The notes under the pieces were generated by a model. That model was not told the DNA's origin. It did not search any database and saw nothing but the letters and a program-made list of their open reading frames with translations. Below are positions 1 through 64,000 of a stretch of DNA of 64,000 bases, one piece after another. Numbering within the stretch: the stretch's first letter is position 1; the number at the start of each line of letters is the position of its first letter. The stretch is taken from the NCBI GenBank assembly GCA_025351325.1, contig JANXWE010000061.1:1-64000 (forward strand). Direction: 5' to 3'. Made by a program: the position numbers and the translations under genes. This DNA comes from Fimbriiglobus sp. GTDB lineage: Bacteria; Planctomycetota; Planctomycetia; Gemmatales; Gemmataceae.

Positions 1-129
1 GACAGAGCCAGGAATGATCGAAGTGGATGCATCGGTGTGATTTCAAAAATGAGGGATTATTCAGTATCTTTTTTGAGTAGTCCCGGCTCAGCGGGGTTTA
101 CCGCCATCGATCATTACATTTTGCCCAAA

Positions 130-1485
130 TCAATATTCAAATGCACGGACGAGTTCAGAATGCGAAACCGTTTGCGATAGCATTCTGCTGCCGGGCGAGA
201 GACCGGTGCGAAGGATTTCCAATACGGGCTCAAGGTAGCGGACGGCGTCGGGTTCACATTGCCGAGCCAATCCCTTGGCCGCCATGTCGACGCAAAGGAT
301 GGCGACATTCAGAACGGTGGTGCCTGCAAAAGGAGTCGCTAATCCGGTGCGACTTGTCTGAGCGAACAGCGCGGGAAGTTCATCCGGAAGGAATCCTTCG
401 CAGAGTTCCGCCGCTTCGGTGAGGGCTTCGTCGTCGTAGAGCAACCCCTTCCAGAATGCGGGCACCACGAGCGCCAATGCCGGGCCGTTGGCGTCGGCTC
501 CACGTACTTCCAAGAACTGTTTCAGCCGGACTTCGGGGAACACCGTGGTGATGTGCATTTCCCAATCGGCGATTGTCGGGAACCGCCCATCGTGCCCGTT
601 CAGAATGAATTCTTGGAAGGTCATCCCGTCCGCCGCGCGATACAGGCCATGGTGATTGACGAAGAGCATCGGTACCGCCAAGAGGTATTGCACCCACTGG
701 TCGAAGCTCGGCCCGGCATTCAAAAATTCGGTGAGCAACCCGGAGCGATCCGGATCCATCCCGAGCCAGATTTGGCTGCGATATGAAGGAAAGCCGGTTG
801 CCTGGCCGGCATAGTGCGAGCTGTTGGCCCAAATCGCATTGATGATCGGGCTGAGTTTCAAAGCCACTGTGAACTTCCGCATGGCGTCCGCTTCGCAAGA
901 ATAGTCGAAGGTCACCTGCGTGCTGGCCGTGGCTTTCATCATGTGCAGTGCCATCGGGCAGCGACTCGGCAAATATTCGGCCATGAGCCGATGCCGTGGC
1001 CGGACGCCGAGCGCGATACCATCGGCGGATTGGAACGGTGAAACGCCGGATGCGATCCAGGCGACCGTATTGGGATCGGTGACCGCGCGGATTTCGTGAC
1101 GATGAGTAGCCAGGGCCGCATTCAATTCGGAAATGGTTTGCAACGGCGGCGTCGAAAACTCAATTTGCCCGCCCGGTTCCAGCGAAATCATCGACCCGGC
1201 CCGGCTGAGTGTCGTCAGATGCTCGCCTTCGAAATGGGGTTCCCAATGGAATCGTTCGACCAGCGAATTCAGAATCGAGCAGATGCCACCGGGTTCCCCG
1301 TAGGTCAGGTGGCGCCCGGTTCGGCGTTCGATGGCGAACTTCTCGAATTCGGCACCGACGCGCCAAGCCTCGCGCGGCTTCGCCCCGGCGTAAAAATAGT
1401 CGAGCAATTCCGACGACGTCACCGGTTCGGTTTGCAGGAATTCATCCAACTTCGGCAAATGAACGCTCACTTCACTACTCCCCAC
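130..1485 (-). CDS. glutamate-cysteine ligase, GCS2/EgtA-like family
   Basis: ORF 130..1536; likely start at MVGSSEVSVHLPKL. Motifs GAEFEKFAI, LEPGGQIEFSTPP, MKATASTQVTFDYS and YRSQIWLGMDPDRSG are typical of plant/actinobacterial-type GCLs. Confidence 0.85.
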   Translation of the reverse strand: MGSSEVSVHLPKLDEFLQTEPVTSSELLDYFYAGAKPREAWRVGAEFEKFAIERRTGRHLTYGEPGGICSILNSLVERFHWEPHFEGEHLTTLSRAGSMISLEPGGQIEFSTPPLQTISELNAALATHRHEIRAVTDPNTVAWIASGVSPFQSADGIALGVRPRHRLMAEYLPSRCPMALHMMKATASTQVTFDYSCEADAMRKFTVALKLSPIINAIWANSSHYAGQATGFPSYRSQIWLGMDPDRSGLLTEFLNAGPSFDQWVQYLLAVPMLFVNHHGLYRAADGMTFQEFILNGHDGRFPTIADWEMHITTVFPEVRLKQFLEVRGADANGPALALVVPAFWKGLLYDDEALTEAAELCEGFLPDELPALFAQTSRTGLATPFAGTTVLNVAILCVDMAAKGLARQCEPDAVRYLEPVLEILRTGLSPGSRMLSQTVSHSELVRAFEY

Positions 1486-1550
1486 CATCGTGACCGCCGA
1501 AGCAATCCTGATACACTCGAATAGAGAAACGCGCACGCGGAGCCAACCCT

Positions 1551-2507
1551 ATGTCGAAGTCCGGGCCGATGGCCATTTTTCACGAGCATCCCGACTGGTT
1601 CAAGCCGCTATTCGCGGAAATGGATCGCCGGGCGATTCCTTACGTTCGGCTCGACCCACGTGCCCACCAGTACAATCCCGCCGAAGCCAGTTCCCCATAT
1701 TCGTTGCTGTTCAACCGAATGAGTCCGTCGGCGTACTTGCGCGGCGGTCTCCAAGGGATGTTCTACACACTGGGTTACTTGGCCCACCTCGAACGATTGA
1801 ACGTGCCGACCGTGAACGGCTTGCGCGCGTTCACTTTGGAAACATCTAAAGCCCGCCAGCTCACATTACTTGAATCACTCAGCTTACCTTATCCGAAGTC
1901 GCGTGTGGTCAACCACCCCAGCCAAGCGGTGAGTGCTTGCGACGGCTTACGCTTCCCGATTGTCATCAAAGCGAACATCGGTGGCAGTGGAGCGGGAATT
2001 GTTCGGTTCGACACCATTGAAGATTTGGCTCGTGCGGCGAATGAAGACCGGCTCGATTTCGGAATCGACCACACGGCGTTGGTTCAAGAGTTTATTCCGA
2101 ATCGCGGCGGCAAAATCACCCGCGTCGAACTCTTGGGCGGCAAATTCCTCTACGCGATCAACGTCTTCACCACCGGGGACACGTTCAACCTCTGCCCGGC
2201 TGATATCTGCCATCGCAGCGATGGCGTAGCACTCGAGCGCTCGGCCTGCGCCGTGGATACCCCGAAAACAAAACTCAAAGTCGAAGGCACCGTGCCACCC
2301 GCCGAGGTCATCGCGGCCTGCGAGGCCATCATGCAAGCTTGCGGAATCGATGTCGGTGGCATCGAATACATGATCGATGATCGCGATGGTCAGCTGGTGT
2401 ACTACGACATCAACGCGCTGTCGAATTTCGTCGCCGACGCCAAGAATGTCATCGGGTTCGACCCGTTCTTGAAATTGGTCGATTATTTGGAAGTCGTACG
2501 CAATTAG
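1551..2507 (+). CDS. ATP-grasp domain protein (RimK/glutathione synthetase-like ligase)
   Basis: 318 aa; ATP-grasp-like FPIVIKANIGGSGAGIVRF, VQEFIPNRGGKITRVELLGGKFLYAI and metal-site-like VGGIEYMIDDRDGQLVYYDINALSNF. Confidence 0.8.
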   Translation: MSKSGPMAIFHEHPDWFKPLFAEMDRRAIPYVRLDPRAHQYNPAEASSPYSLLFNRMSPSAYLRGGLQGMFYTLGYLAHLERLNVPTVNGLRAFTLETSKARQLTLLESLSLPYPKSRVVNHPSQAVSACDGLRFPIVIKANIGGSGAGIVRFDTIEDLARAANEDRLDFGIDHTALVQEFIPNRGGKITRVELLGGKFLYAINVFTTGDTFNLCPADICHRSDGVALERSACAVDTPKTKLKVEGTVPPAEVIAACEAIMQACGIDVGGIEYMIDDRDGQLVYYDINALSNFVADAKNVIGFDPFLKLVDYLEVVRN

Positions 2508-2529
2508 ATTTTATCATCAGGATTCCACC

Positions 2530-3552
2530 ATGCGTTACGGTTACTGGCTCCCTGTCTTCGGCGGTTGGCTGCGCAACGTCGAAGACGAAAACATGGCGGC
2601 GACTTGGGAGTACTCCAAGAAGTTAGCCCAACGCAGCGAACAAATCGGCTACGACCTCACCCTCGTCGCGGAGTTGAACCTCAACGACATCAAGGGCGAA
2701 GGCGAGCCAGCGCTCGATGCTTGGAGTACCGCAGCGGCACTCACCGCCGTGACGGAGCGACTCGAATTCATGGTGGCGGTGCGACCGACATTTCACAACC
2801 CGGCACTATTGGCGAAACAGGCGGCGAACATCGACCACATCGGCGGTGGCAACCGATTGTCGTTGAACGTCGTTAGCAGTTGGTGGAAAGATGAAGCGAC
2901 GAAGTACGGTGTCCACTTCGAACAGCACGACGACCGCTATGCCCGGACCGCCGAATGGCTCGAGGTGTTGGAGAACCTCTGGAAGCGTGACCAATTTGAT
3001 TTCGCAGGCAAGTACTATCAGGTGAGCGACTCGATCTTGCAACCGAAGCCGCTGACGAAACCACGCCCGACACTTTATGCGGGGGGCGAATCGGAGACGG
3101 CCAAAAACCTGATCGCCAAGTCGTGCGATGCCTACGTGATGCACGGCGATCCTCCGGAAAAGATCGGGGAGCGTATCCGCGACATGGCCGCACGCCGGGA
3201 GAGATTCGGTTTGCCACCGATGATCTATGGCGTGTCGGGCTACTCCATCGTGAGGGGTTCGGAGGCCGAGGCCCAATCTGAACTCGCCCGCATCACCGAT
3301 GTGAAGCAATCGGCGGCAGGTTACAACAACTACCAGCAATGGCTTTCCGGTACGCAACTCGAACAGCGCGTTTCACTCGAAGATTATTCGGTGAGCAACC
3401 GGGGCCTGCGTTCCGGATTCATCGGCACCCCGCAGATGGTGATCGACCGCGTCGCCGACTTCGAAGCCGTTGGTGTGAGTTTGCTGTTGCTCCAGTGCAG
3501 CCCGCAGCTCGAAGAAATGGAACGCTTTTCCGAAGCCGTGATCCTGAGATAA
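2530..3552 (+). CDS. LLM class flavin-dependent oxidoreductase (SsuD/alkanesulfonate monooxygenase-like)
   Basis: 340 aa; RPTFHNPALLAKQAANIDHIGGGNRLSLNVVSSW is characteristic of the luciferase-like monooxygenase fold. Confidence 0.85.
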   Translation: MRYGYWLPVFGGWLRNVEDENMAATWEYSKKLAQRSEQIGYDLTLVAELNLNDIKGEGEPALDAWSTAAALTAVTERLEFMVAVRPTFHNPALLAKQAANIDHIGGGNRLSLNVVSSWWKDEATKYGVHFEQHDDRYARTAEWLEVLENLWKRDQFDFAGKYYQVSDSILQPKPLTKPRPTLYAGGESETAKNLIAKSCDAYVMHGDPPEKIGERIRDMAARRERFGLPPMIYGVSGYSIVRGSEAEAQSELARITDVKQSAAGYNNYQQWLSGTQLEQRVSLEDYSVSNRGLRSGFIGTPQMVIDRVADFEAVGVSLLLLQCSPQLEEMERFSEAVILR

Positions 3553-3555
3553 ATC

Positions 3556-4308
3556 ATGCCGACAGCACCAGTGGCACTCATTACCGGCAGCGGAAAGAAA
3601 CGCGTCGGGGCCGCGATTGCCGAAACGATGGCACTGCGCGGCTATTCGATTGCGTTGCACTACCGCACCTCGGCCGGTGAAGCGCAAGAGACCGCGGACA
3701 CGCTGCTGTCACTCGGTGGCGAAGTGGCGCTGTTTCAAGCCGACCTCGCCGATGAATCGGCCGTGAAGGGTCTGGTTCAAGCCGTGTTTGCGCGGTTCGG
3801 CCAAGTGGACGTGCTGGTCAATGCGGCAGCGATTTGGAAGAGCAAGCCACTGGAAGAGGTGACCGCCGCCGATGTGCGTGCCCACTTCGACGCCAACGCA
3901 CTGGGCACATTCTTGATGTGCCAGCAGGTCGGCTTGAAAATGGTCGCGCAGGCGAGTGGCGGGGTGATCATCAACATCGGCGATTGGGCTGAAGTGCGGC
4001 CGTATTTGGGATACGCGGCCTACTTCCCGAGCAAGGGTGCGGTGACCACGATGACCCGGAGTTTCGCGGTGGAACTCGGAACGAGGAATCCGAACGTTCG
4101 TGTCAACGCGATCTTGCCCGGCCCGGTGATGCTGCCTCCCGACTTGCCCGAGGACGAACGGAAGCAGGCCATCGACGCCACACTCGTCAAGCGCGAGGGC
4201 AGCCCAAAGAATGTCGCGCAAGCCGTGTTGGCACTGGTTGAAAATGACTTCATCACGGGGGTTTGTTTGCCCGTCGATGGAGGCCGCACCGTTTACGCAC
4301 CGGAGTGA
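3556..4308 (+). CDS. SDR family oxidoreductase (pteridine reductase-like)
   Basis: 250 aa; ALITGSGKKRVGAAIAE Rossmann start, DVLVNAAA, YAAYFPSKGAVTTMTRSFAVEL, VNAILPGPV. Confidence 0.9.
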   Translation: MPTAPVALITGSGKKRVGAAIAETMALRGYSIALHYRTSAGEAQETADTLLSLGGEVALFQADLADESAVKGLVQAVFARFGQVDVLVNAAAIWKSKPLEEVTAADVRAHFDANALGTFLMCQQVGLKMVAQASGGVIINIGDWAEVRPYLGYAAYFPSKGAVTTMTRSFAVELGTRNPNVRVNAILPGPVMLPPDLPEDERKQAIDATLVKREGSPKNVAQAVLALVENDFITGVCLPVDGGRTVYAPE

Positions 4309-5078
4309 GAACCGAATCGTTTCGTCAGTCGGAGGATGACGCCGACGCCGAGCACGGTAAGTACCAAACTCAAACACGAGGCCACGGCAACGAGGGGTGA
4401 CACCGAGAACTTCAACTGGCGCCAAGCCAGCGTCGGGAGTGTCTCGGTCGAGGGAGTTGTTAAAAACACGGTCACAATCCCTTCATTCCATGAGATCAAA
4501 AATCCGCAAATCCACGCAGCAATCAAAGCTGGAATCGTCAGCGGAACTGTGACCAATCGGAATGCTTGCCAGGGCGATGCTCCCAAACCCCGTGCGGCCG
4601 CTTCGAGGATGTCCGACCGCTGGGCAAAAGAATTTTGGAAGATCCAGAAGAGCATCGGGAGCGCCATCAGGGTGTGCACAGCGACAAGTGCAACTGGCGA
4701 GCCGGAGAGTTTGAGTCGGTATAAAAATGGCAATAGTCCCATTCCCAACACTACCGGCGCGATTGCGACAGGCAAAAGCATTCCCGCTTTCAAAATTCCA
4801 TTGAACCACGATCGATACCGCACCACGGCCCACGCGGCCGGTGCCGCGACCAGAACGCCCGCAGTCGCCGATGCGCTCGCCGAAATGAAACTGCGGAGGA
4901 TGGCGGCCGCCCACCGGCGATCGTCGAAGAAATTCCGGTACCATTTCAACGACCAACGATCCGTTGGCGGGGTTAAGAACGAATCGGGCGAGAACGAGAG
5001 CCACGCTGCATCCAAGGCTGGCCAAAGCATGAGCAGCAGCAGTCCGATTGCGGCGACGTGGCGAAACATCATCGGCAT
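4293..5078 (-). CDS. ABC transporter permease (spermidine/putrescine PotC-like)
   Basis: Internal start MPMMFRHVAAIGLL at 5078; EAARGLGASPWQAFRLVTVPLTIPALIAA is the binding-protein-dependent permease EAA loop. Confidence 0.8.
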   Translation of the reverse strand: MPMMFRHVAAIGLLLLMLWPALDAAWLSFSPDSFLTPPTDRWSLKWYRNFFDDRRWAAAILRSFISASASATAGVLVAAPAAWAVVRYRSWFNGILKAGMLLPVAIAPVVLGMGLLPFLYRLKLSGSPVALVAVHTLMALPMLFWIFQNSFAQRSDILEAAARGLGASPWQAFRLVTVPLTIPALIAAWICGFLISWNEGIVTVFLTTPSTETLPTLAWRQLKFSVSPLVAVASCLSLVLTVLGVGVILRLTKRFGSHSGA

Positions 5079-5920
5079 CTCCGAGCGAGATAACCCGAGA
5101 GTGCGAACGCCATTCCGTTGATGGCGAAAAGTAACACGGCCCAAGCCGCCGCCCTTGGCCAGTGACCGAGATCGAACGCTTGATGCTGAACCTCGACCGA
5201 GATCGTGGTTTCTGACGGGTTGCCTAGGAATTGCGGCCCGAACAACGAGCCGATCCCCCACATCAGCGACAGTTGTCCAGCGAGCAATATTCCTGGGATC
5301 GAAAGCGGCCACGTCACCCGGCGAAAGACTTGTGTCCGCGACGCACCCAAACCGCGGGCGGCCGCCAACCACCGTGGATCGATTCGACCGAGTTGCAACA
5401 CCAGCAGCACGACGACGTAGGGCAAAATGAAATCAATCTCCGCGATGGCGGCCCCGAGTGCCCCCGGCCAAAATTCGACCGGATGGACTAACAATCCACT
5501 GTTCACCATCAGAGAATTGATCGGCCCCTGTTCACCGAGAATGCGTTTCAATCCGAACACCGTCGCCAAGCCATTCGTCAGTTTCGGGATCACCACCACG
5601 GCCAAGCCCACCGTTCGCCAACGTCGTGGCCAGGAATCCAAAACCAGTGCGAGAACATAGCCGATCACGACGGTGGCGAGTGCGACGGATGCTCCGAAGA
5701 GGAGTGTGAACCCAACGATCTTCAACGAGTCCGCTTCGAGTAGTCGTTCGTAGTTCGCTAGCGTCGCCGTGCCAGGAGTGTAGTTGCCGACGCCGTCCGT
5801 GCGTTCGTACAGGCTCATTCGCACCATAAGTACGACCGGCCCGAGTCCCAACCCAAGGATCAAGGTGAGTGCGGGCATTCCAAGCCAGACTGGAGTCCAT
5901 CGGCGGTTCGCCATGGCCAA
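5069..5920 (-). CDS. ABC transporter permease (PotB-like)
   Basis: 283 aa; multiple TM segments and EAA loop AAARGLGASRTQVFRRVTWPLSIPGIL; 10-bp overlap with the downstream permease. Confidence 0.8.
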   Translation of the reverse strand: MAMANRRWTPVWLGMPALTLILGLGLGPVVLMVRMSLYERTDGVGNYTPGTATLANYERLLEADSLKIVGFTLLFGASVALATVVIGYVLALVLDSWPRRWRTVGLAVVVIPKLTNGLATVFGLKRILGEQGPINSLMVNSGLLVHPVEFWPGALGAAIAEIDFILPYVVVLLVLQLGRIDPRWLAAARGLGASRTQVFRRVTWPLSIPGILLAGQLSLMWGIGSLFGPQFLGNPSETTISVEVQHQAFDLGHWPRAAAWAVLLFAINGMAFALSGYLARRCR

Positions 5921-5923
5921 TCC

Positions 5924-7294
5924 TCAAGCAGGTTGGGGCTTTGTCGGAGTCCGGAAGAACAACAAGAAGACAACCGATGCGATGAGGCAGCCGATCAAAG
6001 GTACGATCCAAACAGCGGGCCAATCGATGGAGGTGCCAACCCGGTTTCGATCCACGACAGCCGAGGCCATGAGGTTCCCCGTCCACGGGCCGAGGCCACC
6101 GGTGATGAAGGCGGCGATGGCTTGGGCACTCGCTCGCAGTGTCGGCGGGGCTTCGCGGTCGATGAACGTGGCCGCGACGACAAAATAGAAAGCGAAACTC
6201 CAGCCGTGCATCGGCACCCCGAGTGCGAGGATCCAATCGGTGTTGCCCCCGATCATCGCGGCGGCCCGCACGGTCGTCCCGATGCAGCCGAGCAACATCA
6301 GCCATTTCATGTTTCGTTTCGGGTCGAGCAACGGGATGGCGAACATGCAGGCGACCTCGACCACTTGTCCGATGGTCATCCAGCGTTCGGGTTTGACCAA
6401 GCCCATGTCTGTGAGAAAGCGGTGGCCGTAGACGCCGTAGAACTGATTCATCTGTGTCGTGAGGAGTGCGACCACGATGAACGCAATGAACGAGCGATCT
6501 CGGAAGAGCTTGAATGCCGGGAACCCGAATGCTTCCGCGAGACTCTTGCCGTGCCCTTTCGGGGATGTTTTCGGCAGGGTGAAACCGTAAACCCCAAGCA
6601 CAAAGCTGGTACAGGCTGCGAGTAAGAATGGCTGGGCCGAGATCGGCTGGAGAATCGCACCCATCGCCAGACCGACGACGACCCACCCGACGGTTCCGAA
6701 CATCCGCGTGCGGGCGTACTGATGCGAGGGATCGGACAAGTTTCGCAATGCCAGAACCGTACACAGTGTGAGCGTGATTTGGGCGCAGAACGATTGGAAC
6801 AGCATGATGACAAATAGCGGTACGAAAACCTTGCTGACCGCAGTGCGCATTTCGGTAGAATCAACGACCCGCTCTTGGGCTTCGCGTAGCTCGCTCAAAG
6901 AAATTCCATTCGCGGTTTCGGCTTGCAACAGACCTTGGTAGACGGACCGGATCTCGGGAAAGCTCTGCTCGCACCAAAGATTGGCTGCCAGCAAAAAAGT
7001 CCCGCACGCGAGACTGGCGACTGCCAACACGCGGTCGGCGCGAAACAGTCGATCCACGAGAATTCCGAGAAGCGGCGTGGCGAGCATTCCTCCGATGGCG
7101 AAGGTGGAATAAATCCAGCCGACTTGCTCGGTGCTGAAGTTCAACCCGCCCTTCGTCGGTGCCGACATCAGGAAAGTGCCGGTTGTGACGCCCCAAGAGC
7201 CGAGGGCAAAAAAGGCGAGGAACATCATCGCGGACAGCCGTGTCCGCACGAAACGCTGCATGGAAGACCCCAGTGGAACTGCGATTCGAATCAT
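5924..7294 (-). CDS. MFS transporter (nucleoside:H+ symporter-like)
   Basis: 456 aa, about 12 hydrophobic segments; RTRMFGTVGWVVVG and APTKGGLNFSTEQVGWIYSTFAIGGM. Confidence 0.75.
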   Translation of the reverse strand: MIRIAVPLGSSMQRFVRTRLSAMMFLAFFALGSWGVTTGTFLMSAPTKGGLNFSTEQVGWIYSTFAIGGMLATPLLGILVDRLFRADRVLAVASLACGTFLLAANLWCEQSFPEIRSVYQGLLQAETANGISLSELREAQERVVDSTEMRTAVSKVFVPLFVIMLFQSFCAQITLTLCTVLALRNLSDPSHQYARTRMFGTVGWVVVGLAMGAILQPISAQPFLLAACTSFVLGVYGFTLPKTSPKGHGKSLAEAFGFPAFKLFRDRSFIAFIVVALLTTQMNQFYGVYGHRFLTDMGLVKPERWMTIGQVVEVACMFAIPLLDPKRNMKWLMLLGCIGTTVRAAAMIGGNTDWILALGVPMHGWSFAFYFVVAATFIDREAPPTLRASAQAIAAFITGGLGPWTGNLMASAVVDRNRVGTSIDWPAVWIVPLIGCLIASVVFLLFFRTPTKPQPA

Positions 7295-7351
7295 TCGTTG
7301 TACGGCAATGACTGCGAAAAGCTGGGGGAGTTACCTCCTCGAAGTTGGAGC

Positions 7352-10300
7352 TTACGCCGATGTCGGATGTGCTAAGGCACGGCGCACCGTTTCCAAAAGG
7401 ATTTGCGGTCGATACGGCTTGGGCAGCAGACCGATGGCACCTTCCGTTCCGATCAAATTTTCGGCCGAGTAGCCGCTGGAAAAGAGAATGCGAACGTGTG
7501 GATTGATTTCCGCCATGGCGTGGAACGTGTCTTGGCCGGACAACTTCGGCATGGTGAGGTCGAGGACAACGAGGTCGATGTCCTGGGATCGCACCCGGAA
7601 CGTTTCCAGGGCCACTTCCCCATCTTCGGCTTCAAGTACATCGAATCCGGCCGCTTCAAGAACGGCCCGGCCGATGTCGCGGATCATCGTTTCATCGTCG
7701 ACGATGAGAATGGTTTGCCGGCTGGCAGCAATCGGCATCGGGGTGTTCTCCAACGTGACATCGTCGATGATGGGACGACTCCCGGAAGGTGGCTTCTTGG
7801 CAACCGGCAAATGTTCAGCGGATCGGGGCAGATACAAATCGAACCGGGTTCCACGCCCGACTTCGGAGCGAACTTCGACCCAACCTTGGTGCTGCGTCAT
7901 AATGCCGTGAACCATGGCCAAGCCCAACCCCGTGCCTTGGCCGACCGGTTTCGTGGTGAAGAACGGTTCGAAGACCCGTGCGAGGATCTCCGGGGCCATC
8001 CCGTGACCCGTGTCTTCCACCACCAGTCGGACGAACTCCCCGGCACGCGATTCCCGATGCTCGATTCCGTTCTCCGGCACCGTCACGGTATCCGACAGAA
8101 TTTCCAGTCGCCCCCCGTGGGGCATGGCATCGCGGGCGTTCAGGCAGAGGTTCAAGAGTACTTGAGACACCAGCGTGGAGTCGGCCAAAATCCGGTGGTC
8201 GCCGGAAATGTTCGACAGGACGCGCACCCGCGGGTCGAACGTCCGGACGATGAAACTCACCACTTCGGACACCACATCCCCGACGCAAATCGTGCTGGCG
8301 AAGAGTTGGTTCTTCCGGGCGAACCCCAGTAATTTCTTCGTGAGGTCGGCCGCCCGATTGGCCGCACGCAGTGCTGTATCGACGTGCTTCTGATTCGGAT
8401 CGTGCTCGGGCAACCGAGCCAAATGGAGGTTGCCGATGATACCCGTGAGCAAGTTGTTGAAGTCGTGGGCGATTCCCCCGGCCATCTGGCCGATGAGTTC
8501 CATTTTTTGAGCTTGGAAGAGCTGCTCCTGGGACTGGCGCTTTTCCGTTTCGTCTTGTGTGACGCCCCAGAATCGAACGGGTTTTCCGGCCGCGTCAAAG
8601 TCGCCGCAGTACTCTTCGGTGATGAAACGAATCTCGCCCGTGGGCCGGACGATTCTGAAATTCAGACTGTACGGATAATCGTGTTGGCCCACTTCGCTGG
8701 AGGTGCGATCGACCTTTTCGCGGTCGTCCGGGTGAATCGCACTCCGGTGGAGTTCGGCAGTCGGTACGATTTCGCCCGGCTCGTAGCCGAAGATGCGAAA
8801 CTTCTCGGCGGACCAGCGACATTCCCCGGTTTGCGGGAGCGATTCCCACGAACCGATGTGGGCGATCCGCTGGGCGTCGGCCAGCACGGCTTCGTTGTGC
8901 CGCAAGATCAGTTCGGTCTTCTTTCGGTCGCTGATGTCCCGTTGAATCATCACCCAATGGGCGCATTGGCCGCTGGAATCGGGGACGGGGACGACGCTCA
9001 GCTCGACCCAAAACGTCGTGCCGTTGCGGCGGTAATTGAGCAGTTCCCCTTTGAACGGTTCGCCGTGGTCGAGGGCATCGCGCAAGAGTTCGAGGGTGCC
9101 GGGATCGGAATCGGGGCCACGCAGGAAATGGAGGGATCGACCGAGCAATTCCTCGGCGACGTACCCGGTCATTTCGCAAAAAGCGTCGTTGGCGTAGAGA
9201 ACGCAGCGACCGGGTGTCCGGTTCGGTTCCGCTTCCAAAATGATCACCGCATCCCGCGCGTGAACGACGGCCGATTCGAGCATCCGCAGGCGTTCTTCCG
9301 AGCGGCGCCGATCCGAAACATCGATCAAGATCCCCGCGACGCGATCCGTCAATTTGCCGTCGTCGATCAATCGGCGGCCGCGGCATTGCACCCAGAGCAT
9401 GCCGGAATCGCTCGGCACACGAAATTCGCATTCGCATTCTTTCCCGCCGAGAATGAGTTTGTCAACGGACTCACGCAAGATGGAGACGTCGTTGGGATGA
9501 ACCACTTTCAGGAGGTCGGTCAAGGTGTCAATGGTCGCGGCTTCCAACCCGATCCAGGTCGAAATCGACTCGGAAGCTTGGAGAATTTGCGAGGGGATCT
9601 TCCACTCGTAGGCGATCATGCGGGCCGATTTCAGGGCGAAGCGGAGGCGTTCTTCTTTCTCGCGCAGCTGGCGCATGGCCGCTTTGCGTTCGCTCATGTC
9701 GTGCAAAATGGAAACGGCCCCGAGGAGGTGGCCGGCCGGGTCGTGGACCGGAGCAGCACTGATCGAAAGATCGATCGGTTGGTGGGAAGTCGGGTGGATC
9801 CGGGCTTCGAATCCTTCGGTGACCACCCCCGCCGTGATCGCTTTCACGATGGGCCAATTTTCGAAAGGAACCGGAAGCTCTTTCGTTCCTGCCGCCAAGC
9901 CTTTTTTCAGATCCTCGGGGTTCAACGACTGCGACGCGGCTTCTCCCCACAGGGTGCGGTGCCGCTGGTTGCGCCAAAGCAAGGTGCCATCTTGCCCGAC
10001 GATCATGACCCCTGCCGGCATATGGTTGAGCACCGAATCCAAGAACGCTTTCTGGCCTCGGTCGGCGGCGGACAATCGTTCCAGCTCCAAGTTCCGAGCG
10101 GTCAGTTGGGCATTGAGCACCTTATTGGCTTCCGCTTCGATCATGCGATCACTCGCCATTGCCGCGACCGTCAATTCCACGAAGAGCAGCAGACAGAGCA
10201 CGAGGGTGAATTCGCAGCAGTAGTCGGGATCACGAGCCAGCGGGAGCACATTTTCCAATGTGCCCGTGCGAGATACGTAGCCCGAAAATAATAAAAGCCA

Positions 10301-11014
10301 AATCGTCCGGTGCAGACCCATTCCGCGGATGTGGAATCGAAGCCCGAGCCAAGTTTTCGCCACGACCATTCCGACTGCCGACGCGAAGGTGTAGGACAGT
10401 CCGTTCGGGGTCGAAAAAATAAACAACGTCAATGCTGTGAGGATACCGAGGATTAAAATCAATTCGCCGACTCGTGCGATACTCCAGGTGATGTGCCAGC
10501 GACCGAATGGAACCAGAACGATCGACGCGATCAAGAGATTGAAGAACCAAGCGAGGCCGAACATGGCAAATGCGATGCTTTTCGGAGACTCGACACCCAA
10601 ACTCGTGGCCAGCACGAAAACGGTCAAGGCACGGGCCAAGGCAGCGAATCCGCTGATCCCAGACAACTGCAATAAATCGCGGATGCGATTCAAACCGTCC
10701 GGGAATGTGCGAAAACGCGAGTAGCACCATCCCAAACAGGTATCGACGGTAGCAACTGCGACTGCGGCCAACACCAATTGGGGTGGGCCTGACGACAAAG
10801 CGGCAGCGAGGATCGACCCCATCAGAATCGGCAGTACCGCGCGTCGGCCCCATATCAGTGGGGCGATCCAACCTAAACCCAACGGGGCGGCTAGTATCAA
10901 ACCATCCGTGAGGCTAGTCGTGAGTTGGCGCAACCCGTAGGCGAACAGCAATGCTGCCAGAAAAAGTGAGACAGGAACCGTAAATACTGCGTGAACTCGG
11001 TATCGGGGCATCAT
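7352..11014 (-). CDS. MASE1-like/multi-PAS hybrid sensor histidine kinase with C-terminal receiver domain
   Basis: 1220 aa; N-terminal TM segments, several PAS/PAC blocks, H-box [17 protein letters not shown], HATPase [13 protein letters not shown], receiver [23 protein letters not shown]...LVVLDLTMP. Confidence 0.9.
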
Positions 11015-11236
11015 CGGAGTTCCCGACTGTCTGAAAATTACCGCTACGTCTGCAACCGTTCAACTATAGCGTTGCAATTTGAGTTCGTTGGGGAAGTTTT
11101 GTCGACATTTCCATCATTTTACGAATGACTATTTTGAGAGAATAAATCTGTAGGCCGGGCGGAATTCCAGCGGCGTTCGGTTGGCGTTTCACGTGTTCCC
11201 CGGTTCCGGAGTGATCGACATTCTCGTAGGAATTTT

Positions 11237-13084
11237 ATGGCGCATCGAAATCTGCAGGAGGCCGTGGACGATTTGGAACGGCACGGGCAACTCGTGCGGA
11301 TCGCGGCCCCCATCGATCCGAATTTGGAAATGGCCGAGATTCAACGCCGGCTCTACCGAGTCAACGGCCCGGCCGTGCTGTTCACCAACCCGAAGGATAC
11401 CCCCTTTCCCATGCTGACGAACCTGTTCGGCAGCTTGGAACGGACCCGGTTCCTATTCCGTGATTCCATCAATGACGTCCACAAACTGGTGCAGCTCAAA
11501 ATCGATCCTAGCCGGGCGGCCAAACGACCCTGGCAGTACTGGAATCTCCCGGCGTTGCTCTGGCGATTGCGGCCCAAATTTGTCCGGCAAGGGCCGATCA
11601 CCATGCACACGACCACCGTGGCGGGTGTGCCGCAGTTGAAGTGCTGGCCGAAGGATGGCGGGGCCTTCGTGACGTTGCCCCAAGTCTATTCGGAGCATCC
11701 CGACACGCCCGGTTGGATGAAATCGAACTTGGGCATGTACCGCGTGCAAATCAGCGGGAACGAATTCGCACCGGATGAGATCGGCTTGCACTATCAGATT
11801 CACCGGGGCATCGGTGTCCACCATGCTGCGGCGGGAAAACGCGGCGAGCCGCTGAAGGTCAATGTGATCGTCGGTGGCCCGCCGGCATTGGCCGTGAGTG
11901 CCGTCATGCCGTTGCCCGAAGGATTGCCCGAACTCGCCTTCACCGGTGCCCTCGGTGGCCGGCGATTGCGATTGGTTCGAGCCGCCAACGGACTGCCGAT
12001 GCCCGCCGAAGCGGATTTCGTCTTTTCGGGGGTGATTCATCCCTCGGAAACCAAGCCCGAGGGGCCATTCGGGGATCACTTGGGGTACTACAGTCTCGTC
12101 CACCCTTTTCCGCTCATGCACGTGGAAAAAGTCTACCATCGGCCCGGTGCGATTTGGCCGTTCACCGTCGTCGGTCGTCCCCCGCAAGAGGATACCTCCT
12201 TCGGCCAATTCATTCACGAACTCACCGGCCCGGTGATTCCGTCGGTACTGCCGGGCGTGAAAGCCGTCCACGCCGTCGATGCGGCCGGGGTTCACCCGCT
12301 GTTGCTCGCCATCGGATCGGAACGGTACGTGCCGTATGCTGCGGAACGCCGACCGCAAGAGTTGTTGACGCTGGCCAATGCCATCCTCGGACAAGGACAG
12401 CTTTCGTTGGCGAAGTTCCTGATTATCGTGGCCCACGAAGACAATCCGGAACTCGACATCCACGATATCGCCGCGTTCCTGAAGCACTTCCTCGAGCGGG
12501 TCGACTGGGCGAACGATCTGCACTTTCAGACGCGCACCACCATCGACACGCTCGATTACTCCGCAGGCGAAGGGTTGAACAACGGTTCGAAAGTGGTTTT
12601 TGCCGCAGTCGGTGCCAAGCGCCGAGAGCTCGGTACCGAAGTACCCAAGAATTTGCGACTGCCCACGTTCGTCTCCGATGTCCGCGTGGCGTTGCCGGGG
12701 ATTCTGGCATTGCAAGTACCACCGCATTCGGGTCTGAAGGGTGCCACGGAATACGATGCACATCTCACGGAGGTTTGTACGGCACTGGCCGAGTCGGAAC
12801 TCGGCGCGTTTCCGTTGATCACGCTGGTGGACGACGCCGGATTTGCGGCGGCGAGTTTGAACAATTGGGTCTGGTCGACATTCACACGGGCCAATCCGGC
12901 GACCGATTTGCTCGGCGTGCGCGGATTCAGCTTCCGCAAGCATTTCGGTTCCGATGGGCCAGTTGTTCTCGATGCCCGCTGGAAGCCCCACATGGCCCCG
13001 CCATTGCTCGAAGATCCCGCCGTGACCCGGAAGGTCGACGAACTTGCCGCCCGTGGTGGGCCACTGGCAGGGCTTCTTGGTTGA
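11237..13084 (+). CDS. UbiD family decarboxylase
   Basis: 615 aa; LQEAVDDLERHGQLVRI, RGIGVHHAAAGKRGEPLKVNVIVGGPPALAVSA and KPEGPFGDHLGYYS are UbiD-family hallmarks. Confidence 0.9.
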   Translation: MAHRNLQEAVDDLERHGQLVRIAAPIDPNLEMAEIQRRLYRVNGPAVLFTNPKDTPFPMLTNLFGSLERTRFLFRDSINDVHKLVQLKIDPSRAAKRPWQYWNLPALLWRLRPKFVRQGPITMHTTTVAGVPQLKCWPKDGGAFVTLPQVYSEHPDTPGWMKSNLGMYRVQISGNEFAPDEIGLHYQIHRGIGVHHAAAGKRGEPLKVNVIVGGPPALAVSAVMPLPEGLPELAFTGALGGRRLRLVRAANGLPMPAEADFVFSGVIHPSETKPEGPFGDHLGYYSLVHPFPLMHVEKVYHRPGAIWPFTVVGRPPQEDTSFGQFIHELTGPVIPSVLPGVKAVHAVDAAGVHPLLLAIGSERYVPYAAERRPQELLTLANAILGQGQLSLAKFLIIVAHEDNPELDIHDIAAFLKHFLERVDWANDLHFQTRTTIDTLDYSAGEGLNNGSKVVFAAVGAKRRELGTEVPKNLRLPTFVSDVRVALPGILALQVPPHSGLKGATEYDAHLTEVCTALAESELGAFPLITLVDDAGFAAASLNNWVWSTFTRANPATDLLGVRGFSFRKHFGSDGPVVLDARWKPHMAPPLLEDPAVTRKVDELAARGGPLAGLLG

Positions 13085-13138
13085 CGATGGGAAATAGGGT
13101 ACAATCACAACATCATCGCTGTTCCATGGGGCATTTCT

Positions 13139-14290
13139 ATGTTTCCGATTCGTCAAACAAAATTGTGGATGGCAACACTCTTTCTCGGGGCGGGTGTGGC
13201 TTCCGCACAACCCCTCCCGGCTGACGACGCCGTGCCGAAACCGTTGCCTGCCCCGGTGCCGCCAAAGCCCCGTGTTCAGTTCGAGCAAATCATCGAACTT
13301 CAAAAAGAACTTTCCGAAGCGATGCGGGGCGGCGATCAGCAAAAGATCAAAGAATTGGTCACGAAGATGCGCGAACTGATGCGGCCCGCCGGCGGCGGCG
13401 ACTTCCCGATGGGAGCTTTCGCATTCCCGGGCGGACGCGAGCAACCGAAAAGCGATTTGCGGATTCAGTACGAGCAACAGCTCAAAGAATTTGCCAACTC
13501 CATCGAGAAGCTCAGGGACGACAAAGACGGCCGTGAGGGGATCGAAAAAGCCCGCGATGAGTACAAGAAAGCGATGGAACCGGAACTCAAGAAAGCCGAC
13601 GACGCACGACCCGCTTTGCCACCGCAACGGATGGTTCCGCAGTTCCAACTCCAAGGTCTCGAAGCGTTTCCGTTTGCGGGTGGCGATCTGTTCATGCCCG
13701 GATTGGACATGGGGTTCCGCAACCCGCGATTGAATAGCGTTCAACTGCGTTTGGGTGTGAAGCTCGAAAAGCCGTCAACCACGCTGGTCGATCAACTCGA
13801 ACTGCCTGCGAACGTCGGGATCGTGGTGCTCGACGTGATGCGGGGAATGCCGGCCGAAAAATCCGGACTGAAACCGAACGACATCCTGTTGCAGTGGGCC
13901 GGCAAAGACGTGCAATCGAATGTGGAAGAATTCCAACAGATGATCGCCACCGCCAAAGGCGGCGAGAAAATCGATGCCGTGGTGTTACGCAAGGGTAAAA
14001 AGGTCACCGTGAATGGGATCGAACTGCCCGAAGTGAAGAAAATCGTGCCTCCAGCGCCGGCCCTCAACCAAGTGAGTATTCAGATCGACAACACATCTGC
14101 AGAAATCCGAGCGACGACCGATGGCGTGCGTTATGAAATTACCGGTGTAACGGAGGGGGAAACGGTCACTCCGAGCAAGATCGTGATCGTCGACGGGGAC
14201 GAAACGCTGAAGTTCGAGACGATTGCGAAAGTGCCCGAGAAGTACAAAGCCACGGTCGAAGGATTGGTGAAACTCCGTGGCAACGAATGA
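13139..14290 (+). CDS. PDZ domain-containing secreted protein
   Basis: 383 aa; signal peptide-like N-terminus; PDZ-like MRGMPAEKSGLKPNDILLQWAGKDVQSNVEEFQQMIA. Confidence 0.75.
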   Translation: MFPIRQTKLWMATLFLGAGVASAQPLPADDAVPKPLPAPVPPKPRVQFEQIIELQKELSEAMRGGDQQKIKELVTKMRELMRPAGGGDFPMGAFAFPGGREQPKSDLRIQYEQQLKEFANSIEKLRDDKDGREGIEKARDEYKKAMEPELKKADDARPALPPQRMVPQFQLQGLEAFPFAGGDLFMPGLDMGFRNPRLNSVQLRLGVKLEKPSTTLVDQLELPANVGIVVLDVMRGMPAEKSGLKPNDILLQWAGKDVQSNVEEFQQMIATAKGGEKIDAVVLRKGKKVTVNGIELPEVKKIVPPAPALNQVSIQIDNTSAEIRATTDGVRYEITGVTEGETVTPSKIVIVDGDETLKFETIAKVPEKYKATVEGLVKLRGNE

Positions 14291-14291
14291 G

Positions 14292-14672
14292 TTAAGCTAA
14301 CGGCAGCGGATTCCGGGCGAAAATTCGCCCTTCGATTGGCTGGCCTTCGACCAAATGTTTCTTCACGAACTCGGGAATTCTCTCAGCGGTCATTCCGCCG
14401 TAATACGTACCTTCCGGGTAGACGAGCAAAACTGGCCCGCCCACGCAGACCCGCAAGCAGCCCACCTTGGTTCGATAGCAAGCGTCCAGCCCTGTCGCCA
14501 ACGACAGGTTCCGGTCTTTCAATTCGCGTTTGAGCACTTCCCAGGCGGCTTCGCCGACACCCGCCGCACTGCACGATTCCCCGGTGCATAAAAACACATG
14601 GCGGTGGTACTGGCCGATGAGCAGTTTCTCGGCCAAATCGCGCAGGGGTGTCAGCTCGTCGTCCATCATCAA
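14292..14672 (-). CDS. (2Fe-2S) ferredoxin domain-containing protein
   Basis: Four-Cys pattern HVFLCTGESC...LDACYRTKVGCLRVCVGGPVLLVYPEG; overlaps the frr stop by 4 bp. Confidence 0.8.
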   Translation of the reverse strand: MMMDDELTPLRDLAEKLLIGQYHRHVFLCTGESCSAAGVGEAAWEVLKRELKDRNLSLATGLDACYRTKVGCLRVCVGGPVLLVYPEGTYYGGMTAERIPEFVKKHLVEGQPIEGRIFARNPLPLA

Positions 14673-15229
14673 CCGTCCATGATTTCTTTGGACTTTTCGT
14701 CGCTGAGCCGATCGATCCGATTCTCGTACTGCTTCAAAAGTTCTTGCACCTTTTCTTTGCCTTTATCGCGGTCGTCTTCGGTCATCGTCTTGGCTTTCTC
14801 GGCATCTTCGTGCGCTTTGTTGGCGTCGCGGCGGATGTTCCGACACGAGATCTTCGCCGCTTCGCTCTGCTTCTTGATCTGGGCGACGAGCTTCTTCCGC
14901 TGATCGCCGCTCATCGCGGGCACGCTGAGGCGGATCACTTTGCCATCGTTGTTCGGGGCCAGGCCGAGGTCGCTCGAACGGATCGCCTTTTCGATCTCCT
15001 TCAAGTCGTCCGCTTGGAACGGTTTGATCATGATCGACGCCGGATCGGGGCACGAGATGTTGGCGATCTGCTTCACCGGCGTCGGCGAGCCGTAGTATTC
15101 CACGCGGATGGAATCGAGCATGGCGGGGGTGGCCCGGCCACTGCGGAGTCCTTTGAGTTCGTTCGTGAACACGCCGAGGGCTTTTTCCATCCGGTCGGTC
15201 GCGTCTTTGAGGGCTTGGACTGCGGTCAT
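14669..15229 (-). CDS. frr: ribosome recycling factor
   Basis: 186 aa, MTAVQALKDATDRMEKALGVFTNELKGLRSGRATPAMLDSIRVEYYGSPTPVKQIANIS...; start CAT confirmed at 15227-15229. Confidence 0.95.
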   Translation of the reverse strand: MTAVQALKDATDRMEKALGVFTNELKGLRSGRATPAMLDSIRVEYYGSPTPVKQIANISCPDPASIMIKPFQADDLKEIEKAIRSSDLGLAPNNDGKVIRLSVPAMSGDQRKKLVAQIKKQSEAAKISCRNIRRDANKAHEDAEKAKTMTEDDRDKGKEKVQELLKQYENRIDRLSDEKSKEIMDG

Positions 15230-15258
15230 GGCAATTTCTCCCGATGGCGAGGTTGAGT

Positions 15259-16011
15259 TCAGTCGGCGGACACGAGCGTACCGATGGCGTGGCCGGCCAC
15301 CGCTTTTTCGATGGCGCGATCCTGCTTGTAGTTGAACACCAGAATCGGCAACTTGGCCGATTGGCACATGTCGAACGCGCTCAGATCCATGACCTTCAAG
15401 CGGGACTCGATCACTTTCTGGTAACTGAGTCGATCGTACTTTTCGGCGTGCGGATTCTTCTCCGGATCGTCGTTGTAAATCCCATCGACCCGGGTCGCCT
15501 TCAGCAAAATATCGACGTTCAATTCCCGGCCTCGCAGCGCGGCCGCCGAGTCGGTGGTCACGTAGGGGTTGCCCGTACCACCGGCCAGAATCACCACGCG
15601 GCCTTTTTCCAAGTGGCGGATGGCCCGGCGGCGGATGAACGGTTCCGCGAACGAATCGATTCGCACCGCCGAGAGCAAGCGCGTCGGAATTTCCAAGCGT
15701 TCCAGCACGTCTTGCAGTGCGAGGCCGTTCATGAACGTCGCCAACATCCCCATGCTGTCCGCTGTAGCCGGGTTGATCATGGGCGTCGGCCCGGCCGAAA
15801 ACTGGGCGCCACGCAAGAAGTTTCCACCGCCGACCACCACGGCCAGTTGAACTTTGAGTTCCACGAGTCGCTTCATTTGCGTGGCGAGGGCCAAGGTCTC
15901 GTCCAAGTTGATGCCGCTCTTCCCACCGTGTCCAAAAGCTTCTCCACTGAGCTTCAGCAACACCCGTTTGTACTTGGGAATCAGCGGTTCGGCAGAGGCG
16001 GAATCGGGCAT
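15259..16011 (-). CDS. pyrH: UMP kinase
   Basis: KYKRVLLKLSGEAFG, AVVVGGGNFLRGA, MGMLATFMNGLALQDVLE, FAEPFIRRRAIRHLEKGRVVILAGGTGNPYVTTDSAAALR. Confidence 0.95.
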   Translation of the reverse strand: MPDSASAEPLIPKYKRVLLKLSGEAFGHGGKSGINLDETLALATQMKRLVELKVQLAVVVGGGNFLRGAQFSAGPTPMINPATADSMGMLATFMNGLALQDVLERLEIPTRLLSAVRIDSFAEPFIRRRAIRHLEKGRVVILAGGTGNPYVTTDSAAALRGRELNVDILLKATRVDGIYNDDPEKNPHAEKYDRLSYQKVIESRLKVMDLSAFDMCQSAKLPILVFNYKQDRAIEKAVAGHAIGTLVSAD

Positions 16012-16066
16012 CGGCTTGTTGTCCCAAGGGCACGGGTCGGTTTCAATTTCAGAATTATAGCTGGAA

Positions 16067-16747
16067 TCAGCCGCCCGGTAAGCTGCGACAACCTCCAATC
16101 GCCGTGGAAAAGACAAAGCACATTTGAACCCCGAGCACGACCGCACCGAAGATGCGCTTCACCAAGTGCGTGTCGGCCCGCACCATGCCAAGGCTGCCGA
16201 CCATGAGCAGGACGAAGCCGAGCAGCATACCGTACCGGTCGAAATAGCCGGACCGTTGATTCGAAATCTCGGCGTACTTGATGTCGGCTTCCAACACGGG
16301 ACTTCGTTTCGTCCAATCCTCTTCCATCTTCTTGATTTTGTCTTCGTTGCCACTTTTTTCACGGAGCTTGCGGATTTCCACATCCTTGTCGAGCTTTTCC
16401 TCGACCAGCGTCCCCACGCGGCGTTCTTGCTTGGCCCGACCGATCATCGGAAGAAAGGCGAACGTGAGGATCAAGAACGCACCGATGCCAAAGAGGATGG
16501 TTGGGATATCGACGGATTTTAAAGCGATTGCCTTGGCCTGTGCCAGATTGGGGAGGGGCGACTGTTTCACTTTCGGGCGGACAGCGTCTTCGACAATCTC
16601 ACGGGGTGCCGGCACCGCCAGATCGAGGCGGAAGCCATCATCGGCGATGACCAGTGCAGCACCGCATTTTTTGCAGACGATCCGCTTCCCGACATCTTGC
16701 GTCGTCACCGCGTAGACGGTGTTGCAACTTGGGCAGTCGTTCCGCAT
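16067..16747 (-). CDS. zinc-ribbon, membrane-spanning hypothetical protein
   Basis: Start MRNDCPSCNTVYAVTTQDVGKRIVCKKCGAALVI (zinc-ribbon-like CxxC...CxxC) followed by several TM segments. Confidence 0.6.
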   Translation of the reverse strand: MRNDCPSCNTVYAVTTQDVGKRIVCKKCGAALVIADDGFRLDLAVPAPREIVEDAVRPKVKQSPLPNLAQAKAIALKSVDIPTILFGIGAFLILTFAFLPMIGRAKQERRVGTLVEEKLDKDVEIRKLREKSGNEDKIKKMEEDWTKRSPVLEADIKYAEISNQRSGYFDRYGMLLGFVLLMVGSLGMVRADTHLVKRIFGAVVLGVQMCFVFSTAIGGCRSLPGG

Positions 16748-16886
16748 GTCAGCTATTCCAGTCCGATTTGGGGTACTACAGCGAATGCAGAATAAGCGAT
16801 CCAGAGTGCAAGCGAAAGGTGACTCGTCAACGAATCTCTGTGGTTTCTGAGATTCCCACGGGTCTTGGAGGTTTCGTTCGGATCCG

Positions 16887-17014
16887 CCGTGGCGGCCAGT
16901 TTTTAACTGGCCGTCACGGTGCGCAAAACCATACAAGTCATGGTTTTTAGGCAATATTCTCGTACGGATTCACTGATCCAGACTCGTCGACCAGTTAAAA
17001 ACTGGTCGCCACGT
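16887..17014. repeat. REPIN-like inverted palindrome doublet A
   Basis: 16887-16919 CCGTGGCGGCCAGTTTTTAACTGGCCGTCACGG (15-bp arms, one G/T mismatch) and, in opposite orientation, 16988-17008 CGACCAGTTAAAAACTGGTCG followed by CCACGTACG. Confidence 0.7.
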
Positions 17015-17124
17015 ACGCAAAAGACTCCAAGAATCGTTGCTATCCCCATCTATTGCGTTCGCTTGTTTCTTGGTCAGTCGTGTTCTATATTTATGTTTCA
17101 GAGTTGCACTACTGAGGGTGATGT

Positions 17125-17706
17125 ATGTTGTTGTTGCCGACTATCGCTCTTTTGTGTCTTTGGAGCCAGCCTTTTCAGGTCATCGGCAATGTAGACGGCA
17201 GTGATTTGCAAAATAGCAAACATGCTGTCAGGTTTAATCTTGGCACTCATGGCTCTGAATGTTGGTTTGACGCGTCAGCATTTAGCGGATACGGAAAGGC
17301 TTTGATACGTAATTCGATTTTCTCGCTGTAAGTCCTTACGTGATCGACGTAAGTCCAATGATTTGGACGCCGAATCCGAATTACGTATCAAAGCCGATAC
17401 GGAAAGGCAAAACTGTATGTCAAGATTTACGAATCTGACATCAAAGCGGTTGATCGGTTTAGTATTGAATCGCCATCGAAATTTAATGGATTCGCAGTAT
17501 CTAGAATTGTTGTGTCGAAAGGATCCATGAAATATAATAAGCATGATGGCTACTATTATGGGTCTGTTGATAATCTCTTTTACCACCCTTTGTTTGACAC
17601 TGCACTCCGCATTGGCGTAGACGGAAAACACGAAATCCGTTGCGTCGACAAAAAAAATACTAGCACCTCGACCATAAGGATTGCACATTCATACCACGGG
17701 AAATAG
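17125..17706 (+). pseudogene. secreted hypothetical protein gene interrupted by a palindromic insertion
   Basis: Both halves (ORFs 17125..17331 and 17512..17706) are in the same frame. Removing the 98-bp element plus one 10-bp duplication gives a continuous 157-aa ORF (...SGYGK|AKLYVKIYESDIKAVDRF...). Confidence 0.75.
17298..17395. mobile_element. MITE-like palindromic insertion with 19-bp perfect TIRs and 10-bp TSD
   Basis: TIR GGCTTTGATACGTAATTCG ... CGAATTACGTATCAAAGCC; flanking duplication GATACGGAAA at 17288-17297 and 17396-17405; internal hairpins CTTACGT-GATCG-ACGTAAG (17335-17353) and GTCCAA-TGAT-TTGGAC (17353-17368). Confidence 0.85.
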
Positions 17707-17906
17707 ATTTTGGCGTAGCAAATTATGGGCGAATTCGTCGCCGTAATAAAGTTGTCTTGTTTTCTCCTTCGGGGAGTGCCGACTCCCGAATTGCAGAAAT
17801 TCTGGAGAGGTTTGGGCGACGATGATCCACTTTGGAGTGTACGCGCAAGTCCTTACCCTGCATGAACAGTCCAGAAAAAAAGCCTCAGTCCAGAAATTCT
17901 GCAACA

Positions 17907-17939
17907 GTCCAGCGGGGGGTGGGGGTAGTCCCGCTGGAC
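17907..17939. terminator. perfect 10-bp hairpin downstream of the LRR gene
   Basis: GTCCAGCGGG-GGGTGGGGGTAGT-CCCGCTGGAC, about 30 bp beyond the stop of the minus-strand gene 17969..19198; no clear T-tract. Confidence 0.4.
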
Positions 17940-17968
17940 AGTGTGTAGGTGGTCGATTGACTACCGGG

Positions 17969-19198
17969 TTACTCAGCATACGTGGACGAAAATCCGAATT
18001 GGCCGAGGCTCTCGAGAGTCGTTTGAAAGTCTCTGCGTTTGCCCCAGAGTAGTTCGATGGCACGCGGGGTGATTCGGTTGGAAGAAACATCTAGGTGCGT
18101 GAGTTGGGCCATCAGCTCCGAGTACGCCAGCCCCTTGGCCCCGGCGTCGCCAATGCGATTCTGCCGCAACACGAGTTTGCGAATCTGGGTCAACGAATCA
18201 GACTCCACCAAAGCGAGGACACCGTCGTCGCGGAGTTGATTGCCACCGAAATCCAGCGTTCGGGCCAACGTCATGATCGGTGCAGCGACCAACGCTTTGA
18301 TCCCGGCCACGCCGACGCTGTTCTCACGCAGGTCGAGCTTGCCATCCCGCTTCAACATCCGGCCGAGAAGTTCTGATTCCGCGAGCGCTTGCACTCCGGC
18401 GTCGCCGACGCGGTTCGCGTGAATCCGCAGACGGTGCAGCTTGTTCAGGGTCACACTTTCGGCGAGCCAGCGCAAGCCCTCGTCGCCGACGTCGTTGCCG
18501 GAAACATCCAAAGTGCGGAGCTGGCGGACCTGTTCCGATTGCGCGAGCGCACTTATCCCGGTGCAACTGACCGTCCGATTGTCGTTGAGGGAGAGTGCTT
18601 TCAACCGCGTGAGTGATCTCGAGTTGGCCAGCATCTGCACGCCACCATCGCCGATGCCGTTGAAGCTGAGATCGAGCGATTCGAGCTGCGCCAGATTTGG
18701 CGACCGGAGCAGCAGGTTCACGCCACCGTTGCCGAGGTCGTTTCCACACAAGTCGAGTTCACGGACGTAGGCCAGGGCTGGGCACTGCGCTAGTCGGTCG
18801 ATCTGTTTGGAGGCATCCAAGAATTTCACGCGCCGCACCGCCGTGTTCTGAAACAGTCGTTCCCCTGCTTCACAAAAGTACTTGGCTTCCACAGACACAG
18901 TGTCGAGGAGACCCCGTCGGAATTCGCAACCCGCGAAGAGTCCGTGCAACTCTTTCGTCCACTCGGGTTGCCAACGCAACAGCAATTCATTTTGCCGGCG
19001 CACCAGCGAGCGCCGTTGAACGTGGTCGTCGTCGATGCGAGCCAGCGCGAGTTGAACCCGGATGAACTCGGCCCGGGCGATGTCGTCGGGCTGGGAGGAT
19101 TCGTCCAAATAATCGGCGTAAATGAGTCGGGGGCCATCCTGCGCAAACGCGGCGAGGATCGGCTTCAAGAACGAATGCTCTTCGGCCGCTGTCGGCAT
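17969..19198 (-). CDS. TIGR02996-type domain, leucine-rich repeat protein
   Basis: N-terminus EEHSFLKPILAAFAQDGPRLIYADYLDESSQPDDIARAEFIRVQLALAR, then many LRRs (LRTLDVSGNDVGDEGLRWLAESVTLNKLHRLRIHANRVGDAG...). Confidence 0.85.
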   Translation of the reverse strand: MPTAAEEHSFLKPILAAFAQDGPRLIYADYLDESSQPDDIARAEFIRVQLALARIDDDHVQRRSLVRRQNELLLRWQPEWTKELHGLFAGCEFRRGLLDTVSVEAKYFCEAGERLFQNTAVRRVKFLDASKQIDRLAQCPALAYVRELDLCGNDLGNGGVNLLLRSPNLAQLESLDLSFNGIGDGGVQMLANSRSLTRLKALSLNDNRTVSCTGISALAQSEQVRQLRTLDVSGNDVGDEGLRWLAESVTLNKLHRLRIHANRVGDAGVQALAESELLGRMLKRDGKLDLRENSVGVAGIKALVAAPIMTLARTLDFGGNQLRDDGVLALVESDSLTQIRKLVLRQNRIGDAGAKGLAYSELMAQLTHLDVSSNRITPRAIELLWGKRRDFQTTLESLGQFGFSSTYAE

Positions 19199-19260
19199 GG
19201 GTTGTTTCCGAATCTCGAACTGGTGAACACCGACTATCCCACTGCATCCTGGCGCCGCCG

Positions 19261-20943
19261 TCAATAGCCGAAGCGCACACCGAGGCGTTCGCGGAAGACC
19301 GCTTGCACGTCCGGGGCGATGTCGAGGCCACCGCAATCGAGTTCGCAAAGCGGGGATAAATACGGCGATTCCGCGAGCGGCCGGAGGCGATCGCCACCCA
19401 GGAGCGGGTTGCCGGAAAGGTCGAGCCAATTGAGGCGGGCCAAGCGGGGCGACTCGGCGAGTATTTGCACGGTTTGAGCTTTAAGATTGCACCCGGCAAT
19501 ACCCAGACCCGACAGTCGCCAATGCGGGGCATTGAGCACGGAATACACAGCACGGTATGTGATCCCGGTTTGACTCAACGTCAGCAAACGCAGGTTGGAA
19601 AGGCTCGCCGATTCTGTCAACGCCAAGACGCCGGCGTCGGTGATCTGTTCGCCGTCGCCACTTTCTTGACGGATGTTGTTGTGGGCGAGGTGGAGCGTTC
19701 GAAGATGGCGGAACCGCCCACTTCGGGCCAACACCGCACACGCTTCGTTGTCGAGGTAATTCGCAGTGAGTGCCAGCCAAGTCAGCGACTCGACCCATGC
19801 TGCTTCAGATAGCAGTTGCACACCCTCGGCACGCAAATAATTATCGGCGAGGTCGAGCAACCGTAGTGCCGGCGGCCCGTCACTCTGGCAGAGTGGTTCA
19901 AGCGTGCTGGCAGGGATGGTCGCGCTATGGGCACGCAGTTGAGTCGCTTGCGTCCAAAATTGCGAACGGGCCAGCACATCCATATTCCGCCGGGCACTGC
20001 CGCAACCGTTGATCTCCAGTTTGGTCAGCGATTCGAGCGCGCGGGTATTGAGTAGCGGTTCGAGGGATATTCCCGCCAAAGAAGTTCCGGAGACATCCAG
20101 CGATTGCAACCGCATCGACGGACGAGCCTGTTCGAACGCGCGGTACGCTTCCGGGCCAATGGGATTGTCCGAGATGTCGAGTCGGCGCAGTCCGGCAGCG
20201 TTTACACCAGACACCAATTGACCCAGTTCGACCGAGGAAATTTCTCGCCCTTGCAAGCCGAGTTGAGCGACGGGATTACGATTCAGGAATTCCAGCAGGG
20301 GCTTCTGAGGGATGGCAGGCTCGAACTCGACCCGGAGACAGTTCCCCAACTCCAATTTTTCCAGCGGTCGCCCGGCGTGGTTTCGGAGTGCGGCAAGGAC
20401 AGTCGGCAGGGGGTCGAGAATATCGCTGAGGTCGAAGCTCCGAAACTGCGGGCGCTCGATGGCCGCAATCCGTCGATCGAACTCGGCGGGCAGCCAGAGC
20501 GAATTGCTGAAATCGAAGTGGCGAATCTGGGACAAGCAACGATCCGGTAACTCTCGAAGCACCAGATCCCGAGGCCGATCCCGCAAATAAATCGTCCGCC
20601 AAGTCGAGATCGGCTGGGTATCGAACAGCTCTTCGGCTTCGGCGGTGACGATCTCACGATCCGTCGCATCGTCCACGAAACCGCGCCGCCAGACCCACTC
20701 GCTTAAGCCACGTTGCAACCGGAACCATTTCGCTTCATTCGCCGCTAAGAGCGCATGTTCGCGGTCTTCGAGTTCCCGAAACTGCGGTTCGTGCTCTTCC
20801 AAATTGGCCAGTTGACACTGCACGCGGATAAACTCCGCACGGTCGGCAGCGCCGGTTTCGTCGAGGTAGTCTGCATACACCAACCGCGGCAGGTCGTCGT
20901 CCGGGTTGGCGATGATCGCTTGGAGAAACGCGTCGTGGGGCAT
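19261..20943 (-). CDS. TIGR02996-type domain, leucine-rich repeat protein (tandem paralog)
   Basis: MPHDAFLQAIIANPDDDLPRLVYADYLDETGAADRAEFIRVQCQLANLEEHE; LRRs in the C-terminal half. Confidence 0.85.
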   Translation of the reverse strand: MPHDAFLQAIIANPDDDLPRLVYADYLDETGAADRAEFIRVQCQLANLEEHEPQFRELEDREHALLAANEAKWFRLQRGLSEWVWRRGFVDDATDREIVTAEAEELFDTQPISTWRTIYLRDRPRDLVLRELPDRCLSQIRHFDFSNSLWLPAEFDRRIAAIERPQFRSFDLSDILDPLPTVLAALRNHAGRPLEKLELGNCLRVEFEPAIPQKPLLEFLNRNPVAQLGLQGREISSVELGQLVSGVNAAGLRRLDISDNPIGPEAYRAFEQARPSMRLQSLDVSGTSLAGISLEPLLNTRALESLTKLEINGCGSARRNMDVLARSQFWTQATQLRAHSATIPASTLEPLCQSDGPPALRLLDLADNYLRAEGVQLLSEAAWVESLTWLALTANYLDNEACAVLARSGRFRHLRTLHLAHNNIRQESGDGEQITDAGVLALTESASLSNLRLLTLSQTGITYRAVYSVLNAPHWRLSGLGIAGCNLKAQTVQILAESPRLARLNWLDLSGNPLLGGDRLRPLAESPYLSPLCELDCGGLDIAPDVQAVFRERLGVRFGY

Positions 20944-20952
20944 GGGTTCATC

Positions 20953-22101
20953 TTAGGCGACGAGGCGCAAACTCTGCCGGACGTAAGCCGCGCAGACGTC
21001 GAGCACCCGCCGCTGTTGGGCTTCGGTAATCTCGGGGAACATCGGCAGCGCCAGCACGGCTTTGGCCGCGTCTTCGCTGATCGGGAAGTCGCCCACTCCG
21101 TGGCCCAAGTGCAATGCGCACTCCTGTAAGTGCAGCGGCAATGGGTAATAGACTTCGCAGCCGACGTTCTCGCTTTTCAGGTACTTCACGACCGCGTCGC
21201 GATGGCCGGCCGGGACGCGCACGACGTACTGGTTGAACGTGTGCCGACCGTAAGGTTCCACAACAGGCCGCTGGAAGAATCCGTTGAGGCTGTATTGTTC
21301 GATCAACGCATCGTACCGTTTCGCAGCAGCCCGACGGCCGGCGATCCACGTTTCGGCATACGGAAGCTTCACCCGCAGAATTGCCGCGTGGATGGCGTCG
21401 ATCCGAGCATTCCAACCAAGATACTTGTGGAAATATTTCACGTCGCAGCCGTGGTTTCGAAGTGCCGTCATCTTCTTGTGCAGAGCTTCGTCATTCGTCG
21501 TCACCATGCCGGCGTCGCCGAGGGTACCGATGTTCTTACTCGGGTAGAAACTGAAGCAACTGATGACGCCGAGCGTACCGCATTTGCGCCGCTCGTAGCA
21601 CGAGCCGAATGACTGTGCGGCATCTTCGATCACGTGCAAATTGTGCTCTTTGGCCAGTTCCGCGATCGGCGACATGTCGGCACATTGGCCGAACAGATGC
21701 ACCGGCATGATCGCCCGCGTACGCGGAGTGATCGCGGCTTCGATCAATTTCGGGTCGATGTTGTAACTGAGCGGATCGATGTCGACGAAGACCGGCTTGG
21801 CCCCGACGCGCATCACCGACCCGATGGTCGCAAAAAACGTGAACGGCGGAAGAATCACTTCATCGCCGGGGCCGATGTCGAGCGCCGCCAGAGCCAGCAA
21901 CAAAGCGTCGGTTCCCGATCCGCAACCGAGTGCGTGCTTGGCTCCGCAGTAGTCCGCATATTCTTTTTCAAACGTCAGGACTTCCGGCCCGAGAATCACC
22001 TGACCCGACGCCAGTACTTTCAGCACGGCCGCGTCGATGTCGGTTTGCAGAGCTTGGTATTGCCCGAGAATATCGCACAGGGGCACGGGGGCGTTCGTCA
22101 T
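20953..22101 (-). CDS. DegT/DnrJ/EryC1/StrS family aminotransferase
   Basis: 382 aa; GCGSGTDALLLALAALDIGPGDEVILPPFTFFAT, IEDAAQSFGSCYERRKCGTLGVISCFSFYPSKNIGTLGDAGMVTTND. Confidence 0.92.
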   Translation of the reverse strand: MTNAPVPLCDILGQYQALQTDIDAAVLKVLASGQVILGPEVLTFEKEYADYCGAKHALGCGSGTDALLLALAALDIGPGDEVILPPFTFFATIGSVMRVGAKPVFVDIDPLSYNIDPKLIEAAITPRTRAIMPVHLFGQCADMSPIAELAKEHNLHVIEDAAQSFGSCYERRKCGTLGVISCFSFYPSKNIGTLGDAGMVTTNDEALHKKMTALRNHGCDVKYFHKYLGWNARIDAIHAAILRVKLPYAETWIAGRRAAAKRYDALIEQYSLNGFFQRPVVEPYGRHTFNQYVVRVPAGHRDAVVKYLKSENVGCEVYYPLPLHLQECALHLGHGVGDFPISEDAAKAVLALPMFPEITEAQQRRVLDVCAAYVRQSLRLVA

Positions 22102-22167
22102 GGGCGCGGTCTCGCACGGCTCGTAGTTTTGATAGTAGGCAGGGAATACGCGGTCGTGCGAAGCGTG

Positions 22168-22535
22168 TCAAGCGGGGTCGCTTGCGTCCGGGATTCGAAT
22201 CCGGATCCCGGACGGCGAGACCACGGTGAAATTGCCGGCTAATTCATGTCCGTGGTCACGCACAAGCTGCGAGACGATTTCGACCCGGGCAGCCCGTGGC
22301 AGTTTGCCGAGACGAATCAAGACGACACCCCTGTGGTCGCCGCGAGCCGGTAGACAAGTTCCCCGAAATCTTTGTCTTCGGTGAGGAGTGGAGCGGCTTG
22401 GACAACAGAATCCCGTAGCACCATGTCGTCGGGATCACCTTGCGCGATTTCCCGGATAGAACGGACAACATGGCCATCGGCACGTAGCCGTGTGATGATT
22501 GGCCCCGCAACGCTTTCGTCGGCGACGAGATTCAT
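22168..22535 (-). pseudogene. DUF5615-family PIN-like toxin, frameshifted
   Basis: Frame 1 MNLVADESVAGPIITRLRADGHVV...LLTEDKDFGELVYR; the rest continues in another frame as RGDHRGVVLIRLGKLPRAARVEIVSQLVRDHGHELAGNFTVVSPSGIRIR, ending near 22168. Confidence 0.7.
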
Positions 22536-22768
22536 ACCGATGCCAGCTCGAACGGATACACCGTGTCGATGCGAATCGCTTGGGCGGCGAACTGGATCGC
22601 CGCGCGGATGTCGGCTACTGATAGGTGGGGGTAGTCGTCCAAAAGATCTGCTATCGAATCCCCGGCCCCAAGCTTATCTAAGATCAACTCGACACTGATC
22701 CGAGTGCCGACGATAACCGGCTTGCCGAACAGGATCGTCGGATCGGAAATGATTCGTATTGTGCTCAT
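22532..22768 (-). CDS. DUF433 domain protein (antitoxin-like)
   Basis: 78 aa; ISDPTILFGKPVIVGTRISVELILDKLGAGDSIADLLDDYPHLSVADIRAAIQFA; 4-bp overlap with the DUF5615 gene. Confidence 0.85.
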   Translation of the reverse strand: MSTIRIISDPTILFGKPVIVGTRISVELILDKLGAGDSIADLLDDYPHLSVADIRAAIQFAAQAIRIDTVYPFELASV

Positions 22769-22902
22769 CGGATCTCCACGGCTGCTGCTGCAATTCTGGC
22801 AACAAACAAGAGCTATATTACAGTAACAATCGTAACATGCCAGCCTTCAGTCGAACCGCGATCCAATGCCTATCACCGTCAAGTCCCTGCTGCTAGCGGA
22901 TC

Positions 22903-23622
22903 TCACCCCACGGAAACGCCCACGAGGATGTTGTACCCGGCGTGGGCACCGGCCGCGATGCCGAGGCCGCGGATCAGATAGATCGCGGTGAAGAGTAGCC
23001 CCGCGACAGTACGGAAAAGGAACTTGGTCGTTTCCATCGGTTCGCCTGCGCTCCCGAAATGGTGAGCCGCCGAGAAGAAGAGTGCCGAAGCGAGTGCCGC
23101 GAGCAACACGGCGACGATCTTGGGGAGCAACAGCATCCGCATGACGTAAAAGAGCAAACTGAAGAGACCGAGCCGGAACAAGACTTCTTCGTAAATCCCC
23201 GCCCCGATGAAATTGATCACCTGTCCCTCGGCCACGCGATGGAACTGCACGCTGTTCAACGGCAAACCGGTTCGTTCCAGCAAGATGTGGAAATTCCGGC
23301 TGAAGGCCCAGAGTGCGGTGGCAAAAACGACGCTTTCAATCGTCATCCCGAACACGGTGGTGATCGGCTCGCGCGGGCGATCCGACCAACTCCACCAACT
23401 CAGGAGAAACAGAAGTCCGGCCAAAAGGATCGGGGCCGCCCAAACGAAAGCGACGCCGTAATCGGCCAAGCGATCTCTCAACCAAACATCGGCTCCATTG
23501 CGCAGCGCATCGGGCTGCGTGCCCCCGAGTGCCAACACGCCGATTTCGTACGCGATCAACAGTGGGAACAGAAAGAGCAGGCTGGCCCACGGGTGGCGAG
23601 TGGCCGAGAGGTAGCCGGGCAT
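22903..23622 (-). CDS. CPBP family intramembrane metalloprotease
   Basis: 239 aa; GAGIYEEVLFRLGLFS, LFFSAAHHFG and AGAHAGYNI motifs in a multi-TM protein. Confidence 0.85.
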   Translation of the reverse strand: MPGYLSATRHPWASLLFLFPLLIAYEIGVLALGGTQPDALRNGADVWLRDRLADYGVAFVWAAPILLAGLLFLLSWWSWSDRPREPITTVFGMTIESVVFATALWAFSRNFHILLERTGLPLNSVQFHRVAEGQVINFIGAGIYEEVLFRLGLFSLLFYVMRMLLLPKIVAVLLAALASALFFSAAHHFGSAGEPMETTKFLFRTVAGLLFTAIYLIRGLGIAAGAHAGYNILVGVSVG

Positions 23623-23700
23623 AACGGGAACTCGGTCGGAAACGAAAAGGCGCTATCTCAGTGATTCGCTCGGCGGAGCCAAATCTTGAAATCGTTCGGC

Positions 23701-25119
23701 TCAACACAAATCGGGGTGAACCAGAGCCAGTTTTTGGATCCGTTCTTCGGTCGACAGTGCCCGTAGAATTCCACCGAATTCGGACCCGGCCAAGTCGACC
23801 ACTTCCGGCTTCGGGAGTAACTCGCCGGACGCGCTGCTCAGGATGGCCACGACGGGCCGCGTGGTGGCTCGCAAGTTCAGCCGGCTCGGGTGGCAACCGA
23901 CGACCACTGCGATCCGTCCGTCGGTCAATTCGACGATACTGCCGACCGGGTAGAACGACAAATGCAGCAAGTACTCGGCGAAGTCGCTGTCGAGTTTGCC
24001 TTCCTCGGCTGCCAAGAGTGTTTCAGTTAGGGCCGTGCGGACGTCGTGGGCCGGGCGGTTCGGACGATCCGTCGCCATGCCGGCGTAATGGTCGGCGGCG
24101 GCCAGCATTTTGGCGAGTGCGGGAATCTGATCGAACGAGAGTCCGTTCGGGTAGCCCGTACCGTCGAGGCGTTCGTGGTGGGCGGCAATCACGTCCGCCA
24201 ATGGCCCCAGTTCGGGAATCGTTTCCAGCAGCAAGGCCGCACCGGCACGCGGATGAATTTCGATGCGGCGACGCTCCTCGACCGTCAATTCTTCGCTCTT
24301 ATTCAAAATGCTTCCGGGGACGCTGATCATCCCGATGTCCATGAGCAGCGCTAAGGCCACCGGCACCACAGGTTGCGATGCCCATTCGTAATCGTGTGGA
24401 ACCATTCGAGCGATAACGGCCGCGACCGTCAGCGAACGCGCGGCGACCTGCCGGGCGACGGTTTCATGCGGATAGGCCAGGAAACGCAGCGGTTGGCCCT
24501 GCTTGGCTTCGACGAGGATTTCTTCGGCAAGATCGGTGAAGACGCTGAACGAGATGAGTCGGCGCGATTGGACGTCGCCCAAGTATCGGGCCAGCCGTTC
24601 GACGCGACCCCACTCGGTGCGGCGCTTGTCGAGCGTTTGCCGGGCGATGTTCAGCCGAGTCCGGATCGAATCGAGAACCGTATCGAGACCGTCGCACAAG
24701 CGCGTTTGGAACTCGGCCGATTCCGGCATCGCCTGGATCAACCGCAGCGCGGCTTCGGTGGCCGAGACCGTGGCTTGGTGGAACCGCACAAGCGGATCGA
24801 GCCGGGTGACTGACTGCGTCACGAGCCGTTGGTAGAAGACATCGTCCGAGATTTCGCGCTGCTGCACGACGAGATTGCGGGCCATTTCCAGCACGCGGCG
24901 GGCACGCGAGGTCAGCTCTTTGGGCATCGGCCCCGGCTGCGAGCCTTGTCCCGCCAATTGCCGCAACGTTTGCGAGATCCACGCTGGAGCTGGGCCTGCC
25001 CGTCCGGCGAGTTGGAGCGTTCCCGACCCGCGCGGCGCCTCCTGGAACGTCGGCGTCTTTTCGAGACGGTCGCGGAATGCGGAAATTCGAGTCAGTAACG
25101 ATTTCGTGTCGCTCATCAC
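23701..25119 (-). CDS. HD-GYP/HD domain-containing protein
   Basis: 472 aa; MDIGMISVPGSILNKSEELTVEERRRIEIHPRAG...AAHHERLDGTGYPNGL...AKMLAAADHYAGM. Confidence 0.85.
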   Translation of the reverse strand: MMSDTKSLLTRISAFRDRLEKTPTFQEAPRGSGTLQLAGRAGPAPAWISQTLRQLAGQGSQPGPMPKELTSRARRVLEMARNLVVQQREISDDVFYQRLVTQSVTRLDPLVRFHQATVSATEAALRLIQAMPESAEFQTRLCDGLDTVLDSIRTRLNIARQTLDKRRTEWGRVERLARYLGDVQSRRLISFSVFTDLAEEILVEAKQGQPLRFLAYPHETVARQVAARSLTVAAVIARMVPHDYEWASQPVVPVALALLMDIGMISVPGSILNKSEELTVEERRRIEIHPRAGAALLLETIPELGPLADVIAAHHERLDGTGYPNGLSFDQIPALAKMLAAADHYAGMATDRPNRPAHDVRTALTETLLAAEEGKLDSDFAEYLLHLSFYPVGSIVELTDGRIAVVVGCHPSRLNLRATTRPVVAILSSASGELLPKPEVVDLAGSEFGGILRALSTEERIQKLALVHPDLC

Positions 25120-25204
25120 AGCCCCCCAGCTTATCGAGAGTATCGACCAGCCAGACGGGGGACTTGAGGGGATTTACCAAATATTCGGATTGGGCAATTT
25201 ATTT

Positions 25205-26143
25205 TCAGAACTTTGTCGGGTCGACGGTCTCATGCTTAATGTGCTTGCGGTTGAACGTATAGGTGATTTCCAACATCCCGGCTTGGGAAACGATCATCGC
25301 CGGGTAGCTGAACTCGCCGATTTCCGTTTCGAGGTCGTGAACCTTGTCCCAAGTTTTACCATTGTCGGTGGAGCGGGCCAAACTGAGCGGGGTTCGAAGC
25401 AGGGTGCTCGGGTTGTAGATTAAGAACAATTCTCCCTTCCCAGTCTCGACCACATCAATGCCAGAGCTCGGGTTGAGCAATTCCGTCGGTTCCGCGGCTG
25501 CCCACGTCTTCCCGCTGTCTTGGCTCTCGGCTCGGCAAATCCGTCGCGGGTCTCGGGATCGCATCAGGGCGACGATGGTCACCGACAGATCTTGATTACC
25601 CCGGATGGCGAACAACGTCGGTTGAATCTGGGCGAATCTCCCGGCGACACCAATTGGGGCGGAGCGTGTCCACGTGTGGCCGTCATCGGTCGACGTGTCC
25701 ACATAGGGCGTCCAACAGTTGTGGCTTTCGAGCGAGGTTCCCGCGTAGATGGTTCCGCGTACTTGAATGGGTTTGGCCCGCACCGGCCCGTAAAACCCGG
25801 CGGGTAGCATCGCCGGTTTGCTAAAAGTTTTTCCGCCATCGGTTGAGGTACGGACGTAACCCGTCCAATTTTCCGGCTTCGGCCCTGCTTTGTACCAGAG
25901 GTGCAGCGTTCCTTTGGCCGTGCGGAAGAGCACCGGATTCCAAGTCGGCTGGCCCGGTTCCGTGCCGACGACTTCGGGTTTGCTCCAAGCGGTGCCATCG
26001 TACCGGCTCAAGTAAATTTGCACGTCCTTGGCACCTTCGTCTTTGCCCCCGAACCACGCGGCCAGGAATCGGCCTTTCTCCACCTCCACAATCGTGGAAG
26101 CATGGCACGATGGCGTCGGCGGCTTGTCGAAGATCATGGGCAT
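25205..26143 (-). CDS. sialidase/BNR-repeat family protein
   Basis: Repeated Asp-box-like STDGGKTF, STDDGHTW, SQDSGKTW and STDNGKTW motifs; HASTIVEVEKGRFLAAWFGG. Confidence 0.85.
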   Translation of the reverse strand: MPMIFDKPPTPSCHASTIVEVEKGRFLAAWFGGKDEGAKDVQIYLSRYDGTAWSKPEVVGTEPGQPTWNPVLFRTAKGTLHLWYKAGPKPENWTGYVRTSTDGGKTFSKPAMLPAGFYGPVRAKPIQVRGTIYAGTSLESHNCWTPYVDTSTDDGHTWTRSAPIGVAGRFAQIQPTLFAIRGNQDLSVTIVALMRSRDPRRICRAESQDSGKTWAAAEPTELLNPSSGIDVVETGKGELFLIYNPSTLLRTPLSLARSTDNGKTWDKVHDLETEIGEFSYPAMIVSQAGMLEITYTFNRKHIKHETVDPTKF

Positions 26144-26180
26144 GATGGAACTCCCGAATCAGTCGCGATTCTTTGGGTGG

Positions 26181-29100
26181 TTACTTCTTATCGTCGGGCT
26201 TGCCGAATAGCTTTTTCCACTGCTCCTTCTCCGTGTCCCGTTCGAGAAACGGCACACCCTTGACCATCCACTCGGGCATCGACGCCCCTTTGAGATGGTG
26301 GTCGAAGTACTGTTGCATCCGCAGCGTGTAATCGCGCTGGCAACTCTTCTTGGTCAGACCGTGCGGCTGGCCGTTGTAGTTGAGGAGGAACACCTCTTTG
26401 CCCAACCGCCGCAGGGCCAAATAGTATTCGATCCCCTGATACCACGGCACCGCGTCGTCGTTGTCGTTGTGCAGCATCAACAGCGGTGTGGTCACGCGGT
26501 CGGCCATGTAGATGGGGGAGTTTTCCAAATACTTCATCGGGGCTTGCCACGGAGTTTCGCCGATGCGGCTCTGCGATTTCTCATATTGAAACTGTCGCGG
26601 CAGCCCGGTGCCCCATCGGATCCCACCGTACGCACTCACCATGTTCGACACCGGCGCCCCCGCCACGGCCGCTTGGAAACGATCCGTCTGCGTGACCATA
26701 TACGCGATTTGATAACCGCCCCACGAGTGACCTTGGATGCCGATCGCTTTCTCGTTCACATAGCCTTTGTCCGCCACCGCTTGAATCGCCGACAGCACGC
26801 ATTTGAGGGCGCTCTGACCGGGGTAGCCAATCTTGTAAGCAATGTCCGGCATCAGCACCAAGTAGCCATTGCTGGCATAGTACGTCGGGTTGATGCTCGT
26901 TCCGACCGTCGGCAATCGGAAGGTGTGGTACGTGTCGGTGAGGCGTTCGTAGATGTAGACCATCATCGGGTACTTTTTGGCCGGATCAAAGTTCTCTGGC
27001 TTGATCAAGATCCCACTCAGGGCCACGCCGTCCAGGCTCTTGTACGAGATGATTTCGGATCGACCCCAATTGAATTCCCGAACTCGCGGATTGATGTCGG
27101 TCACCCGTTTCAGTTCGGCAAAGTCGGCATCGGTGGTGAAGTAGTCCGGATGGTCGCTGAAACTGCTGATGCTCAGGATCATCGTTTCCGCCGCTTTGGC
27201 TTTCGTCGGCGTACCGTAGCGGCGTGCCCCCATCACCAGCAGCTTCGGCTTCTGCTCCGGTAGCATCCGGTAGAAGCCGGTGTCCCGCGTTTGCAAATTC
27301 TCGACGCTCAACAACCACGGCTTCGCAGCGTCCAACCCGCGACTCGGTTCACCCGGTTTATCGTCCGGCTTCTCGACCCGCACCAGTCGAAACCGCAGAC
27401 CCAGTGTTCGCCCCACTTGCGTGTGATTCGTCGCTGCGCTGCCGTCCGCGGCGAGCTTCCAAATGTCGTAGCGATCGTACACGTACAGGAACTTGTCGTC
27501 GCTGCTCCAGCCGGCAACCCCATATGGTGGTATCGTCGCCGGGTGATCATCGTCTTCGTTGAAGAATTTTTCGACTAGCTTCCCACTCAGCTTCGTCTTC
27601 TTCCCATCCGGCAGATGAATGCTGAACCAGTTTTTACCATCGAAACCACTGAGGTACTTGTTGTGCGGCGAAGCGGTCATGCCGAATTCGGCTCGGGCCA
27701 GCGGCTTCGATTCCCCCGTGCGGATATTCACCAGCGAGTAATCGCCGACCACCGGAAACGCCCACGTCTGCCCGCGCACGGCTTTGTCGCTGTAGCCGAA
27801 ACCCCAATCGCCGAACGCCGGCACATTCACCACCAGAGCATCATCTTGCAAGTGGCGAAACTCTTTCGTGTCCAGCAAATAGACCGCCGTGAACGTCTTG
27901 CTCTTGTCGGCACCCGCCCGGACTTTTTGCATCGGTTGGATCGCTTCATCTTTCCAACTCCAGAGATCGAGGTTCACCGCATCCGGGTCGTTGCCGACAG
28001 GGGTTCTCTCGGTGGCGGGGCTGGCGTTCGGCTCCTTCTTCGCTTCCGGTTCCGCTGCCGATTTGTCCGGCCCCGTCGCCACGCTCAGTTTCAAACCATC
28101 GGCACTGAAGCTCATGCCACGGTCGGCAATCTGCCAGCCCTTCTTCATCCCGGCGGTCGTCGAATTCAAAATCTCCACGGCCGGTGACACTCGATTGACA
28201 GTCCAAGCGAGCACCATCGGCGACAACCCCGCCGCTAACGGCACCGCGTTGACCACGACTTGGGCTTTGCCGGGTCGTTCCCAGAGATAAACGTGCGGTT
28301 TAGCTGGTGGGGGCGGGAGAACGGTCGACGCCTCACGAAATACGAACGCCAGTTTCGTCTGTTTTTCATCCCAGGTCAGCCGGGAATATTGACCGGGGCC
28401 ACTCTTGAGTGCGGTCGCCGACGCCGGTGCAAATAGGTCGGCAAAGTAGACCCCGGCCTGCTCAGGCTTCTTCGTCCCGGCGATGTATGTGATCTGTTTC
28501 ACATCGGCCGTGATGGTGAAATCGGAAACTTCTGGGAAGGTCGATTCTAAACCATCGACCAAACGGATCACCACCAGATCCCCCGCCGTTGGAGTCACCG
28601 GAACCGCCGGACGCGGACGGTTGCCCCCTTGGCCCGGTGGTTGATCGAGCTTCGCTGATCCCGCCTCTTTCGGCATCGGCGCCGTCTCGAGCTTCGCCTC
28701 GACTTTCGGTTCGGGCTTTGGCTCTTTGGTCAGCACCAACACCCCCGCGCCATCCCCCAGAATGTTGAAGCTCTTCACCGCGGGGTACCGCTTCACAATT
28801 TGCCCGCTCGCCAAATCGAGGCACGCCAGTACCGTCCGCGGCATCGTGTCCGGCTTCTTCTTCTCCGCTTTCGCCGCATCGACCACGGCCTTTGTTGGCA
28901 CCAACGGGAAGTAGAGAAACTTCGAGTCGGGTGTGAATTGTGGGCCACCGGTTAAGCTGCCCAAACTGGCCGGTACCACAGGCGGAGTCACCGGGGCCAC
29001 CGGCACTTGATCCTCTTCATCGTCATCAATACTCGGGGCACCTGGAACTGGAATCGGCTTGCCACCGATGGCGATTTTCGTTTCCGAATTCGTCCTGAGA

Positions 29101-29306
29101 TTCTTGACGATCAAGCTGGCATCGCCAGTGACCGGGCTTTGCACGTAGGCCACAAATTGACCGTTCGGCGACAGCGTGACCCCGGTGGCCGTGTTCCAAA
29201 TGTCGTAGTCCGCGTGGGTCAGCACCCGCTTCGTGGGAGTGTCTTGGGCCACGGTCGCCAAGGTCAAAATGCCGACGATGACGAGTGAAAACCAGGTGCG
29301 AAGCAT
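26181..29306 (-). CDS. S9 family (prolyl oligopeptidase-like) peptidase, secreted
   Basis: Signal-like MLRTWFSLVIVGILTLATVAQ; catalytic region GIQGHSWGGYQIAYMVTQTDRF; LMLHNDNDDAVPWYQGIEYYLALRRLGKEVFLLNYNGQPHGL. Confidence 0.9.
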   Translation of the reverse strand: MLRTWFSLVIVGILTLATVAQDTPTKRVLTHADYDIWNTATGVTLSPNGQFVAYVQSPVTGDASLIVKNLRTNSETKIAIGGKPIPVPGAPSIDDDEEDQVPVAPVTPPVVPASLGSLTGGPQFTPDSKFLYFPLVPTKAVVDAAKAEKKKPDTMPRTVLACLDLASGQIVKRYPAVKSFNILGDGAGVLVLTKEPKPEPKVEAKLETAPMPKEAGSAKLDQPPGQGGNRPRPAVPVTPTAGDLVVIRLVDGLESTFPEVSDFTITADVKQITYIAGTKKPEQAGVYFADLFAPASATALKSGPGQYSRLTWDEKQTKLAFVFREASTVLPPPPAKPHVYLWERPGKAQVVVNAVPLAAGLSPMVLAWTVNRVSPAVEILNSTTAGMKKGWQIADRGMSFSADGLKLSVATGPDKSAAEPEAKKEPNASPATERTPVGNDPDAVNLDLWSWKDEAIQPMQKVRAGADKSKTFTAVYLLDTKEFRHLQDDALVVNVPAFGDWGFGYSDKAVRGQTWAFPVVGDYSLVNIRTGESKPLARAEFGMTASPHNKYLSGFDGKNWFSIHLPDGKKTKLSGKLVEKFFNEDDDHPATIPPYGVAGWSSDDKFLYVYDRYDIWKLAADGSAATNHTQVGRTLGLRFRLVRVEKPDDKPGEPSRGLDAAKPWLLSVENLQTRDTGFYRMLPEQKPKLLVMGARRYGTPTKAKAAETMILSISSFSDHPDYFTTDADFAELKRVTDINPRVREFNWGRSEIISYKSLDGVALSGILIKPENFDPAKKYPMMVYIYERLTDTYHTFRLPTVGTSINPTYYASNGYLVLMPDIAYKIGYPGQSALKCVLSAIQAVADKGYVNEKAIGIQGHSWGGYQIAYMVTQTDRFQAAVAGAPVSNMVSAYGGIRWGTGLPRQFQYEKSQSRIGETPWQAPMKYLENSPIYMADRVTTPLLMLHNDNDDAVPWYQGIEYYLALRRLGKEVFLLNYNGQPHGLTKKSCQRDYTLRMQQYFDHHLKGASMPEWMVKGVPFLERDTEKEQWKKLFGKPDDKK

Positions 29307-29393
29307 GGGCAAGACCCAAAGTGCAAATGAGCGGGATACGCCTGATTTATGCACCTTGGGGTATTTGGGTGGTCTATTCCGCCAGAAATTCGC

Positions 29394-30590
29394 TCAATGC
29401 CCCCGGCGGATGTCCGACGGGGGATAGCGCACTTCAATCTGGTACACCTTTTTCGTCCGACAATGGATTTCCCACGTCTCCGGGTCGATCCGTTCCGGTA
29501 CCGCGACCCGGTGGATATCGACCGTCGCGTGGAAGCCCCGTTCCCAGAGCACGTCGATCACCATCCGCAGCGCCAGCGGATCGCCGAGCAGGCATTCCTC
29601 GCTGTTGATCTGGGCGTGCCCGGACATGGCATGGGCACGCACGATCGGGATGATTTTGGATTCGATGAGCTGCACGACCGCGGCGAACACGGCCCGGTGC
29701 TCGAGCACGTACGCTTCCAACCGGCTCACCAATTCCTGCCGGGCGTGCAGCCCGAGTTGCGTGGCGATCGGAATGCTTTGGATCAAGTCGAACACGTCCG
29801 GGCTGAGTTCGAGCGAGCTTTGGTACGTGAACTCCCGGAGGATATTCTGCTGCACCTCGGGCAGGCCGCCCTCGGCATCGATGAAGTGGAAGTGGAAGAT
29901 CTTCCGCAGCGATTGCAACGCCTCGAAATTCGCATCCTTGAACGCTTTGTAGCGTTTGCGGCACAACGCCGGATCAAGATCAGTGACCCGCTCTTCCTGC
30001 GATTCCCCAATCTGCGACTCCGCCACCTGGCGGTTGTGTTCGCGGATGTTGCGACCCCGTGCCAACTGCCGTTGCACGCTGACTTCTTCGGTGACGAACA
30101 GCAGAGCGATCCGAAACATCGGCTTTCGAAACGGTCGAACGGAAACGGTGCCCCCCTGCTGAGCGTGCAGTTCGAGCATCGCGTGGTAGAACAACTTCAA
30201 GCACTCGACCTGTACTTTGGTACGCGGAAAGCCATCGACGATGACCCCCTCCTGATACTGCGGGTCGAGCAACTCTTCGAGCAGCAAGCCGATCACTTCT
30301 CGGTCGCCGACCATCTGCCCGGCATTCTTGATGGCCATGGCCTGGGGCGTCGTCAGCAAACTACTCACGACGATCGGCGGCGCGGTGATGTCGCGCGCCT
30401 CGGCGATAAATGGTGTGTTAGTACCCTTCCCCGCTCCGGGCGCTCCTCCGAGCCAGATGAACTCGCCGGGGAACTTTAGGTTGTCGCGGCCGTATTTTTC
30501 CAGCAGGTCGACCCAGACACCCGAGAAAATCAGCTGGGCATCTTTAATTTCGAGATCGGGAACCGCACGGACAGCGGAGATCGGCTCGCT
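29394..30590 (-). CDS. nucleoside monophosphate (adenylate) kinase-like protein with extended C-terminus
   Basis: P-loop FIWLGGAPGAGKGTNTPFI, VIVDGFPRTKVQVECLKLF; about 400 aa versus about 190-220 aa for canonical Adk. Confidence 0.75.
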   Translation of the reverse strand, partial: SEPISAVRAVPDLEIKDAQLIFSGVWVDLLEKYGRDNLKFPGEFIWLGGAPGAGKGTNTPFIAEARDITAPPIVVSSLLTTPQAMAIKNAGQMVGDREVIGLLLEELLDPQYQEGVIVDGFPRTKVQVECLKLFYHAMLELHAQQGGTVSVRPFRKPMFRIALLFVTEEVSVQRQLARGRNIREHNRQVAESQIGESQEERVTDLDPALCRKRYKAFKDANFEALQSLRKIFHFHFIDAEGGLPEVQQNILREFTYQSSLELSPDVFDLIQSIPIATQLGLHARQELVSRLEAYVLEHRAVFAAVVQLIESKIIPIVRAHAMSGHAQINSEECLLGDPLALRMVIDVLWERGFHATVDIHRVAVPERIDPETWEIHCRTKKVYQIEVRYPPSDIRRGH

Positions 30591-30724
30591 CATAAGAATG
30601 GCCACCGGAGGGACATCGAACAGTTGTGGTACACGACAGCCGCCCGGCGGGTAGGTCGATAATCCGCTTCGTGGCTCTTCGCACGTCGCCTCGGGTCGGC
30701 CACGTGGGTTGATCCTCCGGTTTT

Positions 30725-30779
30725 ACCCCGAAGGGGTACCATTCCACAGCCCAGGGTCGCCGCTTCGGCGCACCCCGGG
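30725..30779. repeat. REP-like double hairpin
   Basis: ACCCC-GAA-GGGGT (30725-30737) then CCCAGGGT-CGCCG-CTT-CGGCG-CACCCCGGG (30750-30779), intergenic. Confidence 0.6.
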
Positions 30780-30799
30780 TCAGCGAGGCTGGGTCAACT

Positions 30800-31234
30800 T
30801 CAATACCCCCAATCCAGCTTCGCCGGAGCACCACGTTCCGCAACACTCAGCGCATCACCGATCTCGGCAGCGGTCGCTGAACTCGGCAACTGCTTCCAGA
30901 TCGCCAACGCTTTGAAATCCCCTTTCTGCAACCCTAGCACGACGATTCCCGAAACGGGTTCCCCTTCAATTTTGTACTCCGGCACCCGGCAGAAGATCGC
31001 GGTCGAATGCGGCAGTTCCTTGGCCTTCCCGTGGCAATCACCGATGAACAATACGAGTGGCTGGCCGGATTGAAGTGCTTCAGCCCGGCAGGTCTGAACG
31101 TCCGTTCGACATTTTCCACAACCGTGGCTGCTGAGTGCGAGCGCCACCCGCACCCGGCGGTCGCCAGTATCGTCGGCCATTGACAGCGACATGACAGTGA
31201 TCATCATCGACAGTGCAAACAAGCAACGAATCAT
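30800..31234 (-). CDS. small secreted protein with CGKC motif (thioredoxin-like?)
   Basis: MIRCLFALSMMITVMSLSMADD signal peptide; HGCGKCRTDVQTCRAEALQSGQPLVLFIGDC; 4-bp overlap with the upstream papain-like gene. Confidence 0.6.
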   Translation of the reverse strand: MIRCLFALSMMITVMSLSMADDTGDRRVRVALALSSHGCGKCRTDVQTCRAEALQSGQPLVLFIGDCHGKAKELPHSTAIFCRVPEYKIEGEPVSGIVVLGLQKGDFKALAIWKQLPSSATAAEIGDALSVAERGAPAKLDWGY

Positions 31235-32394
31235 TTCAAACTCCGAACGGGGTGAATGGTGGCGAAGTCTTGTGCTGGCACCAGTGGCCGTTGTGTGAAC
31301 CAATCGAGTTCGCGTTTCGGGAAGCCCGCGAGATCGGCGAGTGAGTACGAATCCCCTTGGGCGACCATCACATCAATGATTCGAGCATCGGCCCAAAATC
31401 CGGCCTTCGGCGCGTCTGCGGGCCATGTTGGCCCGAGGTGGGCCTCGTCGCCCCAACTGTTCAACAAGAACGCACCGGGGCGACTACCTCCACGTATCCC
31501 GATGATGGCCAAGCAGTGGGGCCAAGTGCCACGCGGTTTGCAAAACCCCTCCGCATCGCGGTGGCCCGGTGACGAATCCGGATCGGCAAAACCTTGGTTG
31601 CTACAGACTGCCACCGGGTAGCCTTGGGCGATGCTCCGTTGCACCTCACTCCACGACGTCACCAGTGCCGTCGCCTTCACCGGGTGCTTTTTTGCAGCCA
31701 TTTCAATTTCACGTGGCACACCAGATTCACCGAATCGCCGCGCTCGCTGGGGGTCGAACTGCGTCAAATCGGCACTCGGATAATACTGCATCGGCGCGAC
31801 TCCGAAATCCCGCACCGCCTCCCGTGCCCAGGCACCGACCGAGCCATCACCCCGAATGCGACCGTGCCCCACTTCCACACGGCTGAGTCCGTAAATCACC
31901 TCGGCCGAGAGCGGCTTGAACTCGCCGCCTTTCGTGATCACCTGCACCGCTTGGCAGACATCCGCGGCATGTTTCCAACCGCAACCGACGCAGCAGCCGA
32001 CCTCGCGTTGATCGACGTTCGGATACCACGGGTCACTGCGATTGGCGGCCTGTCGCACCGCCTGCCAAAGGAACGTATCCGGGATCGTGTCGCCGAGTGC
32101 GACTTGACCGGCCGGGGTCTTGCCGAACAGCAGCGGGGCTGTCCGACCGTGCGATTCGGCAATCGCGTCCGGATCGTTCAGCCAACCGAAACTCGGGAGG
32201 GACTCTTTGCTCGATTGCGTGTTGGGCGTCGGTGCATCTTCGACGACCGGGGGTTGAATAACGATGCCTTTGGTCGCCAGCCAGGCGACTAGGATCGACA
32301 GCAGCAGACTCACGCCGATGTTGACCAAGTGCCGGGTCAGTGGATGGCTGAGGCTGGGAAACGAAGCTGGGGCGGCCGGAATTTCTTCGGGCAT
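31231..32394 (-). CDS. membrane-anchored papain-like (C1-type) cysteine peptidase
   Basis: N-terminal TM HLVNIGVSLLLSILVAWLA; REVGCCVGCGW (Cys), WPHCLAIIGIR (His) and LLNSWGD (Asn) reproduce the C1 triad order. Confidence 0.7.
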   Translation of the reverse strand: MPEEIPAAPASFPSLSHPLTRHLVNIGVSLLLSILVAWLATKGIVIQPPVVEDAPTPNTQSSKESLPSFGWLNDPDAIAESHGRTAPLLFGKTPAGQVALGDTIPDTFLWQAVRQAANRSDPWYPNVDQREVGCCVGCGWKHAADVCQAVQVITKGGEFKPLSAEVIYGLSRVEVGHGRIRGDGSVGAWAREAVRDFGVAPMQYYPSADLTQFDPQRARRFGESGVPREIEMAAKKHPVKATALVTSWSEVQRSIAQGYPVAVCSNQGFADPDSSPGHRDAEGFCKPRGTWPHCLAIIGIRGGSRPGAFLLNSWGDEAHLGPTWPADAPKAGFWADARIIDVMVAQGDSYSLADLAGFPKRELDWFTQRPLVPAQDFATIHPVRSLK

Positions 32395-32427
32395 GGGAAG
32401 ACTCCACAGGGTGTAAATCAGGGGAAA

Positions 32428-33081
32428 CTACTTCAACGTGGCGAGTGCGGCCGAGAGCTTGGCGAAAAGTTTCTTGGCCTTCTTCCGCGTCTCGGCATCC
32501 AACGGGCCATCGAACGGGAAGATGCTGCCGAGTTCCTCAGCCACGGCTTTGCGAACCGCGACCAAGCCCTCCGGCACCAGCGACTTCGCCGCATCGCGGA
32601 TGCGGCCGATCAACTCCGCGATGGTCGTCACATCGGTGCGATCCGCGAATGCGGCCGCTTGGCGATACAGCTCGATCAGTTCGGCGAGATCGAGTCGTTT
32701 CTTGGCCGGTTCGCGGCTGTCGAGATCGAACGCCAACTGCAACCGCTTCGCCATGGGTTCACCCGGTTCCGGTGTGGGGGCCGGGTCACCGACGACGATC
32801 ACCAAGCGAACCGGTTCGGCGTCGCCGGTGACGACGAGAATCCGGTAACGCCCCTTTCCGGCAGCGGCAAACGTCGCCGCTTTGCCGTCGAGATCGGGGC
32901 GCAGTTCGCACCCGTCATCGACCGAAATCCAACGGGATTTCTCCGGTGCGGTCAACACCGTGAGGATCGAATCGGCGCGGATTTCCATCCAGACCGGTAC
33001 GGGGATTCGGTCGGCCTTACCCACGCCGACGGGATTCGCCGCGTGCAGCATCAACGCGACCAGGATTGCTGGCAAAGCCAT
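32428..33081 (-). CDS. secreted hypothetical protein
   Basis: Signal-like MALPAILVALMLHAANPVG; same strand and spacing as the downstream cassette genes. Confidence 0.6.
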   Translation of the reverse strand: MALPAILVALMLHAANPVGVGKADRIPVPVWMEIRADSILTVLTAPEKSRWISVDDGCELRPDLDGKAATFAAAGKGRYRILVVTGDAEPVRLVIVVGDPAPTPEPGEPMAKRLQLAFDLDSREPAKKRLDLAELIELYRQAAAFADRTDVTTIAELIGRIRDAAKSLVPEGLVAVRKAVAEELGSIFPFDGPLDAETRKKAKKLFAKLSAALATLK

Positions 33082-33135
33082 GGGATTCTCCGAAAAACGG
33101 GGGACGGTGGAATGTGAACAAACGTGAGCCACAAG

Positions 33136-33164
33136 GATATAAGATCCAGTTGTACACCTGTCAA
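33136..33164 (-). promoter_or_regulatory. sigma70-type promoter for the papain cassette
   Basis: Minus strand TTGACA (33159-33164), 17-bp spacer, TATATC (33136-33141), about 55 bp upstream of the 33081 start. Confidence 0.6.
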
Positions 33165-33238
33165 ACGAACTTGGCAAAGTTTTTCGAAATGATCCGATTT
33201 GTGCTGAAAACTGGGGAAGAAAAAGGCGACTTCCGTGA

Positions 33239-34618
33239 TCAGGCACGATTCCTCAGTCGGTATAACCAGCCGAGGATGACGAAGCTCAAGTAGGCCCGAA
33301 ACGGGGCGAGCAATCCATATTCCACCAGCGAAAATCCGGCCCGATGCGCACTGTCCATGGCCCAAATGTAAGTTTGATCCGGGATCGCCAAGCCGACGAC
33401 AAGGAGCCAAAAGCCGGCGGCGGTCGTGGAACGGCAGCGGCGGTGACCGATCACCGCCAGCGAAACGAGGTGGAAGATTTCGTAGTGATCCCAAGCAATC
33501 GGAGAGAGGATCGGGATCAGCGACAGACCCAGTGCGACGTTGTATTCCAGCGGAAATTCGCGTGGATCACGGCTCGTGAACGGCAGCAACTCGCGCCGGA
33601 ATAGACCGGCGACCAACACGATCGCCGACGCCTGCCATGCGAACTTCGCCCAGTGAAACGGCAATCCGAAGTACCGAAATCCACGGGCCAAAGCACCGAG
33701 CAACGAGATGTTGGCCGGGTACGCCGCATATTCTGCGATTACTTCTTGAGTCGTTTCGTGATAGTCTTGAAGATCCGACCACGGCACGATCAGCACGATC
33801 AATCCGGCGGCGAGAATCAACGTGCCCAATGCGGCTAAGAACGTCGATCGCTTTCTGACCGATAACACGATCAACACGATGGCCGGGACGATTTTCAACA
33901 GCGACGCCACAGCGATCAAAACCCCTGCCAACACCGTCCGTTCGTTCCGAATCGCGTGCCAACTCATTACCGCCAAAGCCAACAGCATCAGCCCCGGTTG
34001 TTGCAACCGGATGACGGTGACCACCGGTTCCCAGCCGAACACCACAAAGACGACGCCAAACCAAAGAAGTGGCGCATCGGCAGGCCAAAATTCCTGGTGC
34101 AGAATCCGCAGCACGACTGCCAACGAAAAAATACCGATGATCGAATAGGCGATCTGCGTCCCCAGAATTCCGAAGGCACTCACGAACGGAACGGTGAACA
34201 GGGTCATAGCGGGTGGATGCGCCTGCACCCAATGCTCATGCAGCATCAGCCGCCTTTGCTCGGCTTCGCGGGCCGCCAAGCTCGGAAACGATTCCAGCAG
34301 CGAATAGCGTGGCCCCTCGCGTTCCAAGGCTTCCCCGATTTTCACGTTCATATCGTGCGGGTGCATCGGCCGCCCCGCCGCGAACTCCTCGGCCGCGATA
34401 ATGTCTTGCATGACATCGCGTGGAACCGTGTACGACCGGTAGATGCCAAGGGCCAGTTGTCCAAACGATCCCAGTGCGATTACGACCACAAGTACCAATT
34501 GCACACGAGTGCCCAACCGACGGGGGCCTAGTCCGCAAGTCCAGAGGAAACCGGCGAGCGCCAGCATCAGCGTCGGATCGAGAAGACCGGTCTTCAACAG
34601 TTCGGAAAGTGAGTTCAC
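33239..34618 (-). CDS. glycosyltransferase family 87-like integral membrane protein
   Basis: Multi-TM; GTG start at 34618 overlapping the upstream TGA (GTGA); WVQAHPPAMTLFTVPF, LLKIVPAIVLIVLSVRKR, YEIFHLVSLAVI. Confidence 0.65.
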   Translation of the reverse strand: MNSLSELLKTGLLDPTLMLALAGFLWTCGLGPRRLGTRVQLVLVVVIALGSFGQLALGIYRSYTVPRDVMQDIIAAEEFAAGRPMHPHDMNVKIGEALEREGPRYSLLESFPSLAAREAEQRRLMLHEHWVQAHPPAMTLFTVPFVSAFGILGTQIAYSIIGIFSLAVVLRILHQEFWPADAPLLWFGVVFVVFGWEPVVTVIRLQQPGLMLLALAVMSWHAIRNERTVLAGVLIAVASLLKIVPAIVLIVLSVRKRSTFLAALGTLILAAGLIVLIVPWSDLQDYHETTQEVIAEYAAYPANISLLGALARGFRYFGLPFHWAKFAWQASAIVLVAGLFRRELLPFTSRDPREFPLEYNVALGLSLIPILSPIAWDHYEIFHLVSLAVIGHRRCRSTTAAGFWLLVVGLAIPDQTYIWAMDSAHRAGFSLVEYGLLAPFRAYLSFVILGWLYRLRNRA

Positions 34619-36498
34619 TTCACCACGCGGAGGGTAATCCCGGAAGGCTTTGCTTCCGAATAGTAGACCCGTTGGGTCGCTTTTTTGAAGTCCGATTCCT
34701 TCGCGGTTCCGATGTCGCAGAACGACTGCGGATTCCGATCGATGAACGGAAACCAACTGCTTTGCACTTGCACCATCACCCGGTGGCCGGTGCGGAACGA
34801 ATGCGATACATCCGGCATTGTGAATTTGATGACGGTGGTCTGACCCGGCACAAACGCCTCGGGTTTATCCAAGCCGTTGCGGTACTTACCCCGGAATGGT
34901 TCACCGCGCACAAGCTGCTGGTAGCCACCCAATTTCACGCCTTTTGGGTTCGGATCGAGGTCTGGGACATCGTCCGGGTAGACGTCGATCAACTTCACCA
35001 CCCAGTCGGAATCGGTGCCGGTGGTGCTCACGTGCAATTCCACTTCGAGCGGCCCAGCGACGTTGAGATCTTCCGTCTGCACGGGCAATTGGTACACGAT
35101 CACATCGGGGCGACGCCCGGCGAAGCGCTGGTCGGCCGTCATGTATTCTTGATCCATCCCGACGATGGTTTTTTCCACGTACGGCACCGGTTTGGCCGGG
35201 TCGGATACGTATTCGTCGAACGATTCTTTTTCGGCTTTCGTCAACGCCAACGCCCCATCCGCAGCGAAGTGCAACTTCACCCGTTCGGCTTCTTTCGGGG
35301 GCCACGTGTCGAATCGGCGCCAGCGGTTCGTGCCGGTTTCGAACACCAGTGCCGCCTTCGGCAAGGCGTCGACTTTCGCGTCTTTCAGGTGCTTCTCGAA
35401 GAATGGCAGTTCCACCTCGTTGCGGTAGTATTCCCCCGTCTTCGAATTGAATTTCACCGGCCCGAGTGCGGCGCCATCACCGTACCAACCGCCGTGAACC
35501 CAAGGCCCCATCACCAAAACATTCTGGGGGCTATCGGGGCTGGTTGCCGCGACACGTTGATAACAATTCAGGGTGCCGGCCAAGTCCTCGGCGTCGTACC
35601 AACCACCGACCGTCAGCACCGCCGGTTTGACGTTCTTGATGCTCGGTCGGAGGTTGCGGCTCTTACAAAAGTCGTCGTAATTGCCGTGTTTGACCGCATC
35701 GATCCAATACGGCGAACTCCCTTTGAGGTGTTTGGTATTGGCGTTGGAGAGCGGCCCCATGTCCAGGAAAAACTGATAGCCATCGGAAGTTCCAAAGTCG
35801 AAATCGGTCTGCCCGTGTTGCCGGTACATCTTCGGTGTCATCTTGTTGAAGACCGCCTCGAAACCGAAGTTGTGCGTCAGCAACAAGGCACCGTTGTGAC
35901 GCCAGTCGTCGCCGTCGAACATGTCGATCACCGGGGCTTGCGGACTGACTGCCTTAAGTGCCGGGTGCGCGTCGATCATGCCGCACGCGGCGTAAAAACC
36001 GGGGTACGAGATGCCCATGAGGCCGACCTTGCCGTTGTGGCCCGGCACTTTTTTCAGCAGCCATTCGATGGAATCGAACGCATCGCTACTTTCGTCGATC
36101 TCGTTCGGTTTGGACTTCGCGGAATTGTGGGGCCGCATGTCGACGAATTCGCCTTCCGACTTCATCCGCCCGCGCACGTCTTGGTTCACCAAGATGTAAC
36201 CCGCCTTGAGGTACGGCGTCATCCCACTCAGATGATCGGTGTGCGAATCCACGCCGTAGGGGCCGACGCCATACGGGGTGCGGTGCATCAGCAGCGGGAA
36301 GGTCTTTTGAGTTTCCTTCGGCACATACACCACCGTGAACAGCTTGACGCCGTCCCGCATCGGAATGCGGTATTCGTACTTCGTGTAGTCGGCGACCGTG
36401 TATTCTTTTGCCGGTTTCGGTTCCGGTTCGGGCTTCGGTTCTGCGGTAACAAACGCGGGGAGTAGGGTGAGTAGAAGAACCCAGTGGAGTCGACGCAT
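34615..36498 (-). CDS. CocE/NonD family (S15-like) hydrolase
   Basis: MRRLHWVLLLTLLPAFVTA signal; MRDGVKLFTVVYVPKE, HRTPYGVGPYG, GKVGLMGISYPGFYAA, LVMGPWVHGGWYG, GPLEVELHVSTTGTDSDWVVKLIDVYPD. Confidence 0.92.
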   Translation of the reverse strand: MRRLHWVLLLTLLPAFVTAEPKPEPEPKPAKEYTVADYTKYEYRIPMRDGVKLFTVVYVPKETQKTFPLLMHRTPYGVGPYGVDSHTDHLSGMTPYLKAGYILVNQDVRGRMKSEGEFVDMRPHNSAKSKPNEIDESSDAFDSIEWLLKKVPGHNGKVGLMGISYPGFYAACGMIDAHPALKAVSPQAPVIDMFDGDDWRHNGALLLTHNFGFEAVFNKMTPKMYRQHGQTDFDFGTSDGYQFFLDMGPLSNANTKHLKGSSPYWIDAVKHGNYDDFCKSRNLRPSIKNVKPAVLTVGGWYDAEDLAGTLNCYQRVAATSPDSPQNVLVMGPWVHGGWYGDGAALGPVKFNSKTGEYYRNEVELPFFEKHLKDAKVDALPKAALVFETGTNRWRRFDTWPPKEAERVKLHFAADGALALTKAEKESFDEYVSDPAKPVPYVEKTIVGMDQEYMTADQRFAGRRPDVIVYQLPVQTEDLNVAGPLEVELHVSTTGTDSDWVVKLIDVYPDDVPDLDPNPKGVKLGGYQQLVRGEPFRGKYRNGLDKPEAFVPGQTTVIKFTMPDVSHSFRTGHRVMVQVQSSWFPFIDRNPQSFCDIGTAKESDFKKATQRVYYSEAKPSGITLRVVK

Positions 36499-36599
36499 GG
36501 TGTTTATCTCGGCGGGCAATATTGCAAGAAGGAAGTGTATCAACTGGAAAAATGACGTGCAACAGTCGGTGAAATGAGAATCAGCTCAGCTTGCAAACT

Positions 36600-37214
36600 T
36601 CACGGAAGCAGCTCGGCGACCGGAAGCGATGCGACCACTTGACCATCCAGCATCAACGGGATGGAATCGGTTGCGGTGTAGTCTTGGCGATGGGTGTAGC
36701 AAGGTGTTTCGCCCGGCCCACTCGGCTGGGTGTAGACTTCAATTTGCGAATCGGGGAGGTTGATAATCCAATACTGTGGGATACCGGCACGCGCGTAGAT
36801 GGGGCCTTTGACACCCCGGTCGAGTTTCAGGGACGTATCGGCCACTTCGACGACAATTCCGCATTCTGCGGCGGACGGATGGCGGTGATCGAAAGTTCGA
36901 CGATCGCCGCGAACAACCGCCGCGTCCGGCTCCGGCTCGCTGACTTCGAGGGTGATCGGGAGTTGCATTCGTAAACGCCAGCCAGCCGAAACTACCTTGA
37001 GAAAATCTTCCGTCAAACGTTCCACTGTGGAGGCGTGGGGTGAATTTTGCATGGGTTTATTCACCAGGTATCCGTCGAGCAGCTCCACGCGGTCTGCGGT
37101 GGTCAGAATGTTGCTCTCGTTCATTTCGTGGTAGTCCGCCACGGACAGACGGAACAGAACGTCCGTGTTCAAAAGTGAAACCGAGTTGGAAAGTGCTGGG
37201 GCCATGGCGTTCAT
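36600..37214 (-). CDS. Uma2 family (DUF820) endonuclease-like protein
   Basis: DRVELLDGYLVNKPMQNSPHASTVERL, EPEPDAAVVRGDRR, GIVVEVADTSLKLDRGVKGPIYARAGIPQYWIINL. Confidence 0.9.
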   Translation of the reverse strand: MNAMAPALSNSVSLLNTDVLFRLSVADYHEMNESNILTTADRVELLDGYLVNKPMQNSPHASTVERLTEDFLKVVSAGWRLRMQLPITLEVSEPEPDAAVVRGDRRTFDHRHPSAAECGIVVEVADTSLKLDRGVKGPIYARAGIPQYWIINLPDSQIEVYTQPSGPGETPCYTHRQDYTATDSIPLMLDGQVVASLPVAELLP

Positions 37215-37258
37215 ATAAAACCTCCTATCCAATCAATACCAAATTCACCACTGACAAG

Positions 37259-37287
37259 CAAACCGGAGGTCGAACACCTCCGGTTTG
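37259..37287 (-). terminator. intrinsic terminator-like hairpin downstream of ppdK
   Basis: CAAACCGGAGGT-CGAAC-ACCTCCGGTTTG, perfect 12-bp stem 22 bp past the ppdK stop; weak T-tract. Confidence 0.6.
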
Positions 37288-37309
37288 CAGAGACGAATCC
37301 GAGAACCAA

Positions 37310-39979
37310 TTACTTATTACCGGCGGCCTTCTCCCCCAGAGCTGCTTGCGCGGCCGCCAGACGAGCGATCGGCACCCGGAATGGGCTGCAGCTCACGTAG
37401 TCCATGCCGACGGTGTGGCAGAAGAAGACCGAATCGGGATCGCCGCCGTGCTCGCCGCAAATGCCGATCTTCAAGTGTTGCTTGTGTTTGGCCGTCCGAC
37501 TCGCGCGGCCCTTCTGAATGCCAATCTTGATGAGTTCACCGACGCCATTCACATCCAGCGATTGGAACGGATCGACCGGCAACACTTTGTGCGCCAAGTA
37601 CGTCGGCATGAACCCCTTGATGTCGTCGCGGCTGAAGCCGAACGTCATTTGGGTGAGGTCGTTCGTACCGAAGCTGAAGAACTCGGCTTCCTCGGCAATC
37701 TTATCGGCGATGATGCACGCCCGGGGCAGTTCGATCATCGTGCCGATTTGATACTCGACCTTGACGCCGTGCTTGGCAAAGGCGGCGTCAATGATGTCGA
37801 TGGCCCGCTTCTTGAGGATCACCAGTTCTTCGACGATGCCGACGAGCGGGATCATGATTTCGGGGAGCACTTTCTTCCCCTTCTTCTGCACTTCGATGGC
37901 CGCTTCGATGATCGCTCGCACTTGCATGTCGCCGATTTCGGGGAACACCAGGGGCAACCGGCAACCGCGGAAACCCATCATCGGATTCATTTCGTGCAGT
38001 TCATCCACGCGCTCGAAGATCTTCTCGACGCTGACGCCGATCTGCTTGGCGACGGCTTCTGCACCGGCGTGGTTGTCCTTCTGGGGCAGGAACTCGTGCA
38101 GCGGCGGATCGAGCAGACGGATGGTCACGGGATAGCCGTCCATCGCCTCGAAAATCCCCACGAAGTCGGCCTTCTGGAACGGTTCGATCTTGGCGAGGGC
38201 CTTCTTCCGACCTTCGACATTCTCAGCCAAGATCATCTCGCGCACGGCGGCGATGCGGTCGTCGCCGAAGAACATGTGCTCGGTGCGGCAAAGACCGATA
38301 CCTTGGGCGCCGAACTCACGGGCCTTGACTGCGTCCGCCGGGCTATCCGCGTTGGTGCGGATCTTGAGCGTGCGGCACTTGTCGGCCCAGGTCATCAACG
38401 TTTCGAAGTCGCCGGTCATGCTCGGGGCGATAGTTTCGACTTTGCCAATCATCACGTCGCCGGTGGTGCCGTTGATTGTGATGAAGTCGCCGGCCTTCAC
38501 GATGTGCCCAGCAATACTCACTGTCTGTGCGGCTTCGTCGATCTTCACCGCTTCGCAACCCACTACACAAGGTTTGCCCCAACCACGGGCCACCACGGCC
38601 GCGTGGCTCGCTTTGCCGCCGGTGCTGGTGAGAATGCCCTTGGCCAAGTGCATTCCGGCCACGTCTTCGGGGCTGGTTTCTTTCCGCACCAGCATCAATG
38701 GCTTGCCGGGGTACTTGGCCGCAAATTCCACCGCCGCTTCCGCAGACAGCACGACCTGGCCCGATGCCCCGCCGGGGCTGGCGGCGATGCCTTGGGCCAC
38801 GGACTTAACCTTGGACTTCGGATCGAGTTGCGGCTGCAACAGGTGATCCAACGAGTCCGGTGGCACCCGCTTCACGGCCGCTTCCTGGCTGATTTTGCCT
38901 TCTTTCGACATCTCGACGGCGATCCGCACGGCTGCGGTACCCGTCCGCTTACCGCTACGTGTTTGGAGCATGTACAACGTGCCGTCTTGAACGGTGAATT
39001 CGATGTCCTGCATCTCTTTGTAATGCACTTCGAGCTTCTCGCGGATCTCCATGAGTTGCTTGTAGACGCGCGGCATTTCGTCGTTCAATTTCGCAATCGG
39101 CTCTGGCGTGCGGATACCGGCCACCACGTCTTCGCCCTGGGCGTTGATGAGGTAATCGCCGTAGAAGATGTTCTCGCCGGTGTTCGGATCGCGTGTGAAC
39201 GCCACGCCGGTACCCGACCCTTCGCCCATGTTGCCGAAGACCATCGCCTGCACGTTCACGGCCGTGCCTTTGAGGCCGGTGATCCGTTCGATGCGTCGGT
39301 ACTCGATGGCCTTGTTGCCGTTCCACGAATTGAACACGGCGTTGATCGACAGCATGAGCTGCTGCTTCGGATCTTGTGGGAACTCCGAGCCGACGTGCTT
39401 CTTGTAAACGACTTTGTACCGCTTCACCAACTCCTTGAGGTCATCGGCGCTCAGGTCGGTGTCGAGCTTGACTTTCTTTTCCGCTTTCAACGCGTGAATT
39501 TCGTGTTCGAACGCTTCGTGCTCGCAACCCATGGCCGTGCTGCCGAACATGTCGATGAGTCGGCGGTAGCTGTCGTACGCGAAGCGCGGGTTGCCCGTCT
39601 TCTTGGCCAGCCCTTCGACGCTGGCGTCGGTCAGACCGAGGTTGAGAATGGTGTTCATCATCCCGGGCATCGACAGGGCGGCCCCGGAGCGGACGCTGAC
39701 GAGCAATGGGTCGGTATTGTCGCCGAACTTCTTGCCGAAGTTGGCTTCGACCTTCTTCATCGCCGCATCGATCTCGGGCACGGCCGCGTCGGGCAGTTTC
39801 TTGCCCTGTTCGAGGTAGGCCGCGCAAACTTCCGTGGTGATCGTGAACCCGGGGGGCACCGGGATACCGATTTTGCACATCTCGGCGAGGTTGGCCCCCT
39901 TACCGCCTAGGAGTTCTTTCATCTTGCCGTCGCCGTCCGCCGTGCTGCCACCGAAGAAATAAACGTGCTGGGTACTCAT
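37310..39979 (-). CDS. ppdK: pyruvate, phosphate dikinase
   Basis: 889 aa; FGGSTADGDGKMKELLGGKGANLAEM, GGKASHAAVVARGWGKPCVVGC, GIGLCRTEHMFF, SFGTNDLTQMTFGFSRDD, CGEHGGDPDSVFF. Confidence 0.97.
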   Translation of the reverse strand: MSTQHVYFFGGSTADGDGKMKELLGGKGANLAEMCKIGIPVPPGFTITTEVCAAYLEQGKKLPDAAVPEIDAAMKKVEANFGKKFGDNTDPLLVSVRSGAALSMPGMMNTILNLGLTDASVEGLAKKTGNPRFAYDSYRRLIDMFGSTAMGCEHEAFEHEIHALKAEKKVKLDTDLSADDLKELVKRYKVVYKKHVGSEFPQDPKQQLMLSINAVFNSWNGNKAIEYRRIERITGLKGTAVNVQAMVFGNMGEGSGTGVAFTRDPNTGENIFYGDYLINAQGEDVVAGIRTPEPIAKLNDEMPRVYKQLMEIREKLEVHYKEMQDIEFTVQDGTLYMLQTRSGKRTGTAAVRIAVEMSKEGKISQEAAVKRVPPDSLDHLLQPQLDPKSKVKSVAQGIAASPGGASGQVVLSAEAAVEFAAKYPGKPLMLVRKETSPEDVAGMHLAKGILTSTGGKASHAAVVARGWGKPCVVGCEAVKIDEAAQTVSIAGHIVKAGDFITINGTTGDVMIGKVETIAPSMTGDFETLMTWADKCRTLKIRTNADSPADAVKAREFGAQGIGLCRTEHMFFGDDRIAAVREMILAENVEGRKKALAKIEPFQKADFVGIFEAMDGYPVTIRLLDPPLHEFLPQKDNHAGAEAVAKQIGVSVEKIFERVDELHEMNPMMGFRGCRLPLVFPEIGDMQVRAIIEAAIEVQKKGKKVLPEIMIPLVGIVEELVILKKRAIDIIDAAFAKHGVKVEYQIGTMIELPRACIIADKIAEEAEFFSFGTNDLTQMTFGFSRDDIKGFMPTYLAHKVLPVDPFQSLDVNGVGELIKIGIQKGRASRTAKHKQHLKIGICGEHGGDPDSVFFCHTVGMDYVSCSPFRVPIARLAAAQAALGEKAAGNK

Positions 39980-40158
39980 CGAACAGAATCTCGCTGAAAA
40001 GGGGATGGATCATCGCGCGGTGCCGAACGACCGACGACAGACTTCGACGCTGTTTTACGGATGCGGCAACCGATAGGCAAACGGGGATCAGGTGGCAGAA
40101 TTCCACGGACGACTTACAACAGCACCCTGTCTGCAAGAATCCTAAGGTCGATTTGCCC

Positions 40159-41112
40159 ATGACTCGCATTCGCGGCCGCCTGGCCCCATCCCCGACCGGA
40201 TCGCAGCATGTCGGCAACGCCCGGACGTATTTGCTGGCGTGGCTCTCGGCCCGTTCACAAGGTGGCGAAATCCTGCTGCGGATGGAAGACATCGACGTCT
40301 GGCGGAACAAGCCCGACGCGGCGGCACAAGCCCTCGATGACCTCCGTTGGCTCGGGTTGGATTGGGACGGTGAAACCGTGGTGCAATCGACGCAGTTGCC
40401 GGCGCACGAAGCCGCACTCGCGGAGTTGCAACGGCAAGAACTCGTCTACCCCTGCACTTGTAGCCGCACCGACATTGCAACCGCCGCCAGTGCCCCGCAC
40501 GCTGAACACGAGGGGCCGACCTATCCCGGAACGTGCGCCCATCGCAAAGTGGCCGACGCCGCGACATTAGACAAACCGTTTTCCTGGCGATTCCGAGCGA
40601 CACACACTCCGGCCTATTTCGACGTGTACCAAGGGCTCATGGAACTGGATTTGAAGACATTGGGAGGCGATTTCGTCGTCTGGCGCTCGGCAAAAGTACC
40701 CGCGTACCAACTCGCCGTGGTCGTCGATGATGCAGCGGCCGGGATCACCGAAGTGATCCGCGGCGACGACTTGGTGCCGTCGACGCCCCGCCAATTGCTC
40801 ATCTACGAAGCGCTCGATTTGACGCCCCCACGCTTCGCCCACGTGCCGCTGGTGGTCGGGGAAAACGGCCAACGGCTCGCCAAGCGCCACGGCGACACCC
40901 GATTGTCGTCGCTGCGGGAATCCGGCGTCAAAGCCGAGCAACTGCTCGGGTTGCTCGCGTGGAGTTGCGGTTGGCTACCGAAACCGGAACCGATCACCCT
41001 AGCGAAGTTGCTGCCCCTGTTCGACTGGGAATCGATTCCAAAAGAGCCATTCGTACTCAAACTGGAAATGATCGAGAAATGGACGGGAATCGTCGTTCGC
41101 GGGAACAACTGA
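40159..41112 (+). CDS. gluQ: glutamyl-Q tRNA(Asp) synthetase
   Basis: TRIRGRLAPSPTGSQHVGNARTYLLAWLSARSQGGEILLRMEDID; CTCSRTDI; lacks the C-terminal anticodon-binding domain of GltX. Confidence 0.9.
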   Translation: MTRIRGRLAPSPTGSQHVGNARTYLLAWLSARSQGGEILLRMEDIDVWRNKPDAAAQALDDLRWLGLDWDGETVVQSTQLPAHEAALAELQRQELVYPCTCSRTDIATAASAPHAEHEGPTYPGTCAHRKVADAATLDKPFSWRFRATHTPAYFDVYQGLMELDLKTLGGDFVVWRSAKVPAYQLAVVVDDAAAGITEVIRGDDLVPSTPRQLLIYEALDLTPPRFAHVPLVVGENGQRLAKRHGDTRLSSLRESGVKAEQLLGLLAWSCGWLPKPEPITLAKLLPLFDWESIPKEPFVLKLEMIEKWTGIVVRGNN

Positions 41113-41122
41113 AGCCGCCACA

Positions 41123-44100
41123 TCACTTCGCCTGTTTTCCAGCAAGCGTCGTGATGTCTTTTTCGGACAGGGCACGCTTGTAGATGCGAATTTCGTCGAA
41201 CGACCCGAGGAACGATTTGCCCGGCAGGTGGTTGCTGACTCCCAGCGAGAACGTGTCGCAGCCGCCGTTGGCGGGGCCGGTGCCGGTTGCAGCAACGGTG
41301 CCATCGACGAACAACTGCATGGCACGTTTGCCGCCGGTTTCATCCCAGCTGAAGGCGACGTGGTGCCATTTGCCGTCGTCCAATCGCGGGCCTTTGGAGG
41401 CGGTGGTGCCCCACCCGCCTAAATCGATAAGCGGTTGGCCGTCGGCGAGCCAGAGGCCGAAGGTGCCTTGCAGAATCGGTTGTGTGGCTTGTTTGGTACG
41501 CAGCCAAAAGGCCATGGTGAAGTCACCCGCGATTTTCGCGCCGGGCAGATCCACGCGGATGCCGGGTTCGGCGAACTCCATCGCACCACCACGAACGCCA
41601 TCGGCTGGCAGCCAGCGCGGGATGGGTGGATTCATGAAAACCTCGAACGGGGCGTGCGCGGTGCCGACGCTGTCGTGGATCGTCCGGCCGTGGGCTTCGT
41701 CGAGCAGATACGCGGCGACGAGGCCATCGGTCATCGATGGGACGCTGCCGACGGTGGCGGCCCCGGCGGTGCCATCACCGCGGTAATCGGCGGTCGGTTT
41801 CAACTCGATTTTGCACGGGCCATTCTTCACGTCGACCGTGACATTGGCGGTCAGGGCGGCGGCGGGAATGGTGACTTCCCCGGCAGTCATCACAGCATCG
41901 GTGCCAGTCTGGCGGAAGCGGACGGTCATCGGTGTTGACTGCGGTTTGTCGAGTGTGAACCGAACCGCCGTTTTGTCCGCAATCACGCCGACAACGGGGC
42001 CGACGGACGAAGTATCGGAGTGGAGGTAACCAGTGGGTACGCGCTGCCAGGCTTTGGTGTTGCTGGCCCATGAGAACGCGAACTCCGGCTTGGCGAGGCC
42101 GGGCGAAGCGTACTCGATTTTCAGGTCGTAACTCTGGCCCGCGATGAGGCGGACGGGGGCAGATTCAAAGCGATTGTCGTCGGCGACGAGTACACCGTTG
42201 AGCCAGACGCGCGCAGAACCGGCACCCGCCTTCCACCACTGCGCCTGGATGAAAGAGGCGTCTGTTGTGCAATTGTAAATGCGGAACCAATAATCCTCGC
42301 TCAACGGCGCGACGAGTCGCCCGGTCCAGCGGACGCCGAAAGGCTCGGTAACAGCAATTCCCTTACACGGGCCAGCCGCCCAACTTGCGACACGTTTGTC
42401 TCCGGCACCGCTCGTGAACCAGAGTCGCGTATCAACCCGGCTGATGACGGGGGCGCCGGCGAAATCCTTGCCGCGGTAGTACGCCGCCGCCAGCCCTTTG
42501 CCGTCCGACACGGCGGTGGGCGGCGCTTGCTTCAGTTCGATTTTGCCCGACGCGCGAACCCAATTGTCCCAGCCGCGCACGTGAAACGCCGCAGTACGCC
42601 CAGCCGCGCGGGGCAGCCAGAGCACCGAGCCATCGGCCAGTTCGCCCAGCGAACCGGCGCACTCCCAATCGTCGCCCGCGAACAGGCCGCTGAGGCCGCG
42701 CCCGGCCGGCTCGTAGGCCCAGTCCGGCAAGTCCTTGGCGTGGCGGTCGAGGAACCACCCGGCGTACAGCCCGTCTTCGGTCCACGCCACCGCACCGTAG
42801 TGGTTCCGGTTGCTCGCGATGATGCAGCCGTGCGCGACGCCGGGGAAATATCCGGGGTGCCGCATCACCGCGCCGTCGGTCAGGCCGGGCGATTTTTGCT
42901 TCGAGACCGTCCACGCCGTTCCATCGGGCATCGCCCGCAACAGACACGACGTGCCGATGGTATCTTCGGGCCAAACGAGGCCGTGGCGGTCGGTCAGGCC
43001 GCCGATTTCCCCGCGCACCGCGATCGACAGACCGCCACGGGCATCGCAGCGAACCGCGACCGCGCCGACCTCGGTGCCGCGCAAATCGTCGGGCAACTGC
43101 GCCCGCGAAAGTTCGAGTTTGCTCCAGTCCCAGACCGGCGTTGCAGTACCCGCCTTAGCGAGGTTGGGGAGCTTCGCATACGCCGACCCTTTGAAGTCGA
43201 ACAGCAGCCAGCGTTTACCCGTGTAACAGTAGTTTTGCGCGCCGTTGAACCCGACATACACGTTGAGCTGGTCGTCGAATGCACAGTATCGTCCGTGCAT
43301 CAACGCGGCCGCTTTGTGGAAACGGAACTCCTCGGCGTCGATCGTGCCATTCCCGTTCGTATCCGACCACGTGAACGCATCGCTGCCCGCGTCGTCGTAG
43401 GTCAGCCCGGCCTTCGTCATCGCCGCGTTGATGGCCGCGTTCTTGAAGCTTTTGGCATCCCAGCGTTTGTGCGATGCCAACGCCACCGGTACCAATTTTC
43501 CCGCTGCAACATCGACCCGGAGAACTGCTGCCGGACTTTCGTGAACGAGGCACGTACCGCCCGGTCGGTGCCGCACCCGCCACACCGGGAAGTCGCTCGA
43601 TGTCGGGAATAGCCCATCACCGAAGCCAATTTCGGGCATCGAATACGTGTGCGTGATGTTCACTTTGCCGTTCTTCAAATCGAGCGCCGCCACCGCCATC
43701 GTCGTGTAACTGGCGTTGTACCAAAGCTCGTCCGGGGTCGCGGCGTCCACGCTCGTCACGGCGAAGAACGGTGTGCCACCGAGCCATACTTTGGTCACTG
43801 CACCCTTCGCGTTCACGTGGACGATACGACGCAAATGGTCGCTCTCCACGACGTAAAAACCGCCCGCGCCATCGCATCGCAAGTGCGATACATCACGGAA
43901 GTCGGTCGCCACATACGCGCCGTCCAGCCGACCGCCGAGCCGACCGAATGTGCCGATTAATTTTCCATCGAACGAGTACCGCAACACCCGTTGGTCGGCA
44001 CCCCCTTCCACGACGAAAAATTCCTGGCTCTTGGGGTCGAAGTCGAACGTCACCGGGGCCGTCAGCACACCTTTGCCGAGGATTTTCGCGACGGTTCCGT

Positions 44101-44962
44101 CCGACGCCACCGCCAGCAACTCGGCGCCGCTGAGTACGAATACCGTGCCCTTTTCGCCCGCCACGACCGCTTTCGGCTGCGGCACCGCAACTTCACGCAG
44201 AACCTTGCCCGTCGCCGGCGCGATCCACCGGAGCATGTTGTGTTCGCGGTACGCCACCAGCAAATTTTCCCCGTCCACACCGAGCTTGATGCCGTAGCTA
44301 TTCACCGCGTCGTCGCAACCGGTACGCTTGTCGCCGGGCCAGAGCAAATCGAGCGGCTTACCGTCATCGCCTCCCGTTGCCGCATTGACGCGTTGGAGTT
44401 CGCTGGTCCAGCCGAGCACGTACAGGTATTTGCCCATCTCGGCCATGTCCACCGGGCCCTTCGACTGCCAGCCGCGTGTCCACAACACCGGGCCGTTTTC
44501 GGACGCGAGCTTCATCAGCACCGGTGGCCCTTCGGAATTGCGGCTGCCGTGGTAGATCGCCCCACCCGCCCCGACGACGACCGTGGATGGCCCCTGATGG
44601 CTGCCCACCGTCCAGACCCACGGCTCCGCTGCGTTAATCGGAGTTTGCCCCACCACTGCGAGGTACTCGGCCTCCAGCCCGTCGTTAAGGAGCAACCGCC
44701 ATTCGTACGAACCAACCGGCATCGCGCGGCCCAGTCGATCCAACCCATCCCAGCCAAGCGTGTGTTCCCCCGCTGTTTGCGCTTCCCCCGATAGCAGCGT
44801 CCGCAGTTGCTGGCCTTTGCTGTCATAAACCGCGAGCGACACCTTCCCCGCACGGGGCAGCGTGTAGTTGATACTGGGCGTCTCCGCGACGACCGGTGAC
44901 TCCGCCAACAGGCAGACGAGCAATGCGAGTAACGTAAAGCGGATGACGAGGGAGCATTTCAT
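41123..44962 (-). CDS. large secreted protein with beta-propeller-like, PA14-like and C-terminal LamG-like domains
   Basis: Signal MKCSLVIRFTLLALLVCLLAESPVVA; PA14-like YWFRIYNCTTDASFIQAQWW...VWLNGVLVADD; LamG-like GDFTMAFWLRTKQATQPILQGTFG...WHHVAFSWDE...SFDEIRIYKRALS. Confidence 0.8.
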   Translation of the reverse strand: MKCSLVIRFTLLALLVCLLAESPVVAETPSINYTLPRAGKVSLAVYDSKGQQLRTLLSGEAQTAGEHTLGWDGLDRLGRAMPVGSYEWRLLLNDGLEAEYLAVVGQTPINAAEPWVWTVGSHQGPSTVVVGAGGAIYHGSRNSEGPPVLMKLASENGPVLWTRGWQSKGPVDMAEMGKYLYVLGWTSELQRVNAATGGDDGKPLDLLWPGDKRTGCDDAVNSYGIKLGVDGENLLVAYREHNMLRWIAPATGKVLREVAVPQPKAVVAGEKGTVFVLSGAELLAVASDGTVAKILGKGVLTAPVTFDFDPKSQEFFVVEGGADQRVLRYSFDGKLIGTFGRLGGRLDGAYVATDFRDVSHLRCDGAGGFYVVESDHLRRIVHVNAKGAVTKVWLGGTPFFAVTSVDAATPDELWYNASYTTMAVAALDLKNGKVNITHTYSMPEIGFGDGLFPTSSDFPVWRVRHRPGGTCLVHESPAAVLRVDVAAGKLVPVALASHKRWDAKSFKNAAINAAMTKAGLTYDDAGSDAFTWSDTNGNGTIDAEEFRFHKAAALMHGRYCAFDDQLNVYVGFNGAQNYCYTGKRWLLFDFKGSAYAKLPNLAKAGTATPVWDWSKLELSRAQLPDDLRGTEVGAVAVRCDARGGLSIAVRGEIGGLTDRHGLVWPEDTIGTSCLLRAMPDGTAWTVSKQKSPGLTDGAVMRHPGYFPGVAHGCIIASNRNHYGAVAWTEDGLYAGWFLDRHAKDLPDWAYEPAGRGLSGLFAGDDWECAGSLGELADGSVLWLPRAAGRTAAFHVRGWDNWVRASGKIELKQAPPTAVSDGKGLAAAYYRGKDFAGAPVISRVDTRLWFTSGAGDKRVASWAAGPCKGIAVTEPFGVRWTGRLVAPLSEDYWFRIYNCTTDASFIQAQWWKAGAGSARVWLNGVLVADDNRFESAPVRLIAGQSYDLKIEYASPGLAKPEFAFSWASNTKAWQRVPTGYLHSDTSSVGPVVGVIADKTAVRFTLDKPQSTPMTVRFRQTGTDAVMTAGEVTIPAAALTANVTVDVKNGPCKIELKPTADYRGDGTAGAATVGSVPSMTDGLVAAYLLDEAHGRTIHDSVGTAHAPFEVFMNPPIPRWLPADGVRGGAMEFAEPGIRVDLPGAKIAGDFTMAFWLRTKQATQPILQGTFGLWLADGQPLIDLGGWGTTASKGPRLDDGKWHHVAFSWDETGGKRAMQLFVDGTVAATGTGPANGGCDTFSLGVSNHLPGKSFLGSFDEIRIYKRALSEKDITTLAGKQAK

Positions 44963-45042
44963 GGAGAGGCTTGGGATTGTCGGAATCGAAAAATGGAACT
45001 CGCGGATCACTCCGACCCCTGACGGGGCCGGCTCGCCTGTTT

Positions 45043-45465
45043 CTACTCGATGATGCCATCTTCGTCGCATTCGCTCACGGCTTTGGGTACGAGCTTGATG
45101 AAATTGCGGGCGCTGTGGGCGATTTGTTTCTTGGTGACGCCGCCTTTGAGGACGATGGTGTAATCGAAGCAGAGGTCGCCGTCGTCTTCGATGCAGGCGC
45201 GGATCATGAGAAACTGATCGTTGACGCGGTTCACTAGCTCGAGTCGATCAATCCGTTGGGCGTCTTCCTTAATCCCGTAGAACGCAATCAGCCCGATCCG
45301 CTCCTTCGATTCGTGCAGGCTCACCCGGCACATGATGTCTTCCTTGAGCCGGAGCGAGCTGTTTTCTTCGTCCAAGGTCACGTCCATCATCGCGGCGTCG
45401 AAGAGATCCCGGAGCAATTCGAGCGACACGTTTTCAGGCGTCACCAGTTCGGCGGACGAAGTCAT
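45043..45465 (-). CDS. YbjN domain-like protein
   Basis: 140 aa; YTIVLKGGVTKKQIAHSARNFIKLVPKA, LVNRVNDQFLMIRACIEDDGDLCFDY. Confidence 0.6.
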   Translation of the reverse strand: MTSSAELVTPENVSLELLRDLFDAAMMDVTLDEENSSLRLKEDIMCRVSLHESKERIGLIAFYGIKEDAQRIDRLELVNRVNDQFLMIRACIEDDGDLCFDYTIVLKGGVTKKQIAHSARNFIKLVPKAVSECDEDGIIE

Positions 45466-45508
45466 GGTTTATCTCCGGTTCGGGATCGGATGGAATACAC
45501 CGGCGTTC

Positions 45509-45536
45509 TTGACGCCGCGAATACCCAGAGTACTAT
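45509..45536 (+). promoter_or_regulatory. putative nuo promoter
   Basis: TTGACG (45509-45514), 16-bp spacer, TACTAT (45531-45536). Confidence 0.35.
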
Positions 45537-45557
45537 TATCTAGGTAGAGCGTCCTTG

Positions 45558-45587
45558 CCTCGACATTCCGTCGAGGTTTGTTTTTTT
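45558..45587 (+). terminator. terminator-like hairpin in the nuoA leader (possible attenuator)
   Basis: CCTCGAC-ATTCC-GTCGAGG followed by TTTGTTTTTTT, lying between the putative promoter and nuoA. Confidence 0.65.
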
Positions 45588-45595
45588 GCAAGACT

Positions 45596-45613
45596 TTGTG
45601 AAAAAGTTCACAA
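45596..45613. promoter_or_regulatory. Rex (NADH/NAD+ sensor) operator
   Basis: TTGTGAA-AAAG-TTCACAA, exact match to the Rex consensus TTGTGAAnnnnTTCACAA; full inverted repeat GACTTTGTGAA...TTCACAAAGTC at 45592-45617. Confidence 0.75.
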
Positions 45614-45638
45614 AGTCACCGTAATCAAGGCAGAGTCC

Positions 45639-46082
45639 ATGGCTTCGCCCGACCTCGTGCTGACCCCTTCGGGCCTCGAACCGGCGTTCGACATCACGTC
45701 GTATTATTCGATCCTGATCTACGCGGTAGCGGTAGTGCTTCTCGCACTGGCGACACTGCTGGGCACTCACACGCCGATTTTGAAGCCGTGGAAGCCGACC
45801 AAAGTGAAGAACATGCCCTACGAATCGGGGATGGATCCGATTGGCTCGGCCCAAATGCAGTTCGACATTCGCTTCCATTTGATTGCAATTTTATTTCTCG
45901 TCTTCGACGTGGAATTGCTGTTTTTGTACCCGTGGGCGGTGATTGCCTACGGGGAGGGTGGCGACACGGTTTGGCAGTCGACCTTCGGGACGCTGGTCTT
46001 CGCCGAAATCCTAATTTTCCTGGCGACGCTCGGCATCGCTTACGTGTACGCTTGGCGCAAAGGGGTGTTCCAATGGCGTTGA
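45639..46082 (+). CDS. nuoA: NADH-quinone oxidoreductase subunit A
   Basis: [45 protein letters not shown]. Confidence 0.95.
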
Positions 46083-46675
46083 AAGTGGACGATAATATCT
46101 TCGTCAGCAAGCTCGATGATTTGGCGAACTGGGTTCGCAAACATAGCCTCTGGCCGATGCCGTTCGCGACCGCCTGTTGCGGGATCGAACTCATGGCCAC
46201 GGCCAGTTCCCGCTACGACTTGGCCCGCTTCGGCAGCGAAGCGATGCGGTTCACCCCACGGCAGTGCGACTTGATGATCGTCGCCGGGCGGGTGGCCATG
46301 AAAATGGTACCGGTGATGCAGCGGATCTGGTTGCAAATGCCGGAGCCGAAGTGGTGCATCAGCATGGGAGCTTGTGCCAGCACCGGCGGAGTGTTCGATA
46401 CTTATTCCGTGGTGCAAGGAATTGACCGCTTCATACCGGTGGATGTCTATGTTCCTGGTTGCCCACCACGACCGGAACAAGTGATCCGGTCGGTGCTCGA
46501 TCTCCAAGAGAAGATCCAAAAAGGTGGGACGATCAACGGCCGGGAATTTGCCCGCCGGGATACCTATGAAGGCCCCGGTGACCGCCTTGGCGAACTCGAC
46601 CCGTCGGAAGTCGTGATCGCACCCGGTAACTTCGCCACCGGCAAGCGGTTACGTGGGCTGCCACTGGTTTCGTAA
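46073..46675 (+). CDS. nuoB: NADH-quinone oxidoreductase subunit B
   Basis: [68 protein letters not shown]. Confidence 0.97.
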
Positions 46676-46700
46676 TGGATTGGAATTCCGGAAAGCGACC

Positions 46701-47195
46701 ATGAACCACCAAGAAGCGATCGACGCGAAGTTCGGAGCGGAATCGGCCATGCCGACCGAATTCCGCGACAACAAGCGGTTGACGGTGCCACTCGAGAAAA
46801 TCTACGGCGTTTTGGCCTTCTTGCAGGTGCAACGCGGCTTCGACATGCTCTGCGACCTCGCGGGCATCGATTACCTCGGCTACGCCGACGCGACGGATCG
46901 GTACGGCATCGTTTACTCTTTGACGAACACCAACAGTGGCGAACGACTGTTCGTGAAGACGTTCGCCAACGATCCTGATCCGGAAGTGCCGTCGGTGGTC
47001 GATCTTTGGGAAGCGGCCAATTGGATGGAACGCGAATTGTACGATCTGTTCGGTGTGAAATTCGCCGGCCACCCCGATTTGCGACGTATCTTGTTGCCTG
47101 ATGAATTCACAAGCCATCCGCTGCGGAAAGATTACCCGATGCGTGGCTACGGCGAACGTCATAACTTCCCGACCGTGACGCGAGCGGAGAGCTGA
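46701..47195 (+). CDS. nuoC: NADH-quinone oxidoreductase subunit C
   Basis: EVPSVVDLWEAANWMERELYDLFGVKFAGHPDLRRILLPDEFTSHPLRKDYPM. Confidence 0.95.
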   Translation: MNHQEAIDAKFGAESAMPTEFRDNKRLTVPLEKIYGVLAFLQVQRGFDMLCDLAGIDYLGYADATDRYGIVYSLTNTNSGERLFVKTFANDPDPEVPSVVDLWEAANWMERELYDLFGVKFAGHPDLRRILLPDEFTSHPLRKDYPMRGYGERHNFPTVTRAES

Positions 47196-47196
47196 A

Positions 47197-48423
47197 ATGC
47201 CATTGGAAGCAGTCGCCTCGCAATACGAAACGGGAACCGATCAAGAGTTCCTCTACACGCTCAATTTCGGGCCGCAGCACCCGGCTACACATACGACGTT
47301 GCGATTGGTTCTCACCCTCGACGGTGAGACCATCGTGAAGGCGGTGCCCGATATCGGCTACCTGCATTCCGGGTTCGAAAAGCTCGGCGAAGATTTGGAT
47401 TTCAATCAGTATGTAACGATTGTGGATCGGATGAATTATGTGTCGCCGGTGGCGAACGAAATCGCCTGGCATCACACCATCGAAAAGCTGATGGGTTTGG
47501 AAATCACCCCGCGCTGCAAGTACATCCGCACCATCCTCGCGGAACTCGCCCGCATCAGCGATCACCTGCTCTGCGTCGGGGCCGTGGCACTCGACCTCGG
47601 CGGCCTGACGGCGTTCCTGTACGCCTTCAACGAGCGCGAAAAAGTCTACGACATCATCGAGAACGCGTCGGGTCAGCGGTTCCACCCGAGTTACACCCGC
47701 GTCGGCGGGTTGATCAACGATGTCAACGACGATTTCGTGACGCAAGTGCGTGCTTTTGTGAAGTCGTTCCCGAAAGCACACAGCGATGTTTGCCGGTTGC
47801 TGAACAAGAATAAAATCTTCATCGACCGCACTCAGGGTGTTGGCGTGCTCACTCGCGAAGAAGCGATCAACCGCAGTTGCACCGGGCCGGTTGGCCGGGC
47901 ATCTGGGATCGCCCGCGACTTGCGAAAAGATGAACCGTATTTGGCCTACCCCGAGTTGCAGGGTGCCTTCAAAATCGTCTGCAGCAACGGTGGCGACTGC
48001 TTAGCTCGCTACCTTGTGCGCATGGGCGAGATGGTCGAATCGGTAAACATCATCGCCGCGGCCATCGAGAATTTGCCGAGCGGCCCGGTGAACATCGGCA
48101 CCGATAGCAATGTGGTGATTCCGGACAAATCGGCCACCTACCGCAGCATCGAAGGATTGATTCAACACTTCGAGTTGTTCATGTGGAACCGACGCTTCGA
48201 GACGCCGGTGAACGAGGTTTACGGAGCCAACGAGACGGCCAACGGCGAACTCGGGTTCTACGTGGTGTCCGATGGCAGCGCGAAGGCCTGGCGTGCCCGC
48301 ACCCGGCCACCGTCGTTCATCCACTTCGCCACGTTCCCACACTTGGTGGAGGGCCATCAGATTTCCGACGTGGCCGCGATTCTCGGGAGCCTGAACATCA
48401 TTGCCGCCGAACTGGATCGCTGA
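47197..48423 (+). CDS. nuoD: NADH-quinone oxidoreductase subunit D
   Basis: LNFGPQHPATHTTLRLVLTLDGE, GYLHSGFEKLGED, terminal ADVAAILGSLNIIAAELDR-like end. Confidence 0.96.
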   Translation: MPLEAVASQYETGTDQEFLYTLNFGPQHPATHTTLRLVLTLDGETIVKAVPDIGYLHSGFEKLGEDLDFNQYVTIVDRMNYVSPVANEIAWHHTIEKLMGLEITPRCKYIRTILAELARISDHLLCVGAVALDLGGLTAFLYAFNEREKVYDIIENASGQRFHPSYTRVGGLINDVNDDFVTQVRAFVKSFPKAHSDVCRLLNKNKIFIDRTQGVGVLTREEAINRSCTGPVGRASGIARDLRKDEPYLAYPELQGAFKIVCSNGGDCLARYLVRMGEMVESVNIIAAAIENLPSGPVNIGTDSNVVIPDKSATYRSIEGLIQHFELFMWNRRFETPVNEVYGANETANGELGFYVVSDGSAKAWRARTRPPSFIHFATFPHLVEGHQISDVAAILGSLNIIAAELDR

Positions 48424-48431
48424 GAATCACT

Positions 48432-48911
48432 ATGCCCGAATTGAGCGAAGATCTAAAGAACCGCATCCGCGCCTATCTACCGCGCTACCCGCGCAAGCAG
48501 GCGGTGGTATTGCCGGCGCTGCACCTGGTGCACGACGAACTGCGGACGGTGTCAAACGAGGCCATCGTTGAGATTGCCGAGATCCTCGAATTGCATCCGT
48601 CCGAAGTTCACGACACCATGACCTTCTACGAGTTCTTCAAGCACGACGGCGACAAACTCGGGACATCCCGATTGTGGGTCTGTCGCGGTTTAGCCTGCAT
48701 GTTGCGCGGCGGTTATGAACTGCTCGACCACTGCCAAGACACGCTCGGTGTGAAGTGCGGCGAGACCACCGCCGACGGACGCATCACCCTGGAATTCGCC
48801 GAATGCATCGGTGCTTGCGATGGTGCACCGGCCTGCTTGAAAGATGATATCCATGTGATGAACGTGACGCCGAAGTCGGCCGATGAATTGATTGCGAAGC
48901 TGCGTTCTTAA
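48432..48911 (+). CDS. nuoE: NADH-quinone oxidoreductase subunit E
   Basis: Thioredoxin-like 2Fe-2S protein: VCRGLACMLRGGYELLDHC...FAECIGACDGAPA. Confidence 0.95.
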   Translation: MPELSEDLKNRIRAYLPRYPRKQAVVLPALHLVHDELRTVSNEAIVEIAEILELHPSEVHDTMTFYEFFKHDGDKLGTSRLWVCRGLACMLRGGYELLDHCQDTLGVKCGETTADGRITLEFAECIGACDGAPACLKDDIHVMNVTPKSADELIAKLRS

Positions 48912-48942
48912 ATTCGTGTGAACCGCGAACCGTGAGTGAATC

Positions 48943-50310
48943 ATGCCATTCGAACCGATCCTGCTCGCCCGTATCAATAAGCCAAATAGCATCCAACTCA
49001 ACGGCTACCGGGCTGATGGTGGCTATGCTACATTCGAGCGGGCGTTGCGCGAGAAACAGCCACTCGAAGTCGTCACGCAGGTGAAAGATTCCGGGTTGCG
49101 TGGCCGCGGTGGTGCGGGCTTCCCGACGGGGTTGAAATGGACCTTCTTGCCGAAGGATCACCCCGGCCCGATTTATCTCTGTATCAACGCCGATGAATCG
49201 GAACCGTGCACGTACAACAACCGCATATTGATGGAGAAAGATCCCCATCAGGTGCTCGAAGGGATCATGATTTCGAGCTACGCAATTCGGTCGGAATGTG
49301 CGTACTTTTACATCCGTTATGAATACGGTGATGCCTACCGGAATCTGCAAGCCGCCATCGACGAATGCTACGCGGCCGGTTTGCTGGGCAAGAACATCCA
49401 CGGCAGTGGCTTCAACTTGGATATCTACATCCATCGCGGCGCTGGGGCATACATTTGCGGCGAAGAGACGGGGCTGATCGAATCGATCGAAGGCAAACGG
49501 GCTTGGCCGCGGATTAAGCCACCCTTCCCCGCCATCGAAGGGGCGTTCCGCAAGCCGACCATCGTGAACAACGTCGAAACCATGGCCTGCGTTACGCAGA
49601 TTCTCCGACGTGGCAACGACTGGTTCAAGTCGATGGGGGTGCCGCCCGATCCGAAAAACCCACGTGATGCCGGGAGCTACGGGCCGAAGCTGTACACGAT
49701 TGCCGGACACGTCAACGAACCGAAGTGCGTGGAACTGCCGATGGGGGTTACCATCCGCGAACTCGTGGAGAAGCACGGTGGCGGGGTCTGGAAAGGCCGC
49801 AAGGCGAAGTCGGTGAACCCCGGTGGCCTCAGCATGGGCTTCGCCAAATGCGACTTGGCGTTGAAAGGGGAAGACGGCAAAACCGAGTACGACATCCCGC
49901 TGGACTTTAACGGGCCGGGCAAAATCGGTTGCCTGGGGTTGGGCACCGCGGCCATCACGGTCATCGACGATCAGACCAGCATGGTCGATGTGCTGCACAA
50001 CGTCTGCCAGTTCTTCAGCCACGAGAGTTGCGGGCAATGCACCCCGTGCCGTGAGGGTACTGGCTGGATGCTCAAGATCACCGATCGCCTCCGCCGGGGC
50101 CAAGGCCGGCGTGAAGATTTGGATGTGCTCGTGGATGTCGCCGACCGGATCGGTATGATGCCAGGAACGACAATCTGTGGACTTGCCGACGGGGCTGGCT
50201 GGCCGGTGAAGACCGCCATCCGCAAATTCCGCCAAGAGTTCGAGGACGTCATCCGCAGCGGGGCCAAGAGTGTCCACTCGAAGTCGCTGCAATTGGTCGA
50301 TGCCCATTAA
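48943..50310 (+). CDS. nuoF: NADH-quinone oxidoreductase subunit F
   Basis: SGLRGRGGAGFPTGLKWTF, NADESEPCTYNNR, GAGAYICGEETGLIESIEGKRAWPR, SCGQCTPCREGTGWM. Confidence 0.97.
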   Translation: MPFEPILLARINKPNSIQLNGYRADGGYATFERALREKQPLEVVTQVKDSGLRGRGGAGFPTGLKWTFLPKDHPGPIYLCINADESEPCTYNNRILMEKDPHQVLEGIMISSYAIRSECAYFYIRYEYGDAYRNLQAAIDECYAAGLLGKNIHGSGFNLDIYIHRGAGAYICGEETGLIESIEGKRAWPRIKPPFPAIEGAFRKPTIVNNVETMACVTQILRRGNDWFKSMGVPPDPKNPRDAGSYGPKLYTIAGHVNEPKCVELPMGVTIRELVEKHGGGVWKGRKAKSVNPGGLSMGFAKCDLALKGEDGKTEYDIPLDFNGPGKIGCLGLGTAAITVIDDQTSMVDVLHNVCQFFSHESCGQCTPCREGTGWMLKITDRLRRGQGRREDLDVLVDVADRIGMMPGTTICGLADGAGWPVKTAIRKFRQEFEDVIRSGAKSVHSKSLQLVDAH

Positions 50311-50328
50311 CAGACGGGGATGACGATC

Positions 50329-50778
50329 ATGCGATGCGTTTCGACTCTGTTCGTCTTGATGGTGGTGTCGCTCGGTTGCTCCAAGGCTCCGAAGTCGACC
50401 TCGACAGAGCCGCCGGTGGATAATCGCAACACGAATTATCAACCCGGTGCGGGTACGGCCATTAACACTATCAAAGCGGGAAAACGGCTGGCTGCGATGA
50501 ACGATTTCGACCAGTTGAAATTCTTCATCTTCAATTATGAACTCGACAATAACCGGATGCCTACGAAAGAAGAACTGCGAACGAGTTTGAAAACCGATGC
50601 GGCCAACCTGCTGAAACTGATCGATGATGGTGCCATTATTTTGCCGTCGACTCTCCAGAAGAGCGGTCTTTGGGCTTACGAAGTCGATGCGGACAAAGCC
50701 GGTGGCATCGTGGTGGTTGCCAACGCCGTCAGCCGAAAGACGGCCGACGAAGTGAAGACGCTGCTCGCACAAAAGTGA
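50329..50778 (+). CDS. small putative lipoprotein inserted in the nuo operon
   Basis: Lipobox-like MRCVSTLFVLMVVSLGCSKAP; helical remainder; between nuoF and nuoG on the same strand. Confidence 0.7.
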   Translation: MRCVSTLFVLMVVSLGCSKAPKSTSTEPPVDNRNTNYQPGAGTAINTIKAGKRLAAMNDFDQLKFFIFNYELDNNRMPTKEELRTSLKTDAANLLKLIDDGAIILPSTLQKSGLWAYEVDADKAGGIVVVANAVSRKTADEVKTLLAQK

Positions 50779-50797
50779 CCTCAACGGATTCTGCGAT

Positions 50798-52477
50798 ATG
50801 CCCACGGTTTATGTGAACGACAAGCCGGTCGAGATCGGTACCGAGAAGCTGAACTGCGTCCAAGTCGCGGCGAAGGCCGGCGTCGAAATCCCGCACTACT
50901 GCTACCACCCGGCACTGAGCGTCGTCGCGTCGTGTCGGATGTGCTTGATCGAAATGGGAGACCTCAAAGACGGCAAAGTGACCATGCAGCCGAAGGTGCT
51001 ACCCGGTTGCCAAACGCCCGTTAAAGACGGCTCGGTAATTGTCACCGGCGACTACGCGAAGCGTGATGCTGCCACGAAGGCGCTCCCGTACGACGCCGCA
51101 TACAAACCGGGCGAGAAGACGCAGAAGGCCCAAGCGGACACGCTCGAAGGCCTGCTGCTGAACCACCCGCTCGATTGCCCCGTCTGCGATAAAGCCGGCG
51201 AGTGCAAGCTGCAGGACTACAGTTTCCAGTACGGCCACGGCGAGAGCCGGATGGTGGACACCAAAAACACCCCTGCGAACAAGCCGGAGATCAGCAGCAA
51301 AATCACGCTGTTCACCGACCGCTGCATCCTCTGCACCCGCTGCGTCCGCTTCACGCGGGAAATCTCGGGCACCAGTGAATTGCAAGTCGTCGGCCGTGGT
51401 CACCACGAAGAAATCGACGTCTTCCCCGGTTACCCGCTCGAAAACAAACTCTCCGGCAACGTCGTCGATCTCTGCCCGGTGGGTGCGCTCGGTAGTAAAG
51501 ATTTCCTGTACACCCAACGTGTCTGGTACCTCAAAACCACCGACAACGTCTGTGCCGGTTGCAGCACGGGTTGCAGCATCCACACCGACGCGAACAAAGA
51601 CATCGTCTACCGCCTGCGGCCCCGGCCGAACCCGGCGGCCCAAGGCGACTTCATGTGCGACGAAGGCCGCTGGGGTTACCACTACACGAATTCACCCGAC
51701 CGCATCACCCGGCCGCTGAGCCGCGAAAATGGCGCACTCCGTCCGTTCGATTGGGCCGGGTTGGCGAAGTTGAAAGAGTCGTTCGGCGCCGCGAAGAAAG
51801 CCGTCGCGGTGCTGTCGCCGTTCCTCACCGTCGAAGAGGCTTACCGCCTCGGCACGGCATTCCAGTCGATTCACAAAGACGTCCGATTGGTGCTCGGCCC
51901 GGTGCCCGTGGTCGGCGAGGACGACCTGTACCCGAAGGACGTGAAAGGCCGGGCGGTCACGCCGACGAAGTTCATCATCCACGCCGAGAAGTGCCCGAAC
52001 CGCCGGGGTGTCGAATCGGTACTCCAGAAGCTCCAGGGTGAAGTAATCGCCTTCGCCAGCGCGGTGAATCAGCCGATGGATGCCCTGTGGTTCACCGGTG
52101 GGTACCCGAACGCAGACGCCGTGAACGCGGCCATGCCGGACAACTGGACGGCAGCCAAGCTGCTCGTGGTTCAAGACCTGTTCCACTCGAAACTCATGAA
52201 GGCCGCGACCACGATCTTGCCCGCCACGACTGCCTTTGAAAAGGATGGCACGTTCGTGAACCATTCGGGTTTGGCCCAATCGTTCGTGAAGGCGATCAAG
52301 GCACCCGTGGAAGTCCGCAGCGAGTTGCAACTCGGGTACGACCTTGCCGGCAAGAAGGGTCTCGCCACGGTCGCGGCGGTTCGCAAAGATCTCGCCAAAG
52401 AGATGCCACAGTATGCCTCGTTGGAGGTGGTGGCACCCGCGAAAGCTGGTAGCCGCTTGGAACTCGCCACGGTCTGA
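50798..52477 (+). CDS. nuoG: NADH-quinone oxidoreductase subunit G (559 aa)
   Basis: IPHYCYHPALSVVASCRMCLIEM, HPLDCPVCDKAGECKLQDYSFQYG, DRCILCTRCVRFTREI, NVCAGCSTGCSIHTD. Confidence 0.95.
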   Translation: MPTVYVNDKPVEIGTEKLNCVQVAAKAGVEIPHYCYHPALSVVASCRMCLIEMGDLKDGKVTMQPKVLPGCQTPVKDGSVIVTGDYAKRDAATKALPYDAAYKPGEKTQKAQADTLEGLLLNHPLDCPVCDKAGECKLQDYSFQYGHGESRMVDTKNTPANKPEISSKITLFTDRCILCTRCVRFTREISGTSELQVVGRGHHEEIDVFPGYPLENKLSGNVVDLCPVGALGSKDFLYTQRVWYLKTTDNVCAGCSTGCSIHTDANKDIVYRLRPRPNPAAQGDFMCDEGRWGYHYTNSPDRITRPLSRENGALRPFDWAGLAKLKESFGAAKKAVAVLSPFLTVEEAYRLGTAFQSIHKDVRLVLGPVPVVGEDDLYPKDVKGRAVTPTKFIIHAEKCPNRRGVESVLQKLQGEVIAFASAVNQPMDALWFTGGYPNADAVNAAMPDNWTAAKLLVVQDLFHSKLMKAATTILPATTAFEKDGTFVNHSGLAQSFVKAIKAPVEVRSELQLGYDLAGKKGLATVAAVRKDLAKEMPQYASLEVVAPAKAGSRLELATV

Positions 52478-52510
52478 TTTAGAACGACGCAACTGGGGTA
52501 AAGGGACGCG

Positions 52511-53767
52511 ATGCCGGAATTCGATCTGCTCACCACGGCCATCATCATCGGTGGCCTCGTGCTGATTGTGATGAGTCTCGTCGGCTATGCCACGTTGGCG
52601 GAACGCAAAGTCTCCGCGTGGATTCAAGACCGCGTCGGCCCGAACCGAGTTGGGCCATTCGGCTTGCTGCAACCACTTGCCGACGGTGGTAAGTTCTTCC
52701 TCAAAGAATCGCCGATCCCGTCGCACGTTGACAAAGTGTTTTACCTGCTCGCCCCAGCCGCTGCGATGGCCATCGCGCTCATGGCACTAGCTGTTGTGCC
52801 GTGGGGTGGAACGACACCACCACCGAAGCCCGTGGCCGTGGAAATGGCGGCGGATGGGAAGACACTCGATTATTCCAAGAGCGTGCAGGAATACGATCGC
52901 GTCCAGGGCAGCTATCGCGACCAATTCCAAGGGGTGATTGCTCCGGGCCTCGATATCGGCATCGTGTATGTGTTCGCACTCGGTAGCTTGGCCATCTACG
53001 GGGTGATCCTTGGTGGTTGGTCGTCCGACAACAAATATTCGTTGCTCGGTTCGCTGCGATCTTCGGCTCAGATCATCAGTTACGAAATCCCTCTCGGCAT
53101 GAGCATCGTCGGCGTCGTGTTGTTCGCCGGCTCTTTGAATCTCGAAACGATCATCGCCTGGCAGAAGCAAAACGGTTGGTTCCTGATGTTCCAACCACTG
53201 GCGTTTCTGATGTTCATGGTCAGCGTGTACGCCGAGTGCAACCGCTTGCCGTTCGACTTGCCCGAAGCGGAACAAGAACTCGTCGGTGGCTACCTCACCG
53301 AGTACGGTAGCCTGAAATTCGGCATGTTCATGCTCGGCGAATACACCCATATGATCACGACGAGCTTCCTCATGAGCATCGTCTTCTGGGGTGGATGGAG
53401 TCTGTTCGGCCTCGAAGATTCGTTCACCGATCCGATCGCGGCCGCCGTGCTCAAAGCGAGCATTCTCGGGGCCAAGATGCTCGGCTTTTTGCTGCTCTAC
53501 ATCGTCATCCGCTGGACGATCCCACGCTTCCGCTTCGACCAGCTCATGGCACTCGCTTGGAAAATCTTGATCCCGTTGTCGTTGGTGCACCTGCTCGCAG
53601 CCATGATCGTCCGCCAATACGGATTGTCGATGTATGTGCTGACGGGCATCTCGATCGGGCTATTTATCGCCGTGGGTGCCATCGCCGCGTTTTACAAAAT
53701 TGCCCCAGACAACGCCCCACGCCGCAAGGTGATTCCGAAGATGTTACCGCGGGTAATGGTGGGTTGA
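52511..53767 (+). CDS. nuoH: NADH-quinone oxidoreductase subunit H
   Basis: AERKVSAWIQDRVGPNRVGPFGLLQPLADGGKFFLKE, AECNRLPFDLPEAEQELVGGYLTEYGSLKFGMFMLGEY. Confidence 0.97.
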   Translation: MPEFDLLTTAIIIGGLVLIVMSLVGYATLAERKVSAWIQDRVGPNRVGPFGLLQPLADGGKFFLKESPIPSHVDKVFYLLAPAAAMAIALMALAVVPWGGTTPPPKPVAVEMAADGKTLDYSKSVQEYDRVQGSYRDQFQGVIAPGLDIGIVYVFALGSLAIYGVILGGWSSDNKYSLLGSLRSSAQIISYEIPLGMSIVGVVLFAGSLNLETIIAWQKQNGWFLMFQPLAFLMFMVSVYAECNRLPFDLPEAEQELVGGYLTEYGSLKFGMFMLGEYTHMITTSFLMSIVFWGGWSLFGLEDSFTDPIAAAVLKASILGAKMLGFLLLYIVIRWTIPRFRFDQLMALAWKILIPLSLVHLLAAMIVRQYGLSMYVLTGISIGLFIAVGAIAAFYKIAPDNAPRRKVIPKMLPRVMVG

Positions 53768-53865
53768 CCGTGGCGACAAGTTTCCAACTTGTCGCCACGG
53801 TTTCTCCGATCAATGCGACTAGTACCAAGCCATTGTCGACAAGTTGGAAACTTGTCGCCACGTAG
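53768..53865. repeat. REPIN-like inverted palindrome doublet B between nuoH and nuoI
   Basis: 53768-53800 CCGTGGCGACAAGTT-TCC-AACTTGTCGCCACGG (perfect 15-bp stem, starts right after the nuoH stop); 53837-53857 CGACAAGTT-GGA-AACTTGTCG followed by CCACGTAGG. Confidence 0.8.
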
Positions 53866-53876
53866 GAAACTCAGCC

Positions 53877-54440
53877 ATGCCAATTGCCGCATCAGATATC
53901 AAGTGGGTAGAAGCCCCGAAGCTCGGCTTCCTCGGACAGCTCTATTTGCCCATCGTGTACGACGGGTTGAAGACGACGGTCAGCCACATTTTTAGCAAGA
54001 AGCGTACGGAATCGTACCCGGAACAAGAACCGACGCTTCCACCGAACTACCGGGGCGTTCACCGCTTGAACCGCGATGATCAAGACCGCGTCAAGTGTGT
54101 GGCTTGCTACATGTGTGCCACGGCGTGCCCGGCACATTGCATCGACATCGTGGCGGCACCAGCCCCAGCTAGTTGGACGGATCGCGAGAAGTATCCCGAG
54201 ACATTCGTGATCGACGAACTCCGTTGCATCTACTGCGGCATGTGCGAAGAAGCCTGCCCCGTGGATGCCATCGAACTCACCACGCTGTACGACCTCACGG
54301 GTCTGAGCCGCGAACAACTGATCTTCGATAAAGAAAAGTTGCTCAGCGTGTTCGACATCACCACCAAAGCAGGCACCGACCCCGTTCGCAGCCGCTCGGG
54401 TGCTCTCGGCCCAGCGTCGGAGCGACCTGTGACCGCTTAA
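53877..54440 (+). CDS. nuoI: NADH-quinone oxidoreductase subunit I
   Basis: CVACYMCATACPAHCIDIVA and LRCIYCGMCEEACPVDAIEL 4Fe-4S motifs. Confidence 0.96.
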   Translation: MPIAASDIKWVEAPKLGFLGQLYLPIVYDGLKTTVSHIFSKKRTESYPEQEPTLPPNYRGVHRLNRDDQDRVKCVACYMCATACPAHCIDIVAAPAPASWTDREKYPETFVIDELRCIYCGMCEEACPVDAIELTTLYDLTGLSREQLIFDKEKLLSVFDITTKAGTDPVRSRSGALGPASERPVTA

Positions 54441-54533
54441 GCTTGTTTTTGATCTTTTCAGTGACTTCTGGGACTCTGCGGTGAATGTTCCTAGACTAGG
54501 CGAGTTCGATTTTCTTAACCGCATGGCCCCCTG

Positions 54534-55637
54534 ATGCCGCCCGAACTTTCTAACCCCAAACTGCAACTGGCGTTCGCGCTCGTTATCGGGGCGCTCGGTA
54601 CGTACTTACTGCTCCCCAAACCGAAACGGCGTTCCATTGCCAGCGGTCTGTTCTTGCTGATCGCCGCAGTGTCGATCTTGGGGCTGTTCGTCGTCCAGAC
54701 GTTCGGCAAACCCATCGGCGAATTCATTCCCGACATCTTGTTTTGGCTCTTCTCAACGGGGGCCATCGGTTTCGGCACGTTGCAAGTGGTTCAGCGGAAC
54801 CCGGCCCGCGGAGCCATTGCGTTCGCCTTCGTCATCCTCAGCAGTTGCGGATTGTTCCTGCTGTTGGCAGCACCGTTCCTCATGGCGGCCACGATCATCA
54901 TTTACGCCGGGGCGATCATTGTGACGTTCCTGTTCGTCTTGATGTTGTCGAACGTCAAAGGCGCTTCGAACGAGAACGACCGCTCCCGCGAGCCACTACT
55001 TGGCAGCTTGGCCGGGTTCGCATTCATCGGCCTGATTCTGTTCACGCTGTTGCATGCGAAGCCCGTCGAAGCCGCGAGTATCTCGGGTGAGTTCACGGAG
55101 TTGAACCTGCCCGCCGCGTTGCTGACGTCCGACGACCGTTCGTCACTCCGAGAAGTGCGGATCGAACTCGACAAAGCACTGGCGAACGACGATGCCAAAG
55201 CCGCCGCCGAGGGTGCGAAGGCGGCCCACGATAAACTCGCGGAGATCATCGGTGGTGACGGCGTCAGCGGACAACGCAAATCCGTTCTGGAGCGACTTCG
55301 CCCATTGATCGGCGACCCGAAGAAACCGATGACGCACGACCCACGCTTACTCGCCTTCACGAAACAAACGCTGCAATTGCAGAAGGCGAATCACGACCTC
55401 GAAGGTCATCTGCTATCCAGTGCGGATGCTTCCGACAAGCAATCGTTGCAGAAACTGAGAGACGAAGTGACGGTCTACTCGGGCCAGGGCCAGTTGCCCG
55501 CCCGCAACGTCAGCAACATCGGCTTGCTGCTTTACTCGGAACATTTACTGGCGGTCGAAATGGCGGGCACGTTGCTCCTCGTGGCGACGATCGGCGCAGT
55601 GGCCATCGCCGGTCGCAAAAAGGGAGTGGCCGTATGA
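54534..55637 (+). CDS. nuoJ: NADH-quinone oxidoreductase subunit J with large soluble insert
   Basis: FLMAATIIIYAGAIIVTFLFVLML core and C-terminal NVSNIGLLLYSEHLLAVEMAGTLLLVATIGAVAIA; 367 aa. Confidence 0.92.
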   Translation: MPPELSNPKLQLAFALVIGALGTYLLLPKPKRRSIASGLFLLIAAVSILGLFVVQTFGKPIGEFIPDILFWLFSTGAIGFGTLQVVQRNPARGAIAFAFVILSSCGLFLLLAAPFLMAATIIIYAGAIIVTFLFVLMLSNVKGASNENDRSREPLLGSLAGFAFIGLILFTLLHAKPVEAASISGEFTELNLPAALLTSDDRSSLREVRIELDKALANDDAKAAAEGAKAAHDKLAEIIGGDGVSGQRKSVLERLRPLIGDPKKPMTHDPRLLAFTKQTLQLQKANHDLEGHLLSSADASDKQSLQKLRDEVTVYSGQGQLPARNVSNIGLLLYSEHLLAVEMAGTLLLVATIGAVAIAGRKKGVAV

Positions 55638-56062
55638 TCTCCCTGTCCCATTTCCTAGTCGTCGGTGCGGTGCTCTTCGGGTTGGGATTGGTCGGCTTCC
55701 TCACCCGCCGTAACCTCATCACGCTGTTCCTCTGTGCCGAGCTCATGCTGCAAGGCGTGGTGTTGAACTTCCTCGCGTTCGGTCGCATGCACGGTAGCTT
55801 GAACGGGCAAGTCTTCGGCCTGTTCATCATCACCGTGGCCGCGTGCGAAGCGGGCCTCGCTCTGGCACTGTTCCTCATGCTCTATCGCCGCGGTCGCAGC
55901 CTCGACTCCGGCCTCTGGCAAACCATCCACGAACAAGGCATTCCTCCCGTGGTCGACGTCGAGCCGCTGCCAATTTATATTCCGGATGTCCATCCGATCC
56001 TCCCGGTCGCCGGGCGGAAACCCGGTGTCGGTCCGAAGGCGGAGGAGCCGTCCCGTGCTTGA
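55634..56062 (+). CDS. nuoK: NADH-quinone oxidoreductase subunit K with C-terminal extension
   Basis: FLTRRNLITLFLCAELMLQGVVLNFLAFG...EAGLALALFLMLYRR; ATGA overlap with nuoJ. Confidence 0.93.
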   Translation: MISLSHFLVVGAVLFGLGLVGFLTRRNLITLFLCAELMLQGVVLNFLAFGRMHGSLNGQVFGLFIITVAACEAGLALALFLMLYRRGRSLDSGLWQTIHEQGIPPVVDVEPLPIYIPDVHPILPVAGRKPGVGPKAEEPSRA

Positions 56063-58037
56063 TCCTTCCACTCCGATTGGCATGGCCTTAATCGCTGCAG
56101 TGCTTCCACTCGCCGGAGCGGTTCTCGCGGGGTTACTCGCCTGCGTCCGACTCGGTCGGTTCGCCCACTTGCCCGCGATTCTCTCGTTCGCTTCGGCGTC
56201 TGTTATCTCGGCAGTCGTCCTGGCCGGCGTCGCCGAGGGGCACGACTCGCTGTCGATCTCCACCGATCTCGGTACTTGGTTCTCCGTCGGCCGACTCAAC
56301 GTGAGCTTCGCGTTCTTGCTCGATCCGTTGTCGCTGATCATGCTCGCCACCGTGACGTTCATCGCCACGTTCATCGCAGTCTTTTCAGCCGGTTACATGC
56401 ATGGTGATCCTGGGTACGCCCGCTACTTTTCGATCATGAGTCTGTTCGTCTTCGCCATGTGTTTGTTGGTGATGTCGAACAACTTCTTCATGTTGCTCGC
56501 AGGGTGGGAAGGGGTCGGTCTCTGCAGCTATTTGCTCGTGGGCTACTACTACGCCAAACCATCCGCAGCCGCAGCGGCTCGCAAAGCGTTCCTCGTTACC
56601 CGGCTCGGCGATGTCGGCTTGGTTCTCGGGATCTTCTTGCTCTGGCAAGTCGGTGGCTACGAAACGAACTTCGATGCGATTTTCGCCCACATCGCTCAGT
56701 ATCCACCGGCATCGGGCACGATCACGACGATCTGTCTACTGCTGTTCTGCGGTGCCATCGGCAAGTCGGCGCAGTTGCCACTCTACGTTTGGCTCCCGGA
56801 CGCAATGGAAGGCCCGACGCCAGTTTCTGCGTTGATTCACGCAGCCACGATGGTGACAGCCGGGGTGTTTCTTCTGGCCCGGTGTGCTCCGCTGTTCGTG
56901 CTGTCGCCCGAAGCCGGGTTGATCGTCGCCTGCATCGGCGGGGCCACGGCACTCCTGGCCGGGTTCTTGGCGTTGGCCCAAAATGATTTGAAACGAGTCC
57001 TCGCTTATTCGACGGTCAGCCAACTCGGGTTCATGTTCCTGGCCCTGGGCTGCAACGGTGTGATCTCACCGAAGGTCGCCGTGGTGGCCGCGATGTTCCA
57101 CCTGTTCACCCACGCGTTTTTCAAAGCGCTGCTGTTCCTCGGGTCGGGTTCGGTGATGCACGCCATGGGCAACGTCATCGACATGCGGAAGTTCGGTGGC
57201 CTGAGGAAACTCATGCCCTGGACACATGCGACGTTCGTCATCGGCTCCGCCGCACTTGCGGGTGTCCCACTGCTGTCCGGTTTCTGGAGCAAGGATCAAA
57301 TTCTGCACGGGTTGCTCGAAGCGGGGGAATCGCACGCCAAGTACCACACCATGTACTTCGGTCTGTTCGCGGTCGCGCTGGCGACAGCATGCCTCACGGC
57401 GTTCTACACGTTCCGGGCTTACTTCTTGACCTTCTGGGGCAACGAACGCACACCGCCTGAAGCCCATGGCCATGCCCACGAATCGCCGGCAATCATGCTC
57501 GTGCCACTGGTAGTGCTGGCCGCGGGTGCCTTATTCGTGGGTGTCCTGGTTGATCCTCTGACGCACTGGTTCGGGCATTTTCTTGAACGCTCGCCATCGA
57601 TCACTGAAGCGCACACGGGCTACTTGGCCCACTCGAATATGATCGAGAAACCCCACGAGTTCAGTTGGTTCGTCGCCGGTCTGAGCACCCTCGCCGTGGC
57701 GGTCGGAATCGGCGGTGCCACCGCACTGTACCGCCGAGGTGGCCCGGAGAAAGTGCCGCCGGCACTGAAGGGGTTGTACTCGCTTTCGTTGAACAAACTG
57801 TATGTCGATGAAACTTACGGAATCGCGGTGGTGAAGCCGGCCGAAATGTTGGCGACCACGGGCCGGCAGTTCGACGGTTTCTTGGATGCCATCACGCGGT
57901 TGATCACTTACTTGCCCCGTTTGATCGCGGCGTTGTTGCGGCCTCTGCACAACGGCCTCGTGCAGTTCTATGCCTTGGGGATGGTCCTCGGGCTGGCGGT
58001 GTTCCTCACCGTCGTCGTTTTCCGTTCCGCACGCTGA
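56055..58037 (+). CDS. nuoL: NADH-quinone oxidoreductase subunit L
   Basis: GWEGVGLCSYLLVGYYYAKPSAAAAARKAFLVTRLGDVG, YVWLPDAMEGPTPVSALIHAATMVTAGVF; GTG start at 56055 inferred. Confidence 0.95.
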   Translation: MLDPSTPIGMALIAAVLPLAGAVLAGLLACVRLGRFAHLPAILSFASASVISAVVLAGVAEGHDSLSISTDLGTWFSVGRLNVSFAFLLDPLSLIMLATVTFIATFIAVFSAGYMHGDPGYARYFSIMSLFVFAMCLLVMSNNFFMLLAGWEGVGLCSYLLVGYYYAKPSAAAAARKAFLVTRLGDVGLVLGIFLLWQVGGYETNFDAIFAHIAQYPPASGTITTICLLLFCGAIGKSAQLPLYVWLPDAMEGPTPVSALIHAATMVTAGVFLLARCAPLFVLSPEAGLIVACIGGATALLAGFLALAQNDLKRVLAYSTVSQLGFMFLALGCNGVISPKVAVVAAMFHLFTHAFFKALLFLGSGSVMHAMGNVIDMRKFGGLRKLMPWTHATFVIGSAALAGVPLLSGFWSKDQILHGLLEAGESHAKYHTMYFGLFAVALATACLTAFYTFRAYFLTFWGNERTPPEAHGHAHESPAIMLVPLVVLAAGALFVGVLVDPLTHWFGHFLERSPSITEAHTGYLAHSNMIEKPHEFSWFVAGLSTLAVAVGIGGATALYRRGGPEKVPPALKGLYSLSLNKLYVDETYGIAVVKPAEMLATTGRQFDGFLDAITRLITYLPRLIAALLRPLHNGLVQFYALGMVLGLAVFLTVVVFRSAR

Positions 58038-58049
58038 TTTACCGCCACT

Positions 58050-59978
58050 ATGTTTAATATCGAAACCATTCGACTCCTCGTTCTCGCGGTGCTGTTTGCA
58101 CCCGTGGCCTTCGCGGCGCTCGTCGCCATCGCGGGACTGTCGGGCTACCGGGTGGCCCGCCGCGTAGCTTCTCTGGGGGCACTGCTGCACCTCGGTATGA
58201 CTGTCGCGCTCGCGGTGCCATCTGTCTTCGTGCTAATGGACCGCGTCGGCCTCGAAACCAAAGCGATCAAAGCACCCCGCGAGTTCCAACCGATCTTCGT
58301 GCCAGGCGATCCCTCGCTGGATTCTGGAAGCTACGAAACCACTTGGAATCTATTCACGGTGGCCAATGGGCCGTCCGAATTGCCACCCTCCGCGATTCAA
58401 TTCTTCGTCGGCATCGACGGCTTGAATATCTGGTTGGTCGTCCTGGCGAGTGTGATGACCTACATCGCTGTGCTGGTGTCGCACGGGTCGATCCGCGAGC
58501 GTGCCGGTGGGTACTACGCTTGGCTCTTCCTGCTGCAATCCGCCATCATCGGTGCGTTTCTGTCGTTTGACATCGTGCTCTTCTACATCTTCTTCGAACT
58601 CACGCTCATCCCGGCGTTCTTCCTCATCGGCTGTTGGGGCACGGGTGGAGGCCGGCGTGATGCCGCAAGGAAATTCTTCCTTTACACGCTCCTTGGCAGT
58701 CTATTCACGCTCGTGGGGATATTCGGAATCGTCCTGACGAACCCGACGCCGGTTTCGCCGAATTCGCCGAGCAAGCACCAATACATGATCTTGGCCAATT
58801 CTAAAGGTCAAATTCTCTTCCCGAAAGCTGGACCAGTGACGTTTTCCATCAGCAAATTGATGCAGAACGTTTCGACGTGGAATCGCACGCACGCCGAGAA
58901 ACTGAACCGGGCTACTCTCCTCCGAATTGAGGCGACCACCGCATTCGAGAAAGCAAATGGAAAAGATCCAAAAATCGTCCAGCAGGCCGAGGCCGAATTG
59001 AAACGGGCCGATGTTGAGTTCCAAACTGTCAAGACTGACCGCGACGACTACAAATCGCTGCAATACTGGCTGTTCTTCGCACTGATTGCGGGCTTCGTGG
59101 TGAAGGTGCCGTTGGTGCCATTCCACACCTGGTTGCCCGCGACCTACAGCGAGGCCCCTGTCGCCGTCACACTGCTCTTCACAGGGATTCTGGCCAAGCT
59201 TGGCACACTCGGGTTGATTCGCATCGTGATCCCACTCTGTCCGGATATGGCCGTGCAACAGGGTTTGCCGGTATTTGGTTTCCTCGGGGCACTCGGAATC
59301 GTTTATGCCGCGTTCTGTGCCTACGCGCAGCGCGATCTGAAAATGCTGGCGGCCTACAGCAGCGTCTCTCACCTGGGACTGCTTGTGCTCGGCACGTTCA
59401 CGTTGACCGCCGAGGGGTTGACCGGAGCGGCACTTCACATGGTGAACCACGGATTGACCGCCGGGGCCATGTTCGCATTGATCGGCTTCCTCGCCGAACG
59501 CTACCGCACAACCGACATGAACCAATACAGCGGGTTGATTGGCCGCTTCCCAAAATACGCCTTCTGGATGTTCGTGATTTGCCTAGCCAGCGTCGGCTTG
59601 CCGGGGCTGAACAATTTCATCAGCGAGATGCTATTGATCTCCGCCCTGTTCACACCGGAAACCACACAAGCCGTTGGCTACGGGTTCGGCGTCGCTGCGG
59701 CATCGGGGATCTTCCTCTCGGCGTGGTATACCATGACGATGCTGCGCAAAGTATTCTTCGGCCCGTTGTTATTACCCCCGCAACCGACTGCCGTCCCTCC
59801 GCGTGACATGCAACCTCACGAATGGGTCGCCTTCGGGTTGCCAGCTATATTGTGCCTGATCTTGGGTGTTTTCCCACAGCCGGTGATCCAATCGATGCGC
59901 TCCGATGTGAACATCATCGTCCGACAAACTGATGAAGCCCGTGCCCGCTTGGAAACCGAAAAATCGTTGAGTCGCTAG
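58050..59978 (+). CDS. nuoM: NADH-quinone oxidoreductase subunit M with about 105-aa insert
   Basis: FIFFELTLIPAFFLIGCWGTGG-like core, VKVPLVPFHTWLPATYSEAPVAVTLLFTGILAKLGTLGLIRI, AYSSVSHLGLLVLG. Confidence 0.95.
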   Translation: MFNIETIRLLVLAVLFAPVAFAALVAIAGLSGYRVARRVASLGALLHLGMTVALAVPSVFVLMDRVGLETKAIKAPREFQPIFVPGDPSLDSGSYETTWNLFTVANGPSELPPSAIQFFVGIDGLNIWLVVLASVMTYIAVLVSHGSIRERAGGYYAWLFLLQSAIIGAFLSFDIVLFYIFFELTLIPAFFLIGCWGTGGGRRDAARKFFLYTLLGSLFTLVGIFGIVLTNPTPVSPNSPSKHQYMILANSKGQILFPKAGPVTFSISKLMQNVSTWNRTHAEKLNRATLLRIEATTAFEKANGKDPKIVQQAEAELKRADVEFQTVKTDRDDYKSLQYWLFFALIAGFVVKVPLVPFHTWLPATYSEAPVAVTLLFTGILAKLGTLGLIRIVIPLCPDMAVQQGLPVFGFLGALGIVYAAFCAYAQRDLKMLAAYSSVSHLGLLVLGTFTLTAEGLTGAALHMVNHGLTAGAMFALIGFLAERYRTTDMNQYSGLIGRFPKYAFWMFVICLASVGLPGLNNFISEMLLISALFTPETTQAVGYGFGVAAASGIFLSAWYTMTMLRKVFFGPLLLPPQPTAVPPRDMQPHEWVAFGLPAILCLILGVFPQPVIQSMRSDVNIIVRQTDEARARLETEKSLSR

Positions 59979-60018
59979 TGTTTGGCCGCCCCCGTTTCTG
60001 TCCCGAAGGATCGACGCA

Positions 60019-61593
60019 GTGAATCCGCTTTCCATCCAAACACTCTTCGAGCAAATCTCGCTGTCGATCCGGTTCCTCGGGCCGGAATTGACGCTGGTCG
60101 GATCGGCTTGCGTCTTGTTCTTCCTGGCTGCGTTTCGCTCGAACCGCCTGCTCAGTGGGTTCCTCGCACTCGCTGCCATCGGGGCGGCGACAACCGTGAA
60201 CTTCCTCGTCCCCGAACCGGTGTTCGTGACGTCCGACCGCTACATAGCTGCCATCGACCCGACCGGCGTGGCAATGTTCATCCGCTGGTTGACGTTGGCC
60301 GCCGGGGCGGTTTACGTCCTCCTTGGCCTGTCGGATTCCAGCCGCGAGACGGCCCCGGAATACTTCGGTTGCTTGCTGGTTGTCCTCGGCGGATTGTCGC
60401 TCGTCGCACGGGCCAACGACCTACTTTCGCTCTTTCTCTCGCTCGAAATGATCAGCATCCCGACTTACGTGTTGCTCTACCTGCCGACGAAGTCCAAGGC
60501 CGGGCAAGAGGCGGCGCTGAAGTATTTCCTACTCAGCCTCTTCTCGTCGGCAGTCCTTCTCTTCGGCTTCAGCTACTTGTACGGGATCACAGGTACAATC
60601 AATCTCCCGTTGATGACCGAGACACTTTCGAATGCGTCCCTGTCAGGTAGTCTGTCGCCACTGGCACTCGTTGGGATCGTGATGGTGGTCGCGGGCCTCG
60701 GCTTCCGCCTCGCCGCGGTGCCGTTCCACTTTTACGCGCCGGACGTGTACGAAGGGGCCTCCAACGGCGTCGTGGCCCAACTCGCATTCATTCCGAAAGT
60801 CGCCGGCTTGGTCGCCCTGGCCCGCATCTTCGGATTGTTGACGCCAGATGCACCGTTCGATTCCACCCGTACGCTGCTCCCGTTCACGCTCTGGTTCATC
60901 GCCGCCATCACCATGACCTTCGGCAACCTGCTGGCCCTCATTCAAGACAACCTCAAACGGCTCTTCGCGTACTCCGGGATCGCCCACGCGGGGTACATGT
61001 TGATCGGCTTCCTGGTGGCAATGGCGGCGCCGGACGCGGTCGGTACCAGCACGCAATCCGGGTTCGATTCGGTGCTCGTGTATTTGGTCGCCTACGGCCT
61101 GATGACCGTCGGCGTCTTCGCGGTGCTAGGCTACCTGACCCATTCGGGCCGAGCCATCGAAACGGTCGACGATCTCGCCGGGTTGGGCCGGACCAATCCC
61201 GTGGCCGCCGTGCTGATGTCGGTCTTCTTGCTGAGCTTGATCGGCATGCCGTTGACGGCTGGATTCAACGGGAAGCTCTTGCTGTTCTTCGGCGCGTTCG
61301 AGACACCGACGACCACACCGATGAAAGATTTTTACCGCATATTGACGCTGATCGCCGCGGTCAACTCGGCGATCGCCGCCGTCTATTATTTGAAGATGTT
61401 GGGCGTGATGTTCTTGCGAACACCGTTGCAACCGGCCGCACCCGCCAAGGGCTATGCCGCCCTACTCGCCGCGGTACTGTGTGCCGTAGGCACCGTGGGA
61501 TTTGGGGTGTATCCGAAGCCACTCGTCGATGCCGCCCGCAAAGCGGCTCCGATGCCAACGGTGCCAGCGAAGGTCTTCGTGTTCGTACCGTGA
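60019..61593 (+). CDS. nuoN: NADH-quinone oxidoreductase subunit N
   Basis: LSLEMISIPTYVLLYLPTKSKAGQEAALKYFLLSLFSSAVLLFGFSYLYG, AVPFHFYAPDVYEGAS, LFAYSGIAHAGYMLIG. Confidence 0.95.
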   Translation: MNPLSIQTLFEQISLSIRFLGPELTLVGSACVLFFLAAFRSNRLLSGFLALAAIGAATTVNFLVPEPVFVTSDRYIAAIDPTGVAMFIRWLTLAAGAVYVLLGLSDSSRETAPEYFGCLLVVLGGLSLVARANDLLSLFLSLEMISIPTYVLLYLPTKSKAGQEAALKYFLLSLFSSAVLLFGFSYLYGITGTINLPLMTETLSNASLSGSLSPLALVGIVMVVAGLGFRLAAVPFHFYAPDVYEGASNGVVAQLAFIPKVAGLVALARIFGLLTPDAPFDSTRTLLPFTLWFIAAITMTFGNLLALIQDNLKRLFAYSGIAHAGYMLIGFLVAMAAPDAVGTSTQSGFDSVLVYLVAYGLMTVGVFAVLGYLTHSGRAIETVDDLAGLGRTNPVAAVLMSVFLLSLIGMPLTAGFNGKLLLFFGAFETPTTTPMKDFYRILTLIAAVNSAIAAVYYLKMLGVMFLRTPLQPAAPAKGYAALLAAVLCAVGTVGFGVYPKPLVDAARKAAPMPTVPAKVFVFVP

Positions 61594-61600
61594 TCTGCGG

Positions 61601-62599
61601 ATGCCGCCCATGGATGAATTCAACGCGATTCTCGCTTGGTATCCGCAACCCGTCCGCCGATTGAACTGGTCGAGGTTGAACGACTCGGGTGGATTGAGTG
61701 GGGCCACGGTGTTTCGTGGTGATCTCGGCACCGACCCACTCTTTTGCGCGAAGCGGTATCCCTCCAACAGCGATCCAACCGACACTGCCCAGCGTCATCG
61801 CTGGCTCGGGTTCGCTGTCGGTGCCGGGTTGCCATTCGTGCCGCGATTACTGCCGACGGTGGCAGGCGAAACCTCCGTGACCCATTCCAGTCGCATTTGG
61901 GAAATTCACGATTGGATGCCGGGTCGGGCCGACTTTGCCGAACGACCGACTCGGGTCAAATTGATCGACGCCTGTATGGCCGTGATTCGGTTGCTAGACG
62001 TTTGGCGGAGTATTGGTACTCGGTATGAACCCAGCCGGGCTGTCCAGAACCGACTCGCGCTGTTCGCAAAATGGCGACGCGAGCCGCCGTCGCACTCCCC
62101 ACACCTGACCATGTTAACGAACACCCGTGCCCGTGATGCGATCGCCCGGCACATCGACTGCGCGGAATCGCAACTTCTGCCGTGGGCCGGTGTTCCGCTT
62201 TTGTGCCAGCCGTGTGTCCGCGACCTCCGGCACGATCATTTTTTGTTCGACGCCGACCGATTCACCGGACTCATCGATTTCGGAGCCGCCAATTGGGACA
62301 TCCCGGCAGCGGATGCTGCCCGAATGCTCGGCGAACTCGCGTGGGATCAACCCGAACTTTACGAACTCGGATTGGAGCAATTTCCTCGGGGGTTCGGCCC
62401 CCAGGGGTTGATCCGAGCACTGGACACTGCAAGCACCATCGGTTCCATCATTCACTGGCTCGACCGATTGCAACACCCAATCGCATTCTCCGCAGAAATA
62501 GTCGAAGCACGGTTCGTGCAACTCGTGATGAAATTGGAGCGAAACGGAACTCGACCCGTGGCATTGAAACTCTCAAATGAATTTTCTTCCCGTGTGTGA
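61601..62599 (+). CDS. aminoglycoside phosphotransferase/kinase-like protein
   Basis: LCQPCVRDLRHDHFLFDADRFTGLIDFGAANWDIPAADAARMLGELAWD resembles the APH HxD...IDFG pattern. Confidence 0.75.
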   Translation: MPPMDEFNAILAWYPQPVRRLNWSRLNDSGGLSGATVFRGDLGTDPLFCAKRYPSNSDPTDTAQRHRWLGFAVGAGLPFVPRLLPTVAGETSVTHSSRIWEIHDWMPGRADFAERPTRVKLIDACMAVIRLLDVWRSIGTRYEPSRAVQNRLALFAKWRREPPSHSPHLTMLTNTRARDAIARHIDCAESQLLPWAGVPLLCQPCVRDLRHDHFLFDADRFTGLIDFGAANWDIPAADAARMLGELAWDQPELYELGLEQFPRGFGPQGLIRALDTASTIGSIIHWLDRLQHPIAFSAEIVEARFVQLVMKLERNGTRPVALKLSNEFSSRV

Positions 62600-62720
62600 T
62601 TCTCTTCCCTTTCGCGGACGTTCCATTTAAAAATCGGTTGGATTGAAGACTTGTGCCCGCACTAAACAACGGATAACGTAATGTTCTGTCCGGTTCAGAA
62701 TCTTATCTCCGGAAGCCGTG

Positions 62721-64000
62721 ATGCCGCAACTCCCCATTCATCCGGAACCACGCCGTGCCACCGAAGCGGCCCGCCTCGAACTCACCAAACTTCCGCCCGA
62801 AACTCGTTTAATTGAAGTTTTCGCCCGGGCGTGTGAACTCGCCACGGAAGCGATCCGGGTCGAACGCGTCGGCGTCTGGCTGTACATCGAAAACAAAACT
62901 GCCCTGCGCTGTGCCGATCTTTACGAGTACTCCAAGAACGAACATTCCACCGGGGCCTTGCTCCGCGTCGCCGAGTTTCCGGTCTATTTCGCCTCGCTCA
63001 ACATCCGCAAAGCACTGCCGGCCGAGGTGGCGGCCACCGACCCCCGCACAGCGGCACTGGCGGCCGCGTACATGACTCCGCTGGGCATCACGTCGATGCT
63101 CGACGCGGGGATTTTCGTCGGCGCCGAATTGGTCGGTGTCGTCTGCCATGAACATGCCGGGCCGCCGCGCGAGTGGACGACCGAAGACCGCGACTTCGCC
63201 GGCTCCATGGCCGATCTTCTGGCACTGCGGATCCAAGCGGCCGAGGTGACGGAACTGAAGGCGGCGCTGCGGAATCAGGAAGATCGCTTGGTGGTCGTCG
63301 AAAAAGCAGAAGCGCTCGAACAGATGGCGGCCGGATTGGCCCATGACTTCCGCAATTTACTGGTGGTGGTCATGGGGAACGCCGAACTCCTCGCCCTCCG
63401 CGACGATCTTGCCCCGGACGCCCGACGCTTGATCGAGGGGCTGTCCGCGGCAGCAGATCGCGGGGTCGATTTGGCCAACGAGTTGCTGGAATTCACCACG
63501 CCATCGAATCACCAATCGACGGTGCTGAACCTCGCCGATGCCACCGGCGAGTTTCTGCCAGTCTTGAAAGCGGCCATCGGCGCCACCTGCACCGTGAACT
63601 ACAAACGCCCGGCCCGAGTCGGGCACGTCCTCATTGACAAAAATCAGTTCACCCGGGTGCTGTTGAACCTGAGTGTGAACGCCCGCGATGCCCAGCCCAA
63701 CGGCGGGGAGATCCGCATCACCGTGGCCCCGGTTCGATTGAGTGCTGGCACCGATGCGCCGGGGAATTACATCATGCTCGAAGTGCGCGACCACGGTGTC
63801 GGCATGGACACGAAAACCCGGCGGCGGGCCTTCGAGCCGTTCTTCACCACCAAGAAAAACGGCACCGGCGTCGGCCTCGCCATTGTCCGCCGAGTGGTCG
63901 ACCGCGCGGGTGGCATGGTGCGCATCGAGAGTCAACCCGGACGCGGTACCGCCGTGCAAGCGTTCTTCCCACGGGTCGGGGCCAGCAGCGGCGAGACCAC
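62721..64000 (+). CDS. GAF domain sensor histidine kinase (partial, runs off window end)
   Basis: Open from ATG 62721 to the window end, translated by hand: MPQLPIHPEPRRATEAARLEL...EALEQMAAGLAHDFRNLLVVVMGNAELL...[44 protein letters not shown]. Not in the supplied ORF track. Confidence 0.85.
   Translation, partial: MPQLPIHPEPRRATEAARLELTKLPPETRLIEVFARACELATEAIRVERVGVWLYIENKTALRCADLYEYSKNEHSTGALLRVAEFPVYFASLNIRKALPAEVAATDPRTAALAAAYMTPLGITSMLDAGIFVGAELVGVVCHEHAGPPREWTTEDRDFAGSMADLLALRIQAAEVTELKAALRNQEDRLVVVEKAEALEQMAAGLAHDFRNLLVVVMGNAELLALRDDLAPDARRLIEGLSAAADRGVDLANELLEFTTPSNHQSTVLNLADATGEFLPVLKAAIGATCTVNYKRPARVGHVLIDKNQFTRVLLNLSVNARDAQPNGGEIRITVAPVRLSAGTDAPGNYIMLEVRDHGVGMDTKTRRRAFEPFFTTKKNGTGVGLAIVRRVVDRAGGMVRIESQPGRGTAVQAFFPRVGASSGET

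Follow-up and report, generated by a model that had tools for sequence, protein, structure and literature searches.

The 98-bp element at positions 17298-17395 of the window (the whole 64-kb stretch of DNA analyzed here) is very probably a solo-ends derivative of larger transposons, 3.3-4.4 kb long. In their family, the transposase combines an IS5/IS903-like DDE domain with a SWIM zinc finger at the N-terminus. The element itself is ordinary, and the available evidence supports its classification as a MITE. Its interest is that it leads to a transposon family that often carries restriction or methylation enzymes.

Structure of the 98-bp Element

The element lies inside a perfect 10-bp duplication, and its terminal inverted repeats (TIRs) match at 19 of 19 positions. 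It contains no transposase-coding open reading frame (ORF), and its size is within the MITE range (about 50-600 bp). The features of the locus are as follows.

17125-17331, + strand: ORF in place (68 aa), stopped by the TAA at 17329-17331 within the element
17125-17706, + strand: orphan, putatively coding ORF of 157 aa, obtained for the empty site by fusing 17125-17297 with 17406-17706
17288-17297, no strand: left target site duplication GATACGGAAA (10 bp); the exact 10-bp duplications of four other full copies each differ from it
17298-17316, + strand: left TIR GGCTTTGATACGTAATTCG; top-scoring window match of a matrix built only from transposon ends
17303-17316, + strand: predicted +6 site for the transposase, TGATACGTAATTCG; agrees at 13/14 bases with the third site in the left end of the G129 transposon
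17324-17335, + strand: first internal repeat, decayed, CGCTGTAAGTCC; most other copies have CGACGTAAGTCC
17335-17353, + strand: internal hairpin 1, 7-bp perfect stem, CTTACGT-GATCG-ACGTAAG
17345-17356, + strand: second internal repeat CGACGTAAGTCC; also present in MITEs from two other genera
17354-17367, + strand: internal hairpin 2, 5-bp perfect stem, TCCAA-TGAT-TTGGA
17377-17395, - strand: right TIR, perfect complement of the left; holds the second +6 site
17396-17405, no strand: right target site duplication GATACGGAAA

Folded as DNA, the MITE strand reaches -27.2 kcal/mol (z = -8.1), a value equaled by none of 200 shuffles. An earlier reading made from the sequence only had described the 98-bp element with its 19-bp TIRs and 10-bp duplication, the two perfect internal hairpins, the 108 bp made up by the element and one duplication, and the in-element TAA that ends the ORF, all of which are borne out.

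Removal of the MITE and one duplication leaves the 157-aa ORF open, as that reading had also claimed. It had further stated that the insertion splits a secreted protein gene; the interruption of an ORF by a stop codon stands, but the gene is putative, with no relative of the joined 157-aa protein among 95 genomes of the family. Gene disruption by the insertion is only plausible, since an ORF as long arises in 5 of 500 shuffles of the region and the interrupted one lacks relatives. For the same reasons, the boundary of the element, previously placed by the restoration of coding, is more securely drawn from the duplications and from comparison with the other copies.

Two REP/BIME-like pairs also occur in the window (16888-17013 and 53769-53862), one just upstream of the MITE-bearing ORF. 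Their units are palindromic, CGTGGCG(G/A)C(C/A)AGTT..AACT(G/T)G(C/T)CG, and form inverted pairs with 26- and 29-nt arms; single relatives are found near 1309, 13680, and 15801. Like REP/RAYT elements, the MITE is short, palindromic, multi-copy, and without a transposase. To our knowledge, REPs have neither a target duplication nor paired TIRs, whereas the MITEs described here have exact 9-10 bp duplications.

Copies in the Genome and in Relatives

Further copies with distinct 10-bp duplications, for which the sequence-only reading had proposed to search, are present in the organism's own genome (G000; 5.09 Mb, 382 contigs), which has seven copies of 80-100% identity. Five full copies lie in exact and mutually different 10-bp duplications (GATACGGAAA, GTGACACATA, GTAGGAATGG, ATCCATCCTC, and CCACGACATG). 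A sixth (L007) has a duplication matching at 9 of 10 positions, as read by eye, and a nested 22-bp palindrome inside, and the seventh is truncated. The MITE has jumped into at least six places of this genome. A diverged copy at L053 2876-3005 (G000:C115) contains a nested 22-bp perfect palindrome, GGTAGTGGCCTAGGCCACTACC, with CGAAATTC repeated on either side.

No copies of the MITE were found in three other genomes of the same genus. Relatives were sought by the end pattern GGCTTTGNNACGNAANTC in 95 genomes of the same family, probably Gemmataceae, with the backward pattern as a control. The pattern recovered multi-copy or paired small elements in G000, G014, G033, G039, G121, and G131, as well as a relic end in G040; the control gave two matches in total. 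Exact duplications flank these small elements, of 9 bp in G014 (three copies), G039, and G121, and of 10 bp in G131 and G033. Among 398 genomes of the class, the exact TIR pattern gave only scattered single matches outside the family, and no pairs, and the MITE had no match in a plasmid collection.

The SWIM-DDE Transposon Family

The search for a mobilizer started from the DDE_Tnp_1 genes of G000 and G014. A GGCTTTG end follows the ones that encode a SWIM zinc finger at the N-terminus, and a search from this end for its partner led to complete transposons.

G000:C83 11275-15001: G000 transposon, 3727 bp, TIR 18/18 GGCTTTGTAACGCATTGA, duplication CAAGAATCGG 10/10
G129:C355 7616-11537: G129 transposon, 3922 bp, TIR 18/18, duplication CCTCCCGCGC 10/10
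G014:C1309 439-3827: G014 transposon, 3389 bp, TIR 17/18, duplication CCTGGCTAC 9/9
G047 transposon, decayed: 1913 bp, TIR 17/18, duplication 8/9

The full transposons of the family measure 3.3-4.4 kb, and transposase profile matches occur in 22 of the 95 family genomes. G040:C253 was rejected as a full element, as it is a right-end relic only. Elsewhere, family transposons occur in tandem (L182 11358-15723, G129:C41), where the order right end, 9 bp CTTCCTTGT, left end is seen two times, with identical 9 bp in both. At L065 1839-1930 (G014:C426), a SWIM-DDE gene is broken by a short palindromic insert of a different kind.

The transposase matches PF01609 above its cut-off (2.6e-20), and the SWIM domain PF04434 is found at 9.2e-7 in one homolog and below threshold in the other. 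The best NCBIfam model is NF033579 (IS903), at 90-121 bits and so below its cut-off of 140, compared with 352 bits for IS903 itself, and a Pfam scan of the two transposase homologs revealed no PF13737 (N-terminal DDE part). Alignment with IS903 gives 21% identity with the DDE residues in register; in our own reading of the alignment, a YREK-type C-terminal motif appears to be in register as well. An AlphaFold model of a homolog was set aside (mean pLDDT 53.8), as its DDE core was modeled without confidence. In the GmrSD-carrying copy (L183, G014:C1309), the transposase has a glycine at the position of the catalytic glutamate (RSNVGST), and is therefore probably inactive.

The family resembles the IS903 group of the IS5 family in its GGCTTTG ends, DDE_Tnp_1 domain, best match to NF033579, and 9-bp duplications. 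It differs in the N-terminal SWIM finger, the lack of PF13737, the NF033579 score below cut-off, an element three times longer, the passenger genes, and the 10-bp duplications of some members. A search of the open literature, with ISfinder outside its reach, returned no insertion sequence with a SWIM zinc finger transposase, and the transposon family is apparently undescribed.

Architecture of the Transposon Ends

Four complete transposons were compared. Their left ends hold a 14-bp site (TGNNACGNAANTC type) three times in direct orientation, at +6, +24, and +44/45, and their right ends have one site at +6 and inverted copies with their 5′ ends at 43 and 63. At the right end L178, the site at 43 starts with CG instead of TG. 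The sequence of the site varies between elements, whereas the spacing is constant.

A spacing score that rests on internal repetition only, and not on sequence, ranges from 15 to 24 at real ends, and a score of 14 was reached by none of 242 shuffled candidates. The score was applied to ten transposase-encoding contigs of a viral collection, none of which had served to derive the rule, and left-right pairs were found in seven. Four independent contigs of this collection (L186, L187, L191, and L192) have both ends as well as exact 9-bp duplications. Planctomycetes and contigs of the viral-sequence collection both harbor the family, and the spacing of the sites is enough to locate its ends. If real, the family would offer a natural series for the study of transposase and end sites changing together.

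Probable Path from Transposon to MITE

The derivation of the MITE from this family is indicated first by its ends. The ends of five transposons served to train a matrix, and its two best matches in the 64-kb window are exactly the two MITE ends (12.8 bits; training mean, 12.4). Both ends carry GGCTTTG and the site at +6. The length of the duplication is also the same for MITEs and transposon within a genome, at 10 bp in G000 and 9 bp in G014. In other genomes the match between ends is closer: the G131 MITE end is 17/18 identical to a transposon of the same genus (G129), and the G039 MITE end is 18/18 identical to the right-end relic in G040. The G000 MITE end reaches 15/18 at best, to a G129 end, besides the near-identical third left-end site listed above. 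The TIRs of the G000 MITE and the G000 transposon agree at only 12/18 positions, although they share the end type and the 10-bp duplication length. Given these values of 12/18 and 15/18, either the assembly lacks the exact source copy or that copy has been lost, and the G000 assembly contains no autonomous copy whose end is GGCTTTGATACG.

The extra sites of the transposons (left +24/+44, right inverted 43/63) are absent from the MITE, which is therefore a derivative and not a full member of the SWIM-DDE family. No significant internal transposase site was detected in the MITE (p 0.2-0.7 for most copies tested). Since full transposons have two extra sites per end, the single-site ends of the MITE may be poor substrates for transposition.

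The sequence-only reading took the element for a non-autonomous MITE mobilized in trans. Its copies and their distinct duplications support this reading, with the movement in trans presumed from sequence. In the proposed mechanism, a full transposon would supply the transposase in trans, which would bind both MITE ends at their predicted 14-bp sites (+6) and cut at the GGC termini. The MITE would then be joined to a target whose strands are cut 9-10 nt apart, and repair of the staggered ends would produce the duplication. At the window locus, such an insertion would have put a stop codon into an ORF of no known function.

A wider joint reading is held tentatively, at somewhat less than even confidence. 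Under it, the SWIM-DDE transposons would form an undescribed branch of the IS5 superfamily with fixed end spacing and fast-changing site sequence, and the SWIM finger region is suggested to help in reading the sites. Their cargo would preferentially be restriction and DNA-modification genes, and the one-site MITEs would be their parasites.

Alternative Explanations

The MITE could instead be moved by a classical transposase of the IS903 group (IS5 family), as MITEAba12 of Acinetobacter is thought to be moved by ISAba12. MITEAba12 is a 113-bp element without a transposase that has a GGCTTTG TIR start (GGCTTTGTTGCACAAA) and 9-bp duplications, and its source, the approximately 1.04 kb ISAba12 with a single transposase gene, was inferred from end identity (PMC6382973). 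The present MITE is comparable in lacking a transposase, in its TIR start, and in having a source inferred from its ends, and it matches the end of IS903B (GGCTTTGTTGAATAAATC, 9-bp duplication) at 13/18 positions. However, it occurs in another host phylum, the TIR of MITEAba12 goes on with TTGCACAAA, and the duplications in G000 are 10 bp. The transposons here also differ from ISAba12 in being 3.3-4.4 kb long and in carrying extra genes and three sites at each end. Both the 10-bp duplications and the ACG/AATTC portion of the ends fit the SWIM-DDE family better than IS903. PF13737, which IS903 itself matches at 134 bits, is absent from the 95 family genomes, although the control genomes are also silent, so this absence is not proof. 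Mobilization by an IS903-group transposase is accordingly considered improbable.

It is similarly doubtful that the MITE is kept for a cellular role (as a terminator, promoter, or protein-binding site) in which its conserved internal CGACGTAAGTCCTTA repeats are functional. The strong fold would suit such a role, as would the repeats, which are common to MITEs of three genera whose ends differ (L051, L105, L009, and window 17324-17356). However, the copies are few and scattered, none occur in three congeneric genomes, and the other 93 family genomes lack the exact double repeat; in the viral contigs, the double repeat CGACGTAAGTCC was not found. A cellular role could coexist with mobility. The CGACGTAAGTCC repeats were also considered as extra transposase sites and rejected, as their scores were not significant. 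An occurrence of CGACGTAAGTCC beside a DDE gene (L057, G000:C54) belongs to a different IS with the TIR AGGCCGTGTTGATT.

An IS4-group mobilizer, suggested by the sequence-only reading from the length of the duplication, is very unlikely. Members of the IS4 family (IS231, ISH8, and IS4 subgroups) do share duplications of about 10 bp, but the tabulated subgroup ends begin with CAT, CA, AAT, CT/CW, or YT, and never with GGC (PMC2266710). A better-matching family with the same duplication length and an IS5/IS903-like SWIM transposase is present in the G000 genome. Finally, the palindromic form of the element, and an interrupted ORF that has no ortholog for comparison, might suggest a local inverted duplication or an ancestral, immobile part of the locus, but this is refuted by the six further copies elsewhere, of which the full ones lie at unrelated sites in different exact duplications.

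Cargo Genes

Restriction or DNA-modification genes occur in five of twelve paired elements of the SWIM-DDE family.

L183: GmrSD-type (PADLOC HEC-06, 1e-170)
L186: HsdR_N and N6 methylase
L187 and L191: N6_N4 methylases
L193: 871-aa N6 methylase

The G000 transposon carries three cargo genes of no recognized kind. If real, the family would be a route for defense genes to move in these bacteria. At L049 1405-4687 (G014:C1163), on a contig that stops before any right end, genes for HsdM and HsdS (Type I restriction-modification) begin 72 bp inside an isolated left end.

Follow-up and report, generated by a model that had tools for sequence, protein, structure and literature searches.

In Streptomyces avermitilis, nuo and atp are under direct control of the repressor Rex, which also binds hppA; nuoA1-N1, the atpI operon and hppA count among its direct targets, and its consensus is TTGTGAANNNNTTCACAA (PMC5355995). 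The operator there overlaps the -35 to -10 region, for which a block of the promoter or of early elongation has been proposed, and rex itself is a target (PMC5355995). Other repressors, including CcpA, CodY, PurR and LacI, bind downstream of the start and stop the elongating polymerase, which is released mainly by Mfd (PMC10310618, PMC4132739). In E. coli, readthrough is high at LacI roadblocks near the promoter, and removal of the stalled polymerase is mostly Mfd-dependent (PMC4132739). In leader attenuators such as trp/TRAP and the riboswitches, whether the polymerase reads through is set by a terminator within the 5' leader, and switching is by RNA folding or RNA-binding proteins. Termination by yeast RNA polymerase I (Pol I) combines a hairpin, a T-rich element and a Reb1/Nsi1 roadblock; the roadblocked polymerase is released by the nascent-RNA hairpin, and a roadblock 8 bp past the hairpin suffices for release (PMC12366685).

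The locus described here lies in a window of 64,000 nt (the whole stretch of planctomycete DNA analysed). The genome belongs to the Gemmatales (Planctomycetota); most of the named relatives recovered by NuoA similarity are Gemmataceae, the closest being a Fimbriiglobus MAG. The nuo operon opens with nuoA, encoding NADH-quinone oxidoreductase subunit A (45639-46082, plus strand; Pfam PF00507, Oxidored_q4), followed in the same direction by nuoB, nuoC and nuoD (46076-48423, plus strand; PF01058, PF00329 and PF00346). Upstream of nuo, a YbjN-domain gene taken from the open reading frame list runs divergently (45043-45465, minus strand; PF10722), and beyond it lies a gene for a 1315-aa protein with FlgD-like Ig, PA14 and laminin-G-like domains (41123-45070, minus strand).

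In the nuoA leader, the core TTGTGAAAAAGTTCACAA (45596-45613) matches TTGTGAA-N4-TTCACAA with no mismatches, and forms the centre of a palindrome (45592-45617) whose 11-bp arms, GACTTTGTGAA and TTCACAAAGTC (45592-45602 and 45607-45617), are a perfect inverted repeat. Between the 18-bp core and the nuoA ATG at 45639 are 25 bp. The exact consensus, the inverted repeat and the distance to nuoA had all been reported in a preliminary description of the sequence, and each was confirmed. Palindrome and spacing are those of the Staphylococcus aureus Rex operator, TTGTGAAW4TTCACAA, which is found at anaerobically induced genes (PMC2883068); the spacer of the planctomycete site is AAAG. The extra GAC/GTC flank of the palindrome is not conserved in an operator-aligned profile of relatives' nuoA leaders. 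The core is the only exact match to the consensus in the window, where about 0.00025 would be expected under a first-order Markov model, and the only one in the 5.09-Mb draft genome. A chance palindrome is rejected on this expectation and on conservation of the site before nuoA in Rex-bearing relatives.

A search of the full genome for a Rex homologue returned one protein of 243 aa, encoded on a different contig (G000:C232:1859-2587, minus strand; 1024-1755, minus strand, in L001). It matches the NCBIfam redox-sensing repressor Rex family NF003993 over its full length, with 227.9 bits against a curated cut-off of 217, exceeds the cut-offs of both PF06971 and PF02629, and matches Rex chains in the PDB with E-values down to 4e-39. 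Nine of the 12 DNA-contacting residues of Thermotoga maritima Rex (taken from PMC8836258) are kept, including R48, R60, G61 and Y64, and the Rossmann motif VGVGNLARA aligns with VGAGNIGRA. The recognition-helix residue K49, a lysine in T. maritima Rex and most other planctomycete Rex proteins, is replaced by arginine throughout the 30 Gemmatales Rex proteins compared, the operator being unchanged nonetheless. The gene adjoining rex (L001, 1817-3133, minus strand) encodes a Cys-rich repeat protein, and an exact Rex-like palindrome marks the start of a similar gene in another genome (G022; L336, 654-1925).

Rex was found in 69 of the 105 genomes of the order Gemmatales. In a scan of nuoA leaders across the order that allowed up to 3 mismatches, a site lay close to nuoA in 61 of 63 Rex-bearing genomes, and in 7 of 33 without detected Rex. 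All of these seven are draft assemblies with a completeness of 74-94%, and searching them with a profile likewise yielded no Rex. The other Rex-less nuoA leaders hold background matches only, except for a decayed 4-mismatch site in one genome, G028. Beyond the order, exact sites were present in three of four Rex-bearing planctomycetes, and no exact nuoA site was found in Rex-less ones. Pooled, 125 planctomycetes comprise 64 with both Rex and the nuoA operator, 51 with neither, 7 with the site only and 3 with Rex only (Fisher 1.5e-23, genomes being counted without correction for kinship); one of the three counted as Rex-only, G004, does carry the operator, together with a hairpin of the kind described below. 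On a tree of NuoA, a short protein, Rex changes 19 times, and of seven supported independent pairs on average 3.3 point in the same direction and 0 in the opposite one, too few for significance. The palindrome is kept upstream of nuoA in Rex-bearing relatives and mostly absent where Rex is absent; as predicted from sequence, it is likely to be a genuine operator of the planctomycete's own Rex. With Rex present and the operator tracking it, the site probably serves to place complex I under NADH-dependent control. The preliminary description had proposed such control, and Rex presence and operator conservation support it, but the account was incomplete: it took the site for an ordinary operator at a promoter, whereas the operator is one part of a composite with a terminator-like element that had been missed.

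Besides the nuoA operator, the window's own genome has a single near-perfect site, with 1 mismatch, ahead of the F-ATPase operon, and in relatives sites occur before atp, act, hppA and the internal gene nuoJ. The act operon is alternative complex III-like, its first gene encoding a multihaem cytochrome resembling ActA; exact Rex sites precede act operons in many genomes of one large genus (L175, L186, L300-L321) and in another genus, but the window genome's own act operon (L329) has no Rex site with up to 3 mismatches allowed. Most 2-mismatch sites in this genome fall within long open frames and are probably due to chance. The nuoJ site is a second Rex site within the nuo operon of G006, directly before the gene (L180, site 2004), and G019 has a further site near nuoA, seen by coordinates only (G019:C176:21017). 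A conserved 1-mismatch Rex-like sequence, TCGTGAACAGTTTCACAA, stands before a gene resembling an HNH endonuclease (L176, 2002; L347, 1915). None of 30 Gemmatales rex genes checked has a Rex site in its leader, and autoregulation was rejected; a site next to rex occurs in one genus only, where rex and the F-ATPase operon point away from each other and have a single site in common (L333, 1745-2730). No planctomycete Rex regulon was found in the open literature.

The palindrome also contains TGTGA-N6-TCACA and so fits the consensus of CRP, which is nested in that of Rex. A CRP/FNR-family site in place of a Rex site is nevertheless very unlikely, as the site tends to occur where Rex does, relatives' nuoA operators keep the inner A and outer T that typify Rex sites, and the site lies downstream of, or abuts, the promoter, unlike CRP activation sites. 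Furthermore, the predicted targets nuo, atp and, in relatives, hppA match the proven Rex regulon of S. avermitilis (PMC5355995), and the site common to rex and the atp operon in one genus likewise argues for Rex.

Upstream of the operator, the aligned nuoA leaders revealed a second conserved block, GTCGAGG followed by Ts, which corresponds to the 3' arm of a hairpin and a T-tract. In the window, this terminator-like element (45558-45587) consists of a hairpin with arms CCTCGAC and GTCGAGG around ATTCC (45558-45576, plus strand; -12.6 kcal/mol including one extra flanking pair) and a G-interrupted T-tract, TTTGTTTTTTT (45577-45587, plus strand). A consensus scan placed a predicted nuo promoter at 45509-45536 (plus strand), with TTGACG at 45509-45514, a 16-nt spacer and TACTAT at 45531-45536; about 20 nt lie between the -10 and the hairpin, and ~50 bp separate the predicted start site from the operator that follows it. 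Promoter-like sequence, hairpin and T-tract had all been passed over in the preliminary description. The layout of hairpin, T-tract and operator was found in 54 genomes of the order, the window's included, spanning 28 genera in two families. A GC-rich hairpin, a T-tract directly after it and a covarying stem together make up the layout of an intrinsic terminator: across 53 sequences 92% of stem cells are paired and six of the seven pairs show changes on both sides, a level reached by none of 500 shuffles, with slid controls at 29-50%. Of 53 relatives, 43 have the T-tract broken by another base at one or other of two equivalent positions, and such an interruption is expected to weaken termination. 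The hairpin was rejected as a terminator of the upstream gene, since the YbjN-domain gene runs divergently, and as a known RNA family or riboswitch, as there was no Rfam match in 45400-45750 at E up to 1.

Rex could in principle act purely at initiation, on a second promoter that overlaps the operator with TTGTGA as its -35. Promoter-like matches between T-tract and nuoA do occur in 7 of 53 leaders (2.6 expected), and in Class A relatives the promoter abuts the operator. However, the profile is flat downstream of the operator, with no conserved -10; instead, a conserved TTGAC-16-TANNAT promoter precedes the hairpin in 38 of 53 composite leaders (shuffled sequences would give 1.16), and covariation of the stem implies that the hairpin is transcribed, which leaves the second promoter very unlikely. 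In composite leaders 43-67 nt lie between the end of the predicted -10 and the operator, so Rex would be too far away for promoter occlusion and would have to act on the elongating polymerase.

The distance from stem base to operator is 17 nt in 37 of the 54 genomes (by one rule), the gap in the window being 19 nt. This near-constant length is not due to general conservation, because the 8-nt spacer beside the operator varies in sequence among composite leaders and the distance from operator to nuoA hit ranges from 0 to 92 nt across relatives. Within the order, 15 Rex-site genomes have no hairpin, and the hairpin is therefore not obligatory for Rex control. In most hairpin-less leaders with a recognised promoter, the -10 ends 10-18 nt before the operator; the same promoter type abuts the same operator, and the ~45-nt hairpin module is missing. 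Two genomes of the same genus, G009 with the hairpin and G013, have promoter and operator in common and differ by the ~45 nt holding it, which identifies the hairpin as a module between the two. In those nuo leaders for which the first scan gave no operator, hairpin-like matches were confined to G004, which has both operator and Rex, G028, with a family-type hairpin and a decayed operator, and G058, where the sequence is unrelated. With few exceptions, G028 with its decayed operator among them, Rex-less nuo leaders have neither hairpin nor operator.

A covariance model of the composite, searched over 399 genomes of the class, matched 110, in one place each, and 55 of these 110 lie outside the order, in about ten families. 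Among 40 loci fetched, 35 precede nuoA and five precede nqrA, with NqrA confirmed by Pfam at three of the five. The nqrA loci, which belong to the Na+-translocating NADH:quinone reductase, show the same layout and are all outside the order (L444, L448, L432, L446, L411), two of them (L432 and L446) without a clear stem; a few of the fetched matches score mainly on operator and T-tract, likewise with no clear stem. Stem sequences differ greatly and gaps are mostly 17-18, although spacing outside the order is not independent support because the model used for finding the loci includes it. Rex is present in 103 of the 110 matching genomes and in 115 of the 289 others (Fisher 5.8e-25). Elsewhere in the class, the composite unit stands upstream of nuoA and, independently, of nqrA.

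The same features could reflect an ordinary Rex operator beside an independent, constitutive leader terminator, with Rex acting by simple roadblocking and the hairpin lowering basal readthrough or insulating the operon. Roadblocking and leader terminators are each known separately, the hairpin-less Rex-site genomes manage without the second part, and no hairpin of the nuo type was found at the Rex sites of act, hppA and atp operons where inspected. Such independence is nonetheless unlikely: the near-constant spacing of hairpin and operator across a variable spacer points to joint action, Rex-less genomes lose the hairpin together with the operator, the gene upstream of the hairpin is divergent, and the layout recurs at the non-homologous nqrA operon.

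Rex is thus probably an NADH-controlled roadblock that stimulates intrinsic termination in the nuo leader. From architecture, conservation, spacing, covariation and co-occurrence with Rex, we infer Rex binding, the NADH response and its direction, the stalling point, and termination with RNA release. At low NADH, Rex on the operator would block RNA polymerase with its active site in or near the T-tract; the hairpin would release the stalled polymerase, and transcription would abort after a few dozen nucleotides. As NADH rises, Rex would leave the DNA and the polymerase could pass the weakened T-tract, so that readthrough would yield the long nuo operon (or, in other planctomycetes, the nqr operon), whose products would reoxidise NADH. 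Given the general footprint of RNA polymerase, an operator 17 nt beyond the stem would bring a polymerase that has reached the release point into contact with Rex; bound Rex should therefore keep the polymerase within the T-tract or immediately upstream of it. Hairpin formation at the Rex-stalled polymerase would depend on the footprint of Rex. When bacterial polymerase terminates, ~8 nt separate the hairpin from the RNA end, and Pol I did not terminate efficiently at a bacterial LexA roadblock when the hairpin was so far off that backtracking was needed (PMC12366685), so geometry matters. A broader and reasonably likely reading is of a bacterial attenuator controlled by a metabolite sensor that sits on the DNA, in which the Rex roadblock would make a weak intrinsic terminator efficient, guarding the unrelated nuo and nqr operons and being widespread in the class around Gemmatales.

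Each of these parts is known, and the combination was not found described for bacteria in the open literature. The S. avermitilis regulon has the same consensus and the targets predicted here (PMC5355995), yet in the planctomycetes the nuo operator stands behind a terminator and the rex leaders checked are without a site. Strong comparative evidence extends Rex control of respiration to the Planctomycetota. With CcpA, CodY, PurR and LacI the proposed mechanism would share a repressor that stops elongating polymerase; the cases described in the portions of those sources drawn on here include none with an intrinsic terminator conserved where the polymerase stalls (PMC10310618, PMC4132739). If the proposal is correct, one element of measurable geometry unites a repressor roadblock with an intrinsic terminator, both of them textbook devices, and termination where the polymerase stalls would solve both roadblock readthrough and Mfd-dependent clearing. 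As in leader attenuators, a terminator in the 5' leader would decide readthrough, the candidate signal here being a repressor bound to DNA downstream. With Rex as the candidate roadblock, the sequence layout has the parts and order of Pol I termination; the likeness is an analogy in how the element would work and not homology. Pol I termination is eukaryotic and constitutive, occurs at gene ends, and has its hairpin ~20 nt from the stall with deep backtracking (PMC12366685), whereas the element described here is bacterial, lies in a leader and is potentially NADH-gated; if borne out, it would be a regulated bacterial counterpart of yeast Pol I hairpin-plus-roadblock termination, and one that is directly testable.
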